NCBI GenBank assembly: GCA_019118885.1 | Contig: DWYB01000079.1 | Span: 48,947-112,946 of the forward strand | Length of the DNA: 64,000 nt | Source of the DNA: Candidatus Mediterraneibacter surreyensis | GTDB lineage: Bacteria > Bacillota > Clostridia > Lachnospirales > Lachnospiraceae | Direction: 5' to 3' | Position numbers and translations under genes: made by a program | Notes under the pieces: generated by a model | The model's database searches: none | The model's input: only the letters and a program-made list of their open reading frames with translations | What the model was told of the DNA's origin: nothing | Shown here: positions 1 through 64,000 of the stretch, in pieces | Numbering within the stretch: position 1 is the first letter of the stretch | Layout: each line of letters opens with the position of its first letter

Positions 1-174
1 AAACTCCTGGCAGAAGCGAATATGCCGCTTCTGGATTACCTCACATTCCCGCCAGGAACCGTGATCAACGTACCGGACGTCCCGGAGGACTACGATACCG
101 AGGATACGGTCTTCTGGCGGCAGGAGGCCAGCGAGGAACCCTATTCATCCGTAGAGGAGGACGGCGATGAGTAA
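1..174 (+). CDS. Phage tail protein X (P2 gpX-like), 5' end missing
   Basis: The frame is open from base 1 and ends with TAA at 172-174, giving the last 57 residues. The text 'LLAEANMPLLDYLTFPPGT' matches the end of the small LysM-like gpX tail proteins, in which a leucine-rich stretch is followed by a proline-rich PPG turn and a V-x-V-P strand. An acidic tail follows. The stop overlaps the start of the next tail gene by 8 bases, so the two are translationally coupled. In P2-type tails gpX is a LysM-like tail-assembly protein. The start lies outside the window. Confidence 0.75.
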   Translation, partial: KLLAEANMPLLDYLTFPPGTVINVPDVPEDYDTEDTVFWRQEASEEPYSSVEEDGDE

Positions 175-1447
175 CGCAAGAAAAGCAGTGCCAAGCCTCT
201 CCTTTAACGGAAAGAACGTCAGCACAAAGCTGGCGGAATACCTGGAAAGCGTATCCTGTGAGGACGTGGCATCCGGGAGCAGCGACAGTATAGACATTAC
301 GCTCCAGAACATCGACATGAAGTGGATGAACCAGTGGTATCCGACCAAAGGGGACAAGATCAGCGGCACCGTTACATTCCAGGACTGGAATAAAGACGGG
401 GAAAACCTGAAGCTGGACTGCGGGACATTCATTCTGGATGAGGTAAAATTCTCCGGCGGCCCGCTGAAGGTATCCCTCGGAGGCGTGGCAATCCCGGCCA
501 ATGAGTCCTTCAAAGTCCGGGAGCGCACAAAGACCTGGAAAAACGTCACGATCAAGAATATTGCCAATGAGATTGCAAAGCGGTACGGCCTGTCCCTTTC
601 CTACAGCGGACCGACCATCACGATAGCGAGCATTGAACAGTCCGATAAGACAGACAGCGCCTTTTTATATGATCTCTGCAAAAAATACGGGCTTTCCATG
701 AAGGTGTTCAACAACAAGATTGTGATCTATGACCAGACCCAGCAGGAAAAGAAAGCTGCATCAGCCACGATCACAAGGGACTCCTTTATTGATGATGAAT
801 GGGAATATACGGACTCCATCGAGGGGACGTACACCGGGGCGAGGATTTCCTACAAATCCGGAGAAGACAATGAGGAAATCAGTGTCTATCTCGGATTAAA
901 GGCTGAGAACGCCGCCGGGAGCCGGGTCTTAAACATTACAGAGGTGGCGGACGACTACGATGCCGCCTATTACATGGCGGCGGCGCAGGTCAATCAGTCC
1001 AATGAACAGGCGACCACCATCTCCGGAAAGATCTGGCCAAACCCAAAAATCTGCGCCGGAATCTGCGTGACCATTTCAGGGATGGGGAAAGCTAACGGGA
1101 AGTATTTTGTGGATAAAAGCACAGTGGAAGTCTCAGACTCCAGGACAACCCAGAGCGTGGAGCTGCATAAGTGCCAGACACGGCTGACCTATACGCCAAA
1201 GCCAAAACCAAAGCCGCAGCCCGCAAAGAAGTCTTACAAGGTCGGAGACATTGTAAACTTCCACGGCGGAACCCACTATGTATCTTCCTGGCCTGGCGCA
1301 AGGGGATACTCGGCACGGGCCGGCAAAGCAAAGATCACGCTCGGACCGGACTGTGCGGGAAACGGCAAGGCGCATCCATGGCACCTGATCCATACAGACA
1401 GTTCATCCAATGTTTATGGCTGGGTAGACGAAGGCACATTCGATTAA
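167..1447 (+). CDS. Baseplate hub protein (P2 gpD / late control D family)
   Basis: 426 residues. The first ~340 residues look like the gp27/gpD hub fold: an N-terminal beta domain with 'SDSIDITLQNIDMKWMNQW', a middle segment 'NIANEIAKRYGLSLSYSG', and 'SAFLYDLCKKYGLSMKVFNN', a pattern typical of Firmicute gpD/XkdQ hubs. After a lysine/proline linker near residue 345 ('PKPKPKPQPAKK') comes a ~70-residue SH3-like tail ('YKVGDIVNFHGGTHYVSSW') of the kind that often binds cell wall. The hub joins tail tube to spike. The ATG at 167 overlaps the gpX stop. Family assignment is by motif and gene order, not by search. Confidence 0.8.
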   Translation: MSNARKAVPSLSFNGKNVSTKLAEYLESVSCEDVASGSSDSIDITLQNIDMKWMNQWYPTKGDKISGTVTFQDWNKDGENLKLDCGTFILDEVKFSGGPLKVSLGGVAIPANESFKVRERTKTWKNVTIKNIANEIAKRYGLSLSYSGPTITIASIEQSDKTDSAFLYDLCKKYGLSMKVFNNKIVIYDQTQQEKKAASATITRDSFIDDEWEYTDSIEGTYTGARISYKSGEDNEEISVYLGLKAENAAGSRVLNITEVADDYDAAYYMAAAQVNQSNEQATTISGKIWPNPKICAGICVTISGMGKANGKYFVDKSTVEVSDSRTTQSVELHKCQTRLTYTPKPKPKPQPAKKSYKVGDIVNFHGGTHYVSSWPGARGYSARAGKAKITLGPDCAGNGKAHPWHLIHTDSSSNVYGWVDEGTFD

Positions 1448-1458
1448 AGGAGGCAGGC

Positions 1459-1899
1459 ATGGCAGAAAGACTGATCCGGATGGGAAAAGTCTCATCCATT
1501 GATTACGCAAACGGGATGATTAGCGTGACATACCCGGACCTGGACAATTCCACTACCGACAACTTCCCGGTGTTTTCCCTAACGGATGAATACAAGATGC
1601 CGGGGATCGGACAGGAAGTCCTTGTCCTCCACATGTCCAACGGGCAGTCGGCGGGGATTGTCATGGGGCGGTACTGGAACAAAGGGAACCGCCCTCCAGT
1701 CAGCGGAGAAAATATCTTCCGCAAGGAACTGGGGAAAGCATTCGGGGAAGCGTACATTCAGTACTCCGGCGGGGACATCACGTTACATGACAAAAAAGGC
1801 ACATCCACGCTCGGCAGCATCCTGGGCAGACTGTCAGAGCTGGAGGAAGAAAACAAGAGCATAAAAAATCGGCTGTCAGCCGTAGAAGCAAAGGTATAG
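1459..1899 (+). CDS. Baseplate assembly / spike protein (gpV-like)
   Basis: 146 residues, starting at ATG 1459 behind AAAGGAGGCAGGC. The N-terminal OB-like domain carries 'GKVSSIDYANGMISVTYPD' and 'MPGIGQEVLVLHMSNGQSAG', the signature of phage baseplate assembly protein V. A short beta segment ('YIQYSGGDITLHDKKG') and a C-terminal coiled coil ('LSELEEENKSIKNRLSAVEAK', split here by function rather than domain) follow. The usual membrane-piercing needle tip is short or absent. gpV forms the central spike under the hub encoded just upstream. The gene order D-V-U-W-J-I supports the call. Confidence 0.8.
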   Translation: MAERLIRMGKVSSIDYANGMISVTYPDLDNSTTDNFPVFSLTDEYKMPGIGQEVLVLHMSNGQSAGIVMGRYWNKGNRPPVSGENIFRKELGKAFGEAYIQYSGGDITLHDKKGTSTLGSILGRLSELEEENKSIKNRLSAVEAKV

Positions 1900-1909
1900 G
1901 AGGCAGGAT

Positions 1910-2305
1910 ATGGCAATCGGAAACTGGGGGAGTGTGATCAAGTTTGAAGTCAGCACCAGGAAAATGCTGACCTTTCAGAATATGAAGCGCACCGTCTCCG
2001 GGCGCTGGGAAAGCCACTCCATCCTGAACAAAAAACCAAAAGGGGAATTCAAGGGGCCGGACGCATCCGGCGTGACACTGGACATCCTTCTCTCTGCCGG
2101 ACACGGGGTAAGCCCCAGAACGATGATAAACAATATCGAGGCAGCCGTGGAAAGCGGAAGGGCAGAATACCTCTACATCGGAGGAAAGAAAGTCGGAAGC
2201 GGCAAACAGGTCATTGAAAGCGTCAGTGAAACCTGGGATGAGGTGTGGAACAACGGGGAGCTGGTAAAGGCGACCGTTTCTTTGACATTTTCTGAATACA
2301 GTTAG
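1910..2305 (+). CDS. Phage tail protein (P2 gpU-like)
   Basis: 131 residues. 'FEVSTRKMLTFQNMKRTVSG' followed by 'RWESHSILNKKPKGEF', a glycine-containing loop and 'VSLTFSEY' at the end fit the gpU family, which caps or completes the tail tube in P2-like phages. The gene follows gpV by 10 bases with GGAGG in the gap. Nothing is unusual about length or composition. Confidence 0.75.
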   Translation: MAIGNWGSVIKFEVSTRKMLTFQNMKRTVSGRWESHSILNKKPKGEFKGPDASGVTLDILLSAGHGVSPRTMINNIEAAVESGRAEYLYIGGKKVGSGKQVIESVSETWDEVWNNGELVKATVSLTFSEYS

Positions 2306-2315
2306 GAGGCGGGGC

Positions 2316-2627
2316 ATGAAAGAGATTGATACGATCACAGTCACAAGCAGCACAGAAGGACTGGACATCCAGCGCATAGACGCTGAACTGAAAGCCCTCA
2401 TCCTGGCAACAGAAGGGATGATACCGGGAAGCAGGAACTTCGGCCTGGCAGGGGAATTCTTAACAAGGCCGCCCCTGGAGGCGGCAAACCTTCTCGCCAT
2501 TGAACTGGAGGAAAAGGTATCTGAGTACATCCCGGAAATTACTATCGCAAGCGTGGAGATGCGCCCAACCAAGACGCTTGGCTCCATGAGCGTGACCATT
2601 TACGTGGAAAGGAGGGATGGCATATGA
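2316..2627 (+). CDS. Baseplate wedge protein (gpW/gp25-like)
   Basis: 103 residues. The text 'ALILATEGMIPGSRNFGLAG' matches the conserved stretch of gp25-like wedge proteins, in which a start-up helix is followed by the T-x-x-G-x-x-P/R-x-x-x-x-G element. Its predicted role is in the inner baseplate wedge, upstream of gpJ. The stop codon overlaps the gpJ start (2624) as ATGA, showing tight coupling. Confidence 0.7.
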   Translation: MKEIDTITVTSSTEGLDIQRIDAELKALILATEGMIPGSRNFGLAGEFLTRPPLEAANLLAIELEEKVSEYIPEITIASVEMRPTKTLGSMSVTIYVERRDGI

Positions 2628-3766
2628 TACCGGAACTTGAAAACTTACCAGAGGTCAGTTTTATAGACAACATTACACTGGACGACATCCAGAACCAGAT
2701 GCAGGCGGACTTCGAGCAGCGGTACGAAACGTTGACCGGGCGGCCATGCACACTCAGAAGAGCAGATCCGGCGGCGCTCATTTTATACGCCTGTTCGATC
2801 CAGATCTTTCAGGCCTGCCTGTTCGTAGACCGGGCAGGAAAGCAGGATCTGCTGAAATACTCTTACGGGGAGTACCTGGACAATATCGCCGCCGGAAAAG
2901 GCATAACCAGGCTGGATGCAAAACCAGCCGTGACGACTATCCGGTTTACTCTTTCAGAAGAAATGACAGGGGCGGCGGCAATCCCAGAGGGAACCAGGGT
3001 AACAAATGGGGAGATTTACTTTCAAACCGATGAGTACGCTGAAATCCAGGCGGGAGAACTGACCGTGGATGTTTCCTGTACCTGTCAGACAGACGGGGCA
3101 AGCGGAAACGACATCGCCGTGGGAGAGGTCAATATCCTTGTGGATCCGCTCCCGTACATTAAAAGCGTGGCCAACACGGAGATCACGTCCGGCGGCGCTG
3201 ACATCGAAGATGATGACAGCCTTGCAGAGAGAGTATTCCTTGCGCCCAGCAGCTACAGCGTGGCCGGCCCGGACGATGCTTATGAGTATTTCACAAAGGA
3301 ATATAATCAGGGAATTATAAGCGTCACAGTTACAAGTCCGGAACCGGCAGAAGTAGAAATCCGCTTTTTGATGGAAGACGGGGCGATCCCGACATCAACG
3401 GTCATGAACGGTCTGAAAGAATATCTGCAGGATAACAAAATCCGCCCGCTGACAGACCATGTGACTGTTATTGCACCGGAGCAGCAGCAGTTCAACATCA
3501 ATCTGACCTACTACATCAACCGGAGCGACCAGGCAAAGGCAAACACCATACAGGAAGCTGTGCAGGCGGCCGTTGAGGAGTATATCAAGTGGCAGACCTA
3601 CACCATCGGAAGGGACATCAATCCATCAGAATTGACGAAACGGATCATCGAAGCCGGGGCAAAGAGAGTAGAGATCACTTCCCCGGTATTTACGACCGTA
3701 GAGCCAAATACGGTGGCCAGGATTGGGCAGAAAACGGTGACATACGGAGGGCTTGAGAATGATTAG
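2624..3766 (+). CDS. Baseplate assembly protein J (gpJ-like)
   Basis: 380 residues. The protein begins 'MIPELENLPEVSFIDNITLDD', here cited only as its N-terminus, and contains the gpJ marks 'DRAGKQDLLKYSYGEYLDN', 'PEGTRVTNGEIYFQTDE' and 'DDDSLAERVFLAPSSYSVAG'. gpJ proteins build the baseplate wedge ring with gpW and gpI. It overlaps gpW at its 5' end and gpI at its 3' end. Full family length, no break seen. Confidence 0.85.
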   Translation: MIPELENLPEVSFIDNITLDDIQNQMQADFEQRYETLTGRPCTLRRADPAALILYACSIQIFQACLFVDRAGKQDLLKYSYGEYLDNIAAGKGITRLDAKPAVTTIRFTLSEEMTGAAAIPEGTRVTNGEIYFQTDEYAEIQAGELTVDVSCTCQTDGASGNDIAVGEVNILVDPLPYIKSVANTEITSGGADIEDDDSLAERVFLAPSSYSVAGPDDAYEYFTKEYNQGIISVTVTSPEPAEVEIRFLMEDGAIPTSTVMNGLKEYLQDNKIRPLTDHVTVIAPEQQQFNINLTYYINRSDQAKANTIQEAVQAAVEEYIKWQTYTIGRDINPSELTKRIIEAGAKRVEITSPVFTTVEPNTVARIGQKTVTYGGLEND

Positions 3767-4664
3767 ATTTGAAGATGGAGAACTCTTAAACCTCCTGCCC
3801 GTGAGCATGGCGAACGACATCGAAACACAGTGTATCAGCTACGCTCTTCAGAAGCAGATCCAGAAACTCCTTTACCACGCCAGCCGGACCAGGACCGTGG
3901 CCATGATCGACCTGCTCCCGGAAACCGTGTTGGACGTGCTGGCAACGGAACTTCGGACCCCGTACTACCAGGAAGACATGGACATCGACACCAAGCGCAG
4001 CATCATCAAGCGGACGCTTCTCTGGCATACCAGGGCAGGAACGCCAAGCGCCGTAGAGGAATTAATTGAGGTCGTATTCGGAGAAGGAAGCATTGTGGAG
4101 TGGTTCGATTATGACGAGCCGCCCTACACCCCGGCGACTTTTGACATCATAACCAATGCCCAGATGACGGAAGACATGGCGGAATATTTCCTCTCCATCA
4201 TCCTCCGGGTAAAGAACACCCGATCCCACATCCGCAGGATCCTTGTAATAAGGAAGATGGATATGGACGAGCGGATCGGGGCCGGCGTTGTAGCAAGGCC
4301 GGAAGTCCCGGTATTAAATCATTACTCCGGAGCATTGTCCCCGGGCATGACAGCGACGGTAGGCGCCGGGGCGGTATCCAGCCCGGCAGAAACAATTATG
4401 AACTCCCCGCAGGGGCGCAAAGCCACCTTAAACGGGGATACAAGGATGGCGGCAGGAGCAATCAGCCATCCGCAGGAAACCATAGGGAATTGCGTAGCCC
4501 CGGCACAAGAATCAGCGGGTGCGGCGCTTCACGCTGCGGCAGCGGCGTGGGCAAGTACCGCTATCCGCATTCTGAACGGCGGGACAAAGCAGGCGGCGGG
4601 GATCTCCGCAATGCAGAAGACAGCCGCCGGAGCTGCGTTCAATTCTGAAATAGAAATCCAATAG
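3759..4664 (+). CDS. Phage tail protein I (gpI-like) with alanine/glycine-rich tail
   Basis: 301 residues from ATG 3759, which is preceded by GGAGGGCTTGAGA; the TTG six bases earlier lacks its own site. Residues 1-~170 are a typical gpI domain ('LLPETVLDVLATELRTPYYQ', 'KRTLLWHTRAGTPSAVEELI', 'FGEGSIVEWFDYDEPPYTP'). The last ~130 residues are a low-complexity A/G/T-rich stretch with loosely repeated 'GAG..S.P.ETI.N' units, seen in Clostridia phages and probably a connector to the fibre. gpI bridges baseplate wedge and fibre. Confidence 0.8.
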   Translation: MIRFEDGELLNLLPVSMANDIETQCISYALQKQIQKLLYHASRTRTVAMIDLLPETVLDVLATELRTPYYQEDMDIDTKRSIIKRTLLWHTRAGTPSAVEELIEVVFGEGSIVEWFDYDEPPYTPATFDIITNAQMTEDMAEYFLSIILRVKNTRSHIRRILVIRKMDMDERIGAGVVARPEVPVLNHYSGALSPGMTATVGAGAVSSPAETIMNSPQGRKATLNGDTRMAAGAISHPQETIGNCVAPAQESAGAALHAAAAAWASTAIRILNGGTKQAAGISAMQKTAAGAAFNSEIEIQ

Positions 4665-4678
4665 AAGGAGGAAAACCA

Positions 4679-5233
4679 ATGGCAGGAGTTTTTAAACAGG
4701 CCGTACTGACGGCAAAAGGAATCGCTCTGCTGGCAAAAGCCCAGGCCGGGGAATGCACCATCAACCTGACGAAAGCCGCAGCCGGAAACGGCTCTTATTC
4801 AGACGGGGAGGCGCTCATCAACCGGACATCCCTGAAGGCACAGAAGCAGACGTTCCCACTTACCACAGTCACGACCCAGAATCAGACCAACGTGTATGTC
4901 AAATTTATCATGACAAACAAACAGGACAGCGGGAACCTGCAGAATGGCTACTACGTGAAAGAGGTCGGCATCTTTGCGAATGACCCAGACGATGGAGAAA
5001 TCCTCTACGCTATCGCTATCGCAGAGACGGATCAGTGGGATTATATGCCCGCATACAATGACCTACTTCCGTCCACCATTACCGTGGACTTCTTAACCGA
5101 GGTGGCAAATGCTGACGAGGTCGTGATCGAAACGCCAAACGAGACATATCTGTACGACCAGACAACAGGGCAGAAATACGTCCTGGGCGTTGACAACGGC
5201 TTACTTTATTTTGAGGAGGTAGAAGGAGCATGA
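4679..5233 (+). CDS. Tail-collar / fibre attachment protein
   Basis: 184 residues behind GAAGGAGG. The sequence 'VLTAKGIALLAKAQAGE' and 'NGYYVKEVGIFANDPDDGEI' are hallmarks of the DUF3751 tail-collar fibre N-terminal domain that attaches fibres to the baseplate. It is shorter than classical fibre proteins and stops where a receptor-binding shaft would begin. The next gene, overlapping by ATGA, is the DGR target, so this is probably the adaptor that carries the variable protein. That partnership is inferred from the overlap and order. Confidence 0.7.
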   Translation: MAGVFKQAVLTAKGIALLAKAQAGECTINLTKAAAGNGSYSDGEALINRTSLKAQKQTFPLTTVTTQNQTNVYVKFIMTNKQDSGNLQNGYYVKEVGIFANDPDDGEILYAIAIAETDQWDYMPAYNDLLPSTITVDFLTEVANADEVVIETPNETYLYDQTTGQKYVLGVDNGLLYFEEVEGA

Positions 5234-6495
5234 GCAGAATCTATGTAGCAGACAAAGAGACACTGGACAAGTGTTATAACATCCTGTCGGCAGACGGAAC
5301 CTATGGCTTTATTGAGCATTGCGCCATCTTAAGCCCGACAGAACGCATCGAGTACATCGGGATGAATGCGGACTACACGCCGCTGACCGTAAACAAAAGT
5401 ACCGGAGAAGCGTCACTTAATTCATGGGCAGATTTCCCGGTTATTCTCGGAAACAAACCTTGGATGGTAAAGAGCGATGGAACACCGGACTACAGACTGG
5501 ACGAAGACGACTACACCAAGAGAGAGGATGGGACGGCATCCGATGTGGCAAACACCAGCTACGATGGCGGTGCTTTCGCATGGATCCCCAAGATCTACAA
5601 ACAGGAGTACATGCTGGGGAACGACCGAGTGGTCAAATTCTCCATGAATAAAAAAGACGGCTTCGAAGCAGTGGGATTTATTGACGAAGACGGGAATGAG
5701 CTGGAGGGCGTATGGATCCCGATGTTTTACGGATCCATTGTAAGCGACAAGATGAAAAGCATTTCCGGCGTCCAGCCTGTCTACAGTAAAACTACGGCCC
5801 AGGAGAAGACGGCCATTGATGCATTCGGAACCAGGGCGAAGTTCTTCGGTGGGGCAATCGTGAACACGCTGACAGACCTGCTGATCATGTTCGGAAAGAG
5901 CGCCAATACCCAGGCAGTCTATGGAAACGGAAACATGAGTGGATACGATGCAGGCCTGGAGCCGACCATGGGCGTGAAGCAGAACGCCGTCATCGGAGGC
6001 GGCCAGTTCTATGGAACCAGCGATGGCAAGTCACTGAACAAGATCCTGCACTCCATTGTCCTCGGCTCATGGCAGCAGTGGATGCGTGACCCGTACACCC
6101 TGTTGGTAAACGGACGCTTCAAGGTAAGCAAGGATTACTCCTACGACCTTACCGGAGCTACGTATGAAGACACCGGGATCACACTCCCGAAGATCATGAC
6201 GGAAGATGACGAGCCGACCCAGAAGACAGGACCGTTCTATCCGCACAAATACCAGACGGTACCCGGCTTCGGAGCGCTCCCGGTTTACCCGTATAAAGGA
6301 AGCACTTCCACAGGCGGATGTGACGGATTATGGCAGAACGTGGAGATCACGGCTGTCGCCCGTCGGTTCGGCTATTGCGGCGTTGGCACGAATGTTGGGC
6401 TGCGGTGCTTGGCTGTGAGCGGCACCGCCGGGGATGCGAACTGGGGCATCGGCGCCGCCATTCTTCTCCTGCCTCCTGTCGGCGTAGCCGCATAG
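5230..6495 (+). CDS. DGR variable protein: tail receptor-binding candidate with C-type-lectin-like C-terminus
   Basis: 421 residues, overlapping the upstream fibre adaptor. The C-terminal part has the look of DGR targets with a formylglycine-enzyme/C-lectin-like fold: 'GGAFAWIPKIYKQEYM', a central loop region, 'GSWQQWMRDPYTLLVNGRF' and the variable repeat at residues 375-410. Compared with the template repeat, residues Y382, G384, V385, V389, C393, A395, S397, G398, D402 and G406 differ through changes at template adenines, and R378 through a T-to-G change. The conserved W405 and the GT, GL, AG framework are unchanged. The protein ends 11 residues after the repeat. Its location in the tail operon implies host-receptor recognition. 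Confidence 0.85.
   Translation: MSRIYVADKETLDKCYNILSADGTYGFIEHCAILSPTERIEYIGMNADYTPLTVNKSTGEASLNSWADFPVILGNKPWMVKSDGTPDYRLDEDDYTKREDGTASDVANTSYDGGAFAWIPKIYKQEYMLGNDRVVKFSMNKKDGFEAVGFIDEDGNELEGVWIPMFYGSIVSDKMKSISGVQPVYSKTTAQEKTAIDAFGTRAKFFGGAIVNTLTDLLIMFGKSANTQAVYGNGNMSGYDAGLEPTMGVKQNAVIGGGQFYGTSDGKSLNKILHSIVLGSWQQWMRDPYTLLVNGRFKVSKDYSYDLTGATYEDTGITLPKIMTEDDEPTQKTGPFYPHKYQTVPGFGALPVYPYKGSTSTGGCDGLWQNVEITAVARRFGYCGVGTNVGLRCLAVSGTAGDANWGIGAAILLLPPVGVAA
6351..6459 (+). repeat. DGR variable repeat (VR)
   Basis: 109 nt forming codons 375-410 of the target gene. Aligned gaplessly to 6595-6703 it shows 15 changes at template A (to G, T or C) and one T-to-G change at 6362. The last 13 nt (CATCGGCGCCGCC) are identical to the template and GC-rich, as expected of the initiation-of-mutagenic-homing segment. 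Confidence 0.93.
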
Positions 6496-6500
6496 GGGGT

Positions 6501-6532
6501 CTGGGGGCGTGGCAAAGCCACGATTCCCCCAG
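6501..6532. promoter_or_regulatory. DGR hairpin/cruciform downstream of VR
   Basis: Six bases after the target gene stop, CTGGGGG (6501-6507) pairs with CCCCCAG (6526-6532) and CGTGGC (6508-6513) pairs with GCCACG (6517-6522), with loop AAA and a 3-nt bulge ATT. DGRs such as that of phage BPP-1 need an inverted repeat at this place for efficient mutagenic homing. There is no T-run, so an intrinsic terminator is less likely. Confidence 0.75.
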
Positions 6533-6594
6533 GAGAAAAGTAACGGATTCCACAGCGTAAAAATTTAACAGGGGAGCGGGGCGGTGCCTTTAGG

Positions 6595-6703
6595 GGCTGT
6601 CGCCCTTCGGTTCGGCAATTGCAACAATGGCACGAATGATGGGCTGCGGTACTTGAATGTGAACAACACCGCCGGGAATGCGAACTGGAACATCGGCGCC
6701 GCC
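6595..6703 (+). repeat. DGR template repeat (TR)
   Basis: 109 nt with 25 adenines, 15 of which are replaced in the VR. Read in the target frame it encodes asparagine-rich AAY codons at the diversified places. It lies in a 404-nt stretch without a gene (6496-6899). After it, the frame continues 'LFYLNMEY' and stops, unlike the present target end. The stretch 6704-6899 up to the RT start includes a small GCCTT/AAGGC stem (about 6761-6776) and is the probable spacer RNA from which template-primed cDNA is made. Confidence 0.93.
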
Positions 6704-6899
6704 TTATTCTATCTAAACATGGAATATTAACCAAAGCCGTCCCGCTTCATTTACACCGCTGGCCTTTGAAATAAGGCTTACTCGCCATTACTGGAAAGAT
6801 GAGTGGAAATAAATCCGATACAGGGCGCATGGTAAAGCGGTCGCACCTACCATACGTAGGAGATAGAAGAAAAAATATCTTATAGGAGTACTCGGAAAA

Positions 6900-8135
6900 A
6901 TGAGACGAAAAGCAGTTGACCTCCTATTGCGGAAGGCAGATATGAGAGACACGGGAGGCCACAAAGAGTACAAATATCTGTATCAGCGCATGCTGGACGA
7001 AGAAGTCATTCGGAAAGCATACAAGAAATTACGCAAAGGGAAGACCAAAAGAAACGAGATAATTTATATCGATGCACATCTGGACGAGGAAGTCCAGAAG
7101 ATGCACGACATGATCCTGAACACCAAGCCGCCGGACGTACCCGTGGAACACCCGGAACTGGCGTATCGCCCGCACAGGCGGACACCAAAGATCATATTTG
7201 AACACGGGAAGCACCGGAAGATTTATATGCCGGAGATCCATGAGCAATGGCTCCACCACATCATTGTTCTGATTTTGGAGCCGATCATCACAGCTACCGC
7301 ATACCCATATTCCTGCGGATCATTCCCTAAGAGGGGAGCGCACTACGGGAAGCGGCAGATCGAGCGCTGGATCCGGCGATGCCAGAAGGACATGAGATAC
7401 TTCGCCAAGATGGACATCCGGCATTTTTACGACAACATCCGGCTAAAAATCCTGATGAGGGAACTGCGGATCCGCATCAAAGATGAATGGTTCCTTTACA
7501 TCATCGAATTGTGCCTGCAGGGGTTTTCAAAAGGCGTACCATTGGGATTTTACATTAGCCAGTGGCTGGCCAATTATCTCCTGGAGCCATTGGATCGGTT
7601 CATCACGGAGAAGCTGGGATTGAAGATCATGATGCGCTACATGGACGACATCACGATCTATGCAGCTAATAAGAAAGTGCTGCACCAGGCAATCGCCTTG
7701 ATCAAGCAGTACATCGGGCAAAGGTTCCGGCTGAAACTGAAACGGACCCACCAGGTATGCAGGTTTCACTTCCAGAAGGGCAAGAGAGTCATCGGGAGAG
7801 CGCTGGATTTTATGGGTTTTGTATTCTATCGGAACCGGACAGTGATCCGCAAAGGCACCATGCTCTCAGCGACCAGGACGGCGAGGAAGCTGCACCGGGC
7901 AAAGGAAGCGGGGCGGGGATATTTCGTAAAGCACATGGAAGCCATGCTCAGTTACATGGGATGGTTTACCTGCACGAATTCCTACGGGTGCTACGAGGAA
8001 AGAATCAAGCCGTTTGTTTCAATCGGCAGGATCAAGAAAATCATTTCAAAAATCAAAAGGAGGCAGAACCATGAAGGCATGGACAGTGGAGCGGTGCGAA
8101 AAAAAGCCGCAGGAATTACAGCTTGTGTCGCCTGA
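6900..8135 (+). CDS. DGR reverse transcriptase
   Basis: 411 residues, full length for the family. Motif A 'AKMDIRHFYDNI' gives catalytic Asp172; motif C YMDD lies at 247-250; the segment LGFYISQ at 215-221 fits the [ILV]GxxxSQ motif that replaces QGxxxSP in DGR enzymes. There is no integrase, endonuclease or maturase domain; the C-terminus is basic. It copies the template RNA with errors at adenine and supplies cDNA for replacement of the VR. The ATG has TAGGAG about 11 bases upstream. Its 3' end overlaps the next small phage gene by 65 bases. Confidence 0.93.
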   Translation: MRRKAVDLLLRKADMRDTGGHKEYKYLYQRMLDEEVIRKAYKKLRKGKTKRNEIIYIDAHLDEEVQKMHDMILNTKPPDVPVEHPELAYRPHRRTPKIIFEHGKHRKIYMPEIHEQWLHHIIVLILEPIITATAYPYSCGSFPKRGAHYGKRQIERWIRRCQKDMRYFAKMDIRHFYDNIRLKILMRELRIRIKDEWFLYIIELCLQGFSKGVPLGFYISQWLANYLLEPLDRFITEKLGLKIMMRYMDDITIYAANKKVLHQAIALIKQYIGQRFRLKLKRTHQVCRFHFQKGKRVIGRALDFMGFVFYRNRTVIRKGTMLSATRTARKLHRAKEAGRGYFVKHMEAMLSYMGWFTCTNSYGCYEERIKPFVSIGRIKKIISKIKRRQNHEGMDSGAVRKKAAGITACVA

Positions 8136-8334
8136 CACCTACATCCAGAGGAAAGACATCAAAAAGGTGGACCACGAAGCGACAGAAGATATGCCGGCCT
8201 ATACAGACTATGAGTGCATGAGCCGGGAGATCACGGTATCGGAATACCAGATGCTGGAAAGTATCACGCAAATCAGCAACGAAAAGGCAATTGACGAGTA
8301 CACGCTGCAGCTTATTGAGGAAGGGGTGCTTTAA
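8071..8334 (+). CDS. Small phage tail-region protein, unknown
   Basis: 87 residues, starting at ATG 8071 behind AAAAGGAGGCAGAACC, inside the end of the RT gene in another frame. The text 'TVERCEKKPQELQLVSPDTY' and 'ITVSEYQMLESITQI' is not a family I can name. Proteins of this size often sit just before the XkdX gene in Firmicute tail operons. The strong ribosome binding site and the direct succession of XkdX support that it is real. Confidence 0.65.
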   Translation: MKAWTVERCEKKPQELQLVSPDTYIQRKDIKKVDHEATEDMPAYTDYECMSREITVSEYQMLESITQISNEKAIDEYTLQLIEEGVL

Positions 8335-8335
8335 T

Positions 8336-8476
8336 ATGTCGATTTTAGTGAACAGTTTAACCAGGCTCTATGAATCGGGCAGACTCACAAAAGAACAGAT
8401 CAAAGAGCGGGTAGAGAAAGGATCCATCAATGAGGAGGAGTACCAGGAGATCACAGGAGAAGCATACGAGTCCTGA
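8336..8476 (+). CDS. XkdX-family phage protein
   Basis: 46 residues. 'LTRLYESGRLTKEQIKERV' followed by 'G.I...EY.EITGEAY' is the XkdX signature, a very short protein encoded after tail-fibre genes in many Bacillus and Clostridia phages; its function is unknown. It begins two bases after the previous stop, with AAGGGG about 10 bases upstream. Confidence 0.85.
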   Translation: MSILVNSLTRLYESGRLTKEQIKERVEKGSINEEEYQEITGEAYES

Positions 8477-8648
8477 CCGCTTCGAATGCACCCATGCACA
8501 CGGCGGCAGGATTTGCCATCTTTACCTGAAGGAATGCGACCGGAAGTGTAAACACAGCGGGTCCTGCAGCCATTGCATAAATTACTTTATTCCGATGTCG
8601 CAAAAACCGTGCAGGGGCTGCGCCGGATTAGAAAGGAGGAACCCGTGA
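8430..8648 (+). CDS. Cysteine-rich small phage protein (putative metal-binding knuckle)
   Basis: Open frame of 72 codons that starts within xkdX and ends as ATGA with the next start. From about residue 20 it contains nine cysteines and several histidines ('CTHAHGGRICHLYLKEC', 'CKHSGSCSHC', 'CRGC'), a spacing that would suit one or two zinc sites. Stop-start overlap with 8648 suggests translation. The exact start is uncertain: the first ~17 codons overlap xkdX and may not be used. No family recognised. Confidence 0.5.
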   Translation: MRRSTRRSQEKHTSPDRFECTHAHGGRICHLYLKECDRKCKHSGSCSHCINYFIPMSQKPCRGCAGLERRNP

Positions 8649-8962
8649 TGGAGGACTACATACCCAGAGTGGAACACGAGGAATTCGCAAAGCGGATCGA
8701 TGACGAACAGAATCGTCAGAATCACCGCCTGGCAGAACTCGAAAAAGCCACGAAAGAAATCAACTCCCTCACCGTTTCCGTGGAAAAGATGGCTCTTAGC
8801 ACGGAAACCATGGCAAGGGAGCTGGGAGAGCAGGGCAAGCGACTGGATCACCTGGAGAGCGTTCCGGGAAAGAACTGGACAGCCCTGCAGACAGGTATCA
8901 TCAACGCCCTGGCAGCGGCCATTGGCGGCGGCATTGCAGCGGCAATCATTAGTTTCATGTAA
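8648..8962 (+). CDS. XhlA-like phage lysis accessory protein
   Basis: 104 residues. Residues 10-75 are a coiled coil rich in E/K/L ('AELEKATKEINSLTVSVEKM'), and the C-terminus is one membrane segment ('ALAAAIGGGIAAAIISFM'). This layout, next to a holin and an endolysin, matches hemolysin XhlA-type proteins that help the holin/lysin step. The GTG at 8645 is out of frame; ATG 8648 has GGAGGAACCC upstream. Confidence 0.7.
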   Translation: MEDYIPRVEHEEFAKRIDDEQNRQNHRLAELEKATKEINSLTVSVEKMALSTETMARELGEQGKRLDHLESVPGKNWTALQTGIINALAAAIGGGIAAAIISFM

Positions 8963-8976
8963 GGAGGATAACAGAC

Positions 8977-9258
8977 ATGGCAACAGAAAAGACAGAAGCA
9001 ACCCAGACCACAGAAACCACAGAGGAAAAGAAGATGCCCAGCAAGGCGACTGTGATCAGGACGGCAGTCCTGATCCTGGCCATTATCAATAACGCCCTGG
9101 CGATCTTCGGGAAAAGCCCGCTGCCGATTGACAGCGAGACGCTGACAGAAGTGATCAGCTTCGGATTTACAACCGTGGCGGCATTTGTGACTTGGTGGTA
9201 CAACAACAGCTTCACCCAGAAAGCTATCAAGGCGGATAAAGAAAACGGACTGGGATAA
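8977..9258 (+). CDS. Phage holin (SPP1-type)
   Basis: 93 residues with a hydrophilic T/E/K-rich first ~25 residues, membrane segment 'VIRTAVLILAIINNALAIFG', a short loop and a second segment 'VISFGFTTVAAFVTWWYNNS'. The 'FVTWWYNNSFT' motif is typical of small Firmicute holins of the SPP1 group. It would permeabilise the membrane to release the endolysin encoded downstream. A terminator-like hairpin follows at 9276-9309. Confidence 0.85.
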   Translation: MATEKTEATQTTETTEEKKMPSKATVIRTAVLILAIINNALAIFGKSPLPIDSETLTEVISFGFTTVAAFVTWWYNNSFTQKAIKADKENGLG

Positions 9259-9275
9259 TAGCAGGAATGACGTAA

Positions 9276-9309
9276 GGCAGGGACGCATAAAAGCGCCCTG
9301 CCTGTTTTT
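9276..9309 (+). terminator. Hairpin with T-run after holin gene
   Basis: GGCAGGG (9276-9282) pairs with CCCTGCC (9296-9302), with CGC/GCG extending the stem, followed by TGTTTTT. It lies between holin and endolysin, and may only partly stop transcription because the endolysin gene has no obvious promoter of its own. Confidence 0.7.
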
Positions 9310-9329
9310 ATGAAAGCGAGGGAACGGAA

Positions 9330-10910
9330 ATGACGAAACAGGAATTTATAAACCAGATCGCAGGGTACGTCCAGAAGTACGCACCGCAATACGGGATCAA
9401 GTGCAACAGCGCCGTCATCGCCCAGGCGATCCTTGAGAGTGGATGGGGAGAAAGCAGGCTGGCAGCCGAGTACCACAATTACTTCGGATTGAAGTGCGGC
9501 ACGAAGTGGACAGGACCATCCGTCAATATGACCACCCATGAAGAATACCAGCCGGGAACTCTGACAGAGATCAAGGACAACTTCCGGGTTTACTCCAGCA
9601 TGGAGGAAGGCGTGAAGGGATACTTCGAGTTTATCCAGCTTGAGCGCTACCAGAATCTGAAAGGGATCACGGATCCGCAGACTTATCTGCAGACCATCCG
9701 TAATGACGGATATGCCACCAGTACCACCTACGTGGAAAACACGATGGCGCTCGTAAATCAGTACAACTTAACACAGTATGATGGAAAGGAAGGAAATGCA
9801 ATGGGAGTAACAGCACAGGACGTATTAAACGTTATGAGATCATGGCTCGGGTACAGTGAAGCCAATGGAAAGTTCAAACAGATCATCGACCTTTACAATA
9901 GCCACAAGCCGTTGGCAAGGGGATATGCCGTGAAGTACACGGATGAATGGTGCGATACGTGTGTGTCGGCGGCAGCCATCAAAGCAGGAGCCGTTGACCT
10001 GATTGGGACAGAATGCGGCTGCGAGGAACACGTCAAAATCTTCAAAGCAAAGGGAATCTGGATCGAGGATGGTACGATCACGCCGCAGCCTGGAGACATT
10101 ATTCTTTTTAACTGGGATGGCAGCACCCAGCCTAATGACGGATACAGTGACCACATTGGATATGTGGAGAGCGTCTCCGGAAGAACGATCACGACTATCG
10201 AAGGAAACAAAGGTCAGGCTGTTGCCAGAAGAACACTGTCTGTTGGAGCAGGAAATATCCGTGGATACGCAAGACCGAAGTACGGGGCCGGCAGCGGAAG
10301 CACGACACCGTCTACGCCTTCAAAATCTGTTTCCCAGGTTGCTGATGAAGTAATCGCAGGCAAGTGGGGTAACGGCGATGCCAGAAAGAACGCCCTGGAA
10401 GCGGCAGGATACAATTACAGCGAGGTCCAGGCGGCAGTCAACGCAAAACTCTCCGGCGGCGGATCCGCTCCAGCAAAGAAGTCCAATTCGGAAATCGCCA
10501 AAGAGGTCATTGCTGGGAAGTGGGGCAACGGCGATGATCGTAAAAAGAAGCTGCAGGCGGCGGGGTACGATTACAACGCTGTCCAGGCAGAGGTTAACAA
10601 GCAGCTTGGAAGTTCCGGATCCACTCCGAAAAAGAGCGTGGATGTCATCGCCCAGGAAGTGATCGCCGGAAAATGGGGCAACGGGGATGACAGAAAGAAC
10701 CGCTTGACTGCGGCAGGGTACGATTACAATGCTGTCCAGAAAGCGGTCAATGCCAAACTCGCCGGATCGTCCTCCGGGAAATCTGTGACAGAACTGGCCA
10801 AAGAAGTGATTGCAGGAAAGTGGGGGAACGGAGCCGACAGAAAGAACCGCCTGACGGCCGCCGGATACGACTATAATGCCGTGCAGAAGAAAGTCAATGA
10901 ACTCCTTTAA
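9330..10910 (+). CDS. Modular endolysin: glucosaminidase + CHAP-type amidase/peptidase + four CPL-7 repeats
   Basis: 526 residues. Residues 1-~148 are a glucosaminidase domain with 'AILESGWGESRLAAEYHNYF' (catalytic Glu36 candidate). Residues ~155-315 form a CHAP/NlpC-like domain with 'DEWCDTCVSAAA' (Cys208) and 'DHIGYVESV' (His275). Four ~39-residue CPL-7 wall-binding repeats follow (about 334-371, 384-420, 437-473, 485-526), each with 'EVIAGKWGNG..RK..L.AAGY'. Two cutting domains attack glycan and peptide bonds. An in-frame ATG at 9801 with AGGAAGG seven bases upstream could yield a separate CHAP-CPL-7 protein. Confidence 0.93.
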   Translation: MTKQEFINQIAGYVQKYAPQYGIKCNSAVIAQAILESGWGESRLAAEYHNYFGLKCGTKWTGPSVNMTTHEEYQPGTLTEIKDNFRVYSSMEEGVKGYFEFIQLERYQNLKGITDPQTYLQTIRNDGYATSTTYVENTMALVNQYNLTQYDGKEGNAMGVTAQDVLNVMRSWLGYSEANGKFKQIIDLYNSHKPLARGYAVKYTDEWCDTCVSAAAIKAGAVDLIGTECGCEEHVKIFKAKGIWIEDGTITPQPGDIILFNWDGSTQPNDGYSDHIGYVESVSGRTITTIEGNKGQAVARRTLSVGAGNIRGYARPKYGAGSGSTTPSTPSKSVSQVADEVIAGKWGNGDARKNALEAAGYNYSEVQAAVNAKLSGGGSAPAKKSNSEIAKEVIAGKWGNGDDRKKKLQAAGYDYNAVQAEVNKQLGSSGSTPKKSVDVIAQEVIAGKWGNGDDRKNRLTAAGYDYNAVQKAVNAKLAGSSSGKSVTELAKEVIAGKWGNGADRKNRLTAAGYDYNAVQKKVNELL

Positions 10911-10926
10911 ATTAGGCAAAAAGAAA

Positions 10927-10960
10927 CCCGGTGGGAGAAAATCCCGCCGGGCAATTTTTT
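10927..10960 (+). terminator. Intrinsic terminator after endolysin gene
   Basis: CCCGGTGGGA (10927-10936) pairs with TCCCGCCGGG (10942-10951) with one mismatch-tolerant G-T position, followed by CAATTTTTT. It ends the plus-strand late operon and faces the minus-strand gene at 10967. Confidence 0.85.
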
Positions 10961-10966
10961 ATGTGG

Positions 10967-11275
10967 TCATAACTGGATGCAATGGTTGAACGCAGACAAA
11001 AGAGCCTCGCCCTCTGTTTCGTATCCGCTCAGATCAGAAGATGGAAACAGATCATCAATACATTCAAGCCGTAATTCTATAAAACTAACGCCAGCCTCAT
11101 CTTCTGTCTCAACTGGACGATATACGCTGAATTCATAAAGGCTACATCTGCGCTCCACATCCCGGTAACAATGCGCCACAACCACATAATCCTGAAAGCG
11201 AACAGTCTTGCCATCGCCACGCATATCGTATCTCATTTCCAAATTTTCCATTGAAGTCGTTTCAAATTTTTTCAT
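10967..11275 (-). CDS. Prophage hypothetical protein, 102 residues
   Basis: Acidic protein on the minus strand. Visible text: 'MENLEMRYDMRGDGKTVRFQ', 'FSVYRPVETEDEAGVSFIEL', 'LSGYETEGEALLSAFNHC'. No membrane segment, no motif I recognise. It is transcribed from the 105-nt promoter unit at 11300-11404 and so is probably co-controlled with the small membrane proteins at 12038-12336. Position beyond the lysis genes and opposite strand suggest a lysogenic-conversion or control gene. Confidence 0.7.
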   Translation of the reverse strand: MKKFETTSMENLEMRYDMRGDGKTVRFQDYVVVAHCYRDVERRCSLYEFSVYRPVETEDEAGVSFIELRLECIDDLFPSSDLSGYETEGEALLSAFNHCIQL

Positions 11276-11299
11276 TTTTCAAAACCGCCTTTCCTTTTG

Positions 11300-11404
11300 T
11301 TGTTGGTATATTAACTCTGGTCACGGGGTAATTCAAGTCATTTATAACCCGTAAATTAACCAAAAATATAACAGGTAAGGCCGCCGGATTTTGTTAGTAT
11401 TTTA
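11300..11404 (-). promoter_or_regulatory. Phage promoter unit, copy A (drives 10967-11275)
   Basis: 105 nt alignable without gaps to 12355-12459. On the minus strand: -35 TTGAAT (plus 11331-11336), 17-nt spacer, -10 TAATAT (11308-11313). Upstream of -35 lies the strongly conserved block AACCCGTAAATTAACC, and both ends of the unit carry TTGTTrGTATnTTA boxes (11300-11313 and 11391-11404), 91 bases apart. Likely bound by a phage regulator. Confidence 0.65.
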
Positions 11405-11435
11405 AGGGGATTTATAAGAAAAGAGAGGGCGGGAA

Positions 11436-11648
11436 TTACCCTCTCGGAAAGATAAAGATATCATAGACCTGTTGCGGAGACAGAGAATACCGCCTCGCAA
11501 TCAGCCGGATGTATTTCAGATTGAACTCGCCCCGACCATTCCAGATCGTGGAAAAGTTCGGGACAGACATGCCGATGGCTCCGGCAAGGTCTTTGCACTT
11601 ATCGCCGTGGGCATGCATGACTTCTTCAAGCATTGGCTTATTATACAC
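11436..11648 (-). CDS. Small HTH (XRE/Cro-like) regulator
   Basis: 70 residues from GTG 11648, chosen because GGAGGTG lies seven bases upstream; the open frame extends further but without a site. 'MHAHGDKCKDLAGAIGMSVP' and 'FSTIWNGRGEFNLKYIRLIA' form a helix-turn-helix of the XRE type, and 'SLSPQQVYDIFIF' closes the domain. It is the only DNA-binding gene in this end of the prophage and a candidate to act on the paired promoter units on either side. That link is inference. Confidence 0.7.
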   Translation of the reverse strand: MYNKPMLEEVMHAHGDKCKDLAGAIGMSVPNFSTIWNGRGEFNLKYIRLIARRYSLSPQQVYDIFIFPRG

Positions 11649-12037
11649 AGAGATGCACCTCCCTTCATTTTTCAGAAAGAACAGATTGCCATGTCGCCTG
11701 TCGGATGCGCCCGACAGAAAGAGCGTCCGCTGATACGGCACAGCGGCCAAACCTCGTGCTTGGCTTCACATCACCAAAACCTTTCTCCGCAAAGCGGAAA
11801 ACAAAGTGGACGGGTTGCACCAGGACATCGGCATCCTGCAGGATGGATACAGAACCGTCATGGTTTTAAGGCTTTCACATTAAAAACCAGGCAAACTTGT
11901 TGGCTGACACTCAGACATGGCATTGTTCTTCGCTCCCCTCACGCTTCACACGGGAATCCGTGCTTCCTGCCTCCCGGACTTGGGACCGGGCATCGGTGGC
12001 TTAGAGCCGGGGCAGCCACGCCCCGGAGCGGAAACGA
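11649..12037. other. 389-nt stretch without a clear gene; GC-rich inverted repeats
   Basis: No frame with a credible start and ribosome site was found. The part nearest the 31-residue gene has stable inverted repeats: CCGGGGC/GCCCCGG (12007-12013 with 12020-12026) and CCCGG/CCGGG (11973-11977 with 11986-11990). These may be a terminator or structured 3' RNA for the minus-strand transcript from 12336. A plus-strand segment around 11770-11880 would read as a short coiled coil but lacks a start and could be a gene remnant. Confidence 0.4.
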
Positions 12038-12133
12038 TTATCTGAAGATCAGCAGGGCCAGGCCACACACCACAACGGCCAACTCTGCGATCCGGAAGAT
12101 AAGTTCCGCAATGGATAATCCTATCCGTTTCAT
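12038..12133 (-). CDS. Tiny membrane protein, 31 residues
   Basis: Reads 'MKRIGLSIAELIFRIAEL' then a single hydrophobic segment 'AVVVCGLALLIFR' and stop. ATG 12133 is preceded by GGAGGTTGTGTCA. It follows the 41-residue gene on the same strand. The size and build resemble short holin-like or type I toxin peptides of Firmicutes, but no antisense RNA was demonstrated, so the role is open. Confidence 0.5.
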   Translation of the reverse strand: MKRIGLSIAELIFRIAELAVVVCGLALLIFR

Positions 12134-12210
12134 TGACACAACCTCCTAACCTGTGGTAGAATTGTGACACCAAGGGAGAGGGGAATGAACCCTCCACCAA
12201 GGCGTCCGCC

Positions 12211-12336
12211 TTAGAAAACGATGAAGCGGATTACCGCAATCAATGTTCCGATTTCCAAGGCAAGCTGTGTGAGTGCTGCTATCACTTTGCACAGCTTTTT
12301 TATTTGCCGCTCGGCTTTTTCCAAATCCATTGGCAT
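12211..12336 (-). CDS. Tiny membrane protein, 41 residues
   Basis: ATG 12336 has AAAGGAGG four bases upstream; a second ATG lies at 12330 and would suit the site better (10 bases). It reads 'MDLEKAERQIKKLCKV' (amphipathic, charged) then a hydrophobic stretch 'LALEIGTLIAVIRFIVF'. It is the first gene behind promoter unit copy B and likely forms an operon with the 31-residue gene. Unknown function; a membrane-active peptide is plausible. Confidence 0.55.
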   Translation of the reverse strand: MPMDLEKAERQIKKLCKVIAALTQLALEIGTLIAVIRFIVF

Positions 12337-12354
12337 GTCCTCCTTTCCTTTAGG

Positions 12355-12459
12355 TTGTGTGTATGTTACCTTGGAAACCGGGTAAATTCAAGTCATTTAT
12401 AACCCGCAAATTTACCAAAATTATAAGACCGTAAATTCCTCATTTTTGTTGGTATCTTA
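12355..12459 (-). promoter_or_regulatory. Phage promoter unit, copy B (drives 12211-12336)
   Basis: Same architecture and same spacing as copy A: minus-strand -35 TTGAAT (plus 12386-12391), 17-nt spacer, -10 TAACAT (12363-12368), upstream block with GGTAAATT/AATTTACC inverted repeat and end boxes at 12355-12368 and 12446-12459. The first end box matches the consensus at 11 of 14 positions. Confidence 0.65.
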
Positions 12460-12543
12460 TCCTATTTTATAAAAAGAAAGTTATTGAATTTTATAACAAG
12501 AACACCGATAATCATAAGTACCAAAACAAGGGAGGAAGCAGGG

Positions 12544-13590
12544 ATGGGACACATTTTTTCACATGTGACACGTTCAGACAGGATTACAATAGAAGCCATG
12601 CTAAAGGCGGGAAGCAGCCGTAAAGAAATCGCAGAGAAGATCGGGGTACATATCAGCACGATTTACCGGGAGGAAAAGAGAGGTCGCTACATCCACACAA
12701 ACAGCGACCTGACTGAGGAGGAAAGGTATTCCCCGGACATCGCAGACGAAAAATACCGGGAGAACCTGAAAGCAAAGGGACCAGACCTCAAGATCGGAAA
12801 AGACCACAAGCTGGCAGAGTACATAGAAGACAAGATCGTGAACGAGGACTACAGCCCCGGAGCTGTCCTCGGAGAGATTAAGCAAAAGGGAATTCAGTTT
12901 GATACCACGATCAGCAAGACCACATTATACAGCTATATCGACAAGGACGTCTTCGCCGGGATTACGAACAAAGACCTCCCGGTTAAAGGAACCAGAAGAA
13001 AGAAGAATAAAAAGGTCAGAAAGACCCAGTCAAGAAAGGCGGCAGGGGACAGTATCGAGAAACGTCCGGAGGAGATCCAGAGCCGGGAAGAATTCGGGCA
13101 CTGGGAGATGGATACCGTGGTCGGCAAGAAAGGCGAGAGCAAACATAGCCTCCTGGTGCTGACAGAGAGGAAAACCAGGGAAGAGATCATCGTTCTGCTC
13201 TACGAACACACCATGGAAATGGTAGTCAAGGCGCTGGATAACCTGGAAGAAAAGTGGGGATCCTTATTCCCTCAGATTTTTAAGACCATTACTGTGGACA
13301 ATGGCTCAGAGTTTTCAGACTGCAAGGGGATTGAAAAATCAACGATCGGGGAGGGCAGCAGGACAAAGGTCTACTACTGCCACCCATACAGTAGCTGGGA
13401 ACGTGGAAGCAACGAGGTCACAAACCGGATGGTGCGCCGCAAGGTGCCGAAGGGAACAAACTTCGATGATCGGACAGAGGAAGACATCCAAGAAGTGGAG
13501 AACTGGATCAACAACTACCCCAGGGAACTGTTCGACTACGAGACAGCCCAGATGCAGTTTGACAGGGAACTGGAACTTCTGGTAGCATAG
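12544..13590 (+). CDS. IS30-family transposase
   Basis: 348 residues from ATG 12544, behind AGGGAGGAAGCAGGG. N-terminal HTH: 'LKAGSSRKEIAEKIGVHIST' with 'IYREEKRGRY', the hallmark of IS30 enzymes. The DDE catalytic core shows 'HWEMDTVVGKKGESKHSLLV' (first Asp), 'TITVDNGSEFSD' (second Asp) and 'YYCHPYSSWERGSNEV' (Glu). The reading frame is intact and could be active. I found no convincing terminal inverted repeats on either side, so whether this is a complete insertion sequence or a single captured gene is open. Confidence 0.9.
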   Translation: MGHIFSHVTRSDRITIEAMLKAGSSRKEIAEKIGVHISTIYREEKRGRYIHTNSDLTEEERYSPDIADEKYRENLKAKGPDLKIGKDHKLAEYIEDKIVNEDYSPGAVLGEIKQKGIQFDTTISKTTLYSYIDKDVFAGITNKDLPVKGTRRKKNKKVRKTQSRKAAGDSIEKRPEEIQSREEFGHWEMDTVVGKKGESKHSLLVLTERKTREEIIVLLYEHTMEMVVKALDNLEEKWGSLFPQIFKTITVDNGSEFSDCKGIEKSTIGEGSRTKVYYCHPYSSWERGSNEVTNRMVRRKVPKGTNFDDRTEEDIQEVENWINNYPRELFDYETAQMQFDRELELLVA

Positions 13591-13762
13591 GGGGACAGAA
13601 AATAGAACAGAGCAAAGCAGGAAAGAAAATGGGACGTATCTGTCTATTTTTCACAAAACGAAACAGGGAGCATTGTGCAAAACAATGAAGTGAAGTTTTG
13701 CAATAAATTTTTTGCATTTAATGCTTGACTTTTTGCTTTTAAGAATTTTAAACCAGAAAATA

Positions 13763-13791
13763 TTGACATACCCCGGGAAATATGGTATTTT
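13763..13791 (+). promoter_or_regulatory. Promoter of the tRNA pair
   Basis: -35 TTGACA (13763-13768), 17-nt spacer, -10 TATTTT (13786-13791), ending 30 bases before tRNA-Ala. The -35 is a perfect consensus hexamer. Confidence 0.75.
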
Positions 13792-13821
13792 ATAAAAGTT
13801 CTTATAAGAACACATTTTCCT

Positions 13822-13894
13822 GGGGGATTAGCTCAGTTGGGAGAGCGCCTGCCTTGCAAGCAGGAGGTCACGAGTTCGACTCTCGTATTCTCCA
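13822..13894 (+). tRNA. tRNA-Ala (anticodon TGC)
   Basis: 73 nt. Acceptor stem GGGGGAT pairs with ATTCTCC (two G-T pairs), D-arm AGCTCAGTTGGGAGAGC, anticodon stem CCTGC/GCAGG enclosing CTTGCAA, T-arm GAGTTCGACTC. CCA is not encoded. Confidence 0.97.
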
Positions 13895-13912
13895 TTCGGC
13901 TATAAGCGCTGC

Positions 13913-13972
13913 GGATAAAGGCAAATGAAAGACTATTTATTTGTGTAAATAGCTTTTCATTTGTCTTTATCC
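13913..13972. other. Long hairpin between the two tRNA genes
   Basis: GGATAAAG (13913-13920) pairs with CTTTATCC (13965-13972). Inside, CAAATGAAA pairs with TTTCATTTG and CTATTTA with TAAATAG around a short loop, giving a nearly continuous ~26-bp stem. It has no T-run. It could be an RNA-processing signal in the tRNA transcript or a small palindromic repeat. Confidence 0.6.
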
Positions 13973-14001
13973 ATAGGGCGGAAGCTGTAATTAAATAATG
14001 G

Positions 14002-14074
14002 TCCTCCTTAGCTCAGTCGGTAGAGCATTCGGCTGTTAACCGAAGTGTCGTTGGTTCAAGTCCAACAGGGGGAG
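14002..14074 (+). tRNA. tRNA-Asn (anticodon GTT)
   Basis: 73 nt. Acceptor TCCTCCT/AGGGGGA, D-arm AGCTCAGTCGGTAGAGC, anticodon stem TTCGG/CCGAA around CTGTTAA, T-arm GTTGGTTCAAGTCCAAC. CCA is not encoded. It is transcribed with tRNA-Ala. Confidence 0.97.
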
Positions 14075-14079
14075 CTTAC

Positions 14080-14115
14080 AAAACCCGTAAATTCAATGTT
14101 TACGGGTTTTATTTT
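14080..14115 (+). terminator. Terminator after tRNA-Asn
   Basis: AAAACCCGTAAA (14080-14091) pairs with TTTACGGGTTTT (14099-14110) and is followed by ATTTTATT. Perfect 12-bp stem. Confidence 0.85.
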
Positions 14116-14410
14116 ATTCTGAAAATTTCTGTGGCGTCTGTCAGAATGGTGTATTTATCGTGTCAATCATATCACAATCGAATCGATTTTATTGACTTCC
14201 GCAATCAGACCCGTGCGACGATATGGAAAGCGGCTATTTTCATGTCGTGACAAATAATATAAGATGGTATCTAAGCGAAGAAACTTTTAAATGATAAACC
14301 TGATTATTTTAAAAAGTGACATATCAGTTTTAAAATTATGGCATGTACTAAGAACGGACGAGATGATAAGCTGATTTCAACAAATAAATCTTGATAGGAG
14401 GAGTAAGTGA
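14116..14410. other. Non-coding leader before the sugar ABC locus
   Basis: AT-rich, no gene. It must hold the promoter of the binding-protein gene, but I cannot name one set of hexamers with confidence. The ribosome binding site GATAGGAGGAG at about 14393-14403 is clear. Confidence 0.4.
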
Positions 14411-15733
14411 ATGAAAAAGAAAAGATTACTGGCTGTTTTAATGGCGGCAGCAATGACATTCTCCCTTGCGGCATGCGGATCGGGCGGCTCAGGCAATGCT
14501 TCGGGAGAAGGTGAATCAGAAAGCGGAGGAACACAGACAATTACTATGCTGGTGCAGCAATCCAGAAATTTCGATGGCTTGCAGGAGATGATTAAAAAGC
14601 TGGAAGAAGATGAAAATATTGTTATTGATGTTCAGGTTGTTCCGGATGATGAAGCTTTGAATATGATTAAGATGAAATTAAATTCCGGAGAATGCCCTGA
14701 TTTGATCGATTATAATGTTCCGGCCATCTATGACATTGTGGATCCGGCTGAAAATTTTGCTGATATGTCGGATGAAGAATGGGTAAGCAAACTGAAAATT
14801 CCGGAGAACGTGACAGCAGATGACGGCAAGATTTACGGCTTTCCATTCCTTTCTGTTCCAGGAGTGCACGGGTTCATTTACAATAAAGATGTTTTTGAAC
14901 AGTGCGGCATTACAGAAGAACCTGCTACATGGGAAGAATTTCTTGATGTATGCCAGACAATTAAGGACAATGGAATAACTCCTATTCATATGCCAAAAGA
15001 TTCATGGGTTCCGCAGGTTCTTATGACGGATAATTTTGCCAAAGCGCTTGGCAAAGACGCTACGGAAGAGTTCAGCGAAAAGATCATGACTAATGAAACG
15101 AAATGGACGGATGTACCGGAGTTCGCAGAAGTAATTGATCAGTATCTTGATTTGTACAAAAAGGGCTTTATTAATGATAACTTTGCCTCAGCAACTTATG
15201 ATGATTCTATTCTTGCGGTAGCAGAGGGAACGGCAGCCATGCATTTCAATGGAGACTTCTTTGCAGCATCGGTATTAGAAGCTAATCCGGACGCCAATAT
15301 CGGTATGTTTGCGATGTCAATGACAGACGGAGTGGATGTAATGACAGAAAATATGTCCTCAGCGGGATTTGTGGCATATAAGAATTCCGAGAACCTTGAT
15401 ACGGTGAAAAAGGTTCTGAATTTGTGGGCTACACCTGAGTATGCTAATCTGTATTTTGCAGATCGCCCGGCATTCCCGGCGTTTGAGGACGTCGATGGCG
15501 GACCGGTACCGGAATATCTGCAGGAAGTAAATGAAAAGTTTATTGAGCCAGGAAAAGTAATTCCGGAGTTTAACTATTATGTAATGGATCTGAATGCACT
15601 GTTTGAGAGTACATTATATGTGTATTATGTAGATGCGCCTGCCAAGGGAGATATGGACGGAGCTCAAATAATGGAAAAATTCCAGGGTGATTTCGAGCAG
15701 TATATGAAAGATCAGGGAGCTGAAGGATTCTAA
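14411..15733 (+). CDS. Sugar ABC transporter substrate-binding lipoprotein (family 1)
   Basis: 440 residues. Signal peptide with lipobox 'FSLAAC' (lipidated Cys22) followed by a G/S/E-rich linker, then an extracellular solute-binding fold: 'QTITMLVQQSRNFDGLQEMI', 'FPFLSVPGVHGFIYNKDVFE', 'EPATWEEFLDVCQTIKDNGI'. This is a carbohydrate (CUT1-type) binder held at the outer membrane face and serving the two permeases downstream. No ATPase gene is present; CUT1 systems often share a common MsmK-type ATPase. The frame is intact, unlike several neighbours. Exact substrate is unknown; the linked GH20 gene suggests amino-sugar glycans. Confidence 0.9.
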   Translation: MKKKRLLAVLMAAAMTFSLAACGSGGSGNASGEGESESGGTQTITMLVQQSRNFDGLQEMIKKLEEDENIVIDVQVVPDDEALNMIKMKLNSGECPDLIDYNVPAIYDIVDPAENFADMSDEEWVSKLKIPENVTADDGKIYGFPFLSVPGVHGFIYNKDVFEQCGITEEPATWEEFLDVCQTIKDNGITPIHMPKDSWVPQVLMTDNFAKALGKDATEEFSEKIMTNETKWTDVPEFAEVIDQYLDLYKKGFINDNFASATYDDSILAVAEGTAAMHFNGDFFAASVLEANPDANIGMFAMSMTDGVDVMTENMSSAGFVAYKNSENLDTVKKVLNLWATPEYANLYFADRPAFPAFEDVDGGPVPEYLQEVNEKFIEPGKVIPEFNYYVMDLNALFESTLYVYYVDAPAKGDMDGAQIMEKFQGDFEQYMKDQGAEGF

Positions 15734-15748
15734 TTTTTCATAACACAG

Positions 15749-15772
15749 GGGCTGTCATCTGACAGCCCTTTT
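15749..15772 (+). terminator. Attenuating hairpin between binding protein and permease genes
   Basis: GGGCTGTCA (15749-15757) pairs with TGACAGCCC (15760-15768), followed by TTTTCTTT. Such partial terminators raise the binding protein above the permeases. Confidence 0.75.
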
Positions 15773-15805
15773 CTTTACAGAAGAATAAATAGTTAGAAGA
15801 ATGGG

Positions 15806-16696
15806 GTGGTTATTATTAATAAGAAACAGCTTTCAAAAATATATCCGATGTGGCTGGGGATTCCGGCGGGATTGGTGTATACTGTCTTTTTTATTGTTCC
15901 TATCGTAACAGCATTGTTTTATTCTTTTACAGACTGGAATATGGATCGCTTTGACAGTCCAAAATGGGTCGGAATGGCAAACATTATTAATCTGTTTCAA
16001 GATGAGATATTTCTGCGATCTTTATGGAATACCGTTTTATTTGCTTTTAGTACAACTATATTAAAAACTGTTGTCGGGTTGATCCTTGCATTACTTGTTG
16101 TCAGAAAATTTAAGGGAAATAGTATATTCCGTACGTTATTTTATCTTCCATGCATACTCAGCTGTATGATTGTCGGGCTGCTTTTTACAGGTATACTCAA
16201 ACAGGACGGCCTGATCAACAATTTTTTGATAGCGATAGGGCAGGCTGATCTTGCCAGAGACTGGCTGGGAAGTTACGGAACGGCCATGTTCTGGATTATT
16301 ATTATTGAAGTATGGATGTGGGCCGGATTTACAATGTTTTTGTTTATATCAGGACTGCAGGCTATTCCGCGGGAATACTATGAAAGCGCCGAAATAGATG
16401 GAGCGTCATCTTGGAATAGATTTACCAAAATAACATTACCGCTTCTGGCTCCGTCTTTCACTGTGGTTGTTACATTTAATATTACCGGCGGCTTAAAGGT
16501 ATTCGATCTTGTGTACTCTTTAACAGGCGGCGGTCCTGGATTTGACACGCAGGTATTAAGCACATATACCTATCGGGCATTTGGAATGGGGCTGCTCGGA
16601 AAATCGAGTGCAAGTGCGTTGATACTATCGATATTTATTGTCGGGGTAACCTTTGCGTTAAATAAATTTCTCCGTTCAAGGGAGGTGGATGTCTGA
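15806..16696 (+). CDS. Sugar ABC transporter permease 1 (MalF-type)
   Basis: 296 residues, GTG start. Six hydrophobic segments, beginning 'GIPAGLVYTVFFIVPIVTAL'. The cytoplasmic EAA loop is present: 'EYYESAEIDGASSWNRFTKI' followed by 'TLPLLAP'. It forms half of the membrane channel with the next gene. Its stop overlaps the expected start of permease 2 (TGATG). A weak AGAAG site precedes the GTG. Confidence 0.9.
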   Translation: MVIINKKQLSKIYPMWLGIPAGLVYTVFFIVPIVTALFYSFTDWNMDRFDSPKWVGMANIINLFQDEIFLRSLWNTVLFAFSTTILKTVVGLILALLVVRKFKGNSIFRTLFYLPCILSCMIVGLLFTGILKQDGLINNFLIAIGQADLARDWLGSYGTAMFWIIIIEVWMWAGFTMFLFISGLQAIPREYYESAEIDGASSWNRFTKITLPLLAPSFTVVVTFNITGGLKVFDLVYSLTGGGPGFDTQVLSTYTYRAFGMGLLGKSSASALILSIFIVGVTFALNKFLRSREVDV

Positions 16697-16737
16697 TGAA
16701 AATAACATGAAAAAAAATCGGCACTATTATTACAGTA

Positions 16738-17523
16738 TTGATTCTGTTAATGATTTCAATTGTGTATATTGTTCCTATATTGATGATGGTATTGGGGTCA
16801 TTTAAAACACAAGGTGAAGCGCTCCGTATGGATCTTACACTTCCCGCCCAGCTTCAGTTTGAAAACTATCAGCATGTAATTGAAACAGGAGGTATTCTCA
16901 GAGGGTATACCAACAACCTTATTATCACGGTCTCAGCAGTAGCTATTATTATAATTTTCGGTTCTATGACAGGAATTATTATCTCGAGAAGAGGGGACAG
17001 AAAAGGACGGGGGCTATACTATTATTTTGTTTTTGGCCTTACGGCTACCATGCAGATTGTGACCACATATGCATTGGTCTTGAAATTGGGATTATATGGT
17101 ACATACATCAGCGTGATCTTTGTATTGGCGGCGATCAATCTGCCTTTTGCGGTAATAACCTTTTCCAGTTATGTAAAAGGGATTCCCAGAGAAATCGATG
17201 AAGCGGCAATTATGGATGGATGTAACTCGTTTCAACTTATTTTTAAGGTGCTGCTTCCGATTATGAAGCCTATTACAATAACAAATTTAATTATTGCCGC
17301 CATTGGTATCTGGAACAATTTTCAGGTTCCGCTTTATCTTATGAGCAGTTCCGAGAGAACGACGATACCAATGATGATATTTAATTTCTATGGCCTGTAC
17401 TCCAGAGACTGGAATTATGTATTTGCAGCTCTTGTGATAACTGTACTGCCAGTTGTGATCTTATATTTGTGCCTGCAGAAACATATTGTCGAGGGAATGA
17501 CATCAGGAGCGGTAAAAGGGTAG
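16738..17523 (+). CDS. Sugar ABC transporter permease 2 (MalG-type), original start disrupted
   Basis: The frame from 16738 (TTG) gives 261 residues with membrane segments and an intact EAA loop ('EIDEAAIMDGCNSFQLIFKV', 'LLPIMKP'). The natural start is almost certainly ATG 16696, which has GGAGGTGG upstream and overlaps the permease 1 stop, but its frame reads M-K-I-T and then TGA at 16708-16710 before continuing 'KKIGTIITVLILLM'. The remaining TTG has no ribosome site and loses part of the first membrane segment. The gene may be silent or made at low level by reinitiation. Confidence 0.75.
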   Translation: MILLMISIVYIVPILMMVLGSFKTQGEALRMDLTLPAQLQFENYQHVIETGGILRGYTNNLIITVSAVAIIIIFGSMTGIIISRRGDRKGRGLYYYFVFGLTATMQIVTTYALVLKLGLYGTYISVIFVLAAINLPFAVITFSSYVKGIPREIDEAAIMDGCNSFQLIFKVLLPIMKPITITNLIIAAIGIWNNFQVPLYLMSSSERTTIPMMIFNFYGLYSRDWNYVFAALVITVLPVVILYLCLQKHIVEGMTSGAVKG

Positions 17524-17577
17524 CAAAACTTTTTATTTTCATAATGATAATGTATGATATAAGCGGAGGGATAAAAC

Positions 17578-18434
17578 ATGAAAAAGATAAAATATCAGAC
17601 AAAATTCCTTTTATATCATACAGGGATCATGGTGCTTCTTATCGTTGCTATCGTCAGTTGGGTGTATCGAATTGTAGTTAATGAGATGCGCAGCAGAGAA
17701 AACAGCGATTTTAGCATTATAACAGAGAAAACGGCGACCCAGCTTGATACGCTTTATTACGAAATGGACAGAACAGCATTACAGATTGCGGCAAATCCGG
17801 AAGTTGTAGAATGTTTTCAGACATTGCCGCGACAAGAAGAAGGAAATTATTTTACTGATCATCCTATAGAAAAGAATAAGATGAAAAAACTTCTGGAATC
17901 TTATAATTTTAAAAGTGACGGACATGCGAGGATTTGTCTGTACAACATGTACGATGACTTTGTGTGTACAGCAAATCGCGCGGTTACGGATGCCGGGATC
18001 ACATATTTTTTTCAAAGTGAAGATTATGCGGAAGTTGAGAAACACTTTTCGGAAGAGGATACGTATATATATTACAGACAGCCGACGTCAGATATTTTAG
18101 CGTATGGAGAACCCGTTGAATCGCAATATTTTTCCATAGTGCGGGAAATAAAGGATTATTTTGCATCCAGTTCCAGCTGGGGATATATAATGGAAATGGA
18201 TTTTCAGACGAATTTCTCCAGGAATTTGAGAAGAATAAAATTACATGGTATGAGGGAGATGTCAGAGATGTGCTAGAAAATCTTTCTATAGGCGGATTGT
18301 GTATTCCTAATATTTATACACGGATGAAAATTGATTATGGCGAAGAATTCTGTTTCAGAATATTTAATGACAATGGTGCAGTAATAATACTTGGGGGCGG
18401 AATAGATGATAAAAGTTCTGGTGGCAGAAGATGA
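17578..18434 (+). pseudogene. YesM-type sensor histidine kinase, core deleted
   Basis: The N-terminal frame (17578-18276) gives a membrane segment ('GIMVLLIVAIVSWVYRIVV') and an extracellular sensor domain of about 200 residues. At about 18205 the homology jumps: another frame (from ~18210 to TGA 18432) reads 'EFLQEFEKNKITWYEGDVR', 'GGLCIPNIYTRMKIDYGEEF', the far end of a YesM-type ATPase domain. The second membrane segment, HAMP, His-box and most of the ATP site are missing, and the junction is out of frame. The remnant end still overlaps the response-regulator start, as in intact yesM-yesN pairs. Not a working kinase. Confidence 0.85.
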
Positions 18435-19892
18435 GAAACCTCTGTTGAGAGGCATAAAAATGTTAGTTGAGGAGATAGATTCGCATTTTACTGTAGTAAA
18501 ATGCGCGGTAAACGGAAAAGAAGCGATAGAATATTTGTCAGCTAATCGTGTGGATGTCGTATTTACCGATATCAATATGCCGATAGTGGACGGGTTAGAA
18601 CTCATGAAATATCTGTCTGCTGAGCATCCGGAAACAATCGTAGTTGTGATCAGCGGATACAATGACTTTGAATATGCGCAGAAAGCCATCCGATTTGGTG
18701 TAAAAGAATACCTGCTTAAACCAATCGTAAAAGAGGAGCTGGCAGCTATTTTAAAACGCATTGAGGAAAGTTTTGAAAGCAGTAAGCTGAATCTGGAGAT
18801 GAATCGGCTGCAAAATGCAGTTTATCATGTGAAACAGGAGAATATACAGGAAGAAAAAGTACAAATCGCGTATGCCTGTGCCGGACCATTTATTAAAGAG
18901 GGGTTGAAGAGAGCATTGAAGAGTGTGATTTTTGGAAAGGAGCCGATGTTGAACGGATTGCTTCTGATATGCTTCCCGGAGATCTGCATATATATTGTTT
19001 TGAAAAAAATCAGGCAAATGAACGTATTATGCTGCTTGTCATGAAGAATGAAATTAATATGCAGGATTTTTCAAGAAAATTTGTTGCAGCTATGGAAGCG
19101 AAAAATATTCCGGTAACAGTTGCGTATAATCAGGCGCGCATCGGACTGAAAGAGATTTCAGCCGTAAGCCGGATACTCAGAAGATGCATACAGAAAAATA
19201 TCATTGTGGGCAAAGGAAGTTTTTCGTGTATGCAGGATGATGAGAAGAAAAAGGATACAAGCAACCTGTCTTTATCAAACTTTGGAATAACAGGAAAAAG
19301 CGCGGAACTGGCATTAAAACAATTCGATTCTTTTATGAAAGACGGAACAGTGCGGCAGGAAGAGTGTCGGAAATGGCTGTCAACTCTGCTCTGCTATTTC
19401 ATGCCGGAATTCAAAGATGAAGAGAATAACAGTCAATTCGAAGAGATGATTGCAAATTTGTTTCTTTATTCAGCAAATACAAGTGAACTGAGTCAAAATC
19501 TAAGGCGGATGCTGGATGAAAAAAATATATACAAAAGGGAAAATACAACAGCGGACATTATGGAAGAAATGGAGAATTATATCAAAAAGCATATGACGGA
19601 AGCTGTTACAGCAGCTGAATTGGCGGAAAGGTTCGGATTGGTTGCTCCATATCTGAGTAAATTGTTTAAAGAATACAGCGGATATACTCCTCCACAATAT
19701 CTTCAGAAAATACGGCTTGATCAGGCAAAAAAATTGTTGGAATCGGAGCAGAATTATCTGGCCAAAGATGTTGCGGAAATGGTGGGGTATCCTAATCCTT
19801 TATATTTTTCAAAAGTTTTCAAAAAGAATATCGGTATCTATCCTTCGGAATATAGAAAAAAATACAGGGAGGGGAGCGGAGAAAGCAAATGA
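18406..19892 (+). pseudogene. YesN/AraC-type response regulator, frameshifted
   Basis: Frame 1 (18406-19044) begins as a receiver domain: 'MIKVLVAEDEKPLLRGIKML', 'VVFTDINMPIVDGLELMKYL' (phospho-Asp), 'EYLLKPIVKEEL'. Homology then passes to another frame at about 18895-18905, in the run TTAAAGAGGGGTT; there it reads 'RGVEESIEECDFWKGADVER' and continues to a complete AraC domain near the end ('AAELAERFGLVAPYLSKLF', 'VAEMVGYPNPLYFSKVFK'). One added base in the A or G run would restore a single ~500-residue protein. Its stop overlaps the GH20 start. A real mutation or a sequence error are both possible. Confidence 0.85.
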
Positions 19893-21397
19893 GATTCGAT
19901 CTAAGCGGAATTGATCAGACAATGGCGGATTCAGCGGCTGAATTTTTGAATCAGTCAGGATATGCAACGGAGACAGGCGGCATTTGCATTGAATGGAAAT
20001 GCGATCCTTTGGCAGAACGGCTGAGGGTTGAATATAAGGACGGTACTCTGCTGCTCTATGGCAGAGAAAGGGTTCATTTTTACAGGGGACTGACATTATT
20101 TTTATCAGAACTTATAGAATATGGAGATAATTGTGCGGACTTAAAAAAAGAAGAACAGATTTCTTTTCGTGAGAGCGGGGTAATGCTTGACTGCTCAAGA
20201 AATGGAGCTGCTAATATCCGGTTTTTAAAGAGGATGATCCGCTTTTGTGCATCCTGTGGCTTGAACCAGTTATATCTGTATATGGAAGATATGTATGAAG
20301 TGCCGGATTATCCGTATTTTGGAGCCTGGCGCGGTAGATTTAAGCATGACGAACTTGAAGAAATCGACAGATATGGACAAAAATTTGGCTTAGAAGTTAT
20401 TCCGGCAATACAGACTCTGGCTCATATGCATACTTATCTGCGCTGGCCGGCGGCGCAGGACTTAAAGGATACCGACGACATTTTAATGGTTGGAAGTCCT
20501 AAAACATATGCTTTTGTAGAGGCTTTGATCAGGAATGTCTCCGGCTGCTTTTCGACCAAAAAAATTCATGTGGGAATGGATGAAGCAGATTTCCTTGGAC
20601 TTGGAAAATATTTGCGCGTACACGGATATGAAGACAGATATCAGATCATGACAAAACATTTAAAAACAGTATGCAGCATCTGTAAAGAACTTAGTCTGGA
20701 GCCCATGATTTGGAGCGATATGTTTTTTCGGCTGAAATCCCCCACAGGAGATTATTACGACTTATCTGAAGAAACAACCTTTGACGAAATCTTTGCATTG
20801 CCAGAGGGGGTAGAACTTGTATATTGGGATTACTATCATCATGATCAGAGTGACTATGAAAAAAATATACGTCTTCACCATAAAATCACAGATCAGCTCA
20901 GATTTGCGGCAGGCGGGTGGACATGGAACGGAATATCTCCCAATTACAGCAAAGCTGAGAAGACAATAGCGGAAGGGATTATGGCATGCAGAAAGCAAGG
21001 AGTTGATAAGGCGTTCTGTACATTTTGGTTCGATAACGGTGCAGAAACGCCTATGCAGACTGCCTGGTATCCGATAGCTTATTTTGCACAGCAGTGTTAT
21101 AGTGAATGTGCGGAAAAAGCGGAAATGCTTAGGAAAATGCGTGAGGAAATATGGTTTTATGAATGCCGGCCATTTGGTTTTGAAGTGCTGGATATAAGAT
21201 TTGGCGCAATATCAATTCGACTGCGCAGTGCACAGAAACGTATGGAAGCCTGGAGCGCCGGATATATTGAGCATATCGAAGAACTGGAGGAGCCCAGGCT
21301 TTTATATACGGAGGACAAAAACAATCCCGGACACAGACAATGTGCCGCCGGTTTTTGGGAAAATATTGTGAGCGCGGGAAATGTATCGGGAATATAA
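19889..21397 (+). CDS. GH20 beta-hexosaminidase-like enzyme, apparently shortened internally
   Basis: 502 residues. Barrel marks are clear: 'SGVMLDCSRNGAANIRFLKR', 'GLNQLYLYMEDMYEVPDYPY', 'KKIHVGMDEADFLGLGKYL' with the GH20 catalytic D-E pair, and 'VELVYWDYYHHDQSDYEK'. After 'QQCYSECAEKAEMLRK' it passes directly to the family's last segment ('FGFEVLDIRFGAISIRL', 'IEHIEELEEPRLLY'). From memory of this intracellular group, 620-650 residues are usual with a helical domain between these points, so about 120 residues seem missing in frame. Predicted to release terminal (acetyl)hexosamine from imported oligosaccharides. Start overlaps the regulator stop. Confidence 0.8.
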   Translation: MRFDLSGIDQTMADSAAEFLNQSGYATETGGICIEWKCDPLAERLRVEYKDGTLLLYGRERVHFYRGLTLFLSELIEYGDNCADLKKEEQISFRESGVMLDCSRNGAANIRFLKRMIRFCASCGLNQLYLYMEDMYEVPDYPYFGAWRGRFKHDELEEIDRYGQKFGLEVIPAIQTLAHMHTYLRWPAAQDLKDTDDILMVGSPKTYAFVEALIRNVSGCFSTKKIHVGMDEADFLGLGKYLRVHGYEDRYQIMTKHLKTVCSICKELSLEPMIWSDMFFRLKSPTGDYYDLSEETTFDEIFALPEGVELVYWDYYHHDQSDYEKNIRLHHKITDQLRFAAGGWTWNGISPNYSKAEKTIAEGIMACRKQGVDKAFCTFWFDNGAETPMQTAWYPIAYFAQQCYSECAEKAEMLRKMREEIWFYECRPFGFEVLDIRFGAISIRLRSAQKRMEAWSAGYIEHIEELEEPRLLYTEDKNNPGHRQCAAGFWENIVSAGNVSGI

Positions 21398-21436
21398 AGA
21401 AATGTTTGTAATATAGACAAGGAGAATCGGTAATCA

Positions 21437-22000
21437 ATGAAACAGTCACAGATCACATATTGGTGTCATTCTATCATAAGATCTCAGATCCCTGAAGGAG
21501 GCGTGTATGTTGATGCGACAATGGGAAATGGTCACGACACGCTGTTCCTGTGTGAGATGGCAGGCGAAAATGGAAGTGTGTGGGCTTTTGATATTCAGAA
21601 TCAGGCGTTAGAGTCCACGAGAACTTTATTATCACAGCACGGATATGAGAGAAATGTGCATTTGATAAAAGACGGGCATGAAAATATGGACCGTTACGTA
21701 AAAGAACAGACAGCGGACGCCATATGTTTTAACTTCGGGTATCTTCCCGGCGGAGATCACAGCATTGCGACACAGGCGCAGACCAGCGTGACTGCAATTG
21801 AGAAGGGTTTGAAAATACTGAAAAGCGGAGGGATGATGAGTCTGTGCATCTACAGCGGGGGTGATACGGGATTTGAAGAAAAGGACCGTATATTGCAGTA
21901 TATTAAAGAGCTGCCTTCCGCGATGTATACTGTCATAGTAAATGAGTATTACAATCGGGGAAATCATCCCCCGCTGCCTGTATTTATTTTTAAGAAATGA
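21437..22000 (+). CDS. mnmM: SAM-dependent methyltransferase, MnmM (YtqB)-like
   Basis: 187 residues. 'YVDATMGNGHDTLFLCEMAG' is the SAM-binding motif I with its preceding strand, and 'ICFNFGYLPGGDHSIATQA' plus 'YYNRGNHPPLPVFIFKK' are the characteristic YtqB/MnmM signatures. In Bacillus this protein completes the mnm5 group at the tRNA wobble uridine. The ribosome binding site AAGGAG lies 12 bases before ATG. It stands alone downstream of the sugar locus and converges with the next gene. Confidence 0.8.
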   Translation: MKQSQITYWCHSIIRSQIPEGGVYVDATMGNGHDTLFLCEMAGENGSVWAFDIQNQALESTRTLLSQHGYERNVHLIKDGHENMDRYVKEQTADAICFNFGYLPGGDHSIATQAQTSVTAIEKGLKILKSGGMMSLCIYSGGDTGFEEKDRILQYIKELPSAMYTVIVNEYYNRGNHPPLPVFIFKK

Positions 22001-22009
22001 GAGATGCTT

Positions 22010-22774
22010 TTACATATGAGTATTAAAATCCTCTGAGTCTTTCCGGCCGGCCCTCTTTGCAATGACGATCCCGGCAACGATCACGACGACACAGATCACG
22101 GCGAAGATTGCGGCCACTTTCAGAAGCGTGTTATTCCCGCTGCTCTCAATATGCATGATATTATCCGCGGTTTCTTCAAATGTCTGTCCGATGAATTCTG
22201 CGATGCTAAGATCCAGATTGTTATAGTTCATGTCAAAATAGCTCCAGAATATCGTTTCGGCTTCGGCGTCCATGATGGAATACGCGGCGGAGCCGTAATA
22301 GATGTAAAACATGCCGTCCATATCTTCCGAATCATTTTCACATGCAAAGTAGGCCAGAATCATATGTCCGTTATCTGAAAAAGTATCCTTATAGACCTGA
22401 GCTAAGTAGTCTTCAGCTTCAGTTTCGCTCCAATTGCCGTTCGGCCATATGGATTCATCATATCGCAGCAGCATAACGTAGGGCTGTATGCCGGTCTGCG
22501 AATAGAAGTATTTCAGCCCGTCTGTCAGATCCGTATCGTGATCAATATATCCAAGTTCATCCAGATACCAGCTCCCATAGGTAACTGTTCCTGTGACGGC
22601 CGTTCGCTCTGTACGTGATACGGCTATCTCTGTGTCACTCTGCGAACCGTTCCGATTAGGGATCATAACGCTTGCAATGGCGAAAATCACAATGATCAGG
22701 AGAATGAAAACAGAACATCCGGAACAGCCGCCGGAGTGTCCGCCTCCTCCGTGTGAACCGCCGCCTCTGCCCAT
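22010..22774 (-). CDS. Membrane protein with TPM-like extracytoplasmic domain
   Basis: 254 residues. The N-terminus is a short G/H/C-rich stretch ('MGRGGGSHGGGGHSGGCSGC') followed by membrane segment 'VFILLIIVIFAIASVMI'. The middle (about 75-190) resembles TPM-domain proteins: 'DLTDGLKYFYSQTGIQPYVM', 'YKDTFSDNGHMILAYF'. A second membrane segment 'VAAIFAVICVVVIVAGIVIA' and a basic tail end it. TPM domains are found in membrane-associated stress or repair proteins; substrate unknown. The His/Cys-rich start could bind metal. Confidence 0.65.
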   Translation of the reverse strand: MGRGGGSHGGGGHSGGCSGCSVFILLIIVIFAIASVMIPNRNGSQSDTEIAVSRTERTAVTGTVTYGSWYLDELGYIDHDTDLTDGLKYFYSQTGIQPYVMLLRYDESIWPNGNWSETEAEDYLAQVYKDTFSDNGHMILAYFACENDSEDMDGMFYIYYGSAAYSIMDAEAETIFWSYFDMNYNNLDLSIAEFIGQTFEETADNIMHIESSGNNTLLKVAAIFAVICVVVIVAGIVIAKRAGRKDSEDFNTHM

Positions 22775-22904
22775 AATACGATTCCCCTTTCTACTTTTCT
22801 TAAAAATGACAGTAACAGTTCAGCCGCGGAACTGTTACGAATGATATACTCATTATAAAACAATCCTGTTGAGAAAACAAAGAAAATCGTCTATACTTTT
22901 TTAT

Positions 22905-24836
22905 ATGAAAAGAAAAACGAAAATTCATTGGCAGAGTTCACTTGTTATTACAGTACTGCTGATCTTTTTGATCGCTGCCATATCACTTATCGTGACCAGG
23001 CGTATTAATAATATGGAAGAAGAGAGGAGCTTCGAGAGACTTGAAGAACAGGCCGGGAATCTTGTCAGCGATATCAGAGTGGAAATGGCCGACGACTGTC
23101 AACAGCTTGAACTGTTGTCAACAGTGATTTCTGAATATGACGATATGACATCAAAAGAACTCTGGAAGATTATTGATTCTTATAATACGTGGGGTGTGAT
23201 CTCAAGGTTGGAACTTCTGCTGCCAGGAGATGTAGTTCTCTCCACCGGTGGGGAAGAGATCAGTTCAGGAGGAGTATTGTCCTTTGAGAAAGAAGCGGCC
23301 AAGGGCGCTCATATCACTGACAGGGAGACAGATGTGAAGAATCAGGATCAGTATGTAGTGAGAAACTATGTGCCTGTCGTGCGTGACGGAGAAACGGTCG
23401 CTATGCTGTACGGAGTGATCGAACTGGGGGATCTGCCTGAAGAACTGGCAGTGACTTCGTATGGGGAGGCGTCGCTGTACATAATTGATGCGGCTACCGG
23501 GAATTTTCTGGTAGATACATGGCACAATGATCCGGACGGCAATATCTGGAAACTGGGAGAACGAAAGATGGCGCCGGGATATGACCATGATCAGCTCAAG
23601 CAGGGTCTGATAAACGGAGAGACCGGATATGTTGTCTTTGTGTCGGACAGTATCGGCGAATATCTTTATTTCTATTATGAGCCGATCGGTATCAACAGAT
23701 GGCAGCTGGCGTTGTCTGTACCGGAGGATGCCGTATTTGAGACGGCAAGAACGATCGAACGTATGATGAACGTGCTTCTGGCTGTTGAGGCGGTGTGCTT
23801 TGCGCTGTATTTCTTATGGATGATCTATTATGTAAAGCGGGAGACCAGTACAAAAGAACGCCAGCTTAATACGATCAACTATATATACGATGTGGAGAAG
23901 CTGCTGTTTAATGCACATGAACAGCGCGGAAATATTCTAAAGGCGCTAGAGAAAGTGGCGGGGATCACCGGAGCGGAATGTGTGTGTCTGTGGATATCTG
24001 ATGATTCTGTGCCGGAAGAACATTTCAAATGGTGCAGGAACAGCACACGTATGATTGACGGGAGAAGAGAAGAATGGATCTTCCGGAAACTTTTGAAATG
24101 TTTTACGGAAGGAAACAGTGAGTTTGCAGCGTATGATCCGCATACGGTAAAGAAAAAACTCTCTGCCTCGGAAGAGGAAGTCAGCGGTTTGGACAATTTG
24201 ATCGCAGTGCCGATTATGGATATGGATGGAGGAATCTGCGGAATCCTGGCATGTTCGGGAATGTCGGACAGATATGTGACACCGGAGCTGCTGAAAAATG
24301 TAGATTTCAGTTTCAGCATGTTCTGCAATAATCTGCGGTCTTATCTTACGATCCGGGAACAGGGCGAGAGGGATCTGCTCTCCGGGCTTTACAACCGCAA
24401 TCGGTTTGAGATAGACCTCCCCCGATACTACGAGCAGTACAGAGAGTCTCTTGCTTGTATTTATATGGATGTGAACGGACTTCATGAGTTGAACAACAGT
24501 CAGGGGCATGACGCCGGCGACCGGATGCTTAAGACCGTGGCGGACTGTATAAGAGATCATTTCGGGGATACGTGCTCTTACCGCATCGGCGGGGATGAAT
24601 TCCTCGCATTTGCCGTAGATTGGGAGCAGGATGACGTTATACGCGGAGGAAGAGACATAGCGGAGATATTGGAAGAACAGGACATACATTTATCCGTTGG
24701 TATAGAGTGGCGCGGGCAGGTAGATTCCATGGAAGACCTGGTAAAAGCTGCGGAAAGGAAAATGTACGCGAAAAAGAGGGAATACTATCAGCAGGCTTCT
24801 CATGACCGGAGAAGCGAAAGCCGTCTGCTGTTATAA
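22905..24836 (+). CDS. Diguanylate cyclase with Cache-like sensor and GAF-like domain
   Basis: About 643 residues from ATG 22905; an earlier TTG (22869) is less likely, and neither has a strong ribosome site. Order: membrane segment ('LVITVLLIFLIAAISLIV'), a ~260-residue extracellular Cache-type sensor, membrane segment ('VLLAVEAVCFALYFLWMIYY'), a GAF-like domain, then GGDEF with 'LSGLYNRNRFEIDL', 'IYMDVNGLHELNNSQGHD' and the intact active site 'YRIGGDEFLAFAV'. It should make cyclic di-GMP in answer to an outside signal. A typical RxxD inhibitory site before GGDEF is not seen. Confidence 0.9.
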   Translation: MKRKTKIHWQSSLVITVLLIFLIAAISLIVTRRINNMEEERSFERLEEQAGNLVSDIRVEMADDCQQLELLSTVISEYDDMTSKELWKIIDSYNTWGVISRLELLLPGDVVLSTGGEEISSGGVLSFEKEAAKGAHITDRETDVKNQDQYVVRNYVPVVRDGETVAMLYGVIELGDLPEELAVTSYGEASLYIIDAATGNFLVDTWHNDPDGNIWKLGERKMAPGYDHDQLKQGLINGETGYVVFVSDSIGEYLYFYYEPIGINRWQLALSVPEDAVFETARTIERMMNVLLAVEAVCFALYFLWMIYYVKRETSTKERQLNTINYIYDVEKLLFNAHEQRGNILKALEKVAGITGAECVCLWISDDSVPEEHFKWCRNSTRMIDGRREEWIFRKLLKCFTEGNSEFAAYDPHTVKKKLSASEEEVSGLDNLIAVPIMDMDGGICGILACSGMSDRYVTPELLKNVDFSFSMFCNNLRSYLTIREQGERDLLSGLYNRNRFEIDLPRYYEQYRESLACIYMDVNGLHELNNSQGHDAGDRMLKTVADCIRDHFGDTCSYRIGGDEFLAFAVDWEQDDVIRGGRDIAEILEEQDIHLSVGIEWRGQVDSMEDLVKAAERKMYAKKREYYQQASHDRRSESRLLL

Positions 24837-24852
24837 GAAGGAGGTAACGACA

Positions 24853-27345
24853 ATGAAAATGAAGATCAGGAACAAGGCGGAATTTACAGATGCAGTAACG
24901 CCCCTTGAAAAGGAGAATGCGCAAGTGTCTTATGAAGCGGCGCTCGAGGGAATCGTTCTTTTGGAAAATGACGGGATTCTGCCGATTACTCCGGGAAAAG
25001 TGGCTCTCTACGGAGCCGGAGCGGACATGACGATCAAAGGAGGCACCGGTTCGGGAGAAGTGAAAGAGCGTCATGTGATCTCGATTATGGACGGGCTGGA
25101 GAAAGCTGGTTTTTCTGTTACGACAAAGTCGTGGATCAGCGCTTATGCGGAGGAGTATCGAAAGGGAGAAGCGGCTTATGCTGCAGACTTGAGGCGCAGA
25201 ATGATGAAGCCGGATGCCGTCAACATGATGGGAACACCTTATCAGTACCCGTTCGGACAGCCGGTTACGATTGAGGACGTTAACGGGTCTGATACGGACA
25301 CCTGCATCTATGTGATCGCAAGGCAGGCCGGGGAAAGCGCGGACCGAAAGCTGGATAACCACGAGTATTCTCTGTCGGATGAGGAGAGGTCAAATCTTGC
25401 CATGTGTGCCGCAAATTATGAAAAACTGATCGTTGTGATCAATGTAGGATCTGTATTTGATATGAGTTTTCTCGATGAGATCACAGGGATTGGCGCGGTC
25501 GTGTACTACGCCCAGCAGGGGATGATGGGCGGAAAGGCGTTTGCGGATCTTATCTGCGGGAAAGTGTCGCCCTCCGCGAAGACTGTGGACACATGGCCGA
25601 AGAAATATGAAGATATCCCCTATGCTATGGAATACAGCTATCTGAACGGAAATACAGATGAAGAGTATTACAGGGAAGGCATATATGTGGGATACCGCTA
25701 TTTTGACAGTTATGATGCAGAGCCCCGGTATCCTTTCGGGTACGGTCTGTCATATACCGCATTTTCTCTTGAAAAGGAAAAGATACAGGTAAACGGCCCG
25801 GAAATCACCGTGGATGTAAAGGTGAAAAATACAGGAACCGTTTATACCGGAAAAGAGGTGGCTCAGCTCTATGTAAGCTGTCCGCGGACAAAGATGGCAA
25901 AAGAGTATCAGCAGCTGGCGGCGTTTGCCAAGACGGGGGAACTGAAACCGGGAGAAAGCCAGGTTGTCTCTCTTGCGTTTAACCTGAAAGATCTGGCGTC
26001 CTACCGGGAAGAAGATGCGTCGTATGTACTGGAACAAGGTGATTATATCTTAAGGATGGGAAATTCCAGCAGGAATACGTCAGCTGTAGGAGTGATCGTT
26101 CTGGACAAGGACGCGGTGACAGAACAGTGTGAGAGGGTCAGTCCGGTGGTTCATACAGTCCGGGAGATGGATCCGCCTATGCTCTCTGATACCGCAGAGG
26201 AGCAGGACGGGGATCTGGAACGTATTCCTGTAAAGGCATCCGATATATGTACGGAGATTCATGAATATAAAACGCCGGAGATCTATTCGTCACCAGTAAC
26301 GGATGCAGTTCTTGACGTCTTGTCAGGGGAGGAAATGTGCGATGTGGTCGTCGGGGCAGGAGCATCCGGAAACGGCCCGAAATTCTTCGACGCTCCCGGT
26401 TCGGCCGGATATACCACAGGAAAACTGATCGAAAAGGGGCTGCCCAATGTCTGCCTGGCGGACGGACCTGCAGGCCTGCGCCTTCAGAAGACGTCCGTTG
26501 TCACAAGAAGCGGAAACTTAAAGGGAGTGGAGCCTATGATCTCTTTCATGAATTATGTACCGGGGATCGTGAAGAAGTTCATGCTTGGAAATCCGGAAAA
26601 ACATCCCTGCGTGTATCAGTTCGCTACATCATTTCCTACCGGTCTTGCGCTGGCTCAGTCGTGGAATACGGCCATGGTGGAGCATGTGGGAAACGCCGTG
26701 GGAAAAGAGATGGAGAGATACGGTGTGACATACTGGCTGGCTCCGGGAATGAACATTCACAGAAATCCGCTGTGCGGCCGTAACTTTGAGTATTATTCGG
26801 AAGATCCTCTGCTCTCCGGTAAGATGGCGGCAGCCATGAGCCGGGGCGTCCAGTCCAGAAGAGGCTGCTATGTGACGATTAAGCATTTCTGCTGTAATAA
26901 TCAGGAAGATAACAGGAATCACATGAATGTAAATGTAAACGAGCGGGCGCTCAGAGAAATCTATCTGAAAGGGTTCCGGATCGCCGTACGGGAAGGTAAT
27001 CCCAGGGCAGTTATGTCAAGCTACAATATGGTAAATGGTAAATATGTGAACAACAGCTATGACCTTCTCACAAAAGTGCTGAGAAATGAGTGGGGATTTG
27101 ACGGACTTGTGATGACGGACTGGTTCGCTACAGGAAAAGACGTCGGAAGCCACAGTGAAGCCATCGAGGCGGGAAACGACCTGATCATGCCGGGAGGAAA
27201 CCGCGCTGCGGCAGAACTTAAGAGGAAGGTCAGGACGGGAGAACTGGACAAAGACGCGCTTAAGAGATGCGCGGCCAATGTGATCCGCGGAATCACCGGA
27301 TCCAGGATCTATCAGGCTTATCGGAGAATGTATGCGGACAAATAA
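24853..27345 (+). CDS. GH3 glycoside hydrolase with swapped domain order (beta-glucosidase type)
   Basis: 830 residues from ATG 24853 behind AAGGAGG. The order is reversed relative to most GH3 enzymes: the alpha/beta sandwich comes first ('ALEGIVLLENDGILPI', 'GSGEVKERHVISIMDGL'), then an FnIII-like domain ('VKNTGTVYTGKEVAQLYVSC'), and the catalytic barrel last ('CLADGPAGLRL', 'YWLAPGMNIHRNPLCGRNFE', 'VTIKHFCCNNQEDNRN'). The nucleophile is the Asp of 'GLVMTDWFATG'. Ruminococcus albus and Butyrivibrio glucosidases share this order. No signal peptide, so it acts inside on imported sugars. The next gene overlaps by 14 bases. Confidence 0.9.
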   Translation: MKMKIRNKAEFTDAVTPLEKENAQVSYEAALEGIVLLENDGILPITPGKVALYGAGADMTIKGGTGSGEVKERHVISIMDGLEKAGFSVTTKSWISAYAEEYRKGEAAYAADLRRRMMKPDAVNMMGTPYQYPFGQPVTIEDVNGSDTDTCIYVIARQAGESADRKLDNHEYSLSDEERSNLAMCAANYEKLIVVINVGSVFDMSFLDEITGIGAVVYYAQQGMMGGKAFADLICGKVSPSAKTVDTWPKKYEDIPYAMEYSYLNGNTDEEYYREGIYVGYRYFDSYDAEPRYPFGYGLSYTAFSLEKEKIQVNGPEITVDVKVKNTGTVYTGKEVAQLYVSCPRTKMAKEYQQLAAFAKTGELKPGESQVVSLAFNLKDLASYREEDASYVLEQGDYILRMGNSSRNTSAVGVIVLDKDAVTEQCERVSPVVHTVREMDPPMLSDTAEEQDGDLERIPVKASDICTEIHEYKTPEIYSSPVTDAVLDVLSGEEMCDVVVGAGASGNGPKFFDAPGSAGYTTGKLIEKGLPNVCLADGPAGLRLQKTSVVTRSGNLKGVEPMISFMNYVPGIVKKFMLGNPEKHPCVYQFATSFPTGLALAQSWNTAMVEHVGNAVGKEMERYGVTYWLAPGMNIHRNPLCGRNFEYYSEDPLLSGKMAAAMSRGVQSRRGCYVTIKHFCCNNQEDNRNHMNVNVNERALREIYLKGFRIAVREGNPRAVMSSYNMVNGKYVNNSYDLLTKVLRNEWGFDGLVMTDWFATGKDVGSHSEAIEAGNDLIMPGGNRAAAELKRKVRTGELDKDALKRCAANVIRGITGSRIYQAYRRMYADK

Positions 27346-28426
27346 TACAGGAAAAATCAATACAGGAGGACGACTGGCAGCAGCGGTCCTCCTGCTCCTT
27401 TTCAGCGGCGCGGGTATGCTGCTTTCCGCGTATGTACCTGCTTTCGCCCAGTGGTATTCGCAACATATTTATCCTCTTCTCGTGTCGACTATCGGAAGAT
27501 TCTGGGGGCTGTTTCCTTTCTCTGTGTCGGAGATTCTTATTTACATACTTCTGCTGGCTTTTGTCGTGACGATGGTGTGGATGATCATAAAGACCGTGCG
27601 GACGCGTACGCCCCGGGCAGCAGTTGACTGGCTGTCGGGAGTGCTGCTCACAGCGGGAATACTGGCGTTTCTCTATACAGCCTGCTGCGGGATAAACTAC
27701 CATCGGAAATCATTTTCCGAGGAGGAAGGGATCGTTACATATGAGTACCGGCTGGAACAGCTCAGAGATATCTGCACCTGGCTTACGGAAGAAGTCAATG
27801 CCAGGGCGGGGGAAGTGTCCAGGGATGCGGAAGGTGTGATGGAGCTGGACGCCCCGGAAAGTGACGGAGCGGTCGAGGCCATGCATCGGCTCGGGGAGAA
27901 TTTCTCGTCGATTCAGGGATATTATCCTCAGCCGAAAAAACTTCTGATCTCGGAAATACTGTCTTATCAGAGTCTGACCGGCATCTATCTGCCCTTTACG
28001 GTAGAGGCAAATTATAATAGAGATATGACCGCTTACAACAAGCCGTTTACAGCATGCCATGAACTCTCGCATCTTCGGGGATTTATGCAGGAGCAGGAGG
28101 CGAACTTCATCGCATTTCTCGCCTGTATCGGATCGGAGCGTATGGACTTCCAGTACAGCGGATATCTGTCCGGTTGGGTATACTGTATGAATGCGCTGTA
28201 CCGGACGGATTACGAGACCTGGCAGGAAGTACGGGTGCAGCTCGATGAGGATGCGGAGCCGGATCTGGCGGCAAACAATGCATTCTGGGATCGGTATGAA
28301 GGTCCTGTATCTAAGACGGCTGAGCGGATCAACGATACATATCTGAAAGCCAACGGACAGGCGGACGGAGTGGAGAGCTATGATCGGATGGTGGATCTGA
28401 TCGTGGCGTATTTCGGGAAACAGTAA
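27332..28426 (+). CDS. DUF3810-type membrane protein with HExxH motif
   Basis: 364 residues. Three hydrophobic stretches in the first ~120 residues ('LAAAVLLLLFSGAGMLLSAY', 'SVSEILIYILLLAFVVTMVW', 'SGVLLTAGILAFLYTACC') anchor a large C-terminal domain. There 'FTACHELSHLRGFMQEQEAN' carries HExxH and a following Glu, as in zinc metallopeptidases. This build matches DUF3810 proteins, whose role is unknown. The start overlaps the 3' end of the GH3 gene. Confidence 0.75.
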   Translation: MRTNNTGKINTGGRLAAAVLLLLFSGAGMLLSAYVPAFAQWYSQHIYPLLVSTIGRFWGLFPFSVSEILIYILLLAFVVTMVWMIIKTVRTRTPRAAVDWLSGVLLTAGILAFLYTACCGINYHRKSFSEEEGIVTYEYRLEQLRDICTWLTEEVNARAGEVSRDAEGVMELDAPESDGAVEAMHRLGENFSSIQGYYPQPKKLLISEILSYQSLTGIYLPFTVEANYNRDMTAYNKPFTACHELSHLRGFMQEQEANFIAFLACIGSERMDFQYSGYLSGWVYCMNALYRTDYETWQEVRVQLDEDAEPDLAANNAFWDRYEGPVSKTAERINDTYLKANGQADGVESYDRMVDLIVAYFGKQ

Positions 28427-28453
28427 AAGGGAAATGGAGGAAAAAGCGCTTTC

Positions 28454-28482
28454 TTTACTCCTTTTCCGAAATGTGATAAAAT
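28454..28482 (+). promoter_or_regulatory. Promoter of the aconitase-family gene
   Basis: -35 TTTACT (28454-28459), 17-nt spacer, -10 TAAAAT (28477-28482). Between it and the start lies an imperfect stem GAGCG-ATGCA / TGCAT-CGCTC (about 28492-28524) in the 5' leader. Confidence 0.55.
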
Positions 28483-28561
28483 AGCCCTGTTGAGCGCATG
28501 CAATTACAGTGCATGGCACGCTCATATGGCATGATGTATATGATTTAAGAAGGAGGATTAC

Positions 28562-30835
28562 ATGATCAAATTATACGACAACGGCGTCTATCTTTTAAAT
28601 GGCACCGAGATAGTGGAAGATACAGGAAATGTACAGGTTCCTCTCTCGAAGGAAGAAGCTGCGCAGAATACGATGGCATACGGCATCTTAAAGGCGCACA
28701 ATACTTCCGGAAATATGAAGAACCTGCAGATCAAGTTTGATAAGCTGACGTCTCACGACATCACATTCGTCGGCATTATCCAGACAGCACGTGCGTCGGG
28801 ACTTAAAAAATTCCCGATCCCGTATGTACTGACGAACTGTCACAACAGCCTCTGCGCGGTAGGCGGTACGATCAACGAAGATGACCACATGTTCGGACTG
28901 ACCTGCGCGAAGAAATACGGCGGCGTCTATGTTCCGCCTCATCAGGCAGTCATCCATCAGTTTGCCCGCGAGATGCTCTCAGGCGGCGGAAAGATGATCC
29001 TCGGATCTGACAGCCATACACGTTACGGTGCTCTTGGAACTATGGCAATGGGCGAGGGCGGACCGGAGCTTGTAAAACAGCTTCTCAACAAGACATATGA
29101 TATCAAGATGCCGGGCGTGATTGCAATCTATCTTGACGGCGAGCCGATGAAAGGCGTCGGACCGCAGGATGTTGCGCTTGCTATTATCGGCGCGGTATTT
29201 AAGAATGGCTATGTAAACAATAAAGTGATGGAGTTCGTCGGACCAGGCGTGAAGAATCTGAGCGCTGACTTCCGTATCGGCGTTGACGTTATGACGACAG
29301 AGACGACCTGCCTGTCCTCGATCTGGACGACAGATGAGAAGATCGAAGAGTTCTACGAGATCCATGGAAGAAGCGGCGACTACAAAGAACTGAATCCGGG
29401 TGCATGTACATATTATGACGGATGTGTCTATGTGAACTTAAGCGAGATCAAACCGATGATCGCTATGCCGTTCCATCCGAGCAATGTCTACACGATCGAC
29501 GAGGTAAATGCCAACCTGAAAGATATTCTTCACGATGTAGAGCAGAAAGCGCTCGTAAGCCTTGACGGCGCGGTAGAGTATTCTCTTCAGGATAAGATCC
29601 GTGACGGAAAACTCTATGTGGAGCAGGGGATCATTGCAGGATGCGCAGGCGGCGGATTTGAAAATATCTGCGCGGCAGCAGACATTATCAAAGGACGCAA
29701 TATCGGTTCTGATGCATTTACATTCAGCGTATATCCGGCAAGTATGCCGATCTATATGGAACTGGTTAAGAACGGAGCAGTGGCTGACCTTATGGAAGCA
29801 GGAACAGTTGTGAAGACTGCATTCTGCGGACCGTGTTTCGGCGCAGGAGACACACCGGCGAATAACGCATTCTCCATCCGCCATACAACGAGAAACTTCC
29901 CGAACCGTGAGGGAAGCAAGCTTCAGAGCGGACAGATCTCCTCTGTGGCTCTTATGGATGCACGTTCCATCGCGGCTACAGCGGCAAATAAAGGTTACCT
30001 TACACCGGCGACAGCTATGGATGTGGAATACAAAGGACAGAAATATCACTTTGACAGCAATATTTATGCAAACCGCGTATTTGACAGCCACGGTGTGGCG
30101 GATCCGAGCGTGGAGATCCAGTTCGGACCGAACATCAAAGACTGGCCGGAGATGTCCGCACTGCCGGAGAACCTGATTGTCAAAGTTGTATCCGAGATCC
30201 ATGATCCGGTTACAACAACAGACGAGCTCATCCCGTCAGGCGAGACTTCCTCCTATCGTTCCAATCCGCTTGGTCTTGCAGAGTTCGCACTCTCAAGAAA
30301 AGATCCGGCATATGTAGGCCGCGCGAAAGAAGTACAGAAAGCACAGAAAGCGATCGAGGCAGGCACATGTCCTCTCGACGCACTGGAAGAACTGAAACCG
30401 GTAATGGCTACGATCCAGAAGTCATATCCGGAAGTGGGCAAAGGAAATATCGGCGTCGGAAGCACGATCTTCGCTGTAAAACCGGGAGACGGATCTGCAC
30501 GTGAGCAGGCTGCATCCTGCCAGAAGGTACTGGGCGGCTGGGCGAACATCGCTATAGAGTATGCAACAAAGCGTTACCGCTCCAATCTGATCAACTGGGG
30601 TATGCTTCCGTTCCTGACAGATGCAGATCATGAACATCTGCCGTTTAAGAACGGTGACTACATCTTCGTGCCGGACGTGAGAAAGGCAGTTGAAGAAAAA
30701 GCCGACGTCATCAAGGCTTATGTAGTCGGCGATGAGCTCAAAGAGATCGATCTGAGACTGGGCGATCTGACTGACGCAGAGAGACAGATCATACTGGACG
30801 GATGCCTGATCAATTACTATAAGGCAGAGATGTAA
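28562..30835 (+). CDS. Aconitase-family hydratase (aconitate hydratase, YbhJ-like)
   Basis: 757 residues. Iron-sulfur ligands are present: '[17 protein letters not shown]' and '[19 protein letters not shown]' give the three-cysteine pattern, and '[20 protein letters not shown]' is the conserved aconitase active-site segment. The C-terminal swivel domain contains '[16 protein letters not shown]'. Length and layout match the clostridial hydratases related to E. coli YbhJ. With the citrate synthase at 47078 it probably serves citrate-to-isocitrate conversion for glutamate synthesis in an incomplete TCA cycle. The role is inferred, since the family also contains other hydratases. Confidence 0.85.
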
Positions 30836-30881
30836 TCTGGATTTATCGGGCCAAATTAAAGATACATTCCTAAAAATGACG

Positions 30882-30934
30882 AAATATCAAAAGTTTTTGG
30901 ATTTCAATCCAAAAACTTTTGATATTTTTTTTGA
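30882..30934 (+). terminator. 21-bp perfect hairpin terminator after aconitase gene
   Basis: Arms 30882-30902 and 30907-30927 are perfect complements with loop TTCA, running into T8. It is long for a terminator. The 3' arm overlaps the -35 of the next gene. Confidence 0.85.
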
Positions 30935-30947
30935 TTCAGGGTATACT
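30919..30947 (+). promoter_or_regulatory. Promoter of the AAA ATPase gene inside the terminator arm
   Basis: -35 TTGATA (30919-30924), exactly 17 nt, -10 TATACT (30942-30947). The -35 lies in the 3' arm of the preceding hairpin. Confidence 0.6.
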
Positions 30948-30972
30948 AATCTTAAGAATCGAGAAGGGTGGT

Positions 30973-32187
30973 ATGCTCATGGTACTTCAACGAAAAGAAT
31001 ATCTGGACAAATTGATTGCTTTCAAAGATAAACAGCTCATTAAGATTGTTACTGGCATCCGCAGATGTGGGAAATCTACGCTGTTGGAGATTTACCAGAA
31101 CTGGCTGCTGGAACATGGAACAGAAGAGGAACAGATTATTTCAATAAACTTTGAGGATATTGATTTTGAAGAACTGACAGATTATCGGAGACTATATGCA
31201 TATTTAAAAGAACGGCTGGTTCCGGGAAAAACGACTTATATTTTTCTGGATGAGATTCAGCATGTTGTGGAGTTCCCGAAAGTGGTGGACAGCCTGTATA
31301 TTAAGAAAAATGTGGACATTTATATCACCGGCTCCAATGCCTATATGCTTTCCAGTGAGATTGCGACCCTGATTTCCGGACGGTATGTGCAGATTGAAAT
31401 GCTTCCATTGTCCTTTAAAGAATATATGGAGAGTACGGGAACCATGACGGACAGGGGGGTGAAATACACAGAATATCTGGAAAACAGTTCGTTCCCCTAT
31501 ACCTTGGAACTGAAAGGTCAGCCAGATGAAATCAGAGAGTATCTGGAAGGTCTGTACAATACAATCGTTGTCAAGGATATTGTAAGCCGAAAGAGAATTA
31601 CAGATACAATGATGCTTAAAAGCGTCCTGCGGTTTGTGTTTGATAATATCGGGAATCCTCTTTCTTCTAAGAAAATTGCGGATACAATGACTTCGGATGG
31701 AAGAAAAATTGACACGAAAACGGTAGAGAAATATTTGGAGGCTTTGACGGAAAGCTATATTATTTACCAGGCAAAACGGTACAACATAAAAGGGAAACAA
31801 TATTTGAAGACTTTAGAAAAGTATTATGTTGTGGATATAGGGCTTCGTTATATGCTGCTGGGCTCAAGGCAGATGGATGCGGGGCATATCCTGGAAAATG
31901 TGGTGTATCTGGAGCTGCTTCGCAGAGGATATGACGTATATGTGGGCAAAATCGATTCCTTCGAAGTCGATTTTGTCGCGCAGAACAGCAAAGGGATACG
32001 TTATTATCAGGTCGCCCTTTCTGTGCGGGATGAAAAGACATTGGAACGGGAATTGAGACCACTTATGGCAATCCGGGATCACTATCCCAAAATGATTTTG
32101 ACGCTCGATGATGACCCGGAAACACAGTATGACGGGATACGACGGATCAATGCCAGAGACTGGCTTCTCGGCTTGACAGATAAATAA
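30973..32187 (+). CDS. AAA ATPase with DUF4143 domain
   Basis: 404 residues from ATG 30973 (GAGAAGGG just upstream; ATG 30979 is also possible). Walker A 'TGIRRCGKSTLLEIYQNW', Walker B 'TTYIFLDEIQHVVEFPK', sensor 'YITGSNAYMLSSEIATLISG' and the 'LPLSFKEYM' element define the AAA_14 group; the C-terminal ~170 residues are DUF4143, ending in a nuclease-like fold with 'GYDVYVGKIDSFEVDFVAQN'. Such proteins are frequent in anaerobes and have been linked to DNA processing, but no function is established. Stand-alone gene. Confidence 0.85.
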   Translation: MLMVLQRKEYLDKLIAFKDKQLIKIVTGIRRCGKSTLLEIYQNWLLEHGTEEEQIISINFEDIDFEELTDYRRLYAYLKERLVPGKTTYIFLDEIQHVVEFPKVVDSLYIKKNVDIYITGSNAYMLSSEIATLISGRYVQIEMLPLSFKEYMESTGTMTDRGVKYTEYLENSSFPYTLELKGQPDEIREYLEGLYNTIVVKDIVSRKRITDTMMLKSVLRFVFDNIGNPLSSKKIADTMTSDGRKIDTKTVEKYLEALTESYIIYQAKRYNIKGKQYLKTLEKYYVVDIGLRYMLLGSRQMDAGHILENVVYLELLRRGYDVYVGKIDSFEVDFVAQNSKGIRYYQVALSVRDEKTLERELRPLMAIRDHYPKMILTLDDDPETQYDGIRRINARDWLLGLTDK

Positions 32188-32260
32188 CGTTGAATGTTCC
32201 ATGAGTGTTCTTTCTTCCCGTTTTATGAATGTTTGATTATAGAATATGGTGCAGATAAAA

Positions 32261-32355
32261 AAAGGGCCATCTGATGCGCCAGCTGAGGGAAGCGGACACT
32301 GTAACGCCATGCCGGCCCGCTTCCCTCAGCGTCTGTGATTCAGATCAGCCCTCTT
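32261..32355. terminator. Long imperfect inverted repeat between convergent genes
   Basis: Inner stem GCTGAGGGAAGCG pairs with CGCTTCCCTCAGC; outer stem AGGGC..TCTGAT pairs with ATCAGA..GCCCT, and A-runs and T-runs lie at the outer ends. This is a likely bidirectional terminator for the ATPase gene (plus) and glgD (minus). Confidence 0.7.
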
Positions 32356-32400
32356 TTCTGTTTTCGAAAAATAGTCTATACAGCAAATACGGATGATACC

Positions 32401-33525
32401 TTACAGAGTATCTCCCCTCTTGATATATCCCGGTTTCTCCGGCGAAGCGATGATCCTCTTGCCGCGGATCAGTTTCGCATGTTTGTCAACCATCATGTTC
32501 TCTACATGAACGCCCTTTCCGATGACAACGTCAGCGGAGACAACACAGTTCTTTACGACAGCCCCCGGTTTGATGACGCATCCTCTGCCGATGATAGAGT
32601 TTTCTACGGTTCCGTCTATCAGGCAGCCGTTGGATACAACAGAGGAAACTACCTTGCTGTCAGCAAAATACTGAGTCGGGCAGGAGTCGTTCGTGCGTGT
32701 GTAAACCGGCCAGTCGTCGCTGAACAGGTTCATTGCATTCTTCAGATTGATCAGAGACATGTTCGCATCGTAGTAGCTCTTGAAATCTGTGATCGCTGCG
32801 AAGAATCCTCTGTGCGGCACTGCACGGATATCAAGCTCTTCACACTCTTCATCGAGGATGTCGGCGAACGTATACATGGATGATGTTTTGTGTGCCTTGT
32901 TGACCAGCTCAAGGAAGAGTTCTTTTGTCATTACATATGTATCCATGGAAATGTTGCGGTTCTTTGCGTTTCCACGGTTAGGCTCAATTGAAAGAACACC
33001 TTTCTGCTTATTGATGTTGAGCGTATCGCAGTTCAGGAAAGATTCCTTTGCATTGTCTACTGAGTGATACATCATGGAGATGTCAGCGCCTGATTCAATG
33101 TGTGTTTCAATGAATTGGCTGTAATCTGCTGTGTATATCATATAGCTCGGAGCGATTACGACGTAGGGCTGAGTCATTCTCTCAATGCAGTCCATATTCT
33201 CGATATATGCTTCAACGTCTGTGCTGTAGATATCTCCGATCTGGGAAGACTCTGTATACATGATACTGAGTTTGCCGCGTTTGGAGTTGATATTGTAATG
33301 ACGTCCTGTTCCCAGATGCTCTGTCAGGGAACGTGGTTTTCTGCGCACGTAAACTTCAATATTGTCAATCCCGCTGTTGCTCATATTGGAGATCGGGAAA
33401 TCAATGATACGATATCTGCCGAGGAAGGAGAATGCTCCTACAGGGCGGTATTGCTGAAGTCCGTCTACCTGAATGTGATTTCCGGCAAAATTAACGATTC
33501 CAAATGCCTTATTCATATTATTCAT
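32401..33525 (-). CDS. glgD: Glucose-1-phosphate adenylyltransferase subunit GlgD
   Basis: 374 residues. N-terminal nucleotidyltransferase-like domain '[20 protein letters not shown]' followed by '[20 protein letters not shown]', and a C-terminal left-handed beta helix ('[20 protein letters not shown]'). The G-G-x-G-x-R-L loop of active GlgC is absent, as is usual for the regulatory GlgD partner. It forms the ADP-glucose pyrophosphorylase complex for glycogen synthesis. Its start overlaps the glgC stop by 8 bases. Confidence 0.93.
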
Positions 33526-34657
33526 CCCCCTTTACACGTTTTGCAACAAGTTCGATATTCTCGCTGTCCGCACTGCCGACAACAGCGTTTTTGCCGATTT
33601 TGATTCCGTCGGCTACGAGAGCGCGTGTGACAACAGCGCCTTCCGCCACCTCAGCTCCCGGCATGAGCACACTGTCGATAACTTTGGCGCCGGCCGCTAC
33701 TTTGGCGTTGGTAAACAGAACGGAATTCTTCACTTCACCGTCCACAACGCATCCCTGAGTGATGAACGCCCTGTCGATCACCGCTTCAGCTCCTATGTAC
33801 TGCGGAAGTGCAGTTACATCTTCTGTATAGATCTTCCAGGTAGGATCGTTTAAGTCAAGTTCATTGTTTTTGCTGAGAAGATCCATGTTTGCTTCCCAGA
33901 GAGAATCGATGGTTCCGACATCTTTCCAGTAGCCTTTATATTTATAGGCATAGACATTTTTGCCTTCATTGATAAGTGTCGGGATGATATCTTTACCGAA
34001 ATCATGTGCGGAATCCGGGTTCTTCATATCTGCCAGAAGCATCTTTCGGAGAGTCTTCCAGTTGAAGATATAGATACCCATAGACGCCAGATTGCTCTTC
34101 GGGTGTTCCGGTTTCTCTTCGAATTCAACGATACGGTTTGTCTCATTTGTATTCATGATGCCGAAACGGCTGGCCTCTTTCATAGGAACTTCGATGACCG
34201 CGATAGTAGCGTCTGACTGACACTCTTTGTGGTATGCGAGCATCTTTGCATAGTTCATCTTATAGATGTGATCGCCGGAAAGGATCAGCAGATATTCCGG
34301 TGAATATGTATCGATAAAGTCGATATTCTGCGAGATCGCATCTGCGGTTCCTCTGTATACGTCGAGATCCGCATCAGATTTCTCACGCGGCGGCAGGACA
34401 TAAACGCCGCTGTCTTTGGCATCCAGGCCCCAGCGACGGCCTGCGGCTACATAGCTGTTCAGAAGTACAGATTCATACTGTGTGAGAACGCCGACAACAT
34501 CGATACCGCTATTTGCACAGTTGCTAAGGGGAAAATCAATGATACGGTATTTTCCGCCATATGAAACAGCCGGCTTAGCAACCTTTTTGGTCAGTTCATG
34601 AAGACGTGACCCGCGGCCGCCGGCTAAGATCATAGCTAACATGTTATTTTGCTTCAT
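33518..34657 (-). CDS. glgC: Glucose-1-phosphate adenylyltransferase GlgC
   Basis: 379 residues. '[20 protein letters not shown]' is the nucleotide-binding loop, '[18 protein letters not shown]' and '[19 protein letters not shown]' (catalytic Asp region) are conserved, and '[20 protein letters not shown]' forms the sugar site; a beta-helix domain ends it. It converts glucose-1-phosphate and ATP to ADP-glucose for glycogen. It heads the glgC-glgD operon; GAGAGGG stands before the ATG. Confidence 0.95.
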
Positions 34658-34690
34658 AATGAGCCCTCTCTTTCATTCTTACTTCCCTTT

Positions 34691-34719
34691 ATTATACATA
34701 CTTTTTTGTTGATTTTCCA
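34691..34719 (-). promoter_or_regulatory. Promoter of glgCD
   Basis: Minus strand: -35 TGGAAA (plus 34714-34719), 17-nt spacer, -10 TATAAT (plus 34691-34696), about 34 bases before the glgC start. Confidence 0.6.
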
Positions 34720-34903
34720 CACTTATTACTTATAAAATGAAATAATTTCGTTAAAAACTTATACAGATTGATAACAATATGTAAAGTTTGTTATTCATCC
34801 GACGAAAATTTGGTACAATTAGAAAACATTTTAAGGATTGACAATAAAAATATATCCGCATATACTGTATTGTTAGTTACCGAACAAATTATTTTGGAAG
34901 GAT

Positions 34904-35413
34904 GTGCGGCGGAAGATGTGCGATACGAATATCCGAAGTGGCCGGGCCCCTGGTCACGATGTGGGAAGGATGATCAATACGCTTTCTCATCAGCTGAAGC
35001 GGCAGATGTGTATGCATGAGTCAGAAGACAGTCTGAAGACAAATATGCAGAGGCTGGTGCTTCACTATATTCTGTTTCAGTCACTGCAGCGGGATATATA
35101 TCAGAAAGATATAGAGAAAGAATTTCAGATCCGTCGGTCTACAGCCACAGGCATTCTGCAGATCCTGGAGAAGAACGGGTTTATTACTAGGGAACCGGTC
35201 AAGCAGGACGCGCGGTTGAAAAAACTGGTGCCTACTGAAAAAGCGAAGAGCGTAAGGAAGCATATCCTCGGAAATATCCATTATATTGAGGACCTGCTGA
35301 GAAAAGGCATTGATGAAGAGAAGCTGGATATATGTCTGGAGGTATTGGGGCAGATGTCCGTTAATTTGTCGGTAGACGAAAAAAGGAGAGAGGAGATAAC
35401 AGACCATGAATAG
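34904..35413 (+). CDS. MarR-family transcriptional regulator
   Basis: 169 residues if GTG 34904 is used; ATG 34916 and ATG 34970 are alternatives, and no start has an ideally spaced ribosome site. The winged-helix is clear: 'LVLHYILFQSLQRDIYQKDI', 'EFQIRRSTATGILQILEKNG' (recognition helix), 'REPVKQDARLKKLVPTEKA' (wing). It overlaps the start of the ABC exporter operon by eight bases, so it very likely represses that operon until a ligand binds, as with many drug exporters. Confidence 0.88.
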   Translation: MRRKMCDTNIRSGRAPGHDVGRMINTLSHQLKRQMCMHESEDSLKTNMQRLVLHYILFQSLQRDIYQKDIEKEFQIRRSTATGILQILEKNGFITREPVKQDARLKKLVPTEKAKSVRKHILGNIHYIEDLLRKGIDEEKLDICLEVLGQMSVNLSVDEKRREEITDHE

Positions 35414-37139
35414 AAAATTACTTCGTTCTGTCAGAGAATATAAGCGCGAATCATTTCTGACCCCTGTGCTTGTATGTCTTGAGGTGCTTATGGAAGTACT
35501 GATCCCACTTCTGATGGCGAATATAATTGATATCGGCATTGCAAATGGAGATATGGGATATATTGTAAGAACAGGCTTACTTCTCGTTGTTATGGCAATG
35601 CTGGCTCTGGCGTTCGGCGCTAAGGCGGGGCAGATGGGTGCAATTGCTTCGTCAGGATATGCGAAGAATCTTCGCCATGATATTTTTTATAAAATACAGG
35701 ATTTCTCATTTGGAAATATCGATCATTTCTCAACGTCCAGTCTTGTGACGCGAATGACGACGGATATTACAAATGTCCAGATGGCATATATGTTTACGAT
35801 CCGCCTTCTGGCCAGAGCGCCGATCATGATAGTTCTGTCGCTGATCATGACTCTGACGATCAGCGTCAAGATCGCGGTGATCATGTTGATCACTGTGCCG
35901 ATTCTGGGGGGAGCGCTTATCTTTATTGCAAAGAAAGCTCATCCTCATTTTGTTCAGGTATTCGACGAATACGATGTGCTCAACAATACGGTTCAGGAAA
36001 ATGTCAATGCGGCAAGAGTAGTAAAAGCCTATGTCCGTGCAGACCACGAAGTGGAAAAATTCGGAAAAGTATCAATGCTTGTTTTCAGGCTTTTTACAAA
36101 AGCAGAGAAGATCGTAGCGTGGAACTCCCCGATCATGCAGTTTACGGTTTATGCGGTAGTTATCGTCATGGTACTGATCGGCGGCGAAAGCATTATTACC
36201 GGAACGATGCAGACGGGAGAACTGACCAGCGTCATCGTGTATGCCCTCCAGATTCTGATGTCGTTGATGATGGTTACGTTTGTATTTACCATGATTATGA
36301 TCGCCGAGGCGTCTACCGATCGTATCACCGAAGTTCTCGATGAAGTTCCGGAGATGGAAGATTCGGCTGATGCAGTGACGGAAGTGGTGGATGGCGATAT
36401 CGACTTTGAGCATGTAGATTTCAGTTATGCGGGAGAGGGAGGAAATCTTTCTTTAAAAGACGTGAATCTCCATATTAAAAGCGGTCAGATTATCGGTATC
36501 ATCGGAGGAACCGGAAGTGCAAAATCAACGCTTGTGCAGCTGATTCCAAGACTCTATGATGTGACGGGCGGCTGTGTGAAAGTCGGCGGCGTGGATGTGC
36601 GTAAGTACGGACTGGAAGCGCTTCGAGATCAGGTATCCATGGTGCTCCAGAAAAATGTCCTCTTTACAGGGAGCATTTATGACAATATTCGCTGGGGCGA
36701 TGAGAATGCCAGCGATGAAGAAGTGCAGAGGGTCTGCAGGCTGGCTCAGGCAGACGGATTTATCCGCGAGTTTCCGGCCGGTTATAATACGATGATCGTG
36801 GAAGGCGGTAACAATGTGTCCGGCGGTCAGAAACAGAGACTGTGTATTGCGAGGGCGCTGCTTAAGAAACCGAAGATTCTTATCCTTGACGATTCTACCA
36901 GCGCGGTGGACACAAGAACAGATGCGCTGATCCGCCAGGCATTCCGTGAAGAGATACCGGATACAACAAAGATCATAATCGCACAGAGGATTTCTTCTGT
37001 GGAAGACGCGGATATGATCATCGTCATGGATAACGGTGAGATTAATGGAATCGGAACCTCGGAAGAACTCCTTAAGACGAATGCGATATACAGAGAAGTA
37101 TATGAATCACAGATAAAAGGAGGTGCCGAAGATGAGTGA
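35406..37139 (+). CDS. Heterodimeric ABC exporter subunit 1 (degenerate ATP site)
   Basis: 577 residues: six membrane segments (~1-310) fused to an ATPase. Walker A reads GGTGSAKST, with Ala where Gly is usual; the signature is 'NVSGGQKQRLCIARALLKKP'; Walker B ends 'ILILDDSTSAVD', so the catalytic Glu is Asp. These changes mark the non-consensus partner in BmrC/LmrC-type heterodimers. It pairs with the next gene, whose start lies eight bases inside this gene. Likely drug or peptide export. Confidence 0.9.
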   Translation: MNRKLLRSVREYKRESFLTPVLVCLEVLMEVLIPLLMANIIDIGIANGDMGYIVRTGLLLVVMAMLALAFGAKAGQMGAIASSGYAKNLRHDIFYKIQDFSFGNIDHFSTSSLVTRMTTDITNVQMAYMFTIRLLARAPIMIVLSLIMTLTISVKIAVIMLITVPILGGALIFIAKKAHPHFVQVFDEYDVLNNTVQENVNAARVVKAYVRADHEVEKFGKVSMLVFRLFTKAEKIVAWNSPIMQFTVYAVVIVMVLIGGESIITGTMQTGELTSVIVYALQILMSLMMVTFVFTMIMIAEASTDRITEVLDEVPEMEDSADAVTEVVDGDIDFEHVDFSYAGEGGNLSLKDVNLHIKSGQIIGIIGGTGSAKSTLVQLIPRLYDVTGGCVKVGGVDVRKYGLEALRDQVSMVLQKNVLFTGSIYDNIRWGDENASDEEVQRVCRLAQADGFIREFPAGYNTMIVEGGNNVSGGQKQRLCIARALLKKPKILILDDSTSAVDTRTDALIRQAFREEIPDTTKIIIAQRISSVEDADMIIVMDNGEINGIGTSEELLKTNAIYREVYESQIKGGAEDE

Positions 37140-39054
37140 TCAGATGAACAATAACAATGTTCAGCAGAGAGCAGGAGGCGGGCCGGCTGTTACGAAAGGA
37201 ACGATCAAGACGGCAAAACGTCTGCTTGGCTATGTGATCGGAACATATAAAATACAGTTTATTGTTGTCCTGATCTGTATCCTGATCAGTTCCATAGCGT
37301 CCATCTCCGTATCGTTGTCGCTGAAGTTTCTGTTGGACGACTTTATCATTCCGCTGATCGGTCAGCAGAATCCTGATTACACAGAACTGTATACGGCGCT
37401 GGCGGTGCTGGGAACAATCTTTCTGTTCGGCGTTATCGCTACATTTGTATATAGCAGAATGATGGTTGTGATCGGTCAGGGCGTGCTCAAGCGTGTCAGA
37501 GACGAGATGTTTGAACATATGCAGACATTGCCGATCCGTTATTTTGACCAGCATACGAACGGTTCCATTATGAGTCTGTATACAAATGATACGGATACGC
37601 TGAGACAGATGATCAATCAGTCGATACCACAGGTACTCATGTCAGCGTTTACTATTGTAGTAACATTCATTTCTATGCTGGTGCTCAGTCCGATCCTGAC
37701 AGTACTTGCAGTGATCATGATCATTGTGATGCTGCTGGTATCAAGAGTGGTTACGGGAAACAGCGGAAAATACTTCATCCGTCAGCAGATCGATCTGGCC
37801 GATATTACAGGATTTGTAGAAGAACGCATGAACGGACAGAGAGTCATAAAAGTGTTTAACCACGAGAAAATATCGGAGCAGGAGTTTGACGAACTGAACG
37901 AAAGGCTGTTTACAAGCGCTTCAAACGCCCATACATTTGCAAGTATGATGGGGCCTATCATCGGAAATCTTGGAAACCTGCAGTTTGTACTTACAGCGGT
38001 GCTGGGAGGATTCCTGTCGGTGGTCGGTATTGGAAATATAACACTCGGAGTCATGGCTTCGTACCTGCAGTTTACAAAGAGTTTTACACAGCCGTTTATG
38101 CAGGTTGCGCAGCAGTTTAACTCTATTATCATGGCGCTTGCCGGAGCAGAGCGTATTTTCAATATGATGGATGAGGAACCGGAGGTTGACGATGGATATG
38201 TTACTCTCGTAAACGCAAAGCGAAACCCGGACGGAACACTTACAGAGTGCAAAGAACGTACAGGTATATGGGCGTGGAAACATCCTCATCAGGCGGACGG
38301 AACAGTTACTTATCAGGAGCTGAAAGGCGATGTGCGTTTCTATGATATGACATTTGGTTACACGCCGGAACATATGGTGCTTCACGACCTGACTCTTTAT
38401 GCGAAGCCGGGACAGAAACTGGCGTTCGTAGGATCTACAGGTGCGGGCAAGACGACGATTACCAACCTGATCAATCGGTTCTATGACGTGGCTGACGGTA
38501 AGATCCGTTATGACGATATCAACATCAATAAGATCAGGAAAGCAGACCTGAGAAGGTCGCTGGGAATCGTGCTCCAGGATACACATCTGTTCACCGGAAC
38601 GATCAAAGAAAATATCCGTTACGGTAAGCTCGATGCGACTGACGAAGAAGTGGTAAATGCAGCAAAACTTGCGCATGCCGACGGCTTCATCCGCATGCTG
38701 CCGAATGGATATGACACTCACCTAAGCGGAGACGGAGAGGAGCTCTCCCAGGGGCAGAGGCAGCTCCTTGCGATCGCCAGGGCAGCCATTGCAGATCCGC
38801 CGGTACTCATCCTCGATGAGGCGACGTCCTCCATCGATACCAGAACTGAGCAGATCGTCCAGAAAGGTATGGATAACCTGATGAAAGGCCGTACCGTATT
38901 CGTCATTGCCCACAGACTCTCCACCATCCGCAACAGCGATGCGATCATGGTGCTTGAGCACGGACGGATCATCGAGAGAGGAACACACGAAGAACTGTTG
39001 AAACTGAAAGGAACATACTATCAGCTGTATACAGGAAAACTCGAATTGTCATAA
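37132..39054 (+). CDS. Heterodimeric ABC exporter subunit 2 (catalytic)
   Basis: 640 residues from ATG 37132, behind AAAGGAGGTGCCGAAG. Membrane domain followed by an ATPase with Walker A GSTGAGKTT, signature 'LSQGQRQLLAIARAAIADPP' and Walker B 'VLILDEATSSID' with the catalytic Glu. An extra segment of about 40 residues ('NPDGTLTECKERTGIWAWK') sits between membrane and ATPase parts, as in BmrD-type subunits. Together with subunit 1 it forms one exporter with one working ATP site. Confidence 0.92.
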   Translation: MSDQMNNNNVQQRAGGGPAVTKGTIKTAKRLLGYVIGTYKIQFIVVLICILISSIASISVSLSLKFLLDDFIIPLIGQQNPDYTELYTALAVLGTIFLFGVIATFVYSRMMVVIGQGVLKRVRDEMFEHMQTLPIRYFDQHTNGSIMSLYTNDTDTLRQMINQSIPQVLMSAFTIVVTFISMLVLSPILTVLAVIMIIVMLLVSRVVTGNSGKYFIRQQIDLADITGFVEERMNGQRVIKVFNHEKISEQEFDELNERLFTSASNAHTFASMMGPIIGNLGNLQFVLTAVLGGFLSVVGIGNITLGVMASYLQFTKSFTQPFMQVAQQFNSIIMALAGAERIFNMMDEEPEVDDGYVTLVNAKRNPDGTLTECKERTGIWAWKHPHQADGTVTYQELKGDVRFYDMTFGYTPEHMVLHDLTLYAKPGQKLAFVGSTGAGKTTITNLINRFYDVADGKIRYDDININKIRKADLRRSLGIVLQDTHLFTGTIKENIRYGKLDATDEEVVNAAKLAHADGFIRMLPNGYDTHLSGDGEELSQGQRQLLAIARAAIADPPVLILDEATSSIDTRTEQIVQKGMDNLMKGRTVFVIAHRLSTIRNSDAIMVLEHGRIIERGTHEELLKLKGTYYQLYTGKLELS

Positions 39055-39112
39055 ATGTACGCGATGGCTACAAGCCGGATATGGTTAGCTGAGAAATAGT
39101 GATCATATATGC

Positions 39113-39155
39113 AGGACTGTGAAAAATGAGAGATTATTTTTTGCAGTCCTTTTAT
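39113..39155 (+). terminator. Terminator after the ABC exporter operon
   Basis: AGGACTG (39113-39119) pairs with CAGTCCT (39144-39150), extended by an A-rich/T-rich inner stem, and followed by TTTT. Confidence 0.7.
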
Positions 39156-39282
39156 TATGGGCGGGCGATCAGGATCCTTTACTGCTATTTAACATATCGG
39201 GTGTTTACAGATATTGACTTTGAGAATTATAAGAGTACAATAAAATAGTAACATTATGGGAAATCTGATAAAGGAGAGGAAA

Positions 39283-42200
39283 ATGATGAAAAAGATAAGG
39301 TCAAGGATTGGCGCGGCTATGATGGCGGCAGCTCTGACACTTACAATGAGCCAGCCGGTAATCCTCAATGCCGCAGAGAGTCCGGCCGACGAAAGTTCTG
39401 CCGAAGTACAGCAGATTGTACCTGAGACAGAATCTGACGTTGTGGTCGGGGATGAGACGCAAGGCGATGTATTGCAAGATACTGCTGATGCGAAGCCAGA
39501 AGACAAGAACAATGCCCAGCCAGAAGTTAAGACTGAGACAGAAGACGCAGAGACTGAGACGTCTGATGTGCAGGATGATGAAGCACAGGTATCTGATGAC
39601 ACTTCGGATGTGGCAGATGAAAAATCAGAGCCGGCTGATGACAAGGTGGATGCTAAAGACGGAGAAAATACAGATGCATCAGACCAGACAAACGTTGATA
39701 TCAACAAGCCTGTACTTGAAAAAGTAGAGTTCGACCAGCAGGGGAAAACGCTCAAAGAGGGAGATACAGTTACATTCCGTATCTATGCCTATGATGCAGA
39801 TACGGCAGTCGAAAGAGTGAGTGTTACTCTGTCATATAAGCAGAGTGACAACTACTGGATGGGAGAGACCATATCAGGGGAATACGATGAGACAGAAGGC
39901 TGTTATATCGCTTCTATGACGCTTCAGAATATAGGAACGGGGAAAGTTGAAGTTTCACAAATCCGTGTTGTAGATACGAACAGTAACTATGTGGATTATG
40001 CTACCCCAAGTGATTTCTGGTTTGAGACTGACGGAGATCTCGCAGATGCAAAGGTGGCTGAGTTTAACTTCCCGTTAAAAGGGCAGTCAGTAGCTATTGA
40101 TGATCTGTTTGACGGGCTGAACGATTCATGGGTTACCTTGAATAAGGAAATTCCGGATGACGGCATTATTTTGCTATTTACTTCCGCGGATTCTTCTGCT
40201 GAAATTGAGATATATTATAATTGGGATGAATCAGATCAGCAGTATATATTCGGAGGAACAAGCACCAGAACTCCGGATGAATCTGAGGAGATGAAAGCAG
40301 AGCTTGTATTAACAGATGTTTATCTGGAGCGGTTCGGCGGTTATGAGCATATTCCGATGGATGGAATGGAAGATTATACCGTGACGGTTGATTTCAGCTC
40401 TGAAAATCCGGGAGAAGCGCATATTACATCGGTCAGCCTGGATAAGAACGGCGAGATCGTACGTGCCGGCGATAAAGTGACGATCAAAGCGACGGTCGAC
40501 AATCAGGAAGTTATGGATACTTACGGATATGCTTATTTCTATTCTGCGGCAGATATAGATGATAATTATAAGTCTGTTGAACTCACATATGACGAGGAAC
40601 AGAAGGCATATATCGGAACATTTTCTGTTGAAAAAGATACATATCCGTGCGAATGGTACATGACGGATCTTGAACTCCACAAAAAAGAGTCAAGCGAAAC
40701 AGTACAGTTGGAGAATTTCTATCCGAATATCTATAATTCATACCCGTGGTATTTCAACGTATACAGTGGAGATACTTTTGTATCCAGCGCGCAGGACACA
40801 AGTATTTTTTTCTACAGACAGGATGCCAATGGGTATTGGACGGTAGATCCGGATGAAACGATAGAAATAGAAAATGCAGGCAGAAGGATTTCGTTAAGCG
40901 ATCTTGGCGTAGCGCTGCCCTCAATGAAATCTCCGGCGGAAGGTATTAACCAGACCGGATGGAACTATGACAGCGGTAGTAATCTGATTACGGAAGATTC
41001 GATACTTTTGAATAATTACGGTAATATTGCGCTATACGCAAAGTATGATCAGAACCGCTATAATGTTACTTATAATTATGTGACAGACAAGGGAACAGCG
41101 GCAAGACATGTAGCGGCGATCACACTTGATGACGATGCGACTGTTGGTGATTATCGCGAGAAAGCGATGGAATTTGCGCCGGACGACATGACAGATTCCT
41201 ATAAATTCTCAGGCTGGTCTAATCCTAACGCATGGGCCGACGATTCGATGAAAATGGATACGACCTATAGCGAGACTTTTTCGGCAGAATATGAAGGTAA
41301 AGTAGTCGTACAGCTCTCCAAAGAATATTTCGATGAAAAAGGAAAATTTACGAGCGAGATAATCCCGCTTGTTCTGGACAGTGGGGCAACACTGGACGAT
41401 GTAAAAGATTATGCAGGCAGTATGGCTGAGCCGAAGTTATATCCGGGCCTGAGATTCTCCAAGTGGGAAGTTGAAAGCTACAATGAGACGGATGCGCTGA
41501 CAAATTTCCAGTACGTTTATGCAACCGCTGCATATGAAAACTGCCTGATCAGATATATGATATATGACAGAGACGGCGAAGGGGTGCTGGACATCATCAA
41601 CAAAGTTGCAGAGAAGGGAGACAGCATCCAGGTTCGCATTGACCTCGACGGATATAAGGATGTAGAATGGGTATCTGTTCCTGAGGAAGATACAATCGTT
41701 GTAGATAGTGATTTGCTGATCTTTGAGGCAGTTGCTGTTCCGGACGGAAGTGCTTCGGAAGAACCAGATGATCCCGATGAGCCGGTGACTCCGGAAGATC
41801 CGGAGGATACACCAAAGCCGGAAGAGCCATCTGAACCGGAGCAGCTCCCGACAGAGGAGACGAATGCGGTTGTAGAAGAGATCAAGAATGCGGCAGCAGG
41901 AGAGAACGTAACCGTTGATATGGGATCCGCCACAGTTGTATCCAAGGAAATCCTTGAGGCGGCAAAAGGCAAAGACGTCGACATTGTTCTTGATATGGGC
42001 GGATATACATGGACGATCAATGGCGAGGATATCCAGGCGTCCGATCTGAAGGACATCGACCTTGAAGTGACACAGGGAACGGCGAATATCCCGAATAATC
42101 TTATATCTGCGCTTGCACAGGGCAATCCGGTTCAGCAGATTTCGTTGACCCATAACGGAAACTTCGGATTCCGGGCATCTCTTACGCTGAACGTAGGATC

Positions 42201-42558
42201 ACAGTTTGCAGGAGAATATGGCAATCTGTACTACTATGACAGCGCCGGCAGGATGGTATTTATGAATGCCGGAATGATCGGAGAGGACGGCAATGTGACG
42301 CTCAGCTTCAGCCATGCATCTGACTACGCGATCGTGATTTCAGATACACAGTTGTCTCAGGCTGATGCAGACCGTGCAAATGCACAGGTAAACGCTTCTG
42401 GCAAGACACCGAACGCAGGAGATGAGAAAGCTCAGGCAGTCAGCGTTCAGACAGGCGATAATGCAAACGTACTTCCGATCGTTATGATCCTCATCGTATC
42501 TGCGGCCGTAGTTGCCGGATGTGTGGTTATCATAAGAAAGAAACGTATGAGAAGATGA
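39283..42558 (+). CDS. Large surface protein with signal peptide and QTGD-type C-terminal anchor
   Basis: 1091 residues from ATG 39283 (AAGGAGAGG upstream). Signal peptide 'AAMMAAALTLTMSQPVILNA'; residues ~30-145 are an acidic D/E/T/S stretch; several beta-sandwich-like repeats follow ('LEKVEFDQQGKTLKEGDTV' and 'ITSVSLDKNGEIVRAGDKV' begin two copies), then InlB-like/MucBP-like parts and a P/E/D-rich wall spacer at about 815-850. The end reads 'VSVQTGDNANVLPIVMILIV' plus a basic tail, a sorting signal of the QTGD kind found in clostridia. Probably sortase-anchored and exposed; ligand unknown. Confidence 0.8.
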   Translation: MMKKIRSRIGAAMMAAALTLTMSQPVILNAAESPADESSAEVQQIVPETESDVVVGDETQGDVLQDTADAKPEDKNNAQPEVKTETEDAETETSDVQDDEAQVSDDTSDVADEKSEPADDKVDAKDGENTDASDQTNVDINKPVLEKVEFDQQGKTLKEGDTVTFRIYAYDADTAVERVSVTLSYKQSDNYWMGETISGEYDETEGCYIASMTLQNIGTGKVEVSQIRVVDTNSNYVDYATPSDFWFETDGDLADAKVAEFNFPLKGQSVAIDDLFDGLNDSWVTLNKEIPDDGIILLFTSADSSAEIEIYYNWDESDQQYIFGGTSTRTPDESEEMKAELVLTDVYLERFGGYEHIPMDGMEDYTVTVDFSSENPGEAHITSVSLDKNGEIVRAGDKVTIKATVDNQEVMDTYGYAYFYSAADIDDNYKSVELTYDEEQKAYIGTFSVEKDTYPCEWYMTDLELHKKESSETVQLENFYPNIYNSYPWYFNVYSGDTFVSSAQDTSIFFYRQDANGYWTVDPDETIEIENAGRRISLSDLGVALPSMKSPAEGINQTGWNYDSGSNLITEDSILLNNYGNIALYAKYDQNRYNVTYNYVTDKGTAARHVAAITLDDDATVGDYREKAMEFAPDDMTDSYKFSGWSNPNAWADDSMKMDTTYSETFSAEYEGKVVVQLSKEYFDEKGKFTSEIIPLVLDSGATLDDVKDYAGSMAEPKLYPGLRFSKWEVESYNETDALTNFQYVYATAAYENCLIRYMIYDRDGEGVLDIINKVAEKGDSIQVRIDLDGYKDVEWVSVPEEDTIVVDSDLLIFEAVAVPDGSASEEPDDPDEPVTPEDPEDTPKPEEPSEPEQLPTEETNAVVEEIKNAAAGENVTVDMGSATVVSKEILEAAKGKDVDIVLDMGGYTWTINGEDIQASDLKDIDLEVTQGTANIPNNLISALAQGNPVQQISLTHNGNFGFRASLTLNVGSQFAGEYGNLYYYDSAGRMVFMNAGMIGEDGNVTLSFSHASDYAIVISDTQLSQADADRANAQVNASGKTPNAGDEKAQAVSVQTGDNANVLPIVMILIVSAAVVAGCVVIIRKKRMRR

Positions 42559-42639
42559 TCATACACGGCGGATGCCGTAAGATTATAAGATGAAGCGCAA
42601 GATAAAGACACGTATGCGAGTCTTGAAATTCAGAAAGAT

Positions 42640-42675
42640 GCCCCCTCGGAGCGGTTGTTCCGAGGGGGCGTTTTT
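42640..42675 (+). terminator. Terminator after the surface-protein gene
   Basis: GCCCCCTCGGA (42640-42650) pairs with TCCGAGGGGGC (42659-42669), then GTTTTT. It also separates this gene from convergent purC. Confidence 0.9.
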
Positions 42676-42706
42676 GTCGGCTGATCTGATGGCAGCGACA
42701 GGGAAT

Positions 42707-43570
42707 TTACTGCAATTTTTCCCCTGTCAGCATTTCATAGCTCTGAAGATATTTGTCGATGGTCTTTTCTACGATGTCATCCGGAAGTGTCCAGTCATTG
42801 TCCGGATTAGCTTTCAGCCAGTCACGTGCGAACTGCTTGTCAAAGGACGGCTGAGAGTGGCCCGGCTCGTATCCGTCAGCAGGCCAGAAACGTGAGCTGT
42901 CCGGTGTGAGCATCTCGTCGCCGAGGACGATATTGCCATCCTCGTCCAGGCCGAACTCGAATTTTGTATCTGCGATGATGATGCCGCGGCTCAGCGCATA
43001 GTCCGCACATTTCTTATAGAGGGCGATCGTGTAATCGCGCAGCTTGGAGGCATACTCTTCTCCCTTGCCTGGGAAAGCCTTTTCAAGGTGTTCGATGCTC
43101 TGCTCGTAAGAAATGTTTTCGTCGTGATCACCGATTTCTGCTTTTGTGGAAGGAGTATAGATCGGTTCCGGCAGCTTATCGGATTCTTTTAATCCTTCCG
43201 GCAGCTTGATGCCGCATACGGTGCCGTCTTTCTGATAGCTTGCCCAGCCGCTTCCTGTTATGTATCCGCGAACGATACACTCTACCGGGAGCATCTGAAG
43301 CTTTCGGCACATCATGCTGTTGCCGTCAAACTGAGGCTGGCGGAAGAATTCCGGCATCTCGTTTACATCTGTAGTGATCATATGGTTTGGAAGGATGTCC
43401 TGCGTCATCTCGAACCAGAATTTAGACATCTGTGTCAGGACGGTTCCCTTTTTTGTAATTGTGTTTTTAAGGATCACATCAAAGCAGCTGATCCTGTCAG
43501 TAGCCACAAGGATCAGGCTGTCGCCGTTATCATAGATCTCGCGTACTTTTCCTTCTTTGATTGGTTTCAT
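42707..43570 (-). CDS. purC: SAICAR synthase (phosphoribosylaminoimidazole-succinocarboxamide synthase)
   Basis: 287 residues. 'KEGKVREIYDNGDSLILVAT' and 'DRISCFDVILKNTITKKG' form the ATP site start; 'ECIVRGYITGSGWASYQKDG' and 'IIADTKFEFGLDEDGNIVLG' are the family signatures. It joins aspartate to CAIR in purine synthesis. It lies alone here. The leader (43571-43650) has two short stems, CCTCTC/GAGAGG and ACTCTAT/ATAGAGT, but no purine riboswitch core was recognised. Confidence 0.96.
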   Translation of the reverse strand: MKPIKEGKVREIYDNGDSLILVATDRISCFDVILKNTITKKGTVLTQMSKFWFEMTQDILPNHMITTDVNEMPEFFRQPQFDGNSMMCRKLQMLPVECIVRGYITGSGWASYQKDGTVCGIKLPEGLKESDKLPEPIYTPSTKAEIGDHDENISYEQSIEHLEKAFPGKGEEYASKLRDYTIALYKKCADYALSRGIIIADTKFEFGLDEDGNIVLGDEMLTPDSSRFWPADGYEPGHSQPSFDKQFARDWLKANPDNDWTLPDDIVEKTIDKYLQSYEMLTGEKLQ

Positions 43571-43732
43571 TTCGCATACCTCTTCTATTCATAATTTAGT
43601 ATCCTCTCATGAAAAGAGAGGAGCACTCTATATAATAGAGTAGACAAAAAGACGGAAAAATACAAGTGTTTTATTCATTATATGTATTGATTATGAGTTA
43701 TAAGTAAAATAGCGGCGTGCGCGGGTAAAGTA

Positions 43733-43741
43733 TGTTATAAT
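43733..43741 (+). promoter_or_regulatory. Extended -10 promoter of the nagZ-like gene
   Basis: TGTTATAAT at 43733-43741 is a perfect extended -10 element; no good -35 is seen 17 bases before, as expected for that class. It lies 74 bases before the ATG. Confidence 0.55.
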
Positions 43742-43814
43742 CTATAGAGCTTATTGCCGTGGGAAAAACGGTATTTATGTATTATAACAGAGAACGAAAT
43801 GAGAGGGATATCAT

Positions 43815-45131
43815 ATGGGAAAACGAGAGAGCGGGTTTCGGCACGGAAATCATGACGGCGGCAACAGGAAATATATTGTAGGAAGTATAGCCGCAGTGCT
43901 GGTGATCATAGCCGCGATCGCTGTCGCTGCATGGGTGATTTACAGGGATATGAACCCTTCGGATCAAGGTCAGGATACAGAGCATAAGCAGGCTGCAGTG
44001 CAGCAGGACACCGATGAAAACAGGCATGAGGATTCGACGGATAGCTCAGAGACAGAAGATGTAAATGGTGGAGCAGCAGACAATGATATTGAGGAGATGC
44101 TGGGAGATATGACTCTTGAGGAAAAAGTGTGTCAGCTTTTTATGGTTACTCCCGAGGCGCTCACGGGAGTGGGCACAGTGACCCAGGCCGGAACGGCAAC
44201 ACAGGAGGCTGTTAATGCATATCCGGTAGGCGGGGTAATCTATTTCTCCCAGAATCTGCAGGATCCGGATCAGACCCGTACAATGCTGGAGAATACACAG
44301 AGGTACGCGATGGAGAGGACGGGGATTCCGATATTCCTGTCCGTTGACGAGGAGGGCGGCCAGGTGGCACGTGTGGGAAGCAATCCCGCATTCGGGGTAG
44401 AAAAGATCGGAAATATGAGCGACGTGGGAAGCAGAGGAGACACGCAGGAAGCATATGAAATAGGGAGTACGATCGGCACGTATCTGAGTGATCTCGGGTT
44501 TAATATGGATGCCGCTCCGGATACGGACGTACTGACGAATCCGGAAAACCAGGTGGTGAAATACCGCTCTTTCGGTTCGGATCCGGAGCTTGTTGCCAGG
44601 ATGGCCGCAGCGGAACTAAAAGGACTCAATGACCAGGGGATTATTGGAATGTACAAACATTTTCCCGGACACGGCGGTACTACGGCTGACTCCCACGAGG
44701 GATATGCCTATGTGGATGATACGCAGGAGGAACTGAAATCCGGGGCGTTTATTCCGTTTCAGGACGGGATTGACAACGGGATACAGGTAATCATGGTAAG
44801 CCACATTTCATGCCCGAATGTCACCGGAGACAATACACCGGCGACCTTGTCAGAAATGATGATCACGGATATATTGAGAGGAGAGATGGGGTTCGACGGT
44901 ATGGTGATCACAGACGCCCTCAATATGGGAGCGATCACTGCGCAGTACAGTTCTTCTGAGGCGGCAGTGGCAGCTTTGAATGCGGGAGCGGATATGCTTC
45001 TGATGCCGGAAGATTTCCAGAGCGCATATAAGGGTGTGCTAAGCGCCGTGGAAAGCGGAACCGTATCAGAGGCGCGGATTGATGAATCGGTGCGAAGAAT
45101 ACTGGAAGTGAAAGTTTCTCTGGGAAAATAG
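43815..45131 (+). CDS. GH3 beta-N-acetylhexosaminidase, membrane-anchored (NagZ-like)
   Basis: 438 residues. A basic start and a membrane segment ('YIVGSIAAVLVIIAAIAVAA') are followed by a ~60-residue acidic linker, then the barrel domain. 'KHFPGHGGTTADSHEG' carries the His that acts as acid/base in NagZ-type enzymes, and 'GMVITDALNMGAI' the nucleophile Asp. Unlike the GH3 at 24853 it has no second domain. Predicted to remove GlcNAc from muropeptides or other glycans at the outer membrane face, thus wall recycling or scavenging. Confidence 0.88.
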   Translation: MGKRESGFRHGNHDGGNRKYIVGSIAAVLVIIAAIAVAAWVIYRDMNPSDQGQDTEHKQAAVQQDTDENRHEDSTDSSETEDVNGGAADNDIEEMLGDMTLEEKVCQLFMVTPEALTGVGTVTQAGTATQEAVNAYPVGGVIYFSQNLQDPDQTRTMLENTQRYAMERTGIPIFLSVDEEGGQVARVGSNPAFGVEKIGNMSDVGSRGDTQEAYEIGSTIGTYLSDLGFNMDAAPDTDVLTNPENQVVKYRSFGSDPELVARMAAAELKGLNDQGIIGMYKHFPGHGGTTADSHEGYAYVDDTQEELKSGAFIPFQDGIDNGIQVIMVSHISCPNVTGDNTPATLSEMMITDILRGEMGFDGMVITDALNMGAITAQYSSSEAAVAALNAGADMLLMPEDFQSAYKGVLSAVESGTVSEARIDESVRRILEVKVSLGK

Positions 45132-45246
45132 TAACCGGAAACCTGTTGCCGGCTCCAGGGGATTTGTGTAAAATCAGATGTGTATATGAACATGGCCGCG
45201 TATCGGACATGTAGAGAAGATAAGAAGAAAACAGAGGAAGCAAAGA

Positions 45247-46050
45247 ATGATAATCGACACACATGCTCACTATGATGACGAGCAATTTGATACAGACAGA
45301 GACGAACTTTTAAACAGCATGCATGACGGCGGGATCGGTCTGATCGTCAATGCAGGCTCCACTCTTGATTCGTGGGAGAAGATAAGGAAATTAACGGAAA
45401 CATATCCGTTTGTGTACGGAGCCGTCGGAATCCATCCGGATGAAGTGGGTTCCCTTACAGAAGAGCAGATGTCTGAGATGGAGCGTCTCCTGGATCTTGA
45501 GAAGATCGTAGCTGTAGGCGAGATCGGCCTGGATTACTACTGGGATCACGAGAGCCATGACATCCAGAAGAAATGGTTTATACGGCAGCTTGAGATTGCG
45601 CGAAAGAAAGGGATGCCCGTGATCATACACAGCCGGGAGGCGGCTGCGGATACGATGGATATCATGCGTGAATATGCGTCGGGGATGCAGGCTGTCATCC
45701 ATTGCTATTCCTATTCGGCGGAGATGGCGAAAGAATATGTAAAGATGGGATATTACATCGGTATCGGCGGTGTGGTAACTTTTAAGAATGCAAAGAAACT
45801 TAAGGCTGTCGTTCAAGAGATACCTCTCACCTCGATCGTCCTGGAGACAGACTGCCCGTATCTTGCGCCGGAACCATATCGGGGGAAACGCAATTCTTCT
45901 CTTTATCTCCCTTATGTGGCGGAGAAGATCGCGGAGCTCAAAGGCGTAAGCGCCGGGGAAGTCGTGCGGCAGACGGAAGAGAACAGCCGCAGGCTGTATA
46001 ATCTTGCAGCCGGTCCGGAGGATGCATACAGTACAGGAGGAGCAGTATGA
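45247..46050 (+). CDS. tatD: TatD-family metal-dependent DNase
   Basis: 267 residues. Metal ligands: 'IDTHAHYDDEQFD' (HxH), 'AVGEIGLDYYWDHES' (Glu), 'PVIIHSREAAADTM' (His), 'CYSYSAEMAKEYV' region and 'LETDCPYLAPEPYRGKRN' (Asp). TatD enzymes are 3'-5' exonucleases and deoxyribonucleases. It lies directly before rsmA with an ATGA overlap, a pairing common across Firmicutes. Confidence 0.93.
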   Translation: MIIDTHAHYDDEQFDTDRDELLNSMHDGGIGLIVNAGSTLDSWEKIRKLTETYPFVYGAVGIHPDEVGSLTEEQMSEMERLLDLEKIVAVGEIGLDYYWDHESHDIQKKWFIRQLEIARKKGMPVIIHSREAAADTMDIMREYASGMQAVIHCYSYSAEMAKEYVKMGYYIGIGGVVTFKNAKKLKAVVQEIPLTSIVLETDCPYLAPEPYRGKRNSSLYLPYVAEKIAELKGVSAGEVVRQTEENSRRLYNLAAGPEDAYSTGGAV

Positions 46051-46922
46051 AAGAACCAACACTTGGAAATCCGCAGAATACCATAGCAGTACTACAGAAA
46101 TATAACTTTGTATTTCAGAAGAAATTCGGACAGAATTTCCTGATTGATACGCATGTGCTGGACAAGATCATCCGGGCGGCGGAGATCGGAAAAGACGACT
46201 GCGTACTGGAGATCGGACCGGGGATCGGAACGATGACGCAGTATCTGGCATGCGCTGCGAAGAAAGTGATCGCGGTGGAGATCGATAAGGCCCTCATTCC
46301 TATTCTGGAAGATACGCTGGAAGGATATGACAATATAAAGGTCATTAACGAGGATGTGCTGAAAGTAGATATCGGGAAACTGGCGGAGACAGAGAACGAC
46401 GGAAAACCGCTTAAAGTAGTGGCGAATTTGCCTTATTACATTACGACGCCGATCATCATGGGGCTCTTTGAGAACCATGTGCCGCTTCAGAGCATTACGG
46501 TTATGGTGCAGAAGGAGGTGGCGGACCGTATGCAGGTAGGACCGGGGACAAAAGATTACGGCGCGCTCTCCCTGGCGGTTCAGTATTATGCAAAGCCGTA
46601 TATTGTGGCAAATGTTCCTCCTAATTGTTTCATGCCCCGCCCGAAAGTCGGGTCTGCGGTAATCCGGCTGGATCGATATGAAGAGCCGCCGGTAGAGGTG
46701 GAAAATGAAAGAATGATGTTTAAGATCATAAGAGCGTCCTTCAACCAGCGCAGAAAGACGCTGGCAAACGGACTGAAAAATTCCGCTGAGCTTGATTTCA
46801 CAAAGGAGGAGATCGAAGCAGGCATAGAAACCCTCGGCAAAGGCGCAGGGGTAAGAGGGGAAACATTAACGTTGGAAGAATTTGCAAAATTATCAAATTA
46901 TTTGAACAATACGTTAAAATAA
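46047..46922 (+). CDS. rsmA: 16S rRNA dimethyladenosine transferase RsmA (KsgA)
   Basis: 291 residues. 'FQKKFGQNFLIDTHVLDKII' is the family opening, 'VLEIGPGIGTMTQYLACAAK' the SAM motif, and 'VVANLPYYITTPIIMGLFE' the catalytic NLPY motif; 'ASFNQRRKTLANGLKN' closes it. It dimethylates two adjacent adenines near the 3' end of 16S rRNA. Translated with tatD. Confidence 0.97.
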   Translation: MKEPTLGNPQNTIAVLQKYNFVFQKKFGQNFLIDTHVLDKIIRAAEIGKDDCVLEIGPGIGTMTQYLACAAKKVIAVEIDKALIPILEDTLEGYDNIKVINEDVLKVDIGKLAETENDGKPLKVVANLPYYITTPIIMGLFENHVPLQSITVMVQKEVADRMQVGPGTKDYGALSLAVQYYAKPYIVANVPPNCFMPRPKVGSAVIRLDRYEEPPVEVENERMMFKIIRASFNQRRKTLANGLKNSAELDFTKEEIEAGIETLGKGAGVRGETLTLEEFAKLSNYLNNTLK

Positions 46923-46999
46923 CAGATAATTTTAATGGTTATAATAAATAAATAGACAAAATGGGCGAGCTAGTTCATAAATTTTTAATAGAGTGTTAA

Positions 47000-47028
47000 T
47001 TGTATAAATTCTTGATTTTTAGTATAAT
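47000..47028 (+). promoter_or_regulatory. Promoter of citrate synthase gene
   Basis: -35 TTGTAT (47000-47005), 17-nt spacer, -10 TATAAT (47023-47028), 49 bases before the chosen ATG. Confidence 0.65.
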
Positions 47029-47077
47029 AAAAAGGTCATACAGTGAAATTGAGAATAAGAGAGAAGGAGGAACGCAC

Positions 47078-48448
47078 ATGGTAAAAGATATTGACAGCAT
47101 TTTTTTCGATATTACTCCGGAGATTGAAGAATTAGCTCTCAAATGTGAAACCAACAACGCGATTGACAAGGAATTGTATACGAAGTACGAGGTAAAAAGA
47201 GGACTTCGTGACCTGAACGGCAAAGGCGTTCTTGCCGGTCTGACAAATATTTCTGATGTCTGCGCATCAAAGATCGTTGACGGTAAATCAGTTCCCTGTG
47301 AAGGAAATCTTTATTACCGCGGTTATAATATCAAAGACCTGGTAAAAGGCTTTCTGGATGCAAAACATCCCGGATTTGAAGAGACGACATATCTGCTTCT
47401 GTTCGGTGAACTTCCTACAAAGAAGCAGTTAAAAGATTTTCAGGAAATGCTGGCGGAACGCCGTATGCTCCCGCCGAATTTTACACGTGATGTGATTATG
47501 AAGGCTCCAAGCCGCGATATGATGAACAGTATCACAAGAAGTATCCTGCAGCTGTATTCATATGATAGTAAGGCGGACGATACGACGATTCCCAACGTGC
47601 TGCGTCAGTGCCTGAACCTGATCGCTCAGTTCCCGATGCTCATGGTATACGGATATCACGCATACAATTATAAAAGAGGCGAGGACCTGTATATTTATGC
47701 ACCGCAGCCGGAACTTTCCACAGCGGAGAATATCCTGATGATGCTTCGCGAGGACAGACAGTATACAGAACTCGAGGCAAAGATTCTCGACATGGCTATG
47801 GTGCTTCATATGGATCACGGCGGCGGTAACAATTCCACATTTACTACCCATGTCGTAACATCGTCCGGCACGGATACATATTCTACGATCGCTGCGGCCA
47901 TGGCATCTCTGAAAGGACCGAAACACGGCGGCGCCAATATCAAAGTAACGCAGATGTTCGAAGATATGAAAAAGAATGTAGAGGACTGGTCCGATGATGA
48001 TCAGGTAAGGGCTTATCTTGAAGCGCTTCTCGATAAGAAGGCATTTGACAGAAAAGGTCTGATCTACGGAATGGGGCATGCGGTCTACTCGATTTCAGAC
48101 CCGCGTGCCGATATTTTCAAAGCTTTTGTCAAACAACTGGCGCATGAAAAAGGACATGATGCGGAATACGCCCTTTACGAGAAAGTAGAGCACATGGCTC
48201 CGGAGATTATCGGAGAGAAGCGCCATATATACAAAGGTGTTAATGCCAATGTTGACTTTTACAGCGGCCTGGTGTACAGCATGCTGGATATTCCTTCTTC
48301 ATTGTATACGCCGATCTTTGCGGCGGCGCGTATCGTCGGCTGGAGCGCACACAGGATGGAAGAACTTCAGAATGTGGATAAGATCATACGTCCGGCATAT
48401 AAGCCTCTCGCACCGTATCGCGAATACGTAAATTTAGATGACAGGTAG
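47078..48448 (+). CDS. gltA: Citrate (Si)-synthase
   Basis: 456 residues from ATG 47078, chosen for AGAAGGAGGAACGCAC upstream; an earlier in-frame start lies in the promoter. 'EGNLYYRGYNIKDLVKGFL' , 'VLHMDHGGGNNSTFTTHVV' (active-site His), 'LKGPKHGGANIKV' and 'GLIYGMGHAVYSISDPRA' with the later Asp region mark citrate synthase of the longer clostridial type. It condenses oxaloacetate and acetyl-CoA, supplying the aconitase at 28562 for 2-oxoglutarate/glutamate synthesis. Confidence 0.93.
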   Translation: MVKDIDSIFFDITPEIEELALKCETNNAIDKELYTKYEVKRGLRDLNGKGVLAGLTNISDVCASKIVDGKSVPCEGNLYYRGYNIKDLVKGFLDAKHPGFEETTYLLLFGELPTKKQLKDFQEMLAERRMLPPNFTRDVIMKAPSRDMMNSITRSILQLYSYDSKADDTTIPNVLRQCLNLIAQFPMLMVYGYHAYNYKRGEDLYIYAPQPELSTAENILMMLREDRQYTELEAKILDMAMVLHMDHGGGNNSTFTTHVVTSSGTDTYSTIAAAMASLKGPKHGGANIKVTQMFEDMKKNVEDWSDDDQVRAYLEALLDKKAFDRKGLIYGMGHAVYSISDPRADIFKAFVKQLAHEKGHDAEYALYEKVEHMAPEIIGEKRHIYKGVNANVDFYSGLVYSMLDIPSSLYTPIFAAARIVGWSAHRMEELQNVDKIIRPAYKPLAPYREYVNLDDR

Positions 48449-49386
48449 TGAGTAACATGAGAGATGAGTTTTATTTCCCATCAAAAGATGGCAACACAGA
48501 GATCCATACGATCGAATGGAAACCAGAGAAAGAAGTAAAGGCTGTCCTTCAGATCTGCCATGGAATGGTGGAGTACATCGGAAGATATGATGAGTTTGCG
48601 CAGTTCCTCTGCGACAAAGGATATTATGTCGTGGGAAATGATCATCTCGGCCATGGAAAATCCGTACAGGCAAAATCCGAGTATGGATTTTTCAATGAAA
48701 AGTATGGAAACGTGTGCGTGCTCGGAGATATTCATACGCTCCGGCAGCGCACGATGAAGAAATACCCTGATGTGCCCTATTTCATGCTGGGGCACAGTAT
48801 GGGTTCCTCGCTTCTGCGTCAGTATATCCAGATGTACGGAAACGGTCTGGCCGGAGCGGTGCTGATGGGTGCAGTCGCGGATCATAATAAAGCCGCCCTC
48901 CTGTTCGGAAAGCGTCTCTGCCGCATGATGGCAGCCGTCCGCGGCTGGCATTACCGCAGCAAGCTGGTAGATAATCTGGCGATAGGCGGATATAACAAAA
49001 GGTTTAGGCCTGCTCATACAAGAGCGGACTGGATCACCAGTGATCACGAGCGTCTCGAGGCATATGTGACGGATCCTATGTGTTCATTTATGTTTACAGT
49101 GAATGCATATTACAATACGTTTGCAGGCATGATCGGAATGCAGAGGAAAGAAAGCGTGTATATGATTCCCAAGAGTCTGCCTGTTCTGTTTGTATCCGGT
49201 TCGGATGACCCGGTAGGGAATTTCGGAAAAGGGATACGGAAGATTTATGAGAAATATAAGAGGGCCGGTATACAGGATGTGACCCTCAGACTCTACACAG
49301 GCGACCGCCATGAGATCTTGAATGAGACGGATCGGCAGCAGGTGTATGAGGATCTGCTTATGTGGTTCGAGGAGCATATGCAGTAA
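48448..49386 (+). CDS. Alpha/beta hydrolase, lysophospholipase (monoglyceride lipase) type
   Basis: 312 residues with GTG 48448 (overlapping the gltA stop by one base) or 309 with ATG 48457. 'QICHGMVEYIGRYDEFAQFL' forms the oxyanion part, 'MLGHSMGSSLLRQYIQ' the GxSxG nucleophile elbow, 'VSGSDDPVGNFGKG' the Asp and 'GDRHEILNE' the His, thus a full catalytic triad. The family hydrolyses lysophospholipids or monoacylglycerols. It probably shares the gltA transcript and ends at a terminator. Confidence 0.88.
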   Translation: MSNMRDEFYFPSKDGNTEIHTIEWKPEKEVKAVLQICHGMVEYIGRYDEFAQFLCDKGYYVVGNDHLGHGKSVQAKSEYGFFNEKYGNVCVLGDIHTLRQRTMKKYPDVPYFMLGHSMGSSLLRQYIQMYGNGLAGAVLMGAVADHNKAALLFGKRLCRMMAAVRGWHYRSKLVDNLAIGGYNKRFRPAHTRADWITSDHERLEAYVTDPMCSFMFTVNAYYNTFAGMIGMQRKESVYMIPKSLPVLFVSGSDDPVGNFGKGIRKIYEKYKRAGIQDVTLRLYTGDRHEILNETDRQQVYEDLLMWFEEHMQ

Positions 49387-49408
49387 AAAGAATAATAAAT
49401 TAAGTAAA

Positions 49409-49444
49409 CGAAAACCCGCCAGCCTTTCGGCTGACGGGCTTTCG
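49409..49444 (+). terminator. Terminator after the hydrolase gene, next to attL
   Basis: Stem CGAAA-CCCG-CAGCC / GGCTG-CGGG-TTTCG (49409-49423 with 49429-49444), followed by a T-rich run. A similar, diverged hairpin precedes attR (56493-56528), so the element carries a copy of this segment. Confidence 0.8.
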
Positions 49445-49454
49445 TTGTTTTATT

Positions 49455-49475
49455 AGTTATCTAAAGGAATGAGAG
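49455..49475 (+). repeat. attL direct repeat (21 bp)
   Basis: The 21 bases beginning AGTTATCTAAAGG and ending AATGAGAG recur identically at 56538-56558. Weaker similarity extends ~60 bases upstream through the terminator hairpin at both sites. Confidence 0.85.
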
Positions 49476-49513
49476 ACTATGCTGTTAAACCATAACTTAT
49501 CATAATTTACTAC

Positions 49514-49538
49514 AAAGCCCGAAAACACGGGCTTTTTT
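49514..49538 (+). terminator. Hairpin terminator at the element's left edge
   Basis: AAAGCCCG (49514-49521) pairs with CGGGCTTT (49528-49535) and T continues to 49538. It would block host transcription from entering the element and may also end the repressor transcript. Confidence 0.75.
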
Positions 49539-49580
49539 AAATTCAGTAATATCGTAGCTTGTTATAATTTGTTGCCCAGA

Positions 49581-49607
49581 AGTGTCCTAAAAGTGTCCGA
49601 ACGTGTC
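49581..49607 (+). repeat. Left arm-type sites: three GTGTCC repeats
   Basis: GTGTCC at 49581, 49592 and 49602, spaced 11 and 10 bases, about one helical turn. Two more in the same orientation lie inside the right end. They are candidate N-terminal-domain binding sites of the Tn916-like integrase. Confidence 0.6.
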
Positions 49608-49624
49608 CTGTGAATCAAGACAGA

Positions 49625-49861
49625 TTATAGAAGTCCGTCAAAGAACTCGGAAATATCGGCATTAAAGATTTTGCTGAGTGCGACAAGCTCGCTGACTTTG
49701 ATATTCATTCTATTTGTTTCAAGTTTTGCGTAGGTGCTTTTTGAAATTTCAATTTCCCTAAGCTGTAATTGTGCAACAACTTGGTCTTGTGTCATATTCG
49801 CTTTACGTCTTAGACGTTGAATGTTGTGACCGATATCCATGTCTGGTCTGATTTTCTGCAT
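49625..49861 (-). CDS. XRE-family repressor of the element
   Basis: 78 residues from ATG 49861 (GGGGAG ten bases upstream); the open frame extends upstream without a site. 'MDIGHNIQRLRRKANMTQDQ' and 'EISKSTYAKLETNRMNIKVS' form a classic XRE helix-turn-helix, with 'ELVALSKIFNADISEFFDGL' behind. It is divergent from the rest of the element, which it likely represses. Confidence 0.82.
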   Translation of the reverse strand: MQKIRPDMDIGHNIQRLRRKANMTQDQVVAQLQLREIEISKSTYAKLETNRMNIKVSELVALSKIFNADISEFFDGLL

Positions 49862-49981
49862 ACTGATACAACTCCCCGATAATTCGTAATAAAGAAATAT
49901 ATCTTGATTGTATGTAGTATTGCGATTATAATGTTTCGTAATAAAGAAATGTTTCGCCATAACGGATAGGAGAGAGGGACA

Positions 49982-50578
49982 ATGAATTTTGAGAAAATAT
50001 TTGAAAGAGCAACAATCAGAGGTGTAGCAGACTACTTGCTATTTGGGCTTGGACCAGATGAAGATAATCGGAGCTATGAAGAACGTTTGGACGATTTGTA
50101 TATAAAATTTGAAAAAGCAGTAAAAAAATACGATAACAGTCCGACCTCTGAATTACTCGATTTATCGAATGAATTATCCAGTGAGACAGCAAGCGTCTAT
50201 GCAGAGATAGGTCTGCAAGCGGGTATACTGTTGATGAAAGATATGGTAAAGAATATCAGCATACACAAGGAAATACCTATTCCTGATTTTGAAAATGGAA
50301 AAGATGAATTTAATGCCAATGCAACATTACTGGAGGGAATGTATAAAGAGCGGGTGGAGAGTGCTTTGGAAGAAGTATTGCAGAAAGACGAACGCTATCA
50401 GAAAATAAGCAAAGAAACGAGGAAAAAGATTGAGGAAATAGAAAAACTTGGACTTGGAAAAGAGGAATGGCTGATTATTGACAGAGCATTGTCGGCGACA
50501 AATGAAAGGTGTGCGGAGTATGGGAGAGTGTCATATAGACAAGGCTTTTTGGATGCCGTGAGATTGTTAAGGAAATAG
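49982..50578 (+). CDS. Helical protein of unknown function, 198 residues
   Basis: First rightward gene of the element, behind AGGAGAGAGGGACA. Mostly charged helices: 'YEERLDDLYIKFEKAVKKYD', 'ELLDLSNELSSETASVYAEI', 'EETRKKIEEIEKL'-like stretch (as KETRKKIEEIEKLGLG), and the end 'YGRVSYRQGFLDAVRLLRK', a pattern often seen in phage and ICE proteins of unknown role. No enzyme motif or membrane segment. Divergent neighbour of the repressor, so probably early-expressed. Confidence 0.7.
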   Translation: MNFEKIFERATIRGVADYLLFGLGPDEDNRSYEERLDDLYIKFEKAVKKYDNSPTSELLDLSNELSSETASVYAEIGLQAGILLMKDMVKNISIHKEIPIPDFENGKDEFNANATLLEGMYKERVESALEEVLQKDERYQKISKETRKKIEEIEKLGLGKEEWLIIDRALSATNERCAEYGRVSYRQGFLDAVRLLRK

Positions 50579-50664
50579 AGTGATTTTCAGCTACAAAAGT
50601 GCTAAAATAAAGTCGATAACGATTTCAGAAATTAGGATTTATGGAAGGGTAGGCGGCATGAAAA

Positions 50665-51006
50665 ATGAAATTTAAAGATTTCGTAAACAGTAGGAAGTTT
50701 TCATGGACTATTGTTGGATTTGGCATTATATTGAGTCTGGTAGTTTTTTGGTTCTTACCATTAAAAATACCAATGCATTTTAATGCTAGTGGAATAGCAG
50801 ATGATTATTCGAGCAAAATTCAGATTTTCCTTTTTCCTTTAATTCAGTTAATTATCATGTTTCTTACTGGAAGGGAAAAGATTAAATATTGTCTTACACA
50901 TTCAAGAACTTTTTTAAATGATTTCCAGTATAATTGGATTGTAAGTGGTCTATGCTTTTTTATATTTCTGGTAGAAATTAGAATAATTTATATTGCATTA
51001 TCATAA
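50665..51006 (+). CDS. DUF1648-type membrane protein, short
   Basis: 113 residues. 'FSWTIVGFGIILSLVVFWFL' is a membrane segment, 'PLKIPMHFNASGIADDYSSK' is the DUF1648 mark, and two more hydrophobic segments follow. DUF1648 occurs in SdpI-type immunity proteins of roughly 200 residues; here only the first half is present, so the gene may be truncated or a minimal version. The start has no strong ribosome site. Cargo role such as immunity is only a guess. Confidence 0.55.
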   Translation: MKFKDFVNSRKFSWTIVGFGIILSLVVFWFLPLKIPMHFNASGIADDYSSKIQIFLFPLIQLIIMFLTGREKIKYCLTHSRTFLNDFQYNWIVSGLCFFIFLVEIRIIYIALS

Positions 51007-51059
51007 TTGATAAATCATCATACTCCAATTTTTCAGATTGTCTATTTTCTGGAAAATCT

Positions 51060-51237
51060 TAGTGAGGTAAAGGAACAAGGCGAAGCCGAGACGCCGTAGG
51101 GCAGTCCTTTACGGAACGGACACAGTTAATACAACCATGATACAGATGGGGACTTGAAAGGTCACAGCCTTGCAAGTCCTCTTGTTAATGTAAAGATTAA
51201 ATTATAGATTAGGCAGTTCATAGGAACTGCTTTTTTT
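51060..51237 (+). ncRNA. Candidate structured RNA with own terminator
   Basis: A 418-nt stretch without a gene (51007-51424) has nested complementarity: GTAAAGGA (51067-51074) with TCCTTTAC (51105-51112), enclosing GGCGAAGCC and GACGCC elements; GGACTTG (51150-51156) with CAAGTCC (51173-51179); then a textbook terminator GCAGTTC-ATAG-GAACTGC-T7 (51213-51237). Could be a regulatory RNA or the structured origin of the element. No known family recognised. Confidence 0.5.
51213..51237 (+). terminator. Intrinsic terminator in the element
   Basis: GCAGTTC (51213-51219), loop ATAG, GAACTGC (51224-51230), then seven T. Confidence 0.85.
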
Positions 51238-51424
51238 GTACCTATTTATGGTAAATCGGTATGTTGTGTATTAGATGGTTAGGAGATATTGGCGTTAAAG
51301 TACGGAGAATTAGTATTTAATATCTGGTTCATTTAGTGTTCGTGGTATTTATTTTGAAAATACTGGATTCGACATATTCTTTCCAGTTCGCAAACAAAAT
51401 TGCGTGCTGGAAAGGAGTACGGAA

Positions 51425-51751
51425 ATGTACAGCATATTTAAAATTTACAGATCTGTTAGAGAAGAAATTAAAAATAATCAGAAGAGAGGAGGGAATGTAG
51501 ATGTTTTGATACAGATTGAAAAAGAACTAAAAGATTGCATTGATGATTTTGTAGAATTTTTAGAACAAAAAGAACTTCTTGAAGAAGATCGAAAAATACT
51601 AAAGATATTTATGGAAAAATATTACTTTGATGGGAGAACAGAGGCTTCTATTATTACTAAAGAGTTGGATGGAATTAATTTAGAATCATCATCAGTCAGA
51701 AAAAGATTCGCTACCTTTTGTAGTAATTATGATAAAGAACGGAATGCATAA
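51425..51751 (+). CDS. Small protein, possible sigma-region-4-like HTH
   Basis: 108 residues from ATG 51425, behind AAAGGAGTACGGAA. N-terminal coiled region ('IQIEKELKDCIDDFVEFLEQ') and a C-terminal part 'RKILKIFMEKYYFDGRTEAS' with 'ESSSVRKRFATFCSNY', which loosely recalls sigma-70 region 4 or ArpU-like activators. It could activate the downstream transfer/replication genes. The assignment is weak. Confidence 0.55.
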   Translation: MYSIFKIYRSVREEIKNNQKRGGNVDVLIQIEKELKDCIDDFVEFLEQKELLEEDRKILKIFMEKYYFDGRTEASIITKELDGINLESSSVRKRFATFCSNYDKERNA

Positions 51752-51912
51752 TTACTTATTCTATTAAAAATGGAAGATTTTGCAAATATCAGAGAATAGC
51801 AGAGAGCAGTAACTTTCCGAAACGGAAAGTTTAAATAGGATAAAATGAAAAATAGGAGCGGGGAACAAGAAAGATGTAACTTTGCTCCAAATAATGAAAG
51901 GAGGCCAAATAG

Positions 51913-52284
51913 GTGAAGAAAAAGATTGTAGATTTGATGAAAGCGGAATTTGTCAAGAATATTAGTTCCGCAGAATTGGAATTGATAGGAGGTGATTTGC
52001 AGGAAAACCGCAAGCGCGATGCTGAGGGGAAGGAAACAGGAGATGTCGAACGTTTTGTACGTATCGAAGTTGAAGTTAGAAAAGGGAATGGAAGTTTATC
52101 TCGACTTCAAATTTCGGTCAAAATTCCGAATGGGGAACTTAAGTTTAAGGAGGAGGATCTAGAAAAAACGGAGTATTTGGTATTCTTTGATGAACTTGAA
52201 ATTTCTTTTATTGATGCAAAAGGAAATGCATATTTTCGAGCAAAAGATTACTATGTCGAGGAGGTGATTAACGATGGTATTTAG
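51913..52284 (+). CDS. Beta-rich element protein, possible ssDNA-binding type
   Basis: 123 residues with GTG 51913 behind AAAGGAGGCCAAATAG. The middle is strand-rich: 'ERFVRIEVEVRKGNGSLSRL', 'ISVKIPNGELKFKEEDLEK', 'YLVFFDELEISFIDAKGNAY'. Place and build recall the DUF961 (YdcP-type) proteins of Tn916-like elements or small ssDNA-binding proteins, but no signature proves it. Its end overlaps the next gene. Confidence 0.6.
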   Translation: MKKKIVDLMKAEFVKNISSAELELIGGDLQENRKRDAEGKETGDVERFVRIEVEVRKGNGSLSRLQISVKIPNGELKFKEEDLEKTEYLVFFDELEISFIDAKGNAYFRAKDYYVEEVINDGI

Positions 52285-52591
52285 TACATTGCCAATGAAC
52301 ATTGATGCAGAGTGTTGCATCGCTGAACTGGGAGCTCACAGGATTTGTGAAGACGTTAATGGTGAGCCGGAGATCGGAATAGATGGAAGTTGCATTAAAT
52401 TATCCGCAAAGGCTATTAAATCGCAGTATGCGAATCTATCAAACAAGGAAATTTCCTATATTATGGAGGGGAAAATCCGAGAATTTTTGGTGCACATTTA
52501 TGGAAGCCAATTTTATCAGATTTCTGCAAACTGCTACATCTGTAATAAAACAGGCAAGGTTAGTTTTGAAATTTATATAGACATTCTGTAA
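52274..52591 (+). CDS. Element protein of unknown function, 105 residues
   Basis: ATG 52274 has GGAGGTGA upstream and overlaps the previous gene by 11 bases. Visible: 'MNIDAECCIAELGAHRICED', 'SNKEISYIMEGKIREFLVHI', 'FYQISANCYICNKTGKVSF'. Cysteines at several places, no CxxC pair except a loose C-x-x-C in 'CYIC'. No family recognised. Its second half has the same helix-then-strands pattern as the next gene. Confidence 0.6.
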   Translation: MVFSTLPMNIDAECCIAELGAHRICEDVNGEPEIGIDGSCIKLSAKAIKSQYANLSNKEISYIMEGKIREFLVHIYGSQFYQISANCYICNKTGKVSFEIYIDIL

Positions 52592-52602
52592 GGGGGCGCT
52601 AT

Positions 52603-53100
52603 ATGTTTAGTTTTGTTTTGGGGATATGTTTGGGGTATATATTCTCGATAGTCGTGTCGGCTTTAGGTACAGATCAAGTAAAGAGACAGATTATATCATT
52701 GCTTGAAAGAGCGACAGGCGAAAATTATGTTGATCTAAATTTTGCTTTGAATGATGCAGAGGCGCTTCACTTTGAAAAAAATCTTACTGGTTTTGTAACG
52801 TCTATTTCTATTGACAATTATGAGATTGACCCAAAGGGGTGGGTTTATATTCGTTATGCAATTAGTGGGATGAAAATAGCGGAAGAAGATAGAAAGGTGT
52901 TAAAACGTTCGATATGTTTAGAATTACACAATTATCTTCTTGAAAATCATGGGGTTGACACTCGTACTTTTTACATATCAACTTTGACAGATGATATCAT
53001 TATTTTAAAAATAGCGGCGTCTCCTATGGCGCAACGGGAATTTCACAATTTAAAATTTTCGGAAAAGCTAGAATATACAGATGAAATGATTGAAGAATGA
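52603..53100 (+). CDS. Membrane-anchored element protein of unknown function, 165 residues
   Basis: Behind AAGGGGGCGCTAT. One N-terminal membrane segment ('FSFVLGICLGYIFSIVVSAL') and a soluble domain with 'SISIDNYEIDPKGWVYIRYA', 'KVLKRSICLELHNYLLENHG' and 'FYISTLTDDIIILKIAASPM'. It lies directly before the putative origin and the FtsK-like gene; a membrane partner of the ATPase is plausible. No family recognised. Confidence 0.6.
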   Translation: MFSFVLGICLGYIFSIVVSALGTDQVKRQIISLLERATGENYVDLNFALNDAEALHFEKNLTGFVTSISIDNYEIDPKGWVYIRYAISGMKIAEEDRKVLKRSICLELHNYLLENHGVDTRTFYISTLTDDIIILKIAASPMAQREFHNLKFSEKLEYTDEMIEE

Positions 53101-53140
53101 TTTTGGAGGCTGGATTTTAATAACAGGATCAAGGAACCGT

Positions 53141-53185
53141 GTCAAGGGCGCAAAGCGGATTTTCGGAGAAAATCGAACCCTTGAC
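53141..53185. other. Nested inverted repeat, candidate replication/transfer origin
   Basis: GTCAAGGG (53141-53148) pairs with CCCTTGAC (53178-53185); inside, GATTTTC (53158-53164) pairs with GAAAATC (53168-53174) around GGA. CAAAGC/GCTTTG adds an outer alternative. It lies in the 136-bp gap before the ATPase and Rep genes and has no T-run. Confidence 0.5.
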
Positions 53186-53236
53186 GCGGAGCTTTGATTC
53201 TGTAAAATCGACATTCCTACAAATTAAAGAGCTTAT

Positions 53237-53980
53237 ATGAAAGTAGCATATCAAAAAAATGTTTGGGATAAATACCATGAAAAACTCGCTGTCAGGATAG
53301 ATCCGTTGAAGAACCCGAGTTTTTTAATAAGCGGTTCGTCGGGGAGTGGCAAAAGCTACGCTGTGAAATGGATGATGCGGAATCTTTTGGCTGAACAAAA
53401 GCTTGATTTGTATTTTTGCAACTATAAAGATTCTTGTGATTTTGAATTTTTGAAATCTTATGAGAAATATTATACAGGCAGAGACTGTGAAGAAGGCTTC
53501 CTAAAGTTTTATAGCCGTTTTCTAGAGATTCAACAAGAAGAGAAAGAAAACATTTCTCACATGACGATATTAATTTTTGATGAGTTTCCAGCTTTTATAC
53601 TACGGGCGCAGAATGAAGATAAAAAGCTGGCTGATAAGTATTTGCGGATGATGGCAGATGTTTTAATGTTTTTCCGTTCTTATAAAGGAGGATGTTGGGT
53701 AATATGTCAGCGCGCGGACTCGGGGTATTTCGCTTCAGGTAGTCGTGAAAATTTCCATAATAGATTACTCCTGACTCGAGGACGACCATCAAGAGAAAGT
53801 TTACAGATGCTAGGTTTCTCAAAAGAGGATTTGGCTGATGAAGAATATAAAGTTGGAGAAGGAATTTGCTATGTAGACGGACAGGGACTTTTTCAAATAA
53901 AATATCCCGTTTATGATGAAGCAAAAATTAACGAGCAGATACTAAAATATTTAGAGTGTTCGCCGACAGGAAAGGCGTGA
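53237..53980 (+). CDS. FtsK/SpoIIIE-like DNA-translocase ATPase, minimal
   Basis: 247 residues. Walker A 'LISGSSGSGKSYAVKWMMRN', Walker B 'MTILIFDEFPAFILRAQNED', and the sensor-like 'GGCWVICQRADSGYFASGS' with 'LLLTRGRPSRESLQMLGFS' match FtsK-like transfer ATPases of integrative elements. It lacks membrane segments and the gamma DNA-sensing domain, so it is a bare motor. In FtsK/Rep-type elements such a protein moves double-stranded DNA between cells or couples it to a host channel. A Zot-like phage assembly ATPase was considered, but the C-terminal membrane segment of Zot is missing. Confidence 0.75.
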   Translation: MKVAYQKNVWDKYHEKLAVRIDPLKNPSFLISGSSGSGKSYAVKWMMRNLLAEQKLDLYFCNYKDSCDFEFLKSYEKYYTGRDCEEGFLKFYSRFLEIQQEEKENISHMTILIFDEFPAFILRAQNEDKKLADKYLRMMADVLMFFRSYKGGCWVICQRADSGYFASGSRENFHNRLLLTRGRPSRESLQMLGFSKEDLADEEYKVGEGICYVDGQGLFQIKYPVYDEAKINEQILKYLECSPTGKA

Positions 53981-54058
53981 GCCGATCTGGTCGGTGGACA
54001 CGATCTTTTACTTGATATATACACTTATTATACGAGAAATGATGGAAAATTAATATTT

Positions 54059-54841
54059 ATGAGGTATAACAAAAAAGTTGTAGAATGGAAACACAAGCAG
54101 GATATAAAGTTGTATAAATGGGAAATTGGCTCAGATGTAGTTGAGGATGAAACATTAGAACAAATTAGCAGGAGTTCAAAATCTCGGACATCCTATAATG
54201 ATATGACTGCCAAAGCAAAGGAGATAAGCAATCGGCGACGCAAAAGCTACTATAAAAATAGAATATTTTTTCTTGCAGATCTGGCTATTCATAATGAGTT
54301 AAATACATTTATTACATTGACCTTTAAAGAGCCGATAATGGATTATCTTGAGGCAAGACATGAGTGGGATTTGTTTATCAAACGTCTGAAATATCGGGTA
54401 GGAAAAGACCTGAAATATATCGCGGTACATGAATTGCAGAAAAAACGAGGTGGTGTTTATCATTTCCATGTTTTAACGAATCTGGGATTTTTCCCACATA
54501 ATGAATTAGAAAAAATATGGGGAAAGGGTTTTGTATATATAGAATCTTTAAACAGAGATTTGAATACAGATAAAATTCGGCAGATAATGTACAGTTTTAA
54601 ATATATTTGTAAAGAGGTAATAGACGAAAACACAGGTGAAAGAAATACCGCTAGAAAAATATATACATCACGCAATCTGGTTAAACCGATTGTAAGAAAA
54701 GAATATAGCACTGAAAATATGGAAGATATTATTTTCAAAAGCATGGAGCACGTTATTTCTACAAATACATATGAAATAAGGGATTCACACAATAGAAAAC
54801 TAAATGAAGTGGACTGCATAAAGATAGCAAAAGATTTTTAA
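54059..54841 (+). CDS. HUH-type rolling-circle replication initiator (G2P/Rep-like)
   Basis: 260 residues. Motif 1 'LNTFITLTFKEP', motif 2 'GGVYHFHVLTNLGF' with the H-x-H metal pair, and motif 3 'MYSFKYICKEVI', in which a tyrosine is followed by a lysine, give the order expected of HUH nickases of the REP_ORF2-G2P kind. It would nick one strand of the circular element to start rolling-circle replication or single-strand transfer. Weak ribosome site. It lies between the ATPase and the excision genes; a nearby hairpin (53141-53185) could be its origin. Confidence 0.78.
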   Translation: MRYNKKVVEWKHKQDIKLYKWEIGSDVVEDETLEQISRSSKSRTSYNDMTAKAKEISNRRRKSYYKNRIFFLADLAIHNELNTFITLTFKEPIMDYLEARHEWDLFIKRLKYRVGKDLKYIAVHELQKKRGGVYHFHVLTNLGFFPHNELEKIWGKGFVYIESLNRDLNTDKIRQIMYSFKYICKEVIDENTGERNTARKIYTSRNLVKPIVRKEYSTENMEDIIFKSMEHVISTNTYEIRDSHNRKLNEVDCIKIAKDF

Positions 54842-54914
54842 AAGATAGTGCCGGATACTATAATTTCGAAAGTGTTATATAAATTATGTGGTAAATAGAA
54901 AGGTGGAAGATTTT

Positions 54915-55121
54915 ATGGATAAAATAGCTTTAACAGTATACGAAGCGTCCGAATATACAGGAATCGGTAGGACAAATTTAAGGCAACTGATTGCATGGGG
55001 GAAAATTCCTTCTATACGGATCGGCAGGAAAATCCTGATCAGAAGAGAGGTTTTAGACGAGTTCATACGTCTGAATGAGGGAAATAATCTGATGAATAAG
55101 TATGAGATAATTGCTGTATAG
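54915..55121 (+). CDS. xis: Excisionase (Tn916 Xis-like)
   Basis: 68 residues from ATG 54915 behind AAAGGTGGAAGATTTT. 'LTVYEASEYTGIGRTNLRQL' is the winged-helix DNA-binding helix of MerR-like excisionases, followed by 'RIGRKILIRREVLDEFIRL'. It bends the ends and directs integrase to excision. It stands directly upstream of int, as in Tn916. Confidence 0.88.
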   Translation: MDKIALTVYEASEYTGIGRTNLRQLIAWGKIPSIRIGRKILIRREVLDEFIRLNEGNNLMNKYEIIAV

Positions 55122-55188
55122 TACGCGGGAACATGATATAATACGAGTAGGTTTAAAGCATAGTCCTTGCGGAAGAAAGGAGCGTAAA

Positions 55189-56394
55189 ATGGGCAAGGAC
55201 TTACAAGGAAAACAGTTGCCAAAGGGAATTGATCAAAGACCGAACGGAACATATCGGGCGCGCTTTAAATATAAAAACGAAAGATATTCTCTTGAAAATG
55301 CAAATTTGAAAGAACTGATCGAGCAGATGAACGATCTGAAATACGAGGTCAAACATGGAATCAAAGGAAAAGGCGATAATCTTATATTAGACGCTTGGTT
55401 TGATATCTGGTTGAATACACACAAGAAAAAGTCGATCAAAGAGAGCACGCGATCACGGTATGATTACTGTTATAAAAAATATATACAGAAAGAGCACGGA
55501 AAAAGAAAACTTGCAGATTTTAATCCGATTCTGTTAGAGCGACTGTTTCAGAATATGGCAGAAAATGATTACAGCACGAAGACAATCCGTGATATTTATA
55601 ATATCCTCGGGGCTGTATTCAAATATGCTGTACATAACCGCCTTATTACATTCAATCCATGTGACGGAGTGGAACTACCCAAAACAAAGAAAAAGCCGAT
55701 TCGTGTTTTGTCGTTAAATGAACAGAGGGATGTACTGAGATACGCTGAGGGCAGATTTTACGAAAATCTGATCGTGACTGCATTGGGGACAGGAATGCGT
55801 GCAGGGGAGATTTTAGGCTTATCAGAAGATGATTTGAATTTTAGAAAACGAGAAATTACAATCAACAAAACTCTGGTATATATCAAAGACCTGTCAACTG
55901 GGAAATATGTTTTTAAGTACCAGACTCCCAAGACGGAAAGTGGAGAACGAGTGATCCCCATGCAAGAAAGCGTATATAAAGCATTGAAACGTCAGCGCAT
56001 TCAGAAAAGGGAAATCCAGCTTTCTTCTGACAAATGGGAGCCGTTAAAGGAATTTGAAAATCTTGTATTTGTTACTAAAAATGGAAAACCAGTTTCACAA
56101 CATTCGTTCCAGTCAGCTCTTGATTGGATCGTAAAGGCGATCAATAAAGACCGGAAAAAACAGGCGGAAAAAGACGGAACGGATTTTATATCCATGGAGC
56201 ATATCTATCCCCACGTTCTCAGACATACATTTGCTACAAGATGTTTTGAAGCAGGGATAGCCCCCAAGACAGTCCAGAAGTATCTCGGTCATTCTTCCGT
56301 TGCGATTACGTTAGACATTTATACTCATGTCACGAAAGACAAAGCGAAAGAAGAGATGAATAAACTGGAAGAACTCTATAAAAAGATCGTATAG
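55189..56394 (+). CDS. int: Tyrosine recombinase integrase (Tn916 Int-like)
   Basis: 401 residues from ATG 55189 behind GAAAGGAGCGTAAA. N-terminal AP2-like arm-binding domain ('KGIDQRPNGTYRARFKYKNE'), a core-binding SAM-like domain ('SIKESTRSRYDYCYKKYIQK'), then the catalytic domain: Arg in 'GTGMRAGEILGLS', H-x-x-R in 'HVLRHTFATRCFEAG', His in 'YLGHSSVAITLD' and the nucleophile Tyr in 'DIYTHVTKD'. All catalytic residues are present. It lies 144 bases inside attR. Confidence 0.96.
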   Translation: MGKDLQGKQLPKGIDQRPNGTYRARFKYKNERYSLENANLKELIEQMNDLKYEVKHGIKGKGDNLILDAWFDIWLNTHKKKSIKESTRSRYDYCYKKYIQKEHGKRKLADFNPILLERLFQNMAENDYSTKTIRDIYNILGAVFKYAVHNRLITFNPCDGVELPKTKKKPIRVLSLNEQRDVLRYAEGRFYENLIVTALGTGMRAGEILGLSEDDLNFRKREITINKTLVYIKDLSTGKYVFKYQTPKTESGERVIPMQESVYKALKRQRIQKREIQLSSDKWEPLKEFENLVFVTKNGKPVSQHSFQSALDWIVKAINKDRKKQAEKDGTDFISMEHIYPHVLRHTFATRCFEAGIAPKTVQKYLGHSSVAITLDIYTHVTKDKAKEEMNKLEELYKKIV

Positions 56395-56445
56395 CAACTC
56401 TATAAACAACTATCTACCACCGTAATATTTCCAAAGATAACAAAA

Positions 56446-56462
56446 GTGTCCGAAAGGTGTCC
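56446..56462 (+). repeat. Right arm-type sites: two GTGTCC repeats
   Basis: GTGTCC at 56446 and 56457, spaced 11 bases, same orientation and flanking (AAGTGTCCGAA) as the left set at 49581-49607. Confidence 0.6.
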
Positions 56463-56537
56463 GAGATGGTGAAAGCGGAGAAATGGGAACGGCGAAAACC
56501 CGCTAACCACAAGGGCTAACGGGTTCCGTGTTGTTAT

Positions 56538-56558
56538 AGTTATCTAAAGGAATGAGAG
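56538..56558 (+). repeat. attR direct repeat (21 bp)
   Basis: Identical to 49455-49475. The hairpin GAAAACCCGCTAAC / GCTAACGGGTTC lies just before it (about 56493-56528), a diverged copy of the host terminator before attL. Confidence 0.85.
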
Positions 56559-56901
56559 TAAAGTGCGGCACCTTTCGGCGCCTAAACTTTATGAGGGGGG
56601 AAAGATAGTTGTTTATCAACTATCTGACTATAGTATAAAAGGAAATTGTGACAAAAATATGAGTGAATCATAAAAGAAGATGGAAAATTCTAAACTAAAA
56701 ATAAAAAATGTATTAACAGGAGTCCTTTACGGTATAAATATAGATTAAAACTTATTTTTTCCATTTTCCTGTGGAAAAAGTGTAGTTGATAAGAAACTGC
56801 GAAAAGCTGTACATTATCACTAGAAAAAGGTCGGAAAAATAAAAAAAGATGCATCAGAATGACCAATGATAATGATTAAGTTATGGAAAGCAGGGAATGA
56901 A
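56559..56901. other. Host intergenic region between attR and MFS gene
   Basis: No gene. It holds a stem AAAGTGCGGC / GCGCCTAAACTTT (about 56561-56592), a stem GATAGTTG / CAACTATC (56626-56646), an inverted repeat TTTTTCCA / TGGAAAAA (56756-56763 with 56772-56779) and a possible promoter TTGATA-18-TACATT (56786-56815) for the MFS gene. Confidence 0.45.
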
Positions 56902-58209
56902 ATGGAAAAAAAGTTGACGATCAGAGAAAGTTTTCGTCTGGGAAAAGGATGGCACCTGATGATTTTCGCCATTCTGGCGATGCTTGTTACGAATGCCGGT
57001 GTAAATGACGGATTGAATGTAGCTCTTCCGGAGATTGCCAAGGGAGCCGGACTGGATTATGAGTTGTGTCTTAGTATGGGAACGGTGGCCGGATTTGTAG
57101 GTGTCGCAATGATGCTTGTCATCGCAAAAATCCGGGATCGTTTCGGGGGAAGAAAAGTAAGCGCAGCGCTTTTTATCATCTTTGGACTTACGTTTTATTT
57201 TCTTTTTTTACGCGCTGAAAATATTGTAATGTATGCGCTGTCTCAGTGTATCATGGTAAGCTGCGGACAGGGATGCTTCTATCTCTGTACAGGGCCTATG
57301 CAGTCTACCTGGTTCCCGAAGAAACGAGGAGTTGTCAACGGAATCAGTACAATTGGAGCTAATATAGGAACAGCCATACTTGCACCTGTTATGACAGTGC
57401 TGCTGACAATGGCTGAGTACAAGACAAGTCTTTCCGTATTTGCGGTAGCGGCGATCGTGCTTGGAATCTACGCATACATAACACTCAGGGATGATCCGAT
57501 GGATGCGGGCATGTATCCGGACAATGTGACAAAAGAAGAGTATGAAAGGGATTATAAGAATCTGGCGGAGCAGAATGAGTATGTCAGCGACTGGACGATC
57601 CCGAAGATGCTCAAATGTAAAGAGGTATGGCTTACAGCTATTGTTCCGGGATTTATCACCCTGGGACTCCTGGGAATCATCACACAGTTTGTACAGAGAA
57701 ATACTTCTCTTGGCATGTCAAACACAGCGGCTATCTCAGCTATGACGATCGCAGGACTTGTAGGAATCATCGGAAGCTATGCCATCGGATATATTGACAC
57801 AAAACTGGGAACAAAGAAAGCATGTATGATCTACTGCGGAATCTTTGCTCTTGGAATCCTGTTTAATCTTCTGGCTGAGTTCTGGTTCCCGCTTGTATAT
57901 GTTTCGATCTTCATTGTAGGATTTTCACTTGGCGGAAGTACGAACATGTCGCTGTCTTTCCCGGCTTCAGTGTTCGGCGTACTGGACTATCCGAAAGTAA
58001 ACGGCGTTATCTTCCCGATCAACTATTGTATCGGATGTCTGAACTTTGCCGTAAACGCTGTCGTCATGAAAGTGACAGGAAGCCTGACAGGAGCATATGT
58101 CGTATATCTGTGCCTGTTCCTTGTAAATATTCTGATCGTATCCAGAACAGAAGAAGGAAAATGGGATAAACTGAAACATCCTGAATTAATGAATCAGTCA
58201 GGCAAATAA
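56902..58209 (+). CDS. MFS transporter (OFA/NarK-like)
   Basis: 435 residues from ATG 56902 (GCAGGGAATGAA upstream; an ATG at 56866 is less likely). Twelve hydrophobic segments, with 'FVGVAMMLVIAKIRDRFGGR' containing the MFS loop motif R-x-x-D-R-x-G-G-R. 'QCIMVSCGQGCFYLCTGPMQ' and 'STWFPKKRGVVNGISTIGAN' are like proteins of the oxalate/formate antiporter group. It likely imports the substrate of the aldolase-dehydrogenase operon that follows. Substrate unknown. Ends at a bidirectional terminator. Confidence 0.85.
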   Translation: MEKKLTIRESFRLGKGWHLMIFAILAMLVTNAGVNDGLNVALPEIAKGAGLDYELCLSMGTVAGFVGVAMMLVIAKIRDRFGGRKVSAALFIIFGLTFYFLFLRAENIVMYALSQCIMVSCGQGCFYLCTGPMQSTWFPKKRGVVNGISTIGANIGTAILAPVMTVLLTMAEYKTSLSVFAVAAIVLGIYAYITLRDDPMDAGMYPDNVTKEEYERDYKNLAEQNEYVSDWTIPKMLKCKEVWLTAIVPGFITLGLLGIITQFVQRNTSLGMSNTAAISAMTIAGLVGIIGSYAIGYIDTKLGTKKACMIYCGIFALGILFNLLAEFWFPLVYVSIFIVGFSLGGSTNMSLSFPASVFGVLDYPKVNGVIFPINYCIGCLNFAVNAVVMKVTGSLTGAYVVYLCLFLVNILIVSRTEEGKWDKLKHPELMNQSGK

Positions 58210-58241
58210 ATCAGACAGAAAAGAAAATAAAGAAAACAGAG

Positions 58242-58271
58242 AAAAAGCGCGTCCGCCGGGCGCGCTTTTTT
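58242..58271. terminator. Bidirectional terminator between MFS gene and regulator gene
   Basis: AAAAAGCGCG (58242-58251) pairs with CGCGCTTTTT (58261-58270); A-run and T-run make it work in both directions. Confidence 0.9.
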
Positions 58272-58280
58272 CGTGCAGTA

Positions 58281-60218
58281 TTATGAGAGTTTGAGAAACT
58301 TCATCAGTTCTTCTTTTGTTTTCATAAAACGGCAATCATTCGGATTATATCCGGAATAATACAGATCGTTGATCAGGCGGAAGATGACGGTGGTATCTTC
58401 CGGGCGTACCGCAGCCATTATGACAGTACGTATCTTATAGGAATTCCATTTGATCCTGTGGTCCAGCGTTGCGATGGACAGGCAGGTACGGCTGCTGGGA
58501 GTCAGCGTATACATCAGCACAATGCTGGGCTGAAATGTAAAGGTGAGTATGGACTCTCTTTGCAGCAGCGAAGTCAGGTAACTGTCAGACACATAACCCC
58601 GGCTTATGAAATCCTGCGCCAGCATCTCCATGACGGATATGGGAGTTTCCGTCTGTATCTTTTCATGCCAGAATGCCGACAGGAAGAGCTCTTTTACTGA
58701 CGGGAGAGACTGATCGTACAGTTTGTCAATCTGTCTTTTGATAATATATTTTTCCAGCTTCTCCTGATCCGCATTGGAAAACGTAGGCGAGATCAGTATG
58801 GTGTCGCAGTGAGGATCGTCTGTGATCTCCTTATTTGCGGTGGTGATCACCAGATCTATCTGGGAAAAATCATAGCTGTCCTTGATGTATACGGGCAGAA
58901 GAGCGGTCAGGTCTATATAATCCCTGAACTTATTTAGTATATGGTGCTTCAGATTCCATGATGCGCTCAGATTGAGATGACAGAGGATGACGGTCCGAAG
59001 TTTGCCGTCTGTCCTGCGCTTATAGGCCATTGCACCGGAGATACAGAAAGCCAGATAGAGCAGTTCCGTATAGTCCAGATAACTCCCGTAGAAATCCAGA
59101 GACAGAGGCTGGAATGAAAAAGCGATCTCAAGTTCTATGAGAAGTTCAGCGCGGACGGAATCAGCCTGGATCTGCGCGTTGTTAAAAAAGTGCACCGGCA
59201 GGGAGAGATATCTCAGATACTGAAGAAGTGTGATATAGAAGTCTTCGTTCCCTGAGAAATCAATCCCGTAAATCTTATTGATATTGGCGATGTAGGTATC
59301 GGCAAGCTGTATGATCTCTTTCTGGAAAACTTCGGATATTGCGCTTAGGTTCAGCTTGTCGGCGTCAAGCATCCGGCTGCAGGAAATATGAGTATATACT
59401 TCTTCTCTCTCAATATTGGAGAAGACACAGCTTAGTTTCCCTTCCAGAGAGTCCAGAAGATCATCGGCCGCCTGAACGGATACCGGATCGCGTAAGACAG
59501 TGTCAGAAGGCTCTGTCAGCTCATGTCCGGAGCTGATCCGATAGTACATGATGGCGATAATGAGGTTGAGCGTTACCATATTGATATCTTCCAGCATGAT
59601 ATCGTACTGGCCCATATAATAGTTGGCTTCGCTCATGATCAGGTTGACTACTCTTTCATCCAGATACTGGTACCGGTAGTATGCGTTGCCCCGGGCGTTA
59701 TAATTCCAGTCCTGCGCAAAGAGACGGTTCAGGATCCGTCTCCGTTTCCGTTCATCTTTTTCAAAAAATATAGTGTTTTTATTCCGATAAAATTTAATAT
59801 GCGGCGCGGGAAGGATATAAATCTTCCGGAGGTGCTGTATGTCGTGCTCCAGCGTAGTTCTGCTGATAAACATCTCGTCTTCCAGATCATACAGATTGAT
59901 GGGCTGGTCCGACAGACAGAGCCGGAAAGCTATGTGCCTGGACCTTTCGTCTCTGGAGAGGAAAGAGCTGTTTGTCTGGCTTAGTTTTTTTAGTTCTTTC
60001 TCATCCTCTGCGCGGAGAAGATATCCGGAGCTGCGTTTGGAATAGATATGTATTCCCTTTTCGGCCAGCATCTCGTTTATCTCAGTCACATCTGTGCGGA
60101 CTGTGCGGGAAGAGACTGAAAGATAAGCGGCCAGCGCCTGGCCGGTTACGTAATCACTCTGGTGCTGCAGATAATGAAGCAGCTTTCTCTGACGCAGTGT
60201 CAATGTTAAGTCGTCCAT
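58281..60218 (-). CDS. PRD-domain transcriptional regulator (BglG/MtlR-like activator)
   Basis: 645 residues. Starts with HTH_11 ('RQRKLLHYLQHQSDYVTGQA', 'YLSVSSRTVRTDVTEINEML'), then a second winged helix ('FISRTTLEHDIQHLRKIYIL'), two PRD-like helical domains with His ('YYRISSGHELTEPSDT' region and 'ICSRMLDADKLNLSAIS'-like region), an EIIB-like segment ('TVILCHLNLSASWNLKHHIL') and an EIIA-like end. Such proteins are DNA-binding activators tuned by PTS phosphorylation. It is divergent from the aldolase operon and convergent with the MFS gene, so it probably controls both. Confidence 0.85.
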   Translation of the reverse strand: MDDLTLTLRQRKLLHYLQHQSDYVTGQALAAYLSVSSRTVRTDVTEINEMLAEKGIHIYSKRSSGYLLRAEDEKELKKLSQTNSSFLSRDERSRHIAFRLCLSDQPINLYDLEDEMFISRTTLEHDIQHLRKIYILPAPHIKFYRNKNTIFFEKDERKRRRILNRLFAQDWNYNARGNAYYRYQYLDERVVNLIMSEANYYMGQYDIMLEDINMVTLNLIIAIMYYRISSGHELTEPSDTVLRDPVSVQAADDLLDSLEGKLSCVFSNIEREEVYTHISCSRMLDADKLNLSAISEVFQKEIIQLADTYIANINKIYGIDFSGNEDFYITLLQYLRYLSLPVHFFNNAQIQADSVRAELLIELEIAFSFQPLSLDFYGSYLDYTELLYLAFCISGAMAYKRRTDGKLRTVILCHLNLSASWNLKHHILNKFRDYIDLTALLPVYIKDSYDFSQIDLVITTANKEITDDPHCDTILISPTFSNADQEKLEKYIIKRQIDKLYDQSLPSVKELFLSAFWHEKIQTETPISVMEMLAQDFISRGYVSDSYLTSLLQRESILTFTFQPSIVLMYTLTPSSRTCLSIATLDHRIKWNSYKIRTVIMAAVRPEDTTVIFRLINDLYYSGYNPNDCRFMKTKEELMKFLKLS

Positions 60219-60300
60219 ATGATTTCCTCCTTCGACAGGAACTGATAAATATAATAAGTAGACAGGCGTGGAAAGTCAATATTTGATGGCAAAACTGATA

Positions 60301-60320
60301 TTTCCGCTTTAAAGCGGAAA
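60301..60320. promoter_or_regulatory. Perfect 20-bp palindrome in the aldolase-operon promoter
   Basis: TTTCCGCTTT is followed directly by its exact reverse complement. It lies 27 bases before a good -10 (TATACT, 60347-60352) with a poor -35, the arrangement of an activator-dependent promoter. The likely binder is the divergent PRD regulator. Confidence 0.6.
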
Positions 60321-60386
60321 AAAGCTGTTTGAGCATTATAACACTCTATACTACAATCGTCTTAGAAATTGAAGGAGGTACTTATC

Positions 60387-61031
60387 ATGAAATATGAAAA
60401 AATCAGAAAACAGGTATTAGAGGCGATTCTGGATGCTGTAGATCAGGGGCTGATCCACGGAACATCAGGAAATATCGCGTTAAGAGATGATGAAGACGAT
60501 GTAGTAGCAATTACTCCGAGCGGAATTCCGTACAAGGGAATGACAGCAGAGGATATCGCCATTGTTGATCTCAACGGAAAATGGCTGGACGGAAGATATA
60601 AACCATCTTCAGAGGTTCCGATGCACACAGCTGTTATGAGAGCAAGACCGGACGTAAAAGCTACAGTACATACTCACGCAATGTACGCAACGATCATGGC
60701 AATGGGAGATAACCCGGAATTAAAACCGATCACACCTCCGCAGTGCGAATTCGTTCCGGTTGGTATCGTACCGTTCACAATGCCGGGAAGCGATGAAGTT
60801 GCTGACAAAGTAGTAGAGGCACTGGGAAAAGACGGACGTTCCGTACTGATCAAAAATCACGGAATGTTCTGCTGCGGCAAGAACATGAAAGCTGCAATGG
60901 CTGCTACTGAGTATACAGAAGAGATGGCTGTTACAACGATGTACGCTAAACTTCTTGGAACATACGAGCCGATGCCGGAAGAGGGCGTAAGAAAGATGAA
61001 AGAGCTTATCGCAGCGGATCAGGCAGTTTAA
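60387..61031 (+). CDS. Class II aldolase (L-fuculose-phosphate aldolase type)
   Basis: 214 residues from ATG 60387 behind GAAGGAGGTACTTATC. 'GLIHGTSGNIALRDDEDDVV' is the phosphate-binding SGN motif, 'KATVHTHAMYATIMAMG' the zinc H-x-H, and 'LIKNHGMFCCGKNM' the third His region. Class II aldolases of this group split sugar 1-phosphates to DHAP plus an aldehyde; epimerases are the alternative. Followed after 25 bases by an alcohol dehydrogenase that could reduce the aldehyde. Confidence 0.88.
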   Translation: MKYEKIRKQVLEAILDAVDQGLIHGTSGNIALRDDEDDVVAITPSGIPYKGMTAEDIAIVDLNGKWLDGRYKPSSEVPMHTAVMRARPDVKATVHTHAMYATIMAMGDNPELKPITPPQCEFVPVGIVPFTMPGSDEVADKVVEALGKDGRSVLIKNHGMFCCGKNMKAAMAATEYTEEMAVTTMYAKLLGTYEPMPEEGVRKMKELIAADQAV

Positions 61032-61056
61032 TATATATCTAAAAGGAGCATGAAAA

Positions 61057-62202
61057 ATGGCAAGTGAATTTTTTGTAAAAAGTAATGTGGTGTTCGGAAA
61101 AGACGCCGTAAAGAAGCTGCCGGACATCATCAATGAATATGAAGCGAAAAATGTAATGGTCGTATACGATGCAGGCGTTAAAATGGCGGGCATCGCAGAA
61201 AAAGTTTTAAAAGAGATCGCAAAGACAGACGTTAAGGTAACGACATTCGACGGAGTTATTCCAAATCCTACAAACGAAGTGGTAGAAGAAGCGGCGAAGA
61301 TCGCCCAGGAAGCAAAGATCGATGTGTTCGTAGCGGTCGGCGGCGGAAGCAGCATCGATCTTACGAAAGCAGTCAACATCCTGATGACGAATCCCGGACC
61401 GATCGGACAGTACGGCGGAATGAACCTGGTGAAAAAACCGGTGCTGCCTCTGATCGCGATCCCGACGACAGCAGGAACATCCAGCGAGATCACAAACGTT
61501 GTCGCTCTTACGGATACAAAGGCTGTCTGCAAATACGTTATCATCGACAACAAGATCGTAGCAGATCATGTGATCGCCGATCCTGAATTTACAAGGACGA
61601 TGCCGCCTTCAGTAACTGCGGCAACCGGAATGGACGCCATCACACATGCAGTTGAGAGCTATATCTCCAATATGGCTACTCCGCTTACAGAGTATCATTC
61701 GATCAAGGGCCTTCAGATCTTCTATGAGAATCTTCCGAAGGCAGTTAAGAACGGGGATGACATGGAAGCAAGAGAGAACATGATGCTGGGATGTATCATC
61801 GCAGGATTCGGATTCTCGAACGCCAACCTGGGACTTGTACACGGAATCGCACATACGTTGAGCGCACATTTCCATCTTGCACACGGCATGGCAAACGCTA
61901 CAGTCCTTCCGTATGTTATGGAATATAACGCTGACAGCTGCCCGGAGAAAATGGTGGATCTTGCAAAAGCGATCAACCTTCCGGTATCCGGAGATATTGA
62001 AAAAGATAAGTATCTGTTGTCAGAAGAACTGCTCAAACTGACGAAATCTCTCGGCATTAAGACTCTTTCCGAGCAGGGAATTGAAGAGAAAGATCTGGAT
62101 ATGCTCGCAGACGACGTGCTCAAAGAGCCTGTACTTGGATTCAATCCGAAACAGGGCATCACAAAAGAAGATGTGCTGGCTATCCTTCACAAAGCACTGT
62201 AA
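61057..62202 (+). CDS. Iron-containing alcohol dehydrogenase (lactaldehyde reductase-like)
   Basis: 381 residues. 'VAVGGGSSIDLTKAVNIL' binds the nucleotide; 'IPTTAGTSSEITNVVALTDT' is conserved; metal ligands lie in 'DAITHAVESYISNM' region and 'LVHGIAHTLSAHFHLAHGMA'. The family is type III (Fe-ADH), including FucO and 1,3-propanediol dehydrogenase. With the aldolase upstream, reduction of lactaldehyde or glycolaldehyde to a diol is the simplest idea. Good AAAAGGAGCATGAAAA site before ATG. Confidence 0.9.
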   Translation: MASEFFVKSNVVFGKDAVKKLPDIINEYEAKNVMVVYDAGVKMAGIAEKVLKEIAKTDVKVTTFDGVIPNPTNEVVEEAAKIAQEAKIDVFVAVGGGSSIDLTKAVNILMTNPGPIGQYGGMNLVKKPVLPLIAIPTTAGTSSEITNVVALTDTKAVCKYVIIDNKIVADHVIADPEFTRTMPPSVTAATGMDAITHAVESYISNMATPLTEYHSIKGLQIFYENLPKAVKNGDDMEARENMMLGCIIAGFGFSNANLGLVHGIAHTLSAHFHLAHGMANATVLPYVMEYNADSCPEKMVDLAKAINLPVSGDIEKDKYLLSEELLKLTKSLGIKTLSEQGIEEKDLDMLADDVLKEPVLGFNPKQGITKEDVLAILHKAL

Positions 62203-62231
62203 TAAGCGGGGAAATTTGAGAGGTAACAAGT

Positions 62232-64000
62232 ATGGAACATAAATGCAGATATGGTGAAAAATTTCCGCATCTCTTTTCACCGATGAGAATCGGAAATATA
62301 AAGATGAGAAACAGGATTATCTTCGCGCCTACAAGCCCGAGTATGATCGATCTGAACGGGCATTTTACGCCGGAGATGATCGCCTACCTGGAGGAAAAGG
62401 CGAAAGGCGGAGCAGGAGTTGTAACGTATGGAGAAGCAATCGTTCACTCCGCTACAGGAAAGTCACATAATAAACAGCTTCAGCTGGATGCGTTCGGTGT
62501 GCGTCAGGGTATGACCGAGGCAGCGAGAGCTATCCATAATGCAGGATCTTATGCCAACATACAGCTTTCCCACGGCGGTATGTACGGCGGTCTTGCAAGT
62601 GTGGGGGGAGATGTTGACACATGCAGGACAGCTTACGGGCCGAGCGACATGACGATGCCCGCAGGTGAAGTGAAGGCAATGCCGAGAGAGCTGGTCTATG
62701 AGATCATCGAATCATACGGGGCAGCGGCAAAGCTCTGTAAAGAGACAGGCTTTGATATGGTTCAGGTTCATGCAGCTCACGGCTGGCTGTTCTCTCAGTT
62801 CCTGTCACCTGTCTGGAACAAGAGGACAGATGAGTTCGGCGGATCCCTTGAGAACCGTGCCAGATTCTTCCTTCTCGCCCTGGATGCGGTGAGAAAGGCA
62901 GTAGGTCCGCAGTTCCCGATCGAGGCAAGAATATCGGGAGACGATTTTACAGATATCGGTCTTGACCTGAACGAATGCATCAAGGTTGCGGAAATGATCG
63001 ACGACAAAGTAGATCTGATCAATGTATCCTGCGGAAACCATGAGGATCCGGCTATGTTCTGCCGGACACATCCGTCGGCATTCTATCCGCGGGGCGTCAA
63101 TGTTTATCTTGCGGCCGAGATCAAGAAGCATGTGAAGACTCCGGTTGCCTGCGTAGGATCTTTAAATGATCCGGCGCAGATGGAAGAGATCATCGCTTCC
63201 GGACAGGCTGACGCTGTAGAAATCGGAAGAGCGTCTCTCGCAGATCCTTACCTTCCTCTTAAAGCGGCCTTTGGCGACGATGAAGATATTACACCGTGTC
63301 TGCGCTGCTATGAATGCTTTGGCGCTACAGGCGAACTCGAAATGGTGAAATGCGCAGTGAACCCGGTTATGGGTGAACAGCTCTGCGCTGAACGGTTCCA
63401 TCACGAGCCGGAAAGAAAGAAGAAAGTTCTCGTTGTAGGCGGAGGCCCGGCAGGAATGGAAGCAGCCATTACTGCGGCAGGAAGAGGCCATAACGTAACG
63501 CTTGTCGAGAAAGACGACAAGCTTGGCGGAAATCTCCATCCGGCAGGAGCAGCTTATTTCAAAGAGGATATCATAAAGCTGATAAAGGTTCTGGAGAGAA
63601 GAGTAAGAAGAGCCGGCGTCAACGTGATCCTGAACACAGAAGTCACACCGGATTATGTAAAAGAATTTGATCCGGACGCGCTGTTCGTAGCGATCGGTTC
63701 CACAGAACTGAGACCGCCGATCAAAGGGCTGGATTCCGATAAGGTCGTTATGGCGATCGACGCCGAACTCCATCCGGAAAAGCTGGGCCAGAAAGTAGTG
63801 ATCATGGGCGGCGGCCTTGTAGGCGCCGAAGGAGCCGTAGGTTTCCATCACGATGGAAAAGACTGTACGATCGTCGAGATGAAACCGGAGATAGCAGAAG
63901 AAGTAAACTCTTTCTACAGAGGCGGGCTGATGCCTGAAGTAGAAAAATCAGCAAAATGCTATGTTAATACGACTGTCAGGGAAATCACACCCGAAGGAGT
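62232..64000 (+). CDS. NADH:flavin oxidoreductase / ene-reductase with FeS and FAD domains, 3' end outside window
   Basis: Open from ATG 62232 (GAGAGGTAACAAGT upstream) to the window end, at least 589 residues. FMN barrel: 'FSPMRIGNIKMRNRIIFAP', 'VHAAHGWLFSQFLSPVWNKR' and 'DEFGGSLENRARF'. A 4Fe-4S site: 'CLRCYECFGATGELEMVKC'. Then an FAD domain 'VLVVGGGPAGMEAAITAAGR' and a second nucleotide fold 'VVIMGGGLVGAEGAVGF'. This matches the 2,4-dienoyl-CoA reductase / BaiCD / trimethylamine-dehydrogenase group, usually 640-680 residues. It reduces an activated C=C bond; natural substrate unknown. Confidence 0.93.
   Translation, partial: MEHKCRYGEKFPHLFSPMRIGNIKMRNRIIFAPTSPSMIDLNGHFTPEMIAYLEEKAKGGAGVVTYGEAIVHSATGKSHNKQLQLDAFGVRQGMTEAARAIHNAGSYANIQLSHGGMYGGLASVGGDVDTCRTAYGPSDMTMPAGEVKAMPRELVYEIIESYGAAAKLCKETGFDMVQVHAAHGWLFSQFLSPVWNKRTDEFGGSLENRARFFLLALDAVRKAVGPQFPIEARISGDDFTDIGLDLNECIKVAEMIDDKVDLINVSCGNHEDPAMFCRTHPSAFYPRGVNVYLAAEIKKHVKTPVACVGSLNDPAQMEEIIASGQADAVEIGRASLADPYLPLKAAFGDDEDITPCLRCYECFGATGELEMVKCAVNPVMGEQLCAERFHHEPERKKKVLVVGGGPAGMEAAITAAGRGHNVTLVEKDDKLGGNLHPAGAAYFKEDIIKLIKVLERRVRRAGVNVILNTEVTPDYVKEFDPDALFVAIGSTELRPPIKGLDSDKVVMAIDAELHPEKLGQKVVIMGGGLVGAEGAVGFHHDGKDCTIVEMKPEIAEEVNSFYRGGLMPEVEKSAKCYVNTTVREITPEG

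Follow-up and report, generated by a model that had tools for sequence, protein, structure and literature searches.

The window analysed here, a stretch of 64,000 nt from Candidatus Mediterraneibacter surreyensis (assembly GCA_019118885.1, contig DWYB01000079.1, positions 48,947-112,946), contains two similar repeats and a reverse transcriptase gene within a prophage. This arrangement raises the question whether the locus is a complete diversity-generating retroelement (DGR) and, if so, how such an element could work without the accessory protein Avd. We conclude that it is very probably a complete DGR of the FP_Epona lineage without Avd, residing in a contractile-tail prophage, in which a template repeat (TR) is transferred to a variable repeat (VR) with misreading of adenines. 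This kind of cassette is already known: it was described earlier in a related phage, Faecalibacterium phage Epona, and the present one adds another example. Its interest lies in the lineage: no Avd was detected and otherwise identical elements vary in the VR only, which makes it a natural case for asking how a DGR can do without a protein that the Bordetella phage BPP-1 needs.

Layout of the cassette and its repeat pair

The preliminary description had proposed a complete element, and indeed VR, TR and a DGR-type reverse transcriptase (RT) are all present, together with the other parts of the cassette on the forward strand. The target gene (5230-6495) codes for a 421-aa tail protein (phrog_5302 'tail protein', E 9.5e-91) and carries the VR (6351-6459) at its 3' end, 36 bases upstream of the end of the coding sequence. 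Right after the target stop codon, downstream of the VR, a hairpin is situated at 6500-6533 (-28.1 kcal/mol for the fold of 6480-6545). It is followed by the TR (6595-6703) and by the spacer RNA of the template transcript (6704-6869), which contains the RT-4 RNA (6752-6868, Rfam RF03025). The RT gene (6900-8135) encodes 411 aa. A conserved small gene of 87 aa, here called S87 (8071-8334; phrog_20201, unknown function), starts within the 3' end of the RT gene, and XkdX, a general gene of the tail module, comes after the cassette (8336-8476; PF09693, E 4.2e-12; TIGR01669). The assignment to a contractile-tail phage was borne out by a tail sheath gene upstream on the same contig (phrog_23, E 7.6e-64). 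The target had also been described as the last structural gene of the tail operon; this has to be corrected, because S87 and XkdX lie downstream of the RT. In the genome (90 contigs, 90.33% complete) no second RT similar to that of the window was found at E 0.001, and a search for a second VR matched only the known VR and TR.

The two 109-nt repeats align without gaps and differ at 16 positions, 15 of which fall on the 25 adenines of the TR, as had been noted before. The probability of placing at least 15 of 16 mismatches on 25 adenines is 4.6e-11 (hypergeometric). From TR to VR these changes comprise 11 A>G, three A>T and one A>C, and the sole difference away from an adenine is a T>G exchange (TR 6606, VR 6362). 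None of the differences is silent: they touch 11 codons, and the amino acid is altered in all 11. Read in the VR frame, every one of the 25 TR adenines is at the first or second position of a codon.

The target protein matched no Pfam family at E 0.1, and a profile search against the sequences of solved structures gave no match. Its AlphaFold model has a pLDDT of 83.0, with the VR blocks partly at low confidence. The best Foldseek match of this model, and its best structural match, is TaqVP, the variable protein of a Thermus aquaticus DGR (5vf4; E 4.8e-10, probability 1.00), but with a TM score of 0.44, an rmsd of 9.5 and 16% identity. According to the accessible part of its description, TaqVP is a DGR target of lectin fold whose variable residues are exposed, and its cassette, unlike that of the window, contains avd (PMC6328139). 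The target may have a lectin-like fold, as suggested by this modest match between a model and a structure. By analogy with BPP-1, the target would bind a receptor.

Adenine specificity and change of the VR across the lineage

Identical VRs in all related prophages, or differences not tied to template adenines, had been named as findings that would speak against a DGR. Neither was observed among the relatives. The lineage provides 58 distinct TR/VR pairs with 786 differences in total, 743 at template adenines and 43 elsewhere; within the TR core the count is 720 of 748. Across the 58 pairs the identity between the repeats starts abruptly at the position corresponding to 6595 and stops abruptly at 6703. 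The last ten positions (6694-6703) are free of differences in all 58 pairs and have a sharp border at 6703, IMH and IMH* forms not being separated in this count. One weak repeat pair downstream of the RT of another locus (L050; 9 of 22 differences at A) fell below the score threshold for the 58-pair set.

Near-identical elements were then compared with each other. There were 32 listed pairs with at most 0.2% difference outside VR and TR that passed the BLAST filter (counted by hand); 18 of them differ in the VR and 14 do not. In 11 pairs from seven groups, hand-picked from the listed near-identical pairs, 144 of 158 differences are at template A. Among the loci L024, L025 and L026, the three pairwise comparisons gave 14, 13 and 9 differences in the VR, each of them on a TR adenine, against 0/110 in the TR and 0/2,459 at other positions. 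Since these three near-identical elements differ only in the VR, at template A, the lineage has evidently been active; mutagenic retrohoming would be seen here through its traces, namely VR-only differences between otherwise identical elements. Several of the 14 pairs with the same VR appear to represent repeated sequencing of a single phage or host.

These counts bear on the possibility that the repeats arose by ordinary duplication and then drifted apart, next to an RT from a group II intron, an antiviral or a retron system. The best NCBIfam match of the RT is in fact group_II_RT_mat (104.6 bits), followed by Drt3a and a retron RT, but all these matches are far under the curated cut-offs (300, 200 and 235 bits). 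The RT translation contains both YMDD and LGFYISQ, as first reported for this locus; the latter we take to be the DGR form of the motif. The RT was placed in the DGR clade by family matches and motifs (RVT_1, phrog_1423 with E 3e-97, YMDD, LGFYISQ). The phrog_1423 match fits a DGR-type RT, and so does 8ub7_A ('Reverse transcriptase', 328 aa), the best match by sequence among solved relatives (E 1.8e-15). Moreover, drift would neither concentrate the differences at template A to this extent nor give elements that are identical outside the VR and different within it. We consider a drifted duplication with an unrelated RT extremely improbable and regard it as refuted by the adenine specificity, in the window as well as in the lineage, and by the VR-only differences.

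A second explanation would be that the cassette is a genuine DGR which has decayed and no longer works in this prophage. The traces of activity come from relatives, and the T>G exchange within the window pair could be seen as a sign of decay. On the other hand, the RT frame is open and contains YMDD, and TR, RT-4 RNA, hairpin and target frame are intact. Outside VR and TR the window element differs by 5.75% from its nearest relative, L057; the RTs of the two are 96% identical while their VRs differ at 16 positions, 11 of which are at TR adenines of L057. Loss of function is therefore very improbable in our view, and we prefer the reading of the cassette as a complete DGR.

For BPP-1 in E. coli a strong A>C bias before C is described in the accessible part of the source (PMC12875486). 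In the lineage A>C accounts for 41% of the changes at A before T, 29% before C and 15% before A, so this bias is not reproduced, protein-level selection being a confounding factor in the comparison.

Structured RNAs around the template and the VR

The cassette resembles that of BPP-1 in its A-specific transfer from TR to VR, in a tail gene with the VR at its 3' end, in a stem-loop after the VR and in a structured spacer between TR and RT. The spacer RNAs, in contrast, belong to different families. In the slot where BPP-1 has RF03022 ('Bacteriophage Diversity-Generating Retroelement RNA'), the window contains RF03025, which is matched over its full model (1-118 of 118) with 125.7 bits and E 9.3e-23 (gathering score 73.5 bits). 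When the region 6300-7000 was compared with Rfam at E up to 1, RF03025 was the only family found and RF03022 Phage_DGR was not matched. The spacer RNA is closed by a helix in which 6707-6713 pair with 6862-6868. Its structure is conserved: 28 pairs are predicted with covariation in 34 sequences, and none of 500 shuffles reached as high a value.

For RF03025 the Rfam outputs give the name 'RT-4 RNA' only and state no function. The literature searched by name, with Weinberg et al. 2017 outside its scope, yielded nothing on RT-4 RNA and only a mention of an 'RT-3 RNA'; the Weinberg paper is said to be the founding paper of the family. In more distant relatives of the window element the slot between TR and RT is taken by RF03021 RT-18. 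Of a further 20 loci, seven had an Rfam family above threshold: RT-4 in L152, RT-18 in L083, L085, L157, L172 and L216, and Phage_DGR in L217. The other 13 (L084, L097, L153, L170, L171, L195, L202 and L218-L223) had none, and therefore the RT-n families, as judged from these sequences, do not cover all DGRs. Among the 13, L097 is without an RT, L170, L195 and L202 have little or no sequence upstream of the RT, and L170, L171 and L222 gave Rfam matches below threshold.

The lineage has 47 distinct VR-TR intervals, and 45 of them contain a hairpin of the pattern GGGG, 3-40 bases, CCCC, compared with 5% of shuffles, which preserve base composition only and not dinucleotides. Perfect inverted repeats after the VR with a stem of at least 7 are present in merely 13 of the 47 intervals. 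The hairpin at 6500-6533 is a likely counterpart of the BPP-1 stem-loop that promotes use of the target.

By analogy with BPP-1 the following course of events can be proposed. The transcript of TR and spacer would fold such that the RT-4 structure is positioned immediately 3' of the TR. The RT would bind the RNA containing RT-4 and begin the cDNA near the end of the TR, close to 6703; we thus read RT-4 as the putative recruiting and priming part of the template RNA of this lineage. During copying of the TR the RT would misread adenines, so that the changes in the cDNA mostly affect the first two codon positions. The cDNA would then replace the VR of the target gene, possibly aided by the hairpin that follows it and by the unchanging GC-rich end that the two repeats have in common. 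The resulting tail protein would present variable residues on a scaffold that stays constant, by which the phage population could sample many surface ligands. In this reading the Rfam family RT-4 acquires a testable role, forming the structured 3' portion of the template RNA in DGRs, and the same would hold, by position, for RT-18.

Avd and the small gene S87

In BPP-1 avd is located between target and TR and, according to the accessible part of the literature, is required. For the window it had been noted that no avd gene is at its usual place. This statement can be widened: Avd (PF22296) was undetected in the 90%-complete genome, whereas the BPP-1 control gave E 2.2e-37, and it was also undetected in 16 other records by the same search. 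The closest named system is FP_Epona (MG711462), which has the same order of target, TR, RT, small gene and XkdX, with 66.6% identity in the RT, 64.0% in the target and 60.9% in S87. All 13 differences of its TR/VR pair are at A; it shares the RT-4 RNA and, as in the window, no Avd was detected. It is a different phage of a different host, with about one third of the sequence different. In its accessible part, Cornuault et al. 2018 (PMC5883640) list FP_Epona as Myoviridae, i.e. with a contractile tail like the window prophage, and report DGRs without Avd in FP_Epona and others; Avd is therefore not a defining feature of all DGRs. No mention of the FP_Epona spacer RNA was found in that part of the text.

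Two alternatives were considered for the small linked gene S87. It could be a tail gene, or it could be the missing partner that replaces Avd and acts together with RT and RT-4 RNA, which would be compatible with a DGR. Early on, the linkage to the RT appeared strong. Of 86 loci, 85 have S87 adjacent to the RT, in a set that contains the window itself and many contigs also retrieved via the RT. The family phrog_20201 occurs in four of 391 genomes of the class, each time adjacent to a DGR-like RT. In the named phage collection relatives of S87 were found in DGR-bearing records only, S87 and RT-4 co-occur in the same six of 299 family genomes, and an RT is present in each of the four XkdX loci, out of 30, that gave an S87 match. 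In addition, another small protein has been suggested for Avd-less phages in the accessible text of Cornuault et al. (PMC5883640). The loci used to build the S87 profile were, however, themselves RT-linked, and this biases its matches towards such loci.

Several observations weaken this linkage. Avd is a four-helix bundle, whereas the S87 model consists of four strands and one helix and has no solved relative at E 0.001. In the comparison with PF22296, S87 matched no Pfam family at E 0.1; the S87 relative of FP_Epona likewise has no Pfam match, whereas BPP-1 Avd scores 123.4 bits. The loci L185 and L186 contain an RT-like gene and no S87 match. We therefore keep replacement of Avd by S87 as a rival explanation, an unlikely one, and S87 is probably a tail gene. 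It is likewise doubtful that the lineage represents a separate DGR architecture independent of Avd, with RT-4 RNA and S87 doing the recruiting and priming done in BPP-1 by Avd and the Phage_DGR RNA.

Two further findings are in line with a tail gene. In the RT-less phages among the loci looked at, other proteins of about 105-135 aa fill the slot before XkdX, and some of them are similar to S87 at the C-terminal end, as judged by eye. Finally, L097 has lost TR, RNA and RT and yet retains an intact S87 frame, its downstream stretch being 97% identical to that of L024.

Adenine-specific variation between the repeats

The variable repeat (VR, 6351-6459) at the 3' end of the gene for the 421-aa tail protein (5230-6495) differs from the template repeat (TR, 6595-6703) at 16 positions, 15 of which fall on the 25 adenines of the template (hypergeometric P 4.6e-11). 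The remaining one is T to G. All 25 adenines correspond to codon position 1 or 2 in the VR frame. The amino acid is altered in each of the 11 affected codons, in keeping with the preliminary description, which had called all these changes amino-acid-altering.

Scans seeded with the reverse transcriptase (RT, 6900-8135) yielded 55 viral and 23 genome loci, that is 79 sequences with the window. A TR/VR pair was present in 69 of them (58 distinct pairs once 11 duplicates were removed); in the other 10 the repeats are cut off, since the RT match starts no more than 557 bases into the locus. The VRs of the relatives vary, and 743 of 786 differences in the 58 pairs lie at a template A (720/748 for the TR core alone), which bears out the earlier interpretation as a diversity-generating retroelement (DGR). 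At 6595 and 6703 the identity of the two repeats sets in and breaks off sharply, and positions 6694-6703 are free of differences in all 58 pairs. The element of the window belongs to a known kind of system, the DGR, and is closest to that of the Faecalibacterium phage FP_Epona.

Among the non-adenine differences of the TR core T to G is the dominant class (16/28). Of 10 polarised non-A events between near-identical elements, hand-collapsed from pairwise comparison, 8 are T to G in the VR. The pattern looks as if, at a low rate, the RT also misinserted C where the template has U. In six of the 58 pairs the T of TR 6606 reads G in the VR (6362). TR column 6632 is A in 12 of 58 TRs and never changed in any VR, with the adjacent template adenines changed in about half; selection on the residue is a possible reason.

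A structure model of the target protein was built from 27 sequences (mean pLDDT 83.0, with low confidence in part of the VR). Its best structural match is TaqVP, a DGR variable protein (E 4.8e-10 and probability 1.00, but a TM of 0.44 and an rmsd of 9.5), followed by Mtd chains of the Bordetella phage BPP-1 at E near 1. A profile search of solved sequences with the target gave no match at E 0.01.

That an avd gene is missing could be extended from its usual place to the genome of the window (90.33% complete), in which no Pfam bAvd match was found; the same search detected BPP-1 at E 2.2e-37. No match was obtained in 16 other records including FP_Epona, several of these records being fragments. 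Cornuault et al. (2018, PMC5883640) report Avd homologues in the phages Mushu and Lagaffe only and suggest another small protein for the remaining phages.

A conserved RNA between template and reverse transcriptase

The spacer between TR and RT comprises 196 bases and is conserved in sequence. At 6752-6868 it matches the Rfam family RF03025, 'RT-4 RNA' (125.7 bits, E 9.3e-23). RT-4 was found in 18 of 20 hand-chosen relatives, and RF03021, 'RT-18', stands at the same place in two distant ones (L078 and L079). For a structure of 28 pairs in an alignment of 34 sequences, 95.8% of cells are paired and 17 of the pairs change on both sides, values reached by none of 500 shuffles, with slid versions at no more than 43.3% paired; the structure had been built from the same alignment plus three hand-added pairs of the closing helix, which favours it in this test. 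The closing helix (6707-6713/6862-6868) shows no double changes, and conservation is its only support.

Six of 299 family genomes contain RT-4, one below the gathering score, and all six carry an RT and a TR/VR pair. In BPP-1 the stretch that separates TR from brt belongs to RF03022, 'Bacteriophage Diversity-Generating Retroelement RNA'; according to a 2026 paper (PMC12875486), this spacer folds to recruit bRT-Avd and carries the priming adenine. Since they occupy the same slot as RF03022, we read RT-4 and, by position, RT-18 as DGR spacer RNAs, an assignment that goes beyond the preliminary description. The RT-n and Phage_DGR families do not cover all DGRs, because 13 loci of a second set of 20 had no match to them above threshold.

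Activity within the lineage

L024, L025, and L026, which come from three contigs, show 14, 13, and 9 VR differences in their pairwise comparisons, every one at a template adenine, and 0/110 differences in the TR and 0/2,459 elsewhere. Likewise, L061 and L062 show 20 VR differences (18 at template adenines) and 0/2,420 elsewhere. In total, 144 of 158 VR differences between near-identical elements are at template adenines (11 hand-picked pairs, 7 groups). Change confined to the VR was thus added to the earlier account for a lineage lacking Avd. Counting against activity, of the 32 listed pairs with at most 0.2% difference outside the two repeats, 14 share an identical VR; several of the 14 seem to stem from repeated sequencing of a single phage or host.

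These comparisons point to activity of the lineage, not of the window's own copy, because the element closest to it (L057, Eubacteriaceae bacterium CHKCI004) differs from it by 5.75% outside VR and TR, and 11 of the 16 differing VR positions are at adenines of the L057 TR. In L049 (3501-4678) and L050 (557-1734) the RT looks frameshifted, since its match is in pieces, with residues 93-411 in one frame and a span that is not a multiple of three.

The small gene and the prophage setting

The gene S87 (8071-8334, 87 aa), whose start lies inside the 3' end of the RT gene, belongs to phrog_20201, to which PHROGs assigns no function. It is present in 75 of 78 RT loci; the sequence of L055 stops within the RT, and tblastn was negative for L078 and L079, a 100-aa open reading frame 3' of the L079 RT matching phrog_20201 at 2.4e-5. 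With S87 as the query, the best 80 of 90 viral loci, many on contigs already seen, were taken together with six genome loci including the window's own, and the RT was present in 85 of these 86. phrog_20201 occurs in 4 of 391 class genomes, each time adjoining a DGR-like RT. The one of the 86 loci that has no RT, L097, has lost TR, spacer RNA, and RT between the post-target hairpin and S87 (690-1000), and retains target, hairpin, S87, and XkdX.

The general tail-module gene XkdX (8336-8476) served as control. It was found in 34 of the 391 class genomes, and the loci compared are 30 of its 39 matched places. An S87 profile matches four of the 30, all with RT (the window itself is among them, and one match is weak at 4.6e-5), two have an RT-like gene without S87, and 24 have neither; other small proteins fill the slot in the inspected RT-less loci (7 of 24). 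The S87 model (pLDDT 81.9, pTM 0.54) consists of four strands and one helix, and no solved relative was found at E 0.001. S87 is probably a tail gene travelling with the target; we regard a role in the DGR as unlikely.

A small gene overlapping the RT 3' end is also seen at five further loci with a DGR-type RT, BPP-1 among them (L217 1527-1775, L218 2495-2842, L219 2489-2776, L223 2525-2953, L085 1840-2250); no Pfam family was found at E 0.1 in those of L218, L219, and L223.

The right end of a contractile-tail prophage occupies the first 11 kb of the window, with baseplate genes, a 184-aa collar-fibre protein, the target, TR, RT, the small gene, XkdX, holin, and endolysin in this order. Farther upstream the contig carries genes for terminase, portal, capsid, tail sheath (phrog_23, E 7.6e-64), and tail tube as well as tape-measure-type genes, the tube protein being Phage_tube by Pfam but 'head closure' by PHROGs. 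Judged from translations, host-type genes begin by about 14.4 kb. Between them and the prophage end, 12484-14074 holds a gene that looks transposase-like and two tRNA genes (13822-13894 and 14002-14074), and is a possible candidate for the attachment region.
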